Origin: a virus
Reading direction: 5' to 3' (one strand)
Virus record (IMG/VR): IMGVR_UViG_3300046004_001686
Span: 1 to 24,601 of that record
Length of the DNA stretch: 24,601 nucleotides
Below, one piece after another: positions 1 through 24,601 of the stretch. Every line of letters starts with the position of its first letter. Position 1 is the first letter of the stretch. The position numbers were made by a program, and so were the translations under genes. The notes beneath the pieces were generated by a model, which saw only the letters and a program-made list of their open reading frames with translations, ran no database searches and was not told the origin of the DNA.

Positions 1-2
1 AA

Positions 3-191
3 GGGTTCGGTGTTGATGGTGTTACGTTGCCCGTATATATGAACACTGGTCTTGGAAAGATTGAAATTTATGATGAAAATTCTTCCAAGGGCATTCTGTT
101 GAAGAAGCAAATGCAGGCGGGAGAAGGTATGTTAAAAAAGACTCTTGCAAAGAAATTATCTGAACTCCACGATGATTTTTCGGAGGAGTGA
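3..191 (+). CDS. C-terminal end of an unknown protein (5' truncated)
   Basis: An open frame enters from the left edge and ends at TGA 189-191, giving 62 residues. The tail is charged, with a Lys-rich stretch (LKKQ, MLKKTLAKKL) followed by an acidic end (HDDFSEE). No family is recognisable from this fragment. It reads in the same direction as the RNR gene and ends about 50 bases before it, so it probably belongs to the same transcription unit. The start and most of the protein lie outside the window. Confidence 0.6.
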   Translation, partial: GFGVDGVTLPVYMNTGLGKIEIYDENSSKGILLKKQMQAGEGMLKKTLAKKLSELHDDFSEE

Positions 192-227
192 GTGATAATT
201 ATTAGAACCAACGAACCCAAACCGCTC

Positions 228-231
228 GGAG
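228..231 (+). promoter_or_regulatory. Ribosome binding site that fixes the RNR start
   Basis: GGAG lies 10 bases before ATG 242 but only one base before the upstream in-frame TTG at 233. The spacing makes ATG 242 the credible start and rules out the TTG. Confidence 0.6.
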
Positions 232-241
232 ATTGCCCGAA

Positions 242-2095
242 ATGCAGCTAGAATCAAAATTATTGTCGGAAATTACGACATTTATGAAGTACGCAAAATA
301 CGTTCCAGATAAGCAACGTAGAGAAACATGGACAGAGTTAGTCGATAGAAATAAGAACATGCATCTAGAAAAGTTCCCTCAGTTGAAAGAGGAAATTGAT
401 GCCGCATATAAATTTGTATATGATAAGAAAATTCTTCCATCCATGCGCTCCTTGCAGTTTGCGGGAAAGCCAGTTGATTTAAACAATACTCGTTTATATA
501 ATTGTTGCTTTCTTCCCGTAGACCACAGTGACGCATTCAGTGAAATCATGTTCCTATTATTGTCGGGAACTGGTGTGGGATATTCCGTGCAACGCCAGCA
601 CGTAGAAAAACTCCCAGAAATTAATAAGCCAACAAGAACTCGTCGTTACCTTGTTGCGGATAGCATCGAAGGATGGGCGGACGCCGTGAAGGTGTTGGTG
701 ACTGCATATATGAAGGGTAAGGCATATCCGTTGTTTGATTTCCGTGACATTCGTCCAAAGGGTGCAATGTTGATTACGGCGGGTGGAAAGGCGCCCGGCG
801 CTGAACCATTAAAGGATTGTTTGCATAATATTCAAAAGGTATTGGACCGTAAGAATAATGGTGAACAACTCACCACACTGGAAGTGCATGACATTCTATG
901 TTATATCGCGGATGCGGTATTGTCTGGTGGCATTCGCCGGTCAGCAATGATTGCGTTGTTTGACTTAGATGACGACGATATGCTGACCTGTAAGTTCGGC
1001 AACTGGTGGGAGAATGAAGCACAGCGTGGCCGAGCAAATAATTCTGCGGTGATTGTTCGCCACAAGATTGAAAAGGAAATCTTTCTTGACTTGTGGAAAA
1101 AGATTGAATTGAGTGGTTCTGGTGAGCCTGGATTCTTCTTTACGAACGATGCAAGTTGGGGGCTGAACCCATGCGCGGAAATTTCTCTACGTCCATTCCA
1201 ATTTTGTAATCTCTGCGAAATCAATGCATCGGATATTGTGGATCAAGCTGACTATAATGCTCGTGCAAAGGCAGCAGCATTTATTGGAACGCTTCAGGCA
1301 AGTTATACCAATTTCCATTATCTTCGTGATATTTGGAAGCGCACTACTGAACGCGAAGCGTTAATCGGTGTTGGTATGACGGGTATTGCATCTGGTGCAG
1401 TATTGAAGCTGGACATGAAGGAAGCTGCAAATATTGTAAAGGCAGAAAACGAACGAGTGGCTGGAATGATTGGTATTAATAAGGCTGCTCGGACAACGAC
1501 GGTCAAGCCAAGTGGTACTTCGTCACTGGTGTTAGGTTCCTCGTCGGGTATTCATGCATGGCACAATGAATATTATATTCGTCGTATCCGTGTGGGTAAG
1601 AACGAAAGCATTTATACGTATTTACTAATCAATCATCCAGAACTATTGGAAGATGAATACTTCAAGCCAAACCAACAGGCTGTTATCTCGGTTCCGCAGA
1701 AGGCTCCAGTAGGGGCAGTAACTCGACAGGAAACCGCACTAGACCTCCTTGCCCGTGTCAGTAAGGTGTGGAAGGAGTGGGTAAAGCCGGGTCATCGTAA
1801 GGGTGAAAATAAGAACAACGTGTCAGTCACCGTGACGATTAAACCAAATGAATGGGAAGAAGTCGGAGAATGGATGTGGACAAATAAGGAAAACTTTACC
1901 GCGTTGAGTGTTTTGCCTCATTCAGAGCATTCGTATATTCAAGCTCCTTTTGAAGACATTACACAAGAGCGCTACGAAGAGTTGGTGGGGCATCTTCACA
2001 ACATTGATTTAAGTCAAGTCGTTGAATTAGAAGATGTAACTGATTTATCGGGTGAAGTTGCGTGCGGCGGAGCTCTGGGGTGCGAAGTCGTATGA
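242..2095 (+). CDS. nrdJ: Adenosylcobalamin-dependent (class II) ribonucleoside-triphosphate reductase
   Basis: Reduces ribonucleotides to deoxyribonucleotides in the cytoplasm using a B12-derived radical, with thioredoxin as the usual reductant. From ATG 242 it is 617 residues, shorter than the roughly 740-residue Lactobacillus leichmannii enzyme. Visible features: an N-terminal NTRLYNCCFLP with the first disulfide cysteine (about residue 88-89), SGTGVGYSV (about 108-116), NPCAEISL with the radical Cys 301 and Glu 303, the partner Cys 312 eleven residues later, TTTVKPSGTSS further on, and a C-terminal CX5C pair (CGGALGC) that would relay electrons from thioredoxin. All key cysteines are present, so it should be active. 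Two thioredoxin genes follow within 3.5 kb, which fits. Its stop overlaps the next start (ATGA). The monomeric RTPR type is my best assignment; a NrdA-like class I enzyme is unlikely because no NrdB is seen here. Confidence 0.9.
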   Translation: MQLESKLLSEITTFMKYAKYVPDKQRRETWTELVDRNKNMHLEKFPQLKEEIDAAYKFVYDKKILPSMRSLQFAGKPVDLNNTRLYNCCFLPVDHSDAFSEIMFLLLSGTGVGYSVQRQHVEKLPEINKPTRTRRYLVADSIEGWADAVKVLVTAYMKGKAYPLFDFRDIRPKGAMLITAGGKAPGAEPLKDCLHNIQKVLDRKNNGEQLTTLEVHDILCYIADAVLSGGIRRSAMIALFDLDDDDMLTCKFGNWWENEAQRGRANNSAVIVRHKIEKEIFLDLWKKIELSGSGEPGFFFTNDASWGLNPCAEISLRPFQFCNLCEINASDIVDQADYNARAKAAAFIGTLQASYTNFHYLRDIWKRTTEREALIGVGMTGIASGAVLKLDMKEAANIVKAENERVAGMIGINKAARTTTVKPSGTSSLVLGSSSGIHAWHNEYYIRRIRVGKNESIYTYLLINHPELLEDEYFKPNQQAVISVPQKAPVGAVTRQETALDLLARVSKVWKEWVKPGHRKGENKNNVSVTVTIKPNEWEEVGEWMWTNKENFTALSVLPHSEHSYIQAPFEDITQERYEELVGHLHNIDLSQVVELEDVTDLSGEVACGGALGCEVV

Positions 2096-2805
2096 AGTTA
2101 AAAGATTTGGTCACCATTGTTATTCCTTGTAAAAACGAAGAAAAATATATCGGACACTTGTTGGAAGATTTATTTATCTCGGTGGAAATTGGAGGCGTAC
2201 GAATTATTATTGCCGATGCAAATTCTACAGACAACACCCGAAATATTATCAAAGATTGGTCATATGGATTGAACATTGAGATAATCCAAGGTGGTTCGGT
2301 TTCTGAAGGAAGAAACAATGGTGCCAAATTAGTTACTACTCCATATATTTTATTTCTTGACGCAGATGTGCAGTTATTTTCGACAAGTGCCATATATGAT
2401 GCTGTACAATGTATTCACCAAGAAAATTTAGATTTAGTTACACTGAGTCCAAAAAACTATGGAACTGAACGGAGGGCATCCATTCTATTCTATCTGTTTA
2501 GTCTATGTAATAAAGTTATGGCAAAGTTTACACCGTTTGCTATTGGTGCATTTTTCTTGACTCGTCGCAGTGTATTTGAAGTGTTCGGAGGATTTCCAAA
2601 TAAATATGATACCTCAGAAGATTATATTTTAAGTAAACGTTACGATGTAAAGAAATTTAAAATTGTAAATCATCATTTTGGCCAAGACGAACGCCGATTT
2701 AAACAGTTGGGTTATTTGGGGATGTTGTGGTATATGACAGTAAACTTCTTCAACCGAAATAACCTAGCACATTTTGAAAAAGCTAAGGTTGATTATTGGA
2801 GTTAA
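2092..2805 (+). CDS. Glycosyltransferase family 2 (GT-A fold)
   Basis: A 237-residue protein with the classic GT2 layout: VTIVIPCKNEEKYI at the N-terminus (nucleotide-sugar binding), an Asp at about 42 in IIADANSTD, and the metal-binding DxD as FLDADV (Asp 90 and 92). It should move a sugar from a nucleotide-sugar donor to an unknown acceptor. The C-terminal half has a hydrophobic stretch (SILFYLFSLCNKVM) that could sit on a membrane. The start at ATG 2092 overlaps the RNR stop, with GGGGTG as a weak ribosome site; in-frame codons upstream lie inside the RNR gene. It is followed at once by a small membrane protein and an LpxH-like phosphoesterase, which hints at an envelope or lipid-linked glycan role (inference). 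A virion or DNA glycosylation role cannot be excluded. Confidence 0.85.
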   Translation: MKLKDLVTIVIPCKNEEKYIGHLLEDLFISVEIGGVRIIIADANSTDNTRNIIKDWSYGLNIEIIQGGSVSEGRNNGAKLVTTPYILFLDADVQLFSTSAIYDAVQCIHQENLDLVTLSPKNYGTERRASILFYLFSLCNKVMAKFTPFAIGAFFLTRRSVFEVFGGFPNKYDTSEDYILSKRYDVKKFKIVNHHFGQDERRFKQLGYLGMLWYMTVNFFNRNNLAHFEKAKVDYWS

Positions 2806-2807
2806 TG

Positions 2808-3071
2808 ATGCAACTATTTTTTATTTTTCTGTTTCAAATAATTTTTAATGTATTAAAAGTCTGGGAAATAAAATATACGTATCAACATAAAATTTTTCCT
2901 TTATTAATCAATTCAATTTTCATAAATTTAACATCCTTAGCAACAACATTTATATCTGTTACTAGTTTACTTGATGGCAAATGGTCTGTAATTTTCTTTT
3001 ATGTAATAGGAAGCGTTATAGGAAAGTATATTGGAATGACAATACACACACATATAAATAAGGTAAACTAA
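2808..3071 (+). CDS. Small integral membrane protein, UPF0316/DUF5698-like topology
   Basis: About 87 residues with three hydrophobic segments: residues about 2-15, 31-50 and 58-76, the last ending GSVIGKYIGM. The order of segments and the glycine-rich third helix recall the membrane part of UPF0316/DUF5698 proteins, but this is only a resemblance. GGAG at 2798-2801 favours the second of two adjacent ATGs (2808, spacing 6) over 2805. The base composition is more AT-rich than the neighbours. It is coupled to the GT2 gene through the TAATG junction and is followed after two bases by the phosphoesterase. Function unknown. Confidence 0.7.
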   Translation: MQLFFIFLFQIIFNVLKVWEIKYTYQHKIFPLLINSIFINLTSLATTFISVTSLLDGKWSVIFFYVIGSVIGKYIGMTIHTHINKVN

Positions 3072-3073
3072 CT

Positions 3074-3802
3074 ATGACACGATATAAAGCCATCATTGTA
3101 TCCGATGTGCATTTAGGAACAGACAACAGTAAAGCAGCAGAATTTTTGGAATTTTTAAATACCCACCATACCGACATTCTAATTATTAATGGAGATTTTG
3201 TGGATGGGTGGGCGTTGTCCCGTGGCGTTCGGTGGCGGGCAAAACATACGAAGGTAATTTCCAAAGTGTTGGATATTTCTCGTAAAGTTCCTGTGGTATG
3301 GATTCGTGGCAACCATGACGAATTTTTACATGATTTTATGAACATGCATTTAGGCAAACTTCAAGTAGAAGAAAATTATATCTTGGATTTAGGTGAAGGA
3401 AAAAGATATTTTATTTTTCACGGAGATATCCTAGATGTATTTGTTTCTAAATGGAAATGGATTGCAAAAATAGGTGGACGAGGATATGACTTGGCATTAA
3501 AATTAAATACATGGTACAATAAGTGGAGAAAGTGGAGGAAGTTACCGTATTACTCCATCTCCAAAGATATTAAGAAGGGTGTGAAGGCGGCAGTAAACTA
3601 CATCACCGATTTTGAAGTAACGGCAACAAAACTTGCAAAGCAACATAATTGTGATGGTGTTATCTGTGGACATATTCACCAACCAGAAAATAGACAAATT
3701 GCTGGAATACATTATTTGAATTCCGGTGATTGGGTAGAGAGTTTAACCGCAATTGTAATAGACCATAATAATAATATAAGTATAAAGGAGTTTCACAAAT
3801 GA
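3074..3802 (+). CDS. Calcineurin-like metallophosphoesterase, LpxH-like
   Basis: 242 residues with the complete dimetal phosphoesterase motif set: SDVHLG (Asp 11, His 13), NGDFVDG (Asp 41), RGNHDEF (Asn 80, His 81, Asp 82), FHGD (His 116, Asp 118) and GHIH (His 200, His 202), followed by LNSGDWVES. The spacing and the ending resemble UDP-2,3-diacylglucosamine pyrophosphatase (LpxH), which makes lipid X in lipid A synthesis in Gram-negative bacteria. Whether the phage protein uses that substrate is not shown; YbbF-type and other phosphoesterases share these motifs. It follows a glycosyltransferase and a membrane protein in one run. Its TGA overlaps the ATG of a truncated thioredoxin. Confidence 0.85.
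   Translation: MTRYKAIIVSDVHLGTDNSKAAEFLEFLNTHHTDILIINGDFVDGWALSRGVRWRAKHTKVISKVLDISRKVPVVWIRGNHDEFLHDFMNMHLGKLQVEENYILDLGEGKRYFIFHGDILDVFVSKWKWIAKIGGRGYDLALKLNTWYNKWRKWRKLPYYSISKDIKKGVKAAVNYITDFEVTATKLAKQHNCDGVICGHIHQPENRQIAGIHYLNSGDWVESLTAIVIDHNNNISIKEFHK
3785..3790 (+). promoter_or_regulatory. Orphan strong ribosome binding site of the split thioredoxin
   Basis: AAGGAG sits 8 bases before ATG 3799. It is a near-ideal site, yet the frame behind it is only 17 codons long. This marks the original start of a thioredoxin gene that has been interrupted. Confidence 0.6.
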
Positions 3803-3852
3803 TTACCGTCACTAAATTCAGCGCACCTTGGTGTTGTACGGATAAAATCTAA
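3799..3852 (+). pseudogene. N-terminal remnant of a thioredoxin gene interrupted by the HNH insertion
   Basis: Seventeen codons (MITVTKFSAPWC then CTDKI and a stop). The first 12 residues match the start of the thioredoxin at 4635 (MIIVTKFSSKTC) at 8 of 12 positions, and both end on the first active-site cysteine. After that codon the homology stops and the HNH cassette begins. The remnant keeps a strong ribosome site and overlaps the phosphoesterase stop, as the ancestral gene would. Most conserved residues use different synonymous codons in the two copies. It is probably translated into a short useless peptide, unless the RNA is spliced, for which I see no intron core. Confidence 0.65.
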
Positions 3853-3871
3853 CAATTTTACACCACGGTGC
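3823..3871 (+). repeat. Inverted repeat at the thioredoxin/HNH junction
   Basis: GCACCTTGGTGT (3823-3834) pairs with ACACCACGGTGC (3860-3871) at 11 of 12 positions around a 25-base loop. The left arm is thioredoxin coding sequence ending exactly at the active-site cysteine codon; the right arm lies in the inserted DNA. There is no T-run after it, so it is not a typical terminator. Confidence 0.6.
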
Positions 3872-3927
3872 ATTGAAAATCCAAACTGCATGATACTTAT
3901 GTATATAACTTTGTTTGGAGAAATCAT

Positions 3928-4638
3928 ATGAAAAAAGCAGATGGGTTTGATTACGAAGAGTATAAAATATATATGAATTTTATAAATGAATGCAAAAATA
4001 AACAATATGATGAAACTTTAGTATTACATGCACATCATATAATACCAAAACATTTATGTGCAGATAATGACATTTTACATAGTAAAGAGAATATAGTAAA
4101 AATCTCAGTGGATGACCATGTAAAGGCACATTTATTAATTGCTAATTTATATCCAGAAGATACATACGAACATATTTCTAATTTAAGGTCGGCACGATTT
4201 CTTAATAAGAAATCTATAAAAGAAAAAGATGTATTGAAAAAAATAACAGATTCATATATCGGTGAAAAAAATCCATTTTATGGAAAAACACACACTGAAG
4301 AAACTCGTAAAAAATTAAGTACATCTAACATTGGAATTAGAAAAGGAAAAAATTACGAAGAAATATACGGAGTTGAAAAAGCAAATTTAGAAAAACAAAA
4401 ACGTGCTAAAAAAACTAGGACGGCCGAAGAATATAGGTTGTCGGGGAAAAAAGCTCTAGATACTAGGAAACGGCGTGGGTTGAGTAGTGAAGGAAAAAAT
4501 AATCCTTATGCACAGCCGTATCTGGTCAATGGAGTTTTATTTTATACTAGAAAAGAAGTAGAAACACATTTTGGTATGGCAATGGTTACCATAAAAAAAA
4601 GATTTAATGTAATTAAATTAAAGAGAGAAAATATATGA
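3928..4638 (+). CDS. HNH homing endonuclease with NUMOD3-type DNA-binding region
   Basis: 236 residues. The HNH nuclease core is at the N-terminus: HAHHIIPKHL (His 36/37), KENIV (Asn 55) and DDHVKAH (His 64/68). A NUMOD3-like segment (GEKNPFYGKTHTEETRKKL, about 112-130) follows, then a basic stretch and a C-terminal helix-turn-helix-like part (FYTRKEVETHFGMAMVTIKK, about 205-224) like the repeats of intron-encoded nucleases. Proteins of this kind cut a specific target and spread by repair copying. The gene is visibly more A-rich than its neighbours, which fits mobile origin. GGAG at 3917-3920 precedes ATG 3928 by 7 bases. The stop overlaps the ATG of the intact thioredoxin, so the cassette feeds straight into that gene. 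Confidence 0.9.
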   Translation: MKKADGFDYEEYKIYMNFINECKNKQYDETLVLHAHHIIPKHLCADNDILHSKENIVKISVDDHVKAHLLIANLYPEDTYEHISNLRSARFLNKKSIKEKDVLKKITDSYIGEKNPFYGKTHTEETRKKLSTSNIGIRKGKNYEEIYGVEKANLEKQKRAKKTRTAEEYRLSGKKALDTRKRRGLSSEGKNNPYAQPYLVNGVLFYTRKEVETHFGMAMVTIKKRFNVIKLKRENI

Positions 4639-4904
4639 TTATTGTTACAAAATTTAGTTCAAAAACTTGTGGCCCATGTCGGGCATTAGCTCCTGTATTT
4701 CGGGAGTTGGAGGATATGACCCTTGATGCAACATTTATCTCAGTCGATGTAGAAGAGAAACCGTCGATTGCACAGTTATATTCCATTAGAACAGTTCCAA
4801 CCGTTATCATTGAAAAGGATAATGTACTAATTGAAAAATTTGTAGGAGTACAAAGTAAACAAAAGTATATTTCTGCCATTAATGCTGCGAGAGATGGGGC
4901 GTAA
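4635..4904 (+). CDS. Thioredoxin (CGPC), rebuilt behind the HNH cassette
   Basis: 89 residues, slightly shorter than typical thioredoxin (about 105). Active site KTCGPCRAL with Cys 12 and Cys 15, the Asp-rich third strand (TFISVDVEEKP) and the cis-proline loop RTVPTVII (Pro 55) are all present. It probably reduces disulfides in the cytoplasm; the nearby class II RNR is the obvious partner. The ATG overlaps the HNH stop. Only a weak AGAGAGA precedes it, so translation is likely coupled to the HNH gene. The first 12 codons look like a recoded replacement for the segment stranded at 3799. The 3' end overlaps the next endonuclease frame by 23 bases. Confidence 0.9.
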   Translation: MIIVTKFSSKTCGPCRALAPVFRELEDMTLDATFISVDVEEKPSIAQLYSIRTVPTVIIEKDNVLIEKFVGVQSKQKYISAINAARDGA

Positions 4905-5268
4905 AAAGGAAACACAACAAAAATCTTCATTGAATGCAATAGAACAAAAAATGATGGGGTTATTGCATTCAATGAATCTTTCGTATGAATCTCAAGCAAC
5001 AATTGATAATTATAATGTTGACTTTTTGATTGACGAGAAGTATATTATAGAATGTTATGGGGATTACTGGCATTGTAATCCAGCCAGATATTCCGCGGAT
5101 TATTACAACCGTGGGAAGAAAAAAACTGCAGCAGAAATCTGGAAGCGTGATGAAAAAAGGAAACGTGAGCTGGAAAAATTAGGTTACAAAGTTTTATATT
5201 TCTGGGAACATGAAATTAATAATAATATAAAAGATATAAAAGCAACATTAAAACGATATATTACGTGA
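4882..5268 (+). CDS. Vsr-like (EDxHD-type) homing endonuclease
   Basis: 128 residues with the layout of Vsr/PD-(D/E)XK-related single-domain nucleases: VDFLIDEKYIIECYGDYWH (Asp 47, Glu 57, Asp 61, His 64), then WKRDEKRKREL (Asp 90), and a final KVLYFWEHEI. The E-D-H-D set matches the Vsr-related EDxHD homing endonucleases found in phages (I-Bth0305I is the known example). It would cut DNA as a free-standing mobile nuclease rather than repair mismatches; a repair role is possible but no Dcm-type methylase is seen. It starts inside the thioredoxin end. ATG 4894 is an alternative start; neither has a good ribosome site. Confidence 0.8.
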   Translation: MLREMGRKKETQQKSSLNAIEQKMMGLLHSMNLSYESQATIDNYNVDFLIDEKYIIECYGDYWHCNPARYSADYYNRGKKKTAAEIWKRDEKRKRELEKLGYKVLYFWEHEINNNIKDIKATLKRYIT

Positions 5269-5275
5269 GGACAAT

Positions 5276-5650
5276 ATGGTTACAGAAATTACGATGGACG
5301 AAATGATTGCGGGATTACCTGTCCCCGATAATGATTTACGGGTGGTAATGTTTTTTGGGACAACGTGCGGCCCATGTCAAGCTACTCGTCCACATTATGA
5401 AGCAACTGCACAGTTCTTCGTGGAAAAAACTACTCGTGCACAATTCTTTAGAATTAATGCATGGGAACCCGAAGAACAGAAAGTGTATTGTACAGAAACA
5501 TGGGGCATTCAAGGAGTTCCTCATTTTAAAGTATTTTGTCGAGGAGAACAAATTCTTGATAAGGTCGGCGGTGGAGACGAACCAACCATGATGAAATTTA
5601 TTCATGATGGAATAGATGAAGCATTTAAACGTTTTGGAGAACGAATCTAA
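5276..5650 (+). CDS. Second thioredoxin-like protein
   Basis: 124 residues with a thioredoxin fold pattern: VVMFFGTTCGPCQATRP (Cys 31 and Cys 34), a strand RAQFFRINAWEP, and the cis-proline motif GIQGVPHFKVF (Pro 82), then GGGDEPTMMKFI. It has an N-terminal extension of about 20 residues relative to the first thioredoxin. GAGG in the short gap before ATG 5276 is a plausible ribosome site. Its stop overlaps the dUTPase ATG (TAATG). With the RNR upstream and dUTPase downstream it fits nucleotide metabolism. The two thioredoxins are too different to be a recent duplication. Confidence 0.88.
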   Translation: MVTEITMDEMIAGLPVPDNDLRVVMFFGTTCGPCQATRPHYEATAQFFVEKTTRAQFFRINAWEPEEQKVYCTETWGIQGVPHFKVFCRGEQILDKVGGGDEPTMMKFIHDGIDEAFKRFGERI

Positions 5651-6069
5651 TGAAAGTTAAAAGGTTATCAGAAAATGCAGTACTGCCACACAAGGCGCAC
5701 GCAGGTGATTTGGGATATGATTTATATGCCTCCGAGGAAGTAGTTTTGATGGCAGGACAGACAAAGTTAGTATCTACGGGAATTGCCGTCCAGTTCCCAG
5801 AGGGATACGGTGGATTGCTTCGGGACCGTTCATCAGTTGCTACCAAACGAAATTTATTCGTGGTGGCCGGTGTAATTGATAATGGATATATCGGAGAAAT
5901 AATGATTGCATTACACAATTCTACGGATGGATACGAACGTATTTCCGTAGGAGAAAAAATTGCGCAACTAATTCTCATTCCAACCGTAAACTTCAAAACT
6001 GAAGAAGTGGATGAATTAGTGTCAGCGGACGAACGAGGAACTGGTGGATTTGGTTCCACGGGGACTTGA
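5650..6069 (+). CDS. dut: Deoxyuridine triphosphatase (trimeric dUTPase)
   Basis: 139 residues, normal for the trimeric family. All five motifs are visible: AGDLGYDLYA (18-27), RDRSSVA (58-64), GVIDNGYIGEI with catalytic Asp 77 (74-84), GEKIAQLIL (101-109) and the C-terminal glycine-rich RGTGGFGSTG (129-138). It hydrolyses dUTP to dUMP and pyrophosphate, keeping uracil out of DNA and supplying dTMP precursor. In motif 2 an Asp stands where Gly or Pro is more usual. It ends the nucleotide-supply run, and the -35 box of the polymerase promoter overlaps its stop codon. Confidence 0.95.
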   Translation: MKVKRLSENAVLPHKAHAGDLGYDLYASEEVVLMAGQTKLVSTGIAVQFPEGYGGLLRDRSSVATKRNLFVVAGVIDNGYIGEIMIALHNSTDGYERISVGEKIAQLILIPTVNFKTEEVDELVSADERGTGGFGSTGT

Positions 6070-6094
6070 CATAAGTACCGTGGTTATATATACT
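6066..6094 (+). promoter_or_regulatory. Sigma-70 promoter for the DNA polymerase gene
   Basis: TTGACA (6066-6071), 17-base spacer, TATACT (6089-6094). This is close to the perfect bacterial housekeeping consensus. The start of transcription would be near 6101, giving a leader of about 24 bases that contains AAGGGG (6115-6120) just before ATG 6125. Confidence 0.85.
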
Positions 6095-6124
6095 TAAGGT
6101 AGTTCTTCTCATTTAAGGGGTTAC

Positions 6125-8650
6125 ATGGCGTATCAAAATATTTTTATAGATTCAACATCCGATGAACAAACCGCATATATCTGGGATGATGCACAGGGAC
6201 TTATCACCTTACCGTTGTCAGAATTTAATTATGCATATGTCCGTGACCCGAAAGGAAAGTATATCAGTATGACGGGAGAACGCCTCAGTAAAACGAGGCG
6301 TTTTGTTCGTAATAGCACAAATGTATTTGAAAGTGACCTTCCAAAAGAAACTCGCGTTCTTACAGATTTGTATTTGAATGAAGATATGCCGTCAGAAGGG
6401 AATATTATATTGTTTTTTGACATTGAGGTGTCAATGGAAAATGGTATTCCAGATACCCGTAAGCCAAATAATGAAATTACATCTATTGCATTTTGTGATG
6501 CGATTACAAATGAGTATAAAGTATTAGTATTGGATAAATCTGGTGCATATGAAAATGTAACAAAGAATGGAGCAATGGTTTATTTCTTTAAGGAAGAAGT
6601 TAATTTGTTACATGAATTCATTAATCAATACGAGCAAATTGGTCCAACCATCATTACTGGGTGGAACAGTAATGGTTTTGACGTTCCATATCTATACAAT
6701 CGTATCAAGCAAATTTGTGGAGCAAGTATTGCTAATCGGTTGAGTCCTATAGGGAAGGTAAGATATTCCGATAGATTGGAACGATATCGCATCGCTGGCG
6801 TAAGCTCGTTGGATTATCTGGACTTGTATAAGAAATACACCTATACTCAACAACCTAACTATCGTCTTGATACGATTGGCCGATTGGAAGTAGGAATGGG
6901 TAAAGTAGATTATGATGGGTCTTTGGACGATTTGTTTCGTGATGACCTAGAAAAGTTTATTGAGTATAATTTGCAAGACGTTCGCATCATTGTTGATTTG
7001 GACAAGAAGCTAAAGCTTATCGACTTGGTTCGTGGTATCTGTCATCTTGGTCACGTACCATATGAAGATTATCCAATGGCATCGCGTGTACTTGAAGGTA
7101 CAATTGTTACCTATCTGCATCGTAAAGGAATTATCGTTGCTGACAAACCAAAGGACAGTAAAGAAAAGATGGAAGCGCTTGACCGCGGTGAAGAAGGGTT
7201 CGTAGGTGCATACGTGCAAGAACCAGTTCCTGGGTTGTATGATTGGGTATACTCCCTTGACTTGCAATCTCTGTATCCCAGTATCATTATGAGTTTGAAT
7301 ATTTCGCCTGAGACAAAGGTTGCGAAGGTATTGAACTTTGATATGGAAAAACATTTGCGTAAAGAAATTGTTGCCTATGTAATTCAAGAAATTGGCGATG
7401 AGATGACAGTGGAACTAGAGCACGATGCCTTTGTTAATTTCTTAAAGGAAAATAATCTTACGATAGCATCAAACGGTGTATTATATAATACAGTAACGAA
7501 GGGTATTATCCCCGAAGTATTGGAAGAATGGTTTGCCAAACGTGTTGAGTATAAGAATCTTATGAAGAAGTATACGACGGAAGGTGATAAGGTGCAAGCA
7601 GCCTATTATGACCAACGGCAACATATTCAGAAGATTTTCTTGAACTCATTGTATGGTGTGTTAGGCTTGCCTGTATTTCGTTTCTATGACGTAGACAATG
7701 CTGCCGCAGTAACATTGACGGGGCAAGATGTAATTAAGACTACGGCAAAGTTTATCAATAAGAAGTATGAAAAGGCAACGGGTGAACAGAAAGACCATTG
7801 TGTATATGTTGATACCGACTCGGTATACTTTCCAGCAAAACCAATGTTTGTTGAAGGTAGTACTGATGACCTTGCTTCCACAATTAGTATTGCCTATGAC
7901 ATGGAAAGCACGTTGAATACATTCTATGATTCTATGGCAAAACGTATGTTCAATTGCGATAGTCATAAGTTCCATATTAAAGGAGAAAGTGTCGCAAAGA
8001 CGGGATTCTGGGTAGCTAAGAAACGATATGCACTGGATAAGGTGTATGACTTGGAAACTCGACAGAACGCAAGTAAATTGGTGGTGAAGGGATTGGACGT
8101 TGTACGGTCGTCGTTTCCTAAAGCATTTCGGGAGTTCATGACACAAATGTTGAAGGATATTTTGGGTAGAGTAGATAAGCAAGAATTAGATGATAAGATT
8201 CTTGCGCTCAAAACATCTATCAAGACTCGTCATTATTTGGAAGTCGCACGAAATACGTCGGCAAATAATATCAGTCAATATTCTGCTGGTGAGGAAGGGA
8301 ACGGGATGAATAAGTTTAAAAAGGGAACTCCCGCTCACATCAAGGCAGCAATCGTATACAATAGATTATTAAAGCATTATAATATTCAAACAAAGTTTGA
8401 ACCAATCACCGATGGCGCGAAGATTAAGTATGTATATCTTAAGGATAATCCACTACAGATTGAAGCCTTGGCAATTAAAGGGTATCAAGACCCACCACAA
8501 ATTGTTGATATGATTACCGAGTATATGGATACAGATGCATTGTTTGAAAATGAATTACGTAATAAATTAGATGACTTTTATACGGCATTAAAATGGGGTA
8601 ATATCCCCACGGAAGTAAATCAAAATGCAGGGGAATTTTTCTCCTTTTAA
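6125..8650 (+). CDS. Family B DNA polymerase with 3'-5' exonuclease (T4 gp43-like)
   Basis: 841 residues, slightly shorter than T4 gp43 (898). Exonuclease motifs: FFDIEVS (Asp 99, Glu 101), GWNSNGFDVPYL (Asp 186) and EYNLQDVRI (Asp 285). Polymerase motifs: A as SLDLQSLYPSII (Asp 379), B as KIFLNSLYG (503-511), C as YVDTDSVYF (Asp 563, Asp 565), then GFWVAKKRYAL and a thumb region. All catalytic carboxylates are present, so both synthesis and proofreading should work. The C-terminus (AGEFFSF) ends in a short hydrophobic tail, as expected for a clamp-binding peptide. It has its own promoter and starts a new transcription unit after dUTPase; the clamp and loader genes lie 3.5-11 kb downstream. 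Confidence 0.97.
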   Translation: MAYQNIFIDSTSDEQTAYIWDDAQGLITLPLSEFNYAYVRDPKGKYISMTGERLSKTRRFVRNSTNVFESDLPKETRVLTDLYLNEDMPSEGNIILFFDIEVSMENGIPDTRKPNNEITSIAFCDAITNEYKVLVLDKSGAYENVTKNGAMVYFFKEEVNLLHEFINQYEQIGPTIITGWNSNGFDVPYLYNRIKQICGASIANRLSPIGKVRYSDRLERYRIAGVSSLDYLDLYKKYTYTQQPNYRLDTIGRLEVGMGKVDYDGSLDDLFRDDLEKFIEYNLQDVRIIVDLDKKLKLIDLVRGICHLGHVPYEDYPMASRVLEGTIVTYLHRKGIIVADKPKDSKEKMEALDRGEEGFVGAYVQEPVPGLYDWVYSLDLQSLYPSIIMSLNISPETKVAKVLNFDMEKHLRKEIVAYVIQEIGDEMTVELEHDAFVNFLKENNLTIASNGVLYNTVTKGIIPEVLEEWFAKRVEYKNLMKKYTTEGDKVQAAYYDQRQHIQKIFLNSLYGVLGLPVFRFYDVDNAAAVTLTGQDVIKTTAKFINKKYEKATGEQKDHCVYVDTDSVYFPAKPMFVEGSTDDLASTISIAYDMESTLNTFYDSMAKRMFNCDSHKFHIKGESVAKTGFWVAKKRYALDKVYDLETRQNASKLVVKGLDVVRSSFPKAFREFMTQMLKDILGRVDKQELDDKILALKTSIKTRHYLEVARNTSANNISQYSAGEEGNGMNKFKKGTPAHIKAAIVYNRLLKHYNIQTKFEPITDGAKIKYVYLKDNPLQIEALAIKGYQDPPQIVDMITEYMDTDALFENELRNKLDDFYTALKWGNIPTEVNQNAGEFFSF

Positions 8651-8652
8651 TA

Positions 8653-8662
8653 GGTAATTACC
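8653..8662. promoter_or_regulatory. Perfect 10-base palindrome beside a promoter
   Basis: GGTAATTACC lies two bases after the polymerase stop and just before the -35 box at 8666. A second dyad, CCCC-N9-GGGG (8662-8678), spans the -35 box. Their position suits an operator, but no matching site is seen at the other two promoters. Confidence 0.35.
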
Positions 8663-8665
8663 CCC

Positions 8666-8694
8666 TTGACTTCTGGGGTGACATTGATTATATT
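8666..8694 (+). promoter_or_regulatory. Sigma-70 promoter for the small-gene/ligase unit
   Basis: TTGACT (8666-8671), 17-base spacer, TATATT (8689-8694). The spacing is the same as at the polymerase promoter. It would serve the two small genes and the ligase. Confidence 0.8.
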
Positions 8695-8722
8695 ACTAGT
8701 ATACCACAACCGAGGTCAAAAT

Positions 8723-8854
8723 ATGTGTAAGTACTGTATCAAATACTTTCAGCTGCTCTCCCGCCATTGCACGGTACATTCCTATGGTGAATGTGATTGC
8801 CCAAAGTGTCAGGGCATGTGTTCATGTACATCTAACAATCTGAGAAATAACTAA
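8723..8854 (+). CDS. Small cysteine-rich protein, probable zinc binder
   Basis: 43 residues with nine cysteines and two histidines: CKYC at the start, a central RHC, then CDCPKCQGMCSC. The clustering suggests one or two metal-binding knuckles. ATG 8723 has GAGGT six bases upstream (8712-8716); the longer frame upstream would run through the promoter and is not credible. Function unknown. Confidence 0.6.
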   Translation: MCKYCIKYFQLLSRHCTVHSYGECDCPKCQGMCSCTSNNLRNN

Positions 8855-8956
8855 ATGATTGATGACTCTATGGATGAGTACTGGGGATTTATGGTGTTTG
8901 GTGTAGGACTTCTTCTGATGGGAATGGGTAAACTTTTTAAACGGTGGTTTCGATGA
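8855..8956 (+). CDS. 33-residue single-span membrane peptide
   Basis: Begins directly after the previous stop (TAAATG) and ends in ATGA with the ligase start. An acidic N-terminus (IDDSMDEY) is followed by one hydrophobic helix (WGFMVFGVGLLLMGMGKLF) and a basic end (KRWFR), typical of an inner-membrane peptide with the positive end inside. The tight junctions on both sides support it being translated. Role unknown. Confidence 0.5.
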   Translation: MIDDSMDEYWGFMVFGVGLLLMGMGKLFKRWFR

Positions 8957-10086
8957 AAATCCTTAAGTCGAGCGATTGGCTAATTTCCGAAAATAAGGCC
9001 GGTAATCGGAAGTTCTGGCGGTTGCATATCCTTCAAGACGATACTGCATATGACGAGGGCCGCCGCGTTGCACGGGTTGATTTCTATACACAGAGCGAAT
9101 GGTATCAGTTGACCAAGACGGGCCGTGAAACGAAGAAGCAAAAGTCGGAACCATACTTTGCCGCACCAACAAATGTTGGACGAGCAAACGAACGGAACAG
9201 TGAAGAGCAGGCGTTCTTTGAGTTCGATGCCATTATCAAGAAGCAGTTGGATGCGGGATTCTATCGGGAAGGTGAGAAAGTAGATAGTTGGCCTATGCCG
9301 ATGTTGGCACACAAGTTCAAGGACCATATGAACAAGGTGGAATGGCCGTCATACATCCAACCCAAGTTGAACGGTATGCGTATGTTGTTCAATGGCACCG
9401 AAGCACGCAGTCGGGGTAACAAAGAAATTATTCCCGAAGTGATTCAGCATTTGCAGTTTGATACAGGTGGATTCATTCTTGATGGCGAACTAATGCTTCC
9501 GAATAATCAGTTGTTGCAGGAAAGCATGAAGGCTATCAAGAAGTATCGCCCAGAACTGTCTCCGCTACTCATGTATCATGTATATGATATCGTGGACAAC
9601 GAACTTCCATATGCCATGCGTCAGCAGATTATTGTTGACTTGATGCATAACGCCCCACCGAATGTCGTCATGGTGAAGACGGTAGAATGCATGGATGAGA
9701 CAGAAGTCTATGAGCAGCACACGCAGTTCGTATCGGAAGGTTACGAAGGTACAATGATTCGTAATCCGTCGATGGAATATGAAATTGGTAAGCGTTCCTA
9801 TTCACTACTTAAATTAAAGGATTTTGTTGATGCAGAATATCGTATTGTTGATGTTATTGACGGCGATGGAAGTGACAAGGGGCTTGCTATTTTCATCTTG
9901 GAAACAGATGACGGTAGCCGGTTCAATTGTCGTCCAGAAGGCACTCAGAGTAATCGAGCGGAACTATATGTCAGTCGTAAGGAATTGGTAGGTAAGTTCT
10001 TGACGGTTCGCTATCAAGAATTGAGCCGCGACGGCATTCCGATCTTTCCGGTCGGCGTGTCGATTCGTGTGGGTGGAGAATTCTAA
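8953..10086 (+). CDS. ATP-dependent DNA ligase
   Basis: 377 residues from ATG 8953 (coupled by ATGA to the small gene before it). The adenylation motif I is PKLNGMR with catalytic Lys 138; motif III FILDGELML, motif IV YEGTMIRNP and motif V SLLKLKDF follow in order, then an OB-fold domain (EYRIVDVIDGDGS to the end). It seals nicks via an enzyme-AMP and DNA-AMP intermediate. The first 105 residues form an extra domain with a WGR-like pattern (KFWRLHIL, then VGRANERNSEEQAFFEFDAI), seen also in other phage ligases. Its OB domain ends IRVGGEF. The gene is less AT-rich than its neighbours. Confidence 0.95.
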   Translation: MKILKSSDWLISENKAGNRKFWRLHILQDDTAYDEGRRVARVDFYTQSEWYQLTKTGRETKKQKSEPYFAAPTNVGRANERNSEEQAFFEFDAIIKKQLDAGFYREGEKVDSWPMPMLAHKFKDHMNKVEWPSYIQPKLNGMRMLFNGTEARSRGNKEIIPEVIQHLQFDTGGFILDGELMLPNNQLLQESMKAIKKYRPELSPLLMYHVYDIVDNELPYAMRQQIIVDLMHNAPPNVVMVKTVECMDETEVYEQHTQFVSEGYEGTMIRNPSMEYEIGKRSYSLLKLKDFVDAEYRIVDVIDGDGSDKGLAIFILETDDGSRFNCRPEGTQSNRAELYVSRKELVGKFLTVRYQELSRDGIPIFPVGVSIRVGGEF

Positions 10087-10301
10087 TGTCCACTTACAAA
10101 TATATACACGCTGATAACACACACGCACCTGAGATAGGCCATGGTTTTATATACGGAATGAATGGCGCTGAACTATGGTGTGGTAAGTGTGGGCAGATAC
10201 TTGAAGTCCATTACAGCATAGAACCAGACTATATAACAGAGAGTAAAGAAGTGATAATTTCAGAACGGTGGATACCTCGGCCAGTTATTCTAGACAAATA
10301 A
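10086..10301 (+). CDS. Small hypothetical protein with a CxxC knuckle
   Basis: 71 residues, coupled to the ligase stop (TAATG), with GGAG 7 bases upstream (10075-10078). The only motif is LWCGKCGQI at about 31-39, half of a zinc ribbon; a second cysteine pair is missing. The rest is rich in Tyr, Ile and His. Not recognised. Confidence 0.6.
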   Translation: MSTYKYIHADNTHAPEIGHGFIYGMNGAELWCGKCGQILEVHYSIEPDYITESKEVIISERWIPRPVILDK

Positions 10302-10307
10302 TGTTTT

Positions 10308-10431
10308 GGCATCACAGTCGGGCGGGACGACGGTAGGAGTGGATATACGGGCGCTACCCGAATGTTACAACCACACTATGCTAGCCAAGGACTTAGAGAA
10401 ATCTATGTGGGGTTCGACTCCCCTGATGCCA
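10308..10431 (+). ncRNA. tRNA-like element of non-standard length (124 nt)
   Basis: GGCATCA (10308-10314) pairs perfectly with TGATGCC (10424-10430), followed by an A as discriminator. Just inside the 3' arm is a textbook T-arm: GGGG, TTCGACT loop, CCCC (10409-10423). Before it is a short hairpin with a GAAA loop (TAGA/TCTA, 10394-10405) in the variable-arm position. Near the 5' end GTCG/CGAC (10317-10331) could be a D-arm. I cannot find a normal anticodon arm: the middle about 60 bases are extra, with another stem GGTAG/CTACC (10332-10358). No CCA is encoded. It could be a tRNA with an insertion, a decayed tRNA, or a tRNA-like structural RNA; a tmRNA would be far longer. Confidence 0.45.
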
Positions 10432-10441
10432 CTTTCAAACT

Positions 10442-10446
10442 GGGAG
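10442..10446 (+). promoter_or_regulatory. Ribosome binding site that fixes the Mom-like start
   Basis: GGGAG lies 5 bases before ATG 10452. The frame is open further up to ATG 10362, but that stretch is the tRNA-like element and has no ribosome site, so ATG 10452 is chosen. Confidence 0.6.
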
Positions 10447-10451
10447 TTGTA

Positions 10452-11252
10452 ATGCTTATAGTAAAAGAAGTTTCTAAGAAAACCGCAATTGATTTTATTC
10501 ACACGTATCATTATAGTAAAATTTTACCGAGACTAACCAAATTTTATTTGGGATACTTTGAAGAAAATGTATTAGTAGGAGTAGTTACACTTGGTTGGGG
10601 AACACAGCCACTACAGACCATTAAAAAAATATTTTACAACCATGATATGGTAACTACTGATTATTATGAGATTGGTAAAATGTGCTTTTTGCCTGAAAAG
10701 AATGGTGGTAATTTTGGTTCTCTTGCCATGAAACTATTGATTGATTGGGCAAAGCAAAATACAAAAACTAAGTTTATTTATACAATGGCTGATGGTATTA
10801 TGGGGAAGTGTGGATTCGTATATCAAGCATCAAACTTTCGTTATTTGGGAAGTTTTAAAACCGATGTGTATATGGATAAACTCACGGGAGAAAAAATGCA
10901 CCCTAGAAGTGCTAAGCAGCTACATATAGAAAATGCAAAATTCTTGAATAAAGATAAAGTATTTTGGTTAACGCAAGATTTTTGTGAATTGAAAGGAATT
11001 GATAGAATTAGAGGATTGATGTTTCGGTATATATACCCGCTGAATAAGCAGGCTCGTAAAATAATAGAGACATATCCAGAATATGCAAATTTAAAGAATC
11101 CAAAAGAAACAAATTTGTTATTTGAAAGAAGAATTGCAGCTGGTAAATATGAAACTATTAATAAACCAAATTTCAACATGAATGTATTTACGCATAACTA
11201 TCAAAAATATACAGCCAGTGATTTTGCAAAAGAGTTCTTCGATATTACTTAG
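10452..11252 (+). CDS. Mom-like GNAT-fold protein (candidate DNA-modifying acyltransferase)
   Basis: 266 residues. An N-terminal HTYHYSK motif (18-23), a central strand LVGVVTLGW, then YYEIGKMCFLPEKNGGNFGS with the following helix, and TMADGIMGKCGFVYQASNFR (111-130) reproduce the order seen in phage Mu Mom and relatives: a His-Tyr-Lys-like N-terminal motif, a GNAT acyl-CoA-type core and a Y-x-A-x-N-F/W signature. Mom converts adenine to a carbamoylmethyl-type derivative and protects phage DNA from restriction. The C-terminal 100 residues are extra and may bind substrate. DNA as the substrate is an inference. A second, more Mom-like protein lies at 18512. The amidase gene follows after 9 bases. 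Confidence 0.65.
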   Translation: MLIVKEVSKKTAIDFIHTYHYSKILPRLTKFYLGYFEENVLVGVVTLGWGTQPLQTIKKIFYNHDMVTTDYYEIGKMCFLPEKNGGNFGSLAMKLLIDWAKQNTKTKFIYTMADGIMGKCGFVYQASNFRYLGSFKTDVYMDKLTGEKMHPRSAKQLHIENAKFLNKDKVFWLTQDFCELKGIDRIRGLMFRYIYPLNKQARKIIETYPEYANLKNPKETNLLFERRIAAGKYETINKPNFNMNVFTHNYQKYTASDFAKEFFDIT

Positions 11253-11261
11253 GAAAAATAT

Positions 11262-11771
11262 ATGCTAAAAATGTTATTGATGGCACAATTGATAGTTCCA
11301 ACATTATTAAACAAACCATTAGCGTCAAAGAAAACCGCAAGAAGTATCACGGCTAATTATATTGTATTACATTATGATGACGGTGGTTCATATAAATCGA
11401 CACGGCGAACATTAATTAAAAAAAGAAATAGTTATCATTATTATATTCAACGTGACGGTACTATTATTAAATTAATAGACCCCAAATATGAAGCCTCCCA
11501 CGCGGGCATTTCGTATTATAAAGGAATGGTTCGATTAAATAAATATAGTATTGGTATTTGTTTACAAAATGACCCACCAGAAGCATATACAGAAAAACAA
11601 TATAATAGTGTGGCGTGGCTGATTAATGAGTTACAATTAAGATATAAAGATTCTACATCAAAAGTGATTGTAGGACATTCTGATATTGCACTCCCTAGAG
11701 GAAGAAAACTGGACCCTGGTAAACATTTTAGTTGGATAACTTTATATGCACATATTAATAGATGGAGGTGA
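11262..11771 (+). CDS. N-acetylmuramoyl-L-alanine amidase (Amidase_2), candidate endolysin
   Basis: 169 residues of the T7 lysozyme/PGRP type. Zinc ligands: IVLHYDD (first His), VGHSDIALPRGRKLDPG (second His, with the Asp that replaces Cys in many relatives). Other signs are YHYYIQRDGTI, SHAGISY and SIGICLQND. It cleaves the amide bond between muramic acid and the peptide in peptidoglycan. The first about 22 residues are hydrophobic (MLKMLLMAQLIVPTLL), so it may be exported or act as a signal-arrest endolysin. AGGAAA precedes ATG 11262. No holin is recognisable next to it, although the 33-residue membrane peptide at 8855 is in the window. Confidence 0.88.
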   Translation: MLKMLLMAQLIVPTLLNKPLASKKTARSITANYIVLHYDDGGSYKSTRRTLIKKRNSYHYYIQRDGTIIKLIDPKYEASHAGISYYKGMVRLNKYSIGICLQNDPPEAYTEKQYNSVAWLINELQLRYKDSTSKVIVGHSDIALPRGRKLDPGKHFSWITLYAHINRWR

Positions 11772-11774
11772 GGC

Positions 11775-12131
11775 ATGGGCATGTTTGACGAAATTAGAAT
11801 AGAACAAATACTTCCCGATAATACCAAGGTTACCGATGAATGGTATCAAACGAAGTCACTTGAAAATGCACTGACTAAGTATGTTATTACCGCCAACGGT
11901 GAATTGTATGAAGAACGGTGGGATTATAAATGGATAACAGATGAAGGACATATGCTTAAAGGATATCTAAAGAAAATAGAAGGAAGTTATCGTCGTGAGT
12001 ACTTGACAGATTACCACGGGGATATTATGTTCTATAAGGGTATGGACAGCAACAAGGTATTGCGTGATTATTTTGCACGATTTACTGATGGGAAGCTGTC
12101 AAAAATGTGGTATGAGGATACACAATATTAA
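11775..12131 (+). CDS. Conserved hypothetical protein (MGMFDEI family)
   Basis: 118 residues. The N-terminal MGMFDEIRIEQILP, followed by EWYQTKSLENALTKYVITANGELYEE in the next 40 residues, is a pattern I know from small uncharacterised proteins in phages and bacteria. It is acidic, rich in Tyr and Trp, with no membrane segment. GGAGG ahead of ATG 11775 is a strong ribosome site. It sits between the amidase and the sliding clamp. No function is known to me. Confidence 0.75.
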   Translation: MGMFDEIRIEQILPDNTKVTDEWYQTKSLENALTKYVITANGELYEERWDYKWITDEGHMLKGYLKKIEGSYRREYLTDYHGDIMFYKGMDSNKVLRDYFARFTDGKLSKMWYEDTQY

Positions 12132-12150
12132 CAATTAATAGGTAACGGTT

Positions 12151-12879
12151 ATGGAAAAGTCAAAGCTAGAAAAGTTTATTAGTAAGTATAATTTGGGCGG
12201 TTCGTGTGAAAGTGTCGTACTTAAAGTCGAAGGAACTTCACTTTCTACACGCGCAATTTCTGATGATAAGAATGTATTATGTGAAGTTACGGGACCATCA
12301 CTAGGATTGGCGGCTGGAGAATATGCAGTCTACGAGACTCAGAAGCTCAAGTCACTGTTAGGAGTGGTTTCTGAGAATCTATCTGCGACCGTAAAGAAGT
12401 CTGGTGAAAAGGTTATTGGATTGCAGTTCGCTGACTCTTCTACGGAAGCTACGTTCGTTCTAGCAGATACATCGGTTATCCCCGTGGTTCCAGAACTTAA
12501 GAAGCTTCCATCGTTCGACCTTACTATCACAATGGATGAACAGTTTATTGCCACATTCGTAAAGGCAAAGGGAGCGCTTCCAGATGTAGAAACGTTTACG
12601 GTAATTAGTTATGGTAAAGATAGAAATGCACAAGTCATTCTCGGGCATTCTTCATTGAACACTAATCGTGTAAATATTACTGCTACTCTCGTACACGAAC
12701 CAGTAGAAATAAAGGCTGTCAGTTTCTCAGCAAAGTATCTTCGTGAGATTCTTGTAGCAAATAAGGATGCAAAGACGGGTGAGCTTTTTGTCAGTTCAAA
12801 GGGATTGGCCAAGACTACATTTACAGCGGATAATATTACTTCTACATATTATCTCGTTCAAATCGACACTAAGGAATAA
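12151..12879 (+). CDS. DNA sliding clamp (T4 gp45-like)
   Basis: 242 residues, close to T4 gp45 (228). The sequence alternates short hydrophobic strands as in clamp folds and ends with GLAKTTFTADNITSTYYLVQ, matching the last strands of phage clamps. No enzyme motif is present, as expected for a ring that tethers the polymerase. The call rests on size, the ending and context: polymerase and ligase upstream and both clamp-loader subunits within 7 kb downstream. TAGGTAACGG upstream provides a modest ribosome site. The next gene starts two bases after its stop. Confidence 0.8.
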   Translation: MEKSKLEKFISKYNLGGSCESVVLKVEGTSLSTRAISDDKNVLCEVTGPSLGLAAGEYAVYETQKLKSLLGVVSENLSATVKKSGEKVIGLQFADSSTEATFVLADTSVIPVVPELKKLPSFDLTITMDEQFIATFVKAKGALPDVETFTVISYGKDRNAQVILGHSSLNTNRVNITATLVHEPVEIKAVSFSAKYLREILVANKDAKTGELFVSSKGLAKTTFTADNITSTYYLVQIDTKE

Positions 12880-12881
12880 TA

Positions 12882-14066
12882 ATGTCCGATAAATTCGCAG
12901 AGTTCTTTGATGTTCCAGTAGTTACACTTGATGACGCAAAACAGGCATTCATTGATAACATGGATTTGCTGAAAGGCATGACCGTGCAGGAACAGACGCT
13001 TTACAAGAAGTGGAAAGAAGTCAAGGGATACTATGCGAATAAGGTAGATGCGTCCAGAATTGTAAAAGCAAAAATCTGGACGCCTACTGACATTATGAAT
13101 AAAGAACAAACAGTTCGTGAGATTGAAGCGTTGGTTCCACGTATTCGTGTGGTGGCTGCAAAATCTCAAGATGAAGTAGATTGGTTGATACTTCGTGTAT
13201 TTTCTCATACAATGGAATTCGACCAGAATCCCGGCCGATTCGTTAAATTTCTAGTATATGATGAAGTAACTGGTAAGTATCTTGGAGCAACTTCGTTGGG
13301 TAGTGATGTCATCGCCATTACGTGCCGTGATGAGTGGATTGGGTGGAAGAAGGATGAACGATTGAAGGGTAAACTTAATAACAGTGCAATTGGCACGTGT
13401 ATTATGGCCACCCAGCCATTCGGATATAACTTCCTTGGTGGAAAGCTTGTTGCCTCACTGTTAACGACCAAGGTTGTTTCTGATGCATGGGAATCATTGT
13501 ACAATAACAAGTTGGCAGGCCTTACCACAACGTCACTGTATGGTTCAGATTCCATGTATAATAGTATTCCCTTTTGGAAAAAGATGGGTTCAAGTAAAGG
13601 AGCTATTGGACTGAAGCCGGACGATGATGTATATGACGTATGGCATCAGTATGTTAAGGAACATATGAAGGATGAATACGACAAAAAGATTAAGTCTAAG
13701 GACGCGTCACATGGGCCGGTGACCGGCATTAAGCAGCAAATTCTTTCTATTATTTTTAGAGCAGTGGGTATTAGTCCTTCGAAATACAAACATGGATTTG
13801 AACGAGGTGTATACTACGCTCCACTGTATGAGAATACCCGTGAGTTTTTGCGTGATGAAATTACTGAAGATAAATTAATTCCTTTGGCAAAACTGAAGGA
13901 CGATGTTGATTCTGTGGTTAACTGGTGGAAACCTAAAGCAATCAACCGTTATATTAAACTTCATGAAGAAAATAGATTAAAGCCAGAGATTCTTTTTTAT
14001 AACGGAATTATTGGACTTTCGTGGGAAGAAGCAAAAGAAACTTATTTAGGAGATGTAGGCCGATGA
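12882..14066 (+). CDS. DruA/DUF4338-like protein
   Basis: 394 residues. Residues about 118-240 carry the DUF4338 signature known from the Druantia defence protein DruA: FLVYDEVTGKYLGATSLGS, then CRDEWIGWKKDERL, LNNSAIGTCIM, a helix after GYNFLGGKLVASLL, then LTTTSLYGSDSMYNSIPFWK. The N-terminal 100 residues and the C-terminal 150 are unlike anything I recognise. The order of elements also matches the GNAT-like core of the two Mom-like proteins in this window, hinting at a shared fold (inference). The molecular activity of DruA-type proteins is not something I can state. AAGGA precedes ATG 12882. Its stop overlaps the start of the glycosyltransferase, so the two are probably made together. Confidence 0.65.
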   Translation: MSDKFAEFFDVPVVTLDDAKQAFIDNMDLLKGMTVQEQTLYKKWKEVKGYYANKVDASRIVKAKIWTPTDIMNKEQTVREIEALVPRIRVVAAKSQDEVDWLILRVFSHTMEFDQNPGRFVKFLVYDEVTGKYLGATSLGSDVIAITCRDEWIGWKKDERLKGKLNNSAIGTCIMATQPFGYNFLGGKLVASLLTTKVVSDAWESLYNNKLAGLTTTSLYGSDSMYNSIPFWKKMGSSKGAIGLKPDDDVYDVWHQYVKEHMKDEYDKKIKSKDASHGPVTGIKQQILSIIFRAVGISPSKYKHGFERGVYYAPLYENTREFLRDEITEDKLIPLAKLKDDVDSVVNWWKPKAINRYIKLHEENRLKPEILFYNGIIGLSWEEAKETYLGDVGR

Positions 14067-15172
14067 AATTTTGGGATACCATTGATATTGATAATTGCCG
14101 TAAAGTATTGGTAATCCCTAACATTACTAATTCGGCAAATATTGAAAAAGATTCGTTTGTGGATGTGATTTATAACCATATTATCGCATTAAAAGAATAT
14201 GGTGATTATTACTGGCACATCATTCTCCCACAACCAGTTGCTAAACTTAATTTAGATAACGTTAAGCAACACATTGTAGAAATTTCTGGTGACATGATTC
14301 ACATGCGAGTTACCTTTCCTCGCAAGGCCATCAACATTTTACAGGAACTTGATTATGACGTAATATACTCGCATCTTCCAGATTGGTATATGGTGAAAAG
14401 ATATACTGATAAGCCTATTATTGGATATTCACATTGGTGGGAAATGAAAACGTGTAACGCTGAGGATAGGAAAAATCATCAACGTAATATTGTTCCTGAA
14501 TTGCTGGGTGTACTTGGTATGGAAGTGTGTTACCTCAATACACAAGACCAAAAGAATCGTGTATTAAATGAAGCGCGTGAATGGTTTAACGATGAGAAAA
14601 TTCAACAGTTAGATAAGATTCTACATGTTTGGAACTTAGGAGCGCCAAAGGACAAGATTGTAGAAAGCTGTCCTTCTCACAAGGATAAGATTATTGTTTT
14701 TAATCATCGCGCCGCAGCTTACAAAGGATATCCTCATTTCATCGAACTAATGAAGGAATATAGAAAACAACGTGATGATTTTACAGTGTGGGTGCCGCAG
14801 CTGGACGGTATACCAGAAGCTTCGTGGATTGATAATACGAAAGTTCCTAAGCACGAATATTATGAAAGGCTACAGAGATGTTCTGTTGGAGTTCAAATGC
14901 GACAATCCAATTATGGATGGTCAGTTGCCGCTGTCGATTGTATGATGAATGGAACGGCTATGGTGTTTCAAGAATCGGATTGTTATCGTGAAATAGATCC
15001 AGACGGGATATTTTTTACATATAAAAAAGATTTGTTTAGAGCACTTGACAAATTCTTGGATGACAATATCTTCCGATATGAGCAAGGAACAAGAAGTATA
15101 AATAGAGTTAAAGAACTACAAGAAAAAGAAAAACTCATGTTTTTACAATTAAATAAACAATTAAATCAATAA
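14063..15172 (+). CDS. GT-B glycosyltransferase (GT1/GT4-like)
   Basis: 369 residues from ATG 14063, coupled to the DruA-like gene by ATGA with AGGAG at 14048-14052. The C-terminal half has the GT-B donor-site pattern: VFNHRAAAYKGYPHFIELMK (sugar-nucleotide strand), KVPKHEYYERLQRCSVGVQM, then SVAAVDCMMNGTAMVF, the segment that in GT4 enzymes carries the donor-binding Glu. Here the strict E-x7-E is not obvious. The N-terminal half is a plausible acceptor domain. DNA glucosyltransferases of T4 also use the GT-B fold, so DNA is a possible acceptor, as are virion proteins or envelope glycans. Nothing in the sequence decides this. The next gene starts 8 bases after the stop. Confidence 0.75.
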   Translation: MKFWDTIDIDNCRKVLVIPNITNSANIEKDSFVDVIYNHIIALKEYGDYYWHIILPQPVAKLNLDNVKQHIVEISGDMIHMRVTFPRKAINILQELDYDVIYSHLPDWYMVKRYTDKPIIGYSHWWEMKTCNAEDRKNHQRNIVPELLGVLGMEVCYLNTQDQKNRVLNEAREWFNDEKIQQLDKILHVWNLGAPKDKIVESCPSHKDKIIVFNHRAAAYKGYPHFIELMKEYRKQRDDFTVWVPQLDGIPEASWIDNTKVPKHEYYERLQRCSVGVQMRQSNYGWSVAAVDCMMNGTAMVFQESDCYREIDPDGIFFTYKKDLFRALDKFLDDNIFRYEQGTRSINRVKELQEKEKLMFLQLNKQLNQ

Positions 15173-15180
15173 AAATTATT

Positions 15181-16740
15181 ATGAATAATACCCCAAAGGT
15201 TCTAAAGAGTCAAAAACCGTCTATCACAATTAAAGCAGCAAAACGTAATGCAGCATCAACTATTGATTGGGCAGATACTCTATCAGAATTAATTGATAAT
15301 GCCATTCTGGTAGATAAAAATAAGTGTGTGGAGGTTATTGTGAACATGCACTGCGACAATGACGAAGAAAAGTCATTTATTCAAGTGGTTGATAATTCTA
15401 TCGGCATTCCAGAAAGAGATTTCCTAGATGTATTTAACTATGGAACCTCAGCCAACATCGGAAAGATGCTTTTGGGTAAAATGGGAATGGGATTAAAGGG
15501 AGCCGTTTGGGGATTGGGTGAATTAGATTACGCAATTAGTAAAACATCGAATGGAAATAAGTGTGAAGTTCGTCCGCGCCCTTATGATTCTGATGAGGAG
15601 GAACTAGTGTACGAACAAGTTGAATGTACGAGTTCTTTACTTGATGCACAAAAACATGGAACGTGTATACGAATTAAGAGAGTAAATGATACGCTACCGA
15701 TGTGGAGTAATAAGAAACATTTTGATAAGGTTGTAGAAAAGTTCAATAGTATGTATGCTATCCTGCTTCATGAAAATCGCGTTAATATCAAGTTCTATTA
15801 TAGTAATTCAAACGGAAATAAGTTTGATGCAACGTGTGGAGGTTCTTTTCCACTCATGAGTAATCCTCGACACATACTGAACTCCAATCCAGAAATTAAC
15901 ATAGGACACAATGAACCTACCTATAAAGAAGGTACGCTAGAAAAAATTGAGAAGATTGAAATCAAGACGGCGAATACAAAGGTATATGTCACGGCTTGGC
16001 ATAAGCCCACGCCGACGCAAGTTGAAAAACATTATGAAGTCACCAAGGATGCAAAGTATGACCCCGTGAAGTATAAAAATTCTGTATTCGGATATGGGGC
16101 GGCGCGAGCAGGCATGTGTGTATTATACAAGGGAAAGTTTGTTCAGTTAGGATTGGAACGGGCAAGTTCTCGTGAAAGTGATAAAGGAATTATTATAGAA
16201 ATTCCCGAGGATTGTGGACTAAAATTTACTCAGTATAAAAATACATTTGTTCAAGATGTTAATTATCGTGAATGTCTAGATGCAGTGAATGCTTTTCTGG
16301 AAAGTAATGGGTTCATGATTCGTAGTATCTCCGGAACTCCGCAGGTGTCAGAAGATGAAATTGTTTTAAAGTTTGTAGAGTTCATCAGAAACGACCCAAT
16401 TTATAGCCAAAGTTTTGGTATTGTAAATTTTAATGAACAAGTTAAAACATGGGTGGCTAGCGAAGTTGGTGAAGCTGACATCGTAATATACGATTATTAC
16501 AATAAAGATAAAGTTAATGTACTTATAGAAGCAAAAAAAGACCGATGTGGTGCGGAAGAGGCTCGGCAGTTATGGGGGTATATGTGCGAGTTTGGTTGTG
16601 ATAGAGGCATCCTCTTGACAGGCACAACTGAACAACCTACATTTAGAGCACAGATTCAAGCATTCAAACGACACCACAACGGACTTAGTATGGAAACTGC
16701 AAACGTCAATTCTTTAACTTCTTCTAAGTTTTTTACATGA
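15181..16740 (+). CDS. GHKL-type ATPase fused to a PD-(D/E)XK nuclease-like domain
   Basis: 519 residues. The first about 170 form a Bergerat ATP-binding fold: N-box SELIDNAI (Glu 36, Asp 39, Asn 40), G1 VVDNSIGIP (71-77), G2 GKMGMGLKGAVWG (99-111) and the HGTCIRIKR strand. That is the MORC/MutL/HSP90 pattern. The last 90 residues read GEADIVIYDYY, then NVLIEAKKD: Asp 433, Glu 450 and Lys 452 match the PD-(D/E)XK triad, followed by a helix with Gln and RGILLTG. The middle (about 170-420) is unassigned. It may be an ATP-driven nuclease. There is no ribosome site before ATG 15181; translation may be coupled to the upstream gene. Its stop overlaps the clamp-loader ATG. Confidence 0.75.
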   Translation: MNNTPKVLKSQKPSITIKAAKRNAASTIDWADTLSELIDNAILVDKNKCVEVIVNMHCDNDEEKSFIQVVDNSIGIPERDFLDVFNYGTSANIGKMLLGKMGMGLKGAVWGLGELDYAISKTSNGNKCEVRPRPYDSDEEELVYEQVECTSSLLDAQKHGTCIRIKRVNDTLPMWSNKKHFDKVVEKFNSMYAILLHENRVNIKFYYSNSNGNKFDATCGGSFPLMSNPRHILNSNPEINIGHNEPTYKEGTLEKIEKIEIKTANTKVYVTAWHKPTPTQVEKHYEVTKDAKYDPVKYKNSVFGYGAARAGMCVLYKGKFVQLGLERASSRESDKGIIIEIPEDCGLKFTQYKNTFVQDVNYRECLDAVNAFLESNGFMIRSISGTPQVSEDEIVLKFVEFIRNDPIYSQSFGIVNFNEQVKTWVASEVGEADIVIYDYYNKDKVNVLIEAKKDRCGAEEARQLWGYMCEFGCDRGILLTGTTEQPTFRAQIQAFKRHHNGLSMETANVNSLTSSKFFT

Positions 16741-17651
16741 TTGAAAATACACTATGGGTTGAAAAGTATCGTCCAAGCACATTAGAAGGATATGTCGGTA
16801 ACGATGTATTGAAAGCAAAGTTAGAACAATATATTGAAACTCAAGACATTCCCCACTTACTATTTTATGGAACGGCTGGAACTGGTAAGACCACAGCCGC
16901 TAAGATACTTATTAAGAATATCGACTGTGATTATATGTTCATTAACGCATCTGATGAACGAGGCATTGATACGGTTCGTGACAAGATTAAGGGATTTGCA
17001 TCAACGGTTGGATTTGCCCCATTGAAGATTGTTGTGTTGGATGAGGCAGACTTCTTGGGACGAGAAGCACAACCTGCGCTTCGTAACATGATGGAAGCAT
17101 ATTCGGCATCCACACGATTTATTCTAACGGCAAATTATGTTGAACGGATTATTGACCCACTGGTAAGTCGCACTCAAGTATATAAGTTAACTCCACCAAG
17201 TAAGAAAGAAGCGGCAAAGAAGTTGGCGGATATTCTAAAGGATGAGAATATAGAGTACGAAACAAAGACTATCGCACAGATTGTAAACGCATATTATCCA
17301 GATATTCGAAAGATTATTAATACCGCACAATTGCAAACGCGTGATGGGAAACTACAAGTCAGTATTGATGAATTGATTGGTCAAGATATCAAATTGAAAG
17401 TAGTAGATGTATTAACGAGTAATATGCCATTTAAAGATAAAGTATCAGAAGTTCGTAAGTTGGTGGCAGATAGTCAAATTCAAGACTTCACAGAATTGTA
17501 TGGACTATTGTATGAGCATGTGGACACCTATGCACCAACTAAAGTCCCTCAGGCGGTCATTGCAATCAACGAGGGGCAGAAATGGGAGGGTCAGGTGGCT
17601 GACCGAGAACTTAATTTTACAGCAACATTATATAATATTTTAACAAACTAA
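16737..17651 (+). CDS. Clamp loader ATPase subunit (T4 gp44-like, RFC small subunit)
   Basis: 304 residues (T4 gp44 has 319). N-terminal WVEKYRPSTLEGYVG is the typical RFC box. Walker A YGTAGTGKTT (44-53), Walker B VVLDEAD (99-105), sensor 1 FILTANY (128-134) and PLVSRTQ (141-147, the SRC motif with Thr for Cys) are in order. As a complex with the small subunit it opens the clamp and loads it on primed DNA using ATP. The start overlaps the GHKL gene stop (ATGA). The partner subunit gene is not next to it but at 19332. Confidence 0.95.
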   Translation: MIENTLWVEKYRPSTLEGYVGNDVLKAKLEQYIETQDIPHLLFYGTAGTGKTTAAKILIKNIDCDYMFINASDERGIDTVRDKIKGFASTVGFAPLKIVVLDEADFLGREAQPALRNMMEAYSASTRFILTANYVERIIDPLVSRTQVYKLTPPSKKEAAKKLADILKDENIEYETKTIAQIVNAYYPDIRKIINTAQLQTRDGKLQVSIDELIGQDIKLKVVDVLTSNMPFKDKVSEVRKLVADSQIQDFTELYGLLYEHVDTYAPTKVPQAVIAINEGQKWEGQVADRELNFTATLYNILTN

Positions 17652-17661
17652 CGGAGATTTT

Positions 17662-17922
17662 ATGAGTAAACAGCCAATGAATATTGATTTAAGTAACGCA
17701 CAGGATGTTACGTGTGAAAGTTGCGGTAACTATACATTTCAGGAAGTCGTACTGATGAAGAGAGTTTCTGCTCTTGTATCACCTACTGGAAAGGAAGCTA
17801 TTGTTCCCATCCCAACGTTCGCATGTAATGCGTGTGGATTCATTAACAAGCAGTTCTTGCCTGTGAAGATTGCAGACCCCGCTGACGTTCCGGCGAAGTC
17901 GCAGTTGAAGTTAGAACTGTAA
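17662..17922 (+). CDS. Zinc-ribbon protein
   Basis: 86 residues with two CxxC pairs, CESC (about 18-21) and CNAC (about 55-58), separated by a beta-rich stretch (TFQEVVLMKRVSALVSP) and followed by GFINKQFLPV. This is a classic four-cysteine zinc ribbon. CGGAG precedes ATG 17662. It lies between the clamp loader and ClpP. A role in replication or transcription is possible but not shown. Confidence 0.75.
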   Translation: MSKQPMNIDLSNAQDVTCESCGNYTFQEVVLMKRVSALVSPTGKEAIVPIPTFACNACGFINKQFLPVKIADPADVPAKSQLKLEL

Positions 17923-17923
17923 G

Positions 17924-18508
17924 ATGTTTTCAAACAACATGCCAGATTTGCAGGGATTTATGATGGACACGCGTCCACCGTCATTGTCTGACCACGGGGT
18001 ATATTATTTTGCAAGTGAATTTAATACGAGCAGTACAAAAGATGTTATTACGTGGATTTTAGATAGTAATTTTCAAACCAGTAATAAACTTGAAAATCTT
18101 ACATTAATGATTACCAGCTATGGTGGTGATTTAATGTCTGCGTTTGCCTTGATTGATGTGATGCGGGGTAGTAGTATTCCTATTCATACGATTGGATTGG
18201 GTGTCATTGCAAGTGCCGGATTGATGACGTTTATTGCCGGTGAGCCTGGCTGTCGATTGATTACGCCGAATACATCGATTCTCTCCCATCAGTGGGCAGC
18301 AGGAACGTATGGCAAGGAACATGAACTTATCGCTACCCAGAGACAGTTTGATTTGACTACGAAGCGTATGATTGCCCATTATCGTAAGTGCACGAAGTTG
18401 AGTGAGAAAATAATTCGGGAAAAGCTACTCCCACCACAGGACATTTGGTTGAGTTCAGAAGAAGCATTAGAATACAATCTTGCAGATTCCGTTAAAAATC
18501 TAAAGTAA
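17924..18508 (+). CDS. ClpP-like serine protease
   Basis: 194 residues, the normal ClpP length. Catalytic triad: Ser 97 in GVIASAGLMTF, His 122 in SILSHQWAAG, and Asp 173 in PPQDIWLSSEEALEYNLAD. The oxyanion loop ITSYGGDLMSAFALID is also present. ClpP forms barrel-shaped proteases that work with an AAA+ unfoldase. No phage unfoldase is seen here, so it may use the host ClpX/ClpA, or act alone as a prohead maturation protease as some phage ClpP-family enzymes do. The start lies one base after the zinc-ribbon stop. Confidence 0.9.
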   Translation: MFSNNMPDLQGFMMDTRPPSLSDHGVYYFASEFNTSSTKDVITWILDSNFQTSNKLENLTLMITSYGGDLMSAFALIDVMRGSSIPIHTIGLGVIASAGLMTFIAGEPGCRLITPNTSILSHQWAAGTYGKEHELIATQRQFDLTTKRMIAHYRKCTKLSEKIIREKLLPPQDIWLSSEEALEYNLADSVKNLK

Positions 18509-18511
18509 CTT

Positions 18512-19351
18512 ATGGAAGAACTATACGTTGATACATCACGAATTGCTGTCCGTCCACTAAATAAAAGTGTGGCGGCAGCATTTATCACCGAACATCATTA
18601 TACACATAAGAGTAGTTCGTGTCGATATGCATTAGGTATTTTTTATGTGGAAGAAGAACATTCGTTCTTTGCAGGTTCTCATGAAAAACTTATTGGGTGT
18701 ATGACGTATGGCCATCCTGTAAGCAACCGAGCAGTGGGTTCTCTTACAAAAACGATTCCGTTAGAATTGGATAATGTATTAGAACTCACCCGCTTGGTGG
18801 TATTTGATGGATATGGAAAAAACATTGAAAGTTATTTTATCGGGCAATCATTTCACTGGTTAAAACAAAATGCGCCAGAAGTGAAAATCCTTATCAGTTA
18901 TGCTGACCCCGAACAAGAACATACTGGTGGAATTTATCGGGCAACGAATTGGTTATATCAAGGATGTGGATATACAAAGTTAATGCCAGATTATTCTATT
19001 AAGTTATTTGAGCATGGTGAATGGATTCATAGTCGTACCGTTGCCGAAAAGTTTGGGCATAAAGCTGTTGAAAGTTTAGCAAGTCGCATCGGGCATACCT
19101 TTTGGCGTAAAGAAGAAACGTCGAAGCATCGATATATTTACTTCTTATGTAATAAACGTGAAAAGAAGCACTTGATTTCTGACATCAAAATACCCATATT
19201 TCCTTATGGAAGTCTAACAAAATATACCCAGCTTATTCAGAAAGTACATGTAAAAGATGGAATTGTTGAGCACGTCGAAGTATTACAAGGTGTTGATAAC
19301 GGATGGGAAAACAAACAAGGAGCATTAGCAGATGGCGAAGAAGAAAGCTGA
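18512..19351 (+). CDS. Mom-family protein (candidate adenine-modifying acyltransferase)
   Basis: 279 residues and the clearest Mom relative in the window. The N-terminus has FITEHHYTHKSSSCRYALGI (24-43), the conserved His-Tyr-Lys region of Mom. Then come KLIGCMTYGHPVS, LELTRLVVFDGYGKNIESYF (90-109), KILISYADPEQEHTGGIYRA (125-144) and TNWLYQGCG. This is the GNAT-like core. Mu Mom makes a modified adenine that blocks many restriction enzymes. The 100 C-terminal residues (KFGHKAVESLASRIG, YIFLCNKREKKHL) resemble the RYIF..GN.K.RK end of other Mom-like proteins. It starts 3 bases after the ClpP stop with only a weak ribosome site and overlaps the gp62-like gene by 20 bases. Confidence 0.75.
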   Translation: MEELYVDTSRIAVRPLNKSVAAAFITEHHYTHKSSSCRYALGIFYVEEEHSFFAGSHEKLIGCMTYGHPVSNRAVGSLTKTIPLELDNVLELTRLVVFDGYGKNIESYFIGQSFHWLKQNAPEVKILISYADPEQEHTGGIYRATNWLYQGCGYTKLMPDYSIKLFEHGEWIHSRTVAEKFGHKAVESLASRIGHTFWRKEETSKHRYIYFLCNKREKKHLISDIKIPIFPYGSLTKYTQLIQKVHVKDGIVEHVEVLQGVDNGWENKQGALADGEEES

Positions 19352-19802
19352 AGTATCTGAAAAGGGAAAGGAGTTATTTGATTTTTTGAATGCCGTAACA
19401 ACGGACCAATCCATACAATTTTTTGATGGGCTGAATGATACGGATAAAAAGAAATATAAGTATTCCAGATATATGATGCATCGGTTTCTTTCTATGAATA
19501 TAAACTATGCCCCTATCGTGAATGAACTTCAAAAGTATCCAAACATTCCCGATAGGGCACATTATCAATTTCTTACGAATGTATTACCGCGCGGGAAACA
19601 ATATAATAAATACATCAAAGGCAGCAAAGATGAGAAGTATGAAATGTGGTTAGTAGAATTGGTTGCCAAACATTATCAAGTGTCAAAGGTAGAAGCAATT
19701 ACCTATTTAGAAATTTATTATACACAGAATAAAGATGGATTGCGAGAACTCTGTGAAAAATATGGGATTGATAAAAAACAGTTAAAACAGGTGAAGTTAT
19801 GA
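19332..19802 (+). CDS. Clamp loader small subunit (T4 gp62-like)
   Basis: 156 residues (T4 gp62 has 187). The middle follows gp62: KYKYSRYMMHRFLSMN, then PDRAHYQFLTNVLPRGKQYN and VELVAKHYQVSKVEAITYLE, corresponding to the gp62 segments around [20 protein letters not shown] and LLAKRYQVNTNDAINY. gp62 has no ATPase site and holds the gp44 ring together. The protein opens with a basic MAKKKAE. It starts inside the Mom-like gene end, and its stop overlaps the following small gene. Four genes separate the ATPase subunit start from this partner, unlike the adjacent 44-62 pair in T4. Confidence 0.85.
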   Translation: MAKKKAEVSEKGKELFDFLNAVTTDQSIQFFDGLNDTDKKKYKYSRYMMHRFLSMNINYAPIVNELQKYPNIPDRAHYQFLTNVLPRGKQYNKYIKGSKDEKYEMWLVELVAKHYQVSKVEAITYLEIYYTQNKDGLRELCEKYGIDKKQLKQVKL

Positions 19803-19918
19803 CAGACGCTGAATTAAAACAAATTGAAATTAATTGTAATCGGGAAGACATATCTACCTTGGTTGCTTATATACGAAAACTACACATTATCCTTGGCCAA
19901 TGTAAAGAGATAGTGTGA
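19799..19918 (+). CDS. 39-residue hypothetical protein
   Basis: Starts with an ATGA overlap on the gp62-like stop and ends with an overlap into the next small gene. The sequence is a short amphipathic protein with two cysteines (INCNRED, ILGQCKEIV) and a central helix. The two coupled junctions support translation. No family recognised. Confidence 0.5.
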   Translation: MTDAELKQIEINCNREDISTLVAYIRKLHIILGQCKEIV

Positions 19919-20043
19919 TGAATAGTCCAGTGTCAAGTTCAATTGGTTACACGATGGAAGAGATTTTACGGAATCCGCTGTATATACCTTATCATCCACT
20001 TGTATGGGTAGACATTAAAGATTGGGGGAAACAAAATGAGTGA
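19918..20043 (+). CDS. 41-residue hypothetical protein
   Basis: ATG 19918 overlaps the preceding TGA, and the stop (20041-20043) overlaps the next gene. It has an aromatic and proline-rich middle (NPLYIPYHPLVWVDIKDW). AAAGAGAT upstream is a fair ribosome site. Not recognised. Confidence 0.5.
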   Translation: MNSPVSSSIGYTMEEILRNPLYIPYHPLVWVDIKDWGKQNE

Positions 20044-20350
20044 AAACGGTAAAGGCGATAAGCAACGGCCATTGAGTGTTGACCAGAAAACATTCTCGGA
20101 TAATTGGGAACGGGCATTCAGTACGCCACCGGAAATGTGTGAATATAGTGGATTACCCACGCCGGTAAGCGTAGAAGATATGCAACGAGGAATTGTTGAA
20201 CTATCAAATAAGTTGAAAGTACAGACAGGAGCACCTGACGAATATCTACAAAGTGTGCAATCGGGTATGTTCTGGGAATTATATCCGCAATTAAGTGGGA
20301 AGTGGGAATTTGATTCTTGCGAATGGACGAGGCTTAATGTTCATCGCTAA
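20036..20350 (+). CDS. Conserved small phage protein (GKGDKQRP family)
   Basis: 104 residues. The opening GKGDKQRPLSVDQKTFSDNW followed by ERAFS resembles the start of many short uncharacterised phage proteins (GKG-K-RP, then F--NWD--F). The remainder (LKVQTGAPDEYLQSVQSGMF) is unassigned. GGGGGA about 7 bases before ATG 20036 is a good ribosome site. Confidence 0.7.
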   Translation: MSENGKGDKQRPLSVDQKTFSDNWERAFSTPPEMCEYSGLPTPVSVEDMQRGIVELSNKLKVQTGAPDEYLQSVQSGMFWELYPQLSGKWEFDSCEWTRLNVHR

Positions 20351-20552
20351 AGAAATCGGGAAAACGGAAAAAGGGAGTACCTATGTCATTGGACAGGATA
20401 CTCCCTCTTCGTTTCACATATCGGTAACATATGCGGGTAATACTATTTACGAACATTTTGAAAATCCACCCAACATTGAATTTCTAAAAGAAATGGTTAT
20501 TAATCTGGACAACGAATTACATAATAATCAATACGAACCAGAAATAAAATAA
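20337..20552 (+). CDS. 71-residue hypothetical protein
   Basis: ATG 20337 is chosen because GAGG lies 4 bases upstream; an in-frame GTG at 20295 lies deep in the previous gene. The protein (MFIAKEIGKTEKGSTYVIGQ onwards) is mixed alpha/beta and not recognised. A strong hairpin (20373-20405) lies within it that looks like a terminator for the opposite strand. After its TAA the same frame stays open for 65 more codons. Confidence 0.55.
   Translation: MFIAKEIGKTEKGSTYVIGQDTPSSFHISVTYAGNTIYEHFENPPNIEFLKEMVINLDNELHNNQYEPEIK
20361..20405 (-). terminator. Rho-independent terminator on the minus strand
   Basis: Read on the minus strand: GGGAGTA, an inner stem-loop (TCCTGTC, CAAT, GACATAGG), TACTCCC, then TTTTT. 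The outer stem is 7 base pairs (20399-20405 with 20373-20379) with further inner pairs, followed at once by the T-run (20368-20372). It lies about 350 bases beyond the stop of the minus-strand structural gene and inside the + gene at 20337. Confidence 0.7.
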
Positions 20553-20734
20553 CATAATACTTCCCCGCGTCCACTAGAATTCACTGACGACATTGGAATT
20601 ACTTGTAATAAATTCCAACTGCCCGATGGGGCACCAGTATATGAGTGTGATATATTAGAACCAATTGCATCCAACCACGTTCTGTCTGTTGCTGACCCTG
20701 ACGGCATTGTTGCTATAAAATGTTTCCACGGCAT
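20528..20734 (-). CDS. Possible small minus-strand gene behind the structural gene
   Basis: 68 codons from ATG at 20734 with GGAG seven bases upstream (minus strand, 20742-20745), 18 bases after the stop of the structural gene and before the minus-strand terminator. Position and ribosome site favour it. The product is Ser- and Gly-rich with few charged residues, like an antisense shadow, and the + frame looks more protein-like. Only one of the two is likely to be real. Confidence 0.3.
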   Translation of the reverse strand: MPWKHFIATMPSGSATDRTWLDAIGSNISHSYTGAPSGSWNLLQVIPMSSVNSSGRGEVLCYFISGSY

Positions 20735-20750
20735 GTTAGTGCTCCACTGA
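20553..20750 (+). pseudogene. Open frame in phase after a TAA, without a start codon
   Basis: Directly after the TAA of the 71-residue gene the same frame continues for 65 codons to TGA 20748-20750. The translation looks protein-like (GITCNKFQLPDGAPVYECDI, then ADPDGIVAIKCFHGMLVL) but has no ATG, GTG or TTG near its beginning. It could be a decayed gene, the second half of a gene split by a stop mutation, or a product of stop readthrough. The opposite strand has a competing frame. Confidence 0.35.
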
Positions 20751-20752
20751 AG

Positions 20753-22123
20753 TTAGTATATTTCGTTCCACGTAATTGTTCCACCAACATTGGTGGTATC
20801 TGCGGTTAAATTCTTTGCGGTAACAACATAAATTTCACTATCTGTGCTATCATAGTTTTGTGCAATGAAATTTAATTTTGTATTTACTCCACTTGCATTT
20901 TGCAATCCAGGCGTTGCTTGATTTAAATTTTGTCCTGCCGCAGCAACATATCCACTTAGCATCACCTTTCCATCGGTCCATGCCGTTGCACTAGTATTAT
21001 ATTCTACCGCAGAACTTGAATCGGCAGATCTCCATGCACTACCAGTAGTTAAATATGACTTACTAGGTAATTTGGTTAGTGTCCATCGTATTGTTTTTAA
21101 CTCACTAAATACACTTGCCGCTTGAACTCGCACAAATGCCCGAGTAGGTAATCCAGAGGTATCAAATGTATTTTTTATACGAATGGCTAATACTGGAAGG
21201 GATGACCCACTGGTTAGTGAACGAAAACTCTCGTTAGTATGTGAAAACACAAATCCAGATTCGGCATATCCGCCTTCACTCATTACCGTAGAACATATTT
21301 GTTCCATACTGCCCGTGGCAGTTGTTGTGTTACGTATTTCACATCGCACGGGTAGATTTGGACTTTGCATATAAGCAACATCAAACTCATTGGAAGTATC
21401 AAATACATGGCAAAGAACGGTAACACCTTTATGAACAAATCCCATACGAACGCGACCAACCGATAACCATTGGAAATCTATATACAATAATTGTGCATAT
21501 AATGTGTTTAATACAAATTCACCATCCAACAATGTATTAACATTCCAATCTTCTTGCTTAACTCTATTTTCTTGAATAGACCCCGTTCCATTTGTAGCAG
21601 ACCGGATAACAAATTGTAAACTACCCGTTTGGTCTTGTTCTAAGAAAATACCATTATAATCATCAAAATATCCTGTGCGTTTAATGACTCCCGGTTGCGC
21701 ACCACCAAATACATAACTTGATAGTATTTCTTGACTTTTTCCTGGCATATAATTGTGATACATTTTTGTTTGATGTATTGCACGACTTGTAGCACTTGCA
21801 CTAGTTGCCAGTATAACAGATGCTCTATCATTCATTGAGGTAACCGTGCCGCCACTAGAAGTTACATTAAGAAATGCTTGGTCAATACCATAAATATGTT
21901 TATAATCACCAAGTGTAAATGGTTCAGATACTCTACTGCGACCAAATGCGTCAACGTTGGTATTTAATGAACCTTGGGACAATGTTCCTTGGTTATTAGA
22001 TTTTAAATATGCATGTTGATTGTATATATGAGTTAATTCCCATCCATCTCTAGCAAGTGTAGTAAGAAATTCTTCAACGTCTGGGACTACAACCTGCGGA
22101 ATCTTTACAATTTTATGTTCCAT
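20753..22123 (-). CDS. Phage virion structural protein with an N-terminal DUF4177-like domain
   Basis: 456 residues, the only large minus-strand gene. Residues about 1-42 (VEEFLTTLARDGWELTHIYN, then AYLKSN) resemble the short DUF4177-like phage proteins. The rest follows a conserved large-phage structural protein I recognise by pattern: VDAFGRSRVSEPFTLGDYKH (about 57-76), YMPGKSQEIL, KRTGYFDDYNGIFLEQDQ, LLYIDFQWLSVGRVRMGFVH and LPVRCEIRN. It is beta-rich with Ser/Thr/Gly repeats near the end, as in tail or surface proteins. Exact place in the virion unknown. Its orientation and separate terminator suggest late, independent expression. AGAG upstream is a weak ribosome site. Confidence 0.75.
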   Translation of the reverse strand: MEHKIVKIPQVVVPDVEEFLTTLARDGWELTHIYNQHAYLKSNNQGTLSQGSLNTNVDAFGRSRVSEPFTLGDYKHIYGIDQAFLNVTSSGGTVTSMNDRASVILATSASATSRAIHQTKMYHNYMPGKSQEILSSYVFGGAQPGVIKRTGYFDDYNGIFLEQDQTGSLQFVIRSATNGTGSIQENRVKQEDWNVNTLLDGEFVLNTLYAQLLYIDFQWLSVGRVRMGFVHKGVTVLCHVFDTSNEFDVAYMQSPNLPVRCEIRNTTTATGSMEQICSTVMSEGGYAESGFVFSHTNESFRSLTSGSSLPVLAIRIKNTFDTSGLPTRAFVRVQAASVFSELKTIRWTLTKLPSKSYLTTGSAWRSADSSSAVEYNTSATAWTDGKVMLSGYVAAAGQNLNQATPGLQNASGVNTKLNFIAQNYDSTDSEIYVVTAKNLTADTTNVGGTITWNEIY

Positions 22124-22140
22124 TGTGGTTCTCTGGTTGG

Positions 22141-22182
22141 CATACTTATATAAATATAAATAATTAACCGATAAATACGGTT
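22141..22182. promoter_or_regulatory. AT-rich divergent intergenic segment with late-promoter-like boxes and a hairpin
   Basis: The 137-base gap between the divergent genes at 22123 and 22261 holds two overlapping TATAAATA boxes on the + strand (22149-22156, 22155-22162), identical to the T4 late promoter core, and a hairpin AACCG/CGGTT with a 7-base loop (22166-22182). The boxes face the + gene, which also has a sigma-70 promoter. No clear promoter for the minus gene is seen, though it must lie here. Confidence 0.35.
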
Positions 22183-22202
22183 CACCCCATATTAAATATC
22201 CC

Positions 22203-22231
22203 TTGACTTTTGTGATTGCATAGGTTATATT
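22203..22231 (+). promoter_or_regulatory. Sigma-70 promoter
   Basis: TTGACT (22203-22208), 17-base spacer, TATATT (22226-22231), the same boxes and spacing as at 8666. It drives the unit ending with the Cas4-like nuclease. AAGGGAG (22247-22253) is the ribosome site of the first gene. Confidence 0.82.
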
Positions 22232-22260
22232 TAACTATAACTCATTAAGGGAGTAAATAT

Positions 22261-22620
22261 ATGAAAAAAGAATTAGTATTTAGTCCAGCAACATTCTATC
22301 CACCAGGATATACCCGAGAACAAGCACTGGAATCGGTTGGTATGGGATGGCATGGATTGGTCAATAAAGTATTTGATAAATTGGAATCCATTAAAAATAT
22401 TATTATTGTTATTGACCAAGTAAAGGAAAAGTACGGCGGTCTTCGTATTTATTCATCACCGATGCATGAAGAATTTGATAAATTTATTCTTGGATTGGAA
22501 ACGGAAAGTTACAAGATTTGTGAAACCTGCGGAGAGGTAGGTGCCCTTCGTGGTGGTGGTTGGTATAAGACACTGTGTGATAAGCACGCAAATGGCCGTC
22601 CCGCAATTAACCCCTTTTAA
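22261..22620 (+). CDS. Conserved hypothetical protein with a C-terminal zinc-knuckle
   Basis: 119 residues. GWHGLVNKVFDKLE (about 29-42), VKEKYGGLRIYSS (about 58-70), SYKICETCGEVGALRGGGWY and TLCDKH form a pattern found in many uncharacterised phage and bacterial proteins. CETC plus LCDKH likely bind zinc. It is the first gene behind a strong promoter, with an excellent ribosome site, so it is probably expressed early and well. Function unknown. Confidence 0.75.
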   Translation: MKKELVFSPATFYPPGYTREQALESVGMGWHGLVNKVFDKLESIKNIIIVIDQVKEKYGGLRIYSSPMHEEFDKFILGLETESYKICETCGEVGALRGGGWYKTLCDKHANGRPAINPF

Positions 22621-22621
22621 T

Positions 22622-22858
22622 ATGCCACGGAAAAAGAAAGAAGCCACGCCGGAATTGGAGTTGAAATTCACGGGCAAGATGAGTATATTAATTGAGCAAG
22701 AAAATCATGGACCCATAGAATTCCGTATTAATGATATGGATACGGTCGTGGCGGTTGTTCGTGTTATCTTAGATAAGATGGGTAATAAATCAACCGTTGA
22801 TGCATACGATGCTCGTACACAAAAAACCTTTAAGAAAATCCTAGATGACATCACCTAA
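22622..22858 (+). CDS. 78-residue hypothetical protein
   Basis: ATG 22622 follows the previous stop by one base; no ribosome site is visible, so coupling is likely. A basic start (MPRKKKEATPE) is followed by a beta-alpha pattern (FTGKMSILIEQENHGPIEFR, VVAVVRVILDKMG) that could be a small DNA- or protein-binding fold. Its end overlaps the nuclease gene by 14 bases. Not recognised. Confidence 0.6.
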   Translation: MPRKKKEATPELELKFTGKMSILIEQENHGPIEFRINDMDTVVAVVRVILDKMGNKSTVDAYDARTQKTFKKILDDIT

Positions 22859-23723
22859 AAAAATAAGTTATAGCCAATATACTATGTGGGCGAACTGTGC
22901 AAAGGCATGGCAGTTGAAATACGTCGATGGCCATAGATTGGATGATAGTAGTATTCATACGGTTTTCGGTACGAGTATGCACGAAAGCATCCAAGAGTGG
23001 CTGGATGTGTTGTATAACCAAAGTGAGAACATGGCAAAGACCATGTATCTTCATGATGGGTTCAAGGAGAAGTTACTCAATCTCTTCAAGGAAAATACTA
23101 CGGTATCCGATAAGGGTGAAAAGGTTTTCCTTGCCGATAAGAAAACCTTGATGGAATTTTATGAACATGGATGTTTGATTCTATCGTATCTACAGAATAA
23201 TTACAAGAAGATTTTCCCAACGGCAAACATTAAGTTACACAGTATTGAGTTTCCACTGAACATGGAAGTGCGCGAAGGCGTTCAGTACATTGGATACATC
23301 GACATTGTAACCTATAATGAAGCCACCAAGAAATATGTTCTGTATGACTTGAAGACTTCACGGTCGGGGTGGACGCAATCGCAGAAGAGTGACCCATTGA
23401 AGGTTGGTCAGTTGTTGTTGTACAAACGCTTCTTTGCACAGCAGTTGGGAGTTGATGAAAAGAATATCAGTGTAGAGTTTATTATTCTGAAACGCACCAT
23501 TATGGAAAATACAGACTTTGTTATTCCACGGATTAGTAAGTTTGAACCGTCCAATGGTGCTCCAAGTGTAAACAAAGCATGGAATTCATTTCAGCAATTC
23601 ATTAATACGTGTTTTGATGAAACTGGTCAGTACATTACAGAACAAACTGCTACGCCAAGTAAAGAAGCATGTAGGTGGTGTAAGTTTAAGGGTAAGAAAG
23701 AACTGTGTTCGGTAGGTGTATAA
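22845..23723 (+). CDS. Cas4/RecB-like PD-(D/E)XK exonuclease with probable 4Fe-4S cluster
   Basis: 292 residues. N-terminal SYSQYTMWANCAKAWQLKYV contains the first cluster cysteine (Cys 18), FGTSMHESIQEWL carries the RecB-type His 46, YIGYIDIV gives Asp 153, VLYDLKTS gives Asp 168 and Lys 170, and VGQLLLYKRFF the Gln-helix. The C-terminal CRWCKFKGKKELC supplies three more cysteines (276, 279, 288). This is the arrangement of Cas4 and AddB nuclease domains. It probably resects DNA ends in phage recombination or replication. There is no CRISPR array or Cas1/Cas2 nearby, so a CRISPR role is not supported. It starts within the previous gene. Confidence 0.88.
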   Translation: MTSPKKISYSQYTMWANCAKAWQLKYVDGHRLDDSSIHTVFGTSMHESIQEWLDVLYNQSENMAKTMYLHDGFKEKLLNLFKENTTVSDKGEKVFLADKKTLMEFYEHGCLILSYLQNNYKKIFPTANIKLHSIEFPLNMEVREGVQYIGYIDIVTYNEATKKYVLYDLKTSRSGWTQSQKSDPLKVGQLLLYKRFFAQQLGVDEKNISVEFIILKRTIMENTDFVIPRISKFEPSNGAPSVNKAWNSFQQFINTCFDETGQYITEQTATPSKEACRWCKFKGKKELCSVGV

Positions 23724-23788
23724 ATTACACGAATACAATAATATTTTACTATTTATAGTTGTTAATTAATCACATTTTGGAGGGTTTT

Positions 23789-24601
23789 ATGAAGAAAGTT
23801 TTGTTAGTTTTTAGTTTGGCAATTAGTAATGGACTAATGTCCGCATGTAAAGTTACGGAAGTAGTTAAGGGACCAGAAACTGCCGTTGATTCCGTTGTAA
23901 GTGTAGGGGTAAATCCATCGGTGTATACAATGACCGTTGGCCAGCAACAGCAGTTTACCGCAGAAGTTAAGAATGCATTTAATGCAATTATTCCAAACAA
24001 GCCAGTTGTGTGGTCATCAAGTGACCCGTCAAAGATTACTGTAACCGCAACAGGTGTGGTGTCGGCAATTTCCCCAGGCGCAGCAATTATCCGTGCATCA
24101 TCAAACGGTGTAATTGGACAAGCGCCAGTGGTTGTGGCCGAAGCACCCGTTAGCACGATTATTATTACACCGAATAGTGCGGGTGTGTTTCTAGGACAGA
24201 CCGTGACTCCAAAGGTAGAATTGCGTGGTCCAAATAATCAAGTATTGACTAACCGATTTATGCAATGGAGTTCGTCAAATCCGTCAGTTGCAACCGTTAA
24301 CCAGTTGGGCGTTATTACAACAGTAAATGTTGGCACATCAACCATCACCGTAACCAGTGAAGGAAAAACTGCTTCATTACTGCTTACGGTTATAGTAATT
24401 CCTGCTGCGGTGGTAGAAATTTCTGTTCCAACGCCAATTAAAGTTGGTCGGACATCCCAGTTAGGATTGGACATTCGTGATATCGGTGGCACGGCAATTC
24501 CACCAACAGGTAGAAGTATTACATGGTCATCTAGTGATGCATCTATTGCAACGGTTACGAATACTGGTTTAGTACGAGGATTATCCACCGGCAATGTGTC
24601 A
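23789..24601 (+). CDS. Lipoprotein with repeated Ig-like (Big_2) domains (3' truncated)
   Basis: 271 codons to the right edge, still open. The N-terminus is a lipoprotein signal: MKK, a hydrophobic core, and lipobox LMSAC with the acylated Cys at residue 21. Three repeats follow, each with a W-S-S-S-(D/N)-x-S core: VVWSSSDPSKITVTATGVVS, MQWSSSNPSVATVNQLGVIT and ITWSSSDASIATVTNTGLVR, about 85-95 residues apart. This is the bacterial Ig-like group 2 (Big_2) pattern, used for adhesion and surface binding. GGAGGG (23779-23784) precedes ATG 23789. The signal implies export and anchoring in the host envelope. Superinfection exclusion or a virion role after processing are both possible. Confidence 0.8.
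   Translation, partial: MKKVLLVFSLAISNGLMSACKVTEVVKGPETAVDSVVSVGVNPSVYTMTVGQQQQFTAEVKNAFNAIIPNKPVVWSSSDPSKITVTATGVVSAISPGAAIIRASSNGVIGQAPVVVAEAPVSTIIITPNSAGVFLGQTVTPKVELRGPNNQVLTNRFMQWSSSNPSVATVNQLGVITTVNVGTSTITVTSEGKTASLLLTVIVIPAAVVEISVPTPIKVGRTSQLGLDIRDIGGTAIPPTGRSITWSSSDASIATVTNTGLVRGLSTGNVS

Follow-up and report, generated by a model that had tools for sequence, protein, structure and literature searches.

A predicted HNH homing endonuclease gene between a truncated thioredoxin start and a complete thioredoxin gene of a different allele in a viral contig

Genes and features at the thioredoxin locus

The window, by which we mean the whole stretch of viral DNA that was analysed (24,601 nucleotides), carries on its + strand, in this order, a phosphoesterase gene, a truncated thioredoxin start (the stump), an HNH gene, a complete thioredoxin gene, a DUF559-type endonuclease gene, a second thioredoxin gene and a dUTPase-like gene, the last labelled by reading of the sequence. 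The features from the phosphoesterase gene to the complete thioredoxin gene are as follows.

3074 to 3802, + strand: metallophosphoesterase gene (Pfam Metallophos, 9.4e-17); its TGA stop overlaps the ATGA of the stump
3799 to 3852, + strand: stump ORF, 12 native thioredoxin codons (3799-3834, MITVTKFSAPWC), 5 unrelated codons and a stop
3817 to 3834, + strand: left arm of hairpin 1, stump codons 7-12 (z -5.0 for 3812-3882)
3860 to 3877, + strand: right arm of hairpin 1; taken as its reverse complement, it encodes F-N-A-P-W-C and is identical to the stump at 15/18 positions and to L040 at 16/18
3880 to 3920, + strand: hairpin 2 (z -2.6); most of the HNH ribosome site, GGAG (3917-3920), falls within its right arm (3913-3919)
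3928 to 4638, + strand: predicted HNH homing endonuclease gene, 236 aa (Pfam NUMOD3, 3.2e-10; phrog_655 homing endonuclease, 3.2e-12), aligned with its T6 homologue
4635 to 4904, + strand: complete thioredoxin gene of the SSKTCGPC type (Pfam Thioredoxin, 3.4e-16); its start overlaps the HNH stop
4658 to 4667, + strand: altered block, TTCAAAAACT in place of CGCACCTTGG, 8/10 nt changed, residues A-P-W to S-K-T; the same block occurs in L001

A preliminary description of this DNA had reported a stump, an HNH gene and a full thioredoxin, and each was found with the coordinates and residues it had given; the observation of a split thioredoxin start, an HNH gene and a complete thioredoxin is confirmed as real. 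The stump at 3799 does have the strong ribosome site claimed for it (AAAGGAG, 3784-3790) and encodes MITVTKFSAPWC-CTDKI*, while the product of the complete gene begins MIIVTKFSSKTCGPC... and is 97% identical in amino acids to that of the related locus L001 and 93% to that of L002. The overlap described at the start of the complete gene is formed by its ATGA, from 4635, and the TGA of the HNH ORF, which ends at 4638; because of this overlap, translation of the thioredoxin may be coupled to that of the HNH gene. The corresponding overlap between the phosphoesterase stop and the thioredoxin start is also present in relatives with an empty site.

The HNH motif is intact (HHIIPKH...N...H...H), NUMOD3 lies at residues 104-131, and the catalytic residues align with those of the T6 homologue. 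The closest annotated phage matches are HNH genes of T-even phages, at about 29% identity over 89%. With an HNH motif, a NUMOD DNA-binding segment and an empty allele in four relatives (L001, L002, L005 and L006), the gene has the marks of a free-standing phage HNH homing endonuclease, and it is best read as a T-even-type homing endonuclease gene with predicted activity. Its T6 homologue lies between uvsW and a small uvsW-related gene: it and the uvsW stop codon overlap, and the small gene, annotated as UvsW helicase, comes next; by eye, no duplicated host-gene end was seen at that junction. Searches of IMG/VR and of bacterial genomes returned no close relative of the HNH protein, a DNA search of phage records gave no match, pattern searches with the window's junction and leader sequences found them nowhere else, and the HNH matches elsewhere in the relatives' contigs were of NUMOD length only. 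The searches therefore yielded no donor, the window being the only copy found and its junction sequences being absent elsewhere.

The leader between the stump and the HNH gene contains two hairpins. In hairpin 1 the last six thioredoxin codons of the stump are paired with a somewhat diverged copy of themselves in inverted orientation, and the similarity of its arms was reached in 1 of 2000 shuffles in each of the two comparisons made (with the stump and with L040). This hairpin could be the scar of fold-back repair at the break, as suggested by a pattern found post hoc. Hairpin 2 was equalled in 3 of 200 shuffles. Hairpins over the ribosome site have been described for T-even-type homing genes, namely I-TevI, segB and Aeh1 mobE (PMC2988022), and hairpin 2, lying over the HNH ribosome site, resembles them. 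A T4-type late promoter was considered and dropped, its motif being no commoner in the window than expected by chance.

Empty sites and two thioredoxin alleles

A query with the phosphoesterase yielded 33 related viral loci. Four of these (L001, L002, L005 and L006) have an empty site: a single intact thioredoxin follows the phosphoesterase, its ATG overlapping the phosphoesterase stop. Compared with L001, L002 and L006, the window loses homology within the stump or where the stump ends, and regains it at the second ATG, at 4635; the window has therefore made a net gain of 836 bp. The expectation that relatives without the HNH gene would join the phosphoesterase to an uninterrupted thioredoxin was thus borne out, with the active-site TGT/TGC followed in the intact relatives by GGCCC (L001, L002) or a close variant, GGGCC (L006), GGTCC (L040, L041) or TCCCC (L005). 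In some 115,000 start-to-start comparisons over the window and the loci then collected, no other truncated start duplication reached at least 8/12; the remaining matches at that level were full tandem paralogues in which the similarity runs on. This unique result, together with four empty-site contigs that run from the same ATG into an intact thioredoxin, excludes chance. As had been proposed, the insertion interrupts a genuine thioredoxin start, and does so after its first active-site Cys. The break falls in the most conserved stretch of the thioredoxin gene, and homing sites usually lie in the most conserved stretch of their host gene.

The two thioredoxin starts of the window are not copies of one another. 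The stump matches the starts of L041 and L002, both SAPWC alleles, at 33/36 and 32/36 nucleotides, as befits the native remnant of an element of the fungal mitochondrial mobile-ORF type; the second copy matches these at 23-24/36 but L001 at 33/36. The two starts share 8 of 12 residues, as first reported, and the accompanying statement that these use mostly different synonymous codons is true by a bare margin, since 4 of the 7 shared residues other than Met differ (GTC/GTT, ACT/ACA, TTC/TTT, AGC/AGT). The further idea of a synonymous recoding beyond normal divergence finds no support in the form proposed: over nucleotides 1-23 the stump and the second copy match at 18 positions and the first copy and its nearer relatives at 17-21, so that codons 1-8 differ no more than they do among relatives. 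What sets the copies apart is a non-synonymous block of 10 nucleotides before the break (nucleotides 24-33), in which 8 are changed and SAPW becomes SSKT. Because A-P-W became S-K-T, the copies match at only 5/13 of nucleotides 24-36, and over the same stretch the second copy matches 4-6/13 in all relatives except L001 (13/13), the replacement end being more divergent from the relatives than the native end. Taken together, we regard these comparisons as having shown that the stump is the native SAPWC allele and the second copy a different one. The Trp before the Cys is kept in all other close relatives whose thioredoxin starts were read. Distant phage thioredoxins (L126-L128) have a Thr form, STKTCGPC, and for that reason the SSKTCGPC thioredoxin is probably functional.

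The one other carrier found of the altered block, L001, has no HNH gene at this place, and the first 23 nucleotides of its thioredoxin are those of L002. Since L001 has the SSKT start without the HNH gene, that start either predates the insertion or outlived loss of the HNH gene; thus either the altered allele descends from L001, or L001 is a lineage that recombination between the repeated starts has rid of the HNH gene. This bears on the earlier claim that the cassette carries the 5' end of its host gene. A complete thioredoxin with a different start does stand behind the HNH gene, and to that extent the claim holds; the two may move together, but a single copy of the HNH gene was found and L001 has the end without the gene.

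Possible origins of the arrangement

How did a native stump and a complete gene of another allele come to flank a homing gene? The reading that we modestly favour is that the HNH gene entered the thioredoxin gene joined to a foreign start of the SSKT type, by one-sided homologous repair, and that the altered bases should make a poor target. The donor would have been a free-standing HNH gene physically joined to the start of a foreign thioredoxin allele; no special cassette design would be needed, merely an HNH gene directly before an SSKT thioredoxin. The nuclease most likely cut or nicked the native gene in the conserved stretch coding for WCGPC. On the downstream side, homologous recombination within the thioredoxin would have imported the HNH gene and the donor's gene start, while the upstream side, where there was no homology, would have been sealed by illegitimate end-to-end joining past codon 12, with the native stump left behind. 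The two junctions do differ: the downstream one is seamless within the thioredoxin and the upstream one ends abruptly after codon 12, and it is on this account that we infer one-sided homologous repair with the other side end-joined. The outcome would be a complete thioredoxin that now receives its start along with the nuclease gene. The altered bases adjoin the presumed cut site and should make the new gene a poor target; immunity of the SSKT copy to cutting is plausible, and fits the position of the block.

A more far-reaching version, which we put forward tentatively as possible, is that of a rescue-type homing element: the HNH gene would travel with an amino-acid-altered, cut-resistant start, each homing event would disable the old start and install an immune, working gene, and L001 would be a lineage without the nuclease that kept the immune allele.

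The main rival to an insertion driven by the HNH gene is ordinary illegitimate module swapping, in which the thioredoxin start is a frequent breakpoint and an HNH-thioredoxin unit replaced the native gene with no driving part for the nuclease. Among the relatives, thioredoxin stumps followed by unrelated genes occur in L004 and L024 (MITVI*) and in L027 (MITVTRFT...*), with a similar but weaker case in L028, so that stumps of 4 codons (L004, L024) and 8 codons (L027) exist without a homing gene. The gene that precedes the thioredoxin also varies (RNR, phosphoesterase, PhoH-like and others) and often overlaps it at the start codon; by reading, no homing gene was found upstream of the thioredoxin in the relatives, these positions being taken by PhoH-like, sulfotransferase-like and other genes. 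Because relatives without a homing gene have stumps after the phosphoesterase, a stump alone is no proof of HNH-driven insertion. Against module swapping, however, what was inserted is a homing endonuclease gene whose HNH motif is intact, and the thioredoxin is interrupted in its most conserved coding stretch and not at the start codon. On balance we consider this explanation rather unlikely.

Less probable again, and in our judgement improbable, is an order of events in which the SSKT allele was already present, as it is in L001, and the HNH gene together with the SAPWC stump was acquired afterwards from another phage, through recombination in the phosphoesterase. The window and L001 are close overall and have the SSKT block in common, but this route requires a donor in which the stump was already joined to the HNH gene, and also that the downstream junction fell cleanly on the thioredoxin start codon; no such donor was found. 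A chimeric assembly of two strains is very improbable: there is but a single contig, yet the two flanks belong to one phage type (close to the insertion, about 91-98% to L001), and the abrupt upstream junction has no evident shared word of the kind that an assembler would have needed there. That a self-splicing intron or a split intein joins the stump to the downstream thioredoxin is hardly credible. Hairpin 1, which pairs the stump end with the leader, superficially resembles an intron P1 pairing, but as a group I P1 it was rejected, since the last exon U would pair with A and not G and there is no core; the Rfam covariance models, at E up to 5, found no group I or II intron core, only chance microRNA matches. 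A split intein was rejected likewise, the stump stopping after 5 extra codons, which is too short for an intein half, and the downstream thioredoxin being complete, with its own start and no intein part. Splicing as an intron had been named in the preliminary description as something that would speak against its reading, and no recognisable intron or intein was found in the sequence.

Known systems and further rearrangements

As a rule, free-standing homing genes of phages occupy intergenic positions or split a gene of which the parts continue to be used. The arrival of a nuclease together with a replacement gene start would be a third route to harmlessness, so far known from mitochondria, and would be an instance of homing that changes the sequence next to a redox enzyme's active site. 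As presumed cuttable and altered alleles coexist in one phage group, a direct test of immunity is on offer.

The fungal parallel drawn at the outset, of mitochondrial elements carrying a duplicate host-gene end, is a sound one: mobile ORFs in Allomyces atp6 and in Glomus atp6, atp9, cox2 and nad3 carry a foreign host-gene end (PMC3630166). In these, as here, an endonuclease gene sits within a host gene, a foreign replacement terminus gives a working protein and the native terminus is a remnant, although there the replacement concerns the 3' end and, in Glomus, the endonucleases belong to the LAGLIDADG or GIY-YIG type, whereas here it is the 5' end, the enzyme is of the HNH type and the setting is a phage. 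Mitochondria of Tremella fuciformis have introns with an N-terminal duplication, and element-free alleles there kept the exchanged part (PMC7315562); a duplicated 5' host-gene part, and an exchanged part without the element, as in L001, are common to both cases, unlike the introns and the mitochondrial setting, as no intron was detected in the window. Among phages, T4 mobA is associated with the gene 39/60 split and its 50-nt bypass, the gene 60 insert being thought to have protected from cutting (PMC5009743, PMC2988022). There, too, a phage HNH gene splits an enzyme gene and an associated sequence change is proposed to be protective, but in T4 the host protein is made as two parts and ribosomes bypass the protective sequence, whereas the window has one complete replacement gene. 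Aeh1 mobE in nrdA is likewise an HNH gene in a functionally critical region of a nucleotide-reduction gene with a hairpin over its ribosome site, although the split coding regions stay in use there and no duplicate start is described (PMC2988022). The layout is thus already known from fungal mitochondria; our literature search, which covered part of the literature, found no phage paper on a replacement gene start, in line with the earlier statement that no such phage case was known to have been described.

Several other rearrangements were observed in the window and its relatives. Between the two thioredoxin genes of the window stands the DUF559/Vsr-like endonuclease gene (4894-5268), and the second thioredoxin (5276-5650) is 68-76% identical to all four relatives compared, in surroundings mostly at 84-97%. 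Just after the phosphoesterase, six loci (L003, L004, L008, L024, L027 and L028) have a rearrangement hot spot in which unrelated genes replace the thioredoxin, some keeping thioredoxin stumps of 4 to 8 codons. The RNR gene of L001 (2791-4102) and L006 (3051-4365) is interrupted inside its NPC-AEI motif (window insertion point 1172/1173); from reading the translations, the interruption looks like a pair of intein halves that enclose a free-standing endonuclease-like ORF, as in a fractured gene with a split intein, and the window does not have it. L001 also has a 239-aa endonuclease-like gene directly after its DNA polymerase (10300-11530; window 8235-8662), and in its last part the polymerase gene drops abruptly to 63-76%, from mostly about 90% up to that point; this may be a further case of a homing gene moving together with a foreign gene end. 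Finally, L055 and L056, contigs classed as phage, have an ORF (326-3004) read as a putative TonB-dependent receptor, unusual for a phage, whose end coincides with the thioredoxin start codon.

Follow-up and report, generated by a model that had tools for sequence, protein, structure and literature searches.

ATPases of the GHKL (Bergerat) fold that carry a restriction-type nuclease have been described from bacteria. The paraMORC3 family, reported in 2008, combines a GHKL domain with an S5 domain and a restriction fold and is prevalent in proteobacteria and Bacteroidetes (Iyer, Abhiman and Aravind, PMC2292703), and GHKL proteins of such a kind were proposed to act with nucleases in restriction-modification (RM) systems (Iyer et al., PMC2292703). 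VcSduA, a Shedu type I-D protein of Vibrio cholerae, confers a restriction of phage that depends on its ATPase residues as well as on its nuclease residues (PMC12137116). The stretch analysed here (the window, 24,601 nucleotides of an IMG/VR virus record) encodes a fusion of this architecture in a freshwater phage: P0001, a GHKL ATPase joined to a putative PD-(D/E)XK nuclease (15181..16740, plus strand, as are the other features of P0001, its slot, the adjoining module and gp44). The architecture is previously known from bacterial anti-phage defence, whereas the preliminary description had recognised no named phage family with it. Compared by description, P0001 resembles paraMORC3 proteins in its N-terminal GHKL domain, its C-terminal E-D-ExK motif of the restriction fold and its kin near RM genes, and its middle region, with a conserved basic residue, is probably of their S5 type. 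Indeed, the paraMORC3 nuclease signature (E-D-ExK, RecB-like affinity) is present in P0001 at the motif level, with a profile match to Cas4 at E 0.009. Unlike the bacterial paraMORC3 genes, the P0001 gene lies in a lytic-type phage, beside mom, druA and gt2. With VcSduA, again compared by description, it shares the fusion of a GHKL ATPase to a C-terminal PD-(D/E)xK nuclease, but the VcSduA nuclease is a DUF4263 domain and P0001 instead has the QxxxY motif of the Cas4/RecB kind; DUF4263 gave no Pfam match to P0001 at E up to 1, and PADLOC was likewise without a match.

The P0001 gene is uninterrupted from ATG to TGA (519 aa), and its composition (GC 0.377, GC3 0.315) is similar to that of its neighbours gt2 and gp44, so there is no compositional sign of recent entry. 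An intact N-terminal Bergerat site had been proposed for it, and this holds: residues 33-161 match Pfam HATPase_c_3 (E 1e-10; 42.2 bits, the cut-off being 25) within a GHKL domain spanning residues of about 30-210 (15268..15810). The superfamily motifs (ExxxN, DxGxG, GxxGxG and GT) are found as E36xxxN40, D71-NSI-G75, G99xxG102xG104-K106 and G160-T161, invariant with relatives save for the first glycine of DxGxG, which is Ser73 in P0001 and Ala or Gly in relatives. A PDXDC1-like Pfam match and several PHROG matches of P0001 (E 0.08-0.3) were set aside as chance. While the single sequence of P0001 could not be folded usefully (pLDDT 34), a model from seven sequences (mean pLDDT 54.6) is good over the GHKL part, which lies closest to SMCHD1 (Z 17.6, rmsd 3.7 A, 215 residues aligned) and MORC2, MORC3 and MORC4 (Z about 15.5, rmsd about 3 A, about 190 aligned), followed by Hsp90 (Z below 15); the rows of these structural alignments (VIA-align) cover chiefly residues 1-223 and hence are no test of the nuclease part. 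As regards MORC proteins proper, P0001 is thus structurally near MORC2-4 in its GHKL part, whereas its middle region has diverged too far for the GhXhhpXXRhl motif to be located. That region probably contains an S5-like transducer (residues about 254-359; 15940..16257), model confidence being low over 222-359, and K353, invariant in alignments A2, A3 and A5, is a candidate lysine finger.

The C-terminus (residues about 380-512; 16318..16716) is predicted to be a PD-(D/E)XK nuclease domain from its motifs, weak profile matches and the predicted order of its elements. The D-x16-E-x-K triad noticed earlier is exactly so spaced (D433-x16-E450-x-K452) and forms part of a fuller series, E391...D433...E450xK452...Q463xxxY467, in which E391 (codon at 16351) lies upstream of a catalytic core at 16477..16581 made up of D433 (16477), E450 (16528), K452 (16534), Q463 (16567) and Y467 (16579). 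Below the Pfam cut-off, Mrr_cat matches whole P0001 at E 0.008 and the C-terminal domain alone at E 0.0012, and HSDR_N_2 matches this domain at E 0.0067. A profile of the C-terminal family finds Cas4 (4r5q) as its best solved structure, at E 0.009 with the D, ExK and QL residues aligned, and also matches NucS weakly; P0003 and P0005 in turn match Cas_Cas4 weakly. The nuclease region of the model has a pLDDT of about 35-64. Its predicted elements (helices at 391-404 and 419-428, strands at 436-440 and 446-451 with E450, a helix at 458-471 with Q463 and Y467, and a strand at 475-479) come in the order that a PD-(D/E)XK core would have, the fold itself not being confidently modelled. All six motif residues are invariant in five relatives at about 20% identity. 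Of 34 C-terminal columns invariant among these five, P0001 keeps 12, namely all six motif residues and six of the 28 others; the corresponding hypergeometric P of 7e-4 is indicative only, because the motif set was picked from general knowledge of PD-(D/E)XK and RecB-type QxxxY enzymes. This selective conservation bears on the notion that P0001 is a phage-protecting GHKL protein akin to RIIA, with a C-terminal motif that is non-catalytic. RIIA proteins do occur among the viral structure library matches over the GHKL part, but only the GHKL fold is shared, no RIIA PHROG is matched by sequence and the listed RIIA proteins have 600-800 aa. Together with the retention of six nuclease residues, this renders such a role extremely improbable.

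The relatives of P0001 are few and divergent. Neither tblastn with P0001 on 50,697 phage records nor a search of IMG/VR by patterns drawn from P0001 alone yielded any. The first, P0002 (WP_241097392.1), resides on plasmid pBP01R2b of Priestia megaterium (22% identity over 91%, pairwise E 2e-12), and further members reside on two L. plantarum plasmids, on five IMG/VR contigs (L057, L065, L066, L067 and L068, L065 lying within a 156-kb viral contig) and in one Clostridia genome (L061), giving nine full-length relatives at about 20% identity to P0001 on plasmids, in viral contigs and in that genome. L061 was the one locus found in a genome scan with alignment A2; 398 genomes of its phylum and 196 of its class added no full-length relative. 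At the one further match, L064, a GHKL gene is followed by a different ATPase-like gene, which is another architecture. The relatives in L061, L066, L067 and L068 and P0002 share about 50% identity with one another and 18-25% with P0001. They resemble it over the full length and in both active sites, but at about 20-25% identity only, and theirs are bacterial RM islands, plasmids or prophage-like contigs. Both active sites are kept at about 20% identity, the invariant residues being E36, D39, D71, G75, G102, G104, K106, G160, T161, K353, E391, E450, K452, Q463 and Y467, to which alignments A3 and A6 add D433. At L061:5218-7395 in the Clostridia MAG, the relative forms the C-terminal part of an in-frame fusion with a RepA_N plasmid initiator domain.

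Several bacterial kin adjoin methylase or restriction genes: a C5-methylase and a MutH/Sau3AI enzyme in Priestia, a Sau3AI-type enzyme in L. plantarum, a BglII-type enzyme and an HNH gene in L066, and HsdM two genes away in L061. In the five viral records with other members of the family, the DruA and C5-methylase families were unmatched, but neither did the DruA control give a match. It is conceivable that a paraMORC3- or Shedu-like defence gene was simply borrowed from bacteria for superinfection exclusion, sensing the DNA structure or a protein of a rival phage independently of the phage's own marks. VcSduA acts without a described modification partner, standalone paraMORC3 genes were noted by Iyer et al., and some relatives lie apart from methylases, for example one adjoining recombinases (L057) and one an FRG-domain gene (L068). 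However, the P0001 gene sits exactly in a slot beside a modification module where unrelated switch-nucleases also occur (see below), and we consider a mark-independent role unlikely, if still a serious contender.

The surroundings of P0001 comprise a T4-like replisome (PolB, clamp, gp44 and gp62), an RTPR-type ribonucleotide reductase and two Mom genes, the closest cultured phage by polymerase being Microcystis phage Mel-JY01 (46% identity). As the preliminary description had it, the TGA of P0001 (16738-16740) overlaps the ATG of the gp44-type clamp loader at 16737 (ATGA, 16737-16740; gp44, 16737..17651, phrog_168 E 7e-83). The tie to the replisome that had been read into this overlap is not supported, since relatives with 82-86% identical clamp loaders have other genes at this place. 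In L004 the end of a methylase gene (10004) lies past the gp44 start (10001), as does the end of a GIY-YIG-ParB gene in L017 (7697, with gp44 from 7687), so the overlap is a property of the site and not of the GHKL gene. All 20 viral loci with related clamp loaders are without the P0001 gene, and no HATPase_c_3 or GHKL protein is encoded in 21 related phage records, pointing to a gene that was acquired or is seldom retained. Repair, one of the functions first considered, could take the form of a MutL-like role in repair or recombination alongside the clamp and its loader, which would fit the overlap, the exonuclease and ligase nearby and the GHKL fold that MutL shares. Yet P0001 matches the structures of SMCHD1 and MORC best, no match to the MutL C-terminus was seen, the other slot occupants are not repair genes and relatives with the same replisome do without P0001. 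A repair role is thus among the least supported, and very unlikely.

What recurs beside P0001 is instead a set of genes resembling, by sequence, a DNA hypermodification module. The window has two Mom-family enzymes, mom1 (10362..11252, Pfam Mom E 7e-52) and mom2 (18512..19351, E 7e-44; found with druA-gt2 in the close lineage), a DruA (DUF4338) protein (12882..14066, Pfam DruA E 5e-32) and the GT-B-like glycosyltransferase gt2 (14021..15172, weak matches to Glyco_transf_4 and Glycos_transf_1). A scan with gt2 retrieved 33 viral loci, most of which group one or two Mom genes, DruA and gt2 next to the polymerase; Mom, DruA and gt2 recur as a module beside polymerase and clamp in about 30 viral contigs (L025-L056). 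This recurrence hints at a part in DNA modification for DruA, a protein known from Druantia defence, where its function is unknown. We found no Mom-DruA link in the literature, and no similarity between the Mom and DruA profiles was detectable (hhalign probability 0.8%). In L049, a RimK-like ATP-grasp gene lies between two Mom genes (4565-5449), possibly adding a further hypermodification step, and a mom1 remnant of about 24-30 codons persists upstream of the amidase gene in L007, L008, L010, L011 and L017, where mom1 is lost.

The P0001 gene occupies an exchangeable slot (15173..16740) between gt2 and gp44. The DNA of the window is colinear with that of L017 up to 15171, the end of gt2 (87.5%), and again from 16746 (89.0%), L017 holding GIY-YIG-ParB in between. 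DNA comparison shows exact one-gene exchanges between the window and L017, L038 and L040, and L033 and L030, and exact presence or absence of one gene between L033 and L028, always with colinear flanks of 84-98% identity. Besides the window, 14 contigs (some of them near-identical records) have a switch-nuclease fusion adjoining gt2, of one of three unrelated kinds: GIY-YIG-ParB in nine contigs including L017, GmrS-HNH in L033, L038 and L053, and ParB-PD-(D/E)XK in L040 and L049, the PD-(D/E)XK part of L049 being read by eye. The domain matches include GmrSD_N at E 4e-6 and 2e-7, just below the cut-off, an endonuclease VII/HNH PHROG at E 1e-9 and ParB PHROGs at E 0.009 and 0.001. Like P0001, the fusions in L033, L038, L030, L017 and L049 join a nucleotide-switch-type domain to a nuclease at the same place beside gt2, but they have DUF262 or ParB in place of GHKL and mostly HNH or GIY-YIG nucleases. 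Other genes adjoin gt2 in L027 and L051, and in about 12 related contigs druA lies directly against gt2 with no nuclease between, indicating that the cutter is dispensable. Among about 50 loci, no switch-nuclease fusion was found elsewhere than beside gt2; in L056, the one locus flagged as an exception, the fusion does adjoin a gt2, which is cut by the contig end. The occupants differ even between contigs whose gt2 genes are over 90% identical.

Such exact insertion or absence of one gene (L033 versus L028) could also mark a place where mobile or homing nuclease genes settle, with the GHKL gene as a selfish passenger of no use to the phage. Homing-type HNH, GIY-YIG and VSR genes are scattered across these loci, and the GIY-YIG part of the L017 occupant matches a homing-endonuclease PHROG (E 4e-8). 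But fusions with GHKL or GmrS are not known to act in homing, every switch-fused nuclease adjoins gt2 while simple homing genes occur elsewhere too, and the bacterial kin of P0001 are RM-linked, making a mere passenger distinctly unlikely.

A more appealing scenario, to which we assign a probability of roughly one half, is that P0001 is the ATP-gated cutting arm of a phage-borne RM-like module and cuts DNA that lacks the phage's own marks. The fusion, the conserved active sites, the recurring module and the exact one-gene exchange of switch-nuclease genes beside gt2 are shown here. That the protein dimerises, is gated by ATP and cuts DNA, what the marks consist of, and that unmarked DNA is the target are inferred. 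A DNA nuclease of paraMORC3 or GHKL-nuclease type would have been taken up by a lytic-type phage whose marking arm, mom2-druA-gt2 and possibly mom1, probably hypermodifies and glycosylates phage DNA. Two P0001 subunits would bind ATP and close around DNA, and the S5-like middle part would relay this to the C-terminal PD-(D/E)XK domains, which would cut unmarked DNA, either the host chromosome or that of a rival phage. Of the functions first suggested, an exclusion nuclease or host-DNA degrader remains the most likely kind. T4 endonucleases II and IV likewise destroy DNA without the phage's base modification, but they have no ATP switch and unrelated folds.

ParB-domain proteins whose role is unknown are common in phage cytosine hypermodification loci (PMC12783734), and ParB folds bind CTP, ATP or GTP (PMC12704722). 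Taken together, the RM-linked kin, VcSduA, the proposal of Iyer et al. and the ParB literature suggest that the slot may hold an NTP-switched cutter complementary to the modification. It also speaks for an RM-like module that the lineage with TAGT glycosyltransferases has another modification set at the same place. Against it count the absence of the cutter from the contigs without a nuclease beside gt2 and the single phage copy known of the P0001 gene; moreover, the modification enzymes, and not foreign DNA, could be what the ParB, GmrS and GHKL domains act on. Tentatively, and with rather less assurance, we envisage a freshwater phage clade with a self-contained Mom/DruA/glycosyltransferase module and one interchangeable cutter position, filled by at least four unrelated switch nucleases (GHKL, GmrS and two ParB types), in which the restriction gene turns over faster than the marking genes. 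P0001 widens the range of an architecture of bacterial defence to a large phage that encodes a replisome of its own, and there it would work to the benefit of the virus. The slot also provides a testable rule: the marks of a Mom/DruA/glycosyltransferase module should block the NTP-switch nuclease that adjoins it.

The region around the clamp loader is variable in other respects. In L004-L016, TAGT glycosyltransferases and, in nearly all, an N6/N4-type DNA methylase lie between clamp and clamp loader, and druA, gt2 and mom2 are all missing; in the window and L017, druA and gt2 take that place and mom2 lies between clp and gp62. Whole DNA-modification sets, TAGT glycosyltransferases/methylase versus druA-gt2-ghkl, thus appear to have been exchanged. 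In L017, the clamp-loader gene (7687-9889) is split by an intein-like insert that starts with CLEENTLVHV after DE and contains a nuclease-like ORF of 276 aa (8356-9186). The window itself has a VSR/DUF559-type nuclease gene (4882-5268) and an HNH-like gene (3928-4638), probable homing enzymes of a kind scattered through the related loci.
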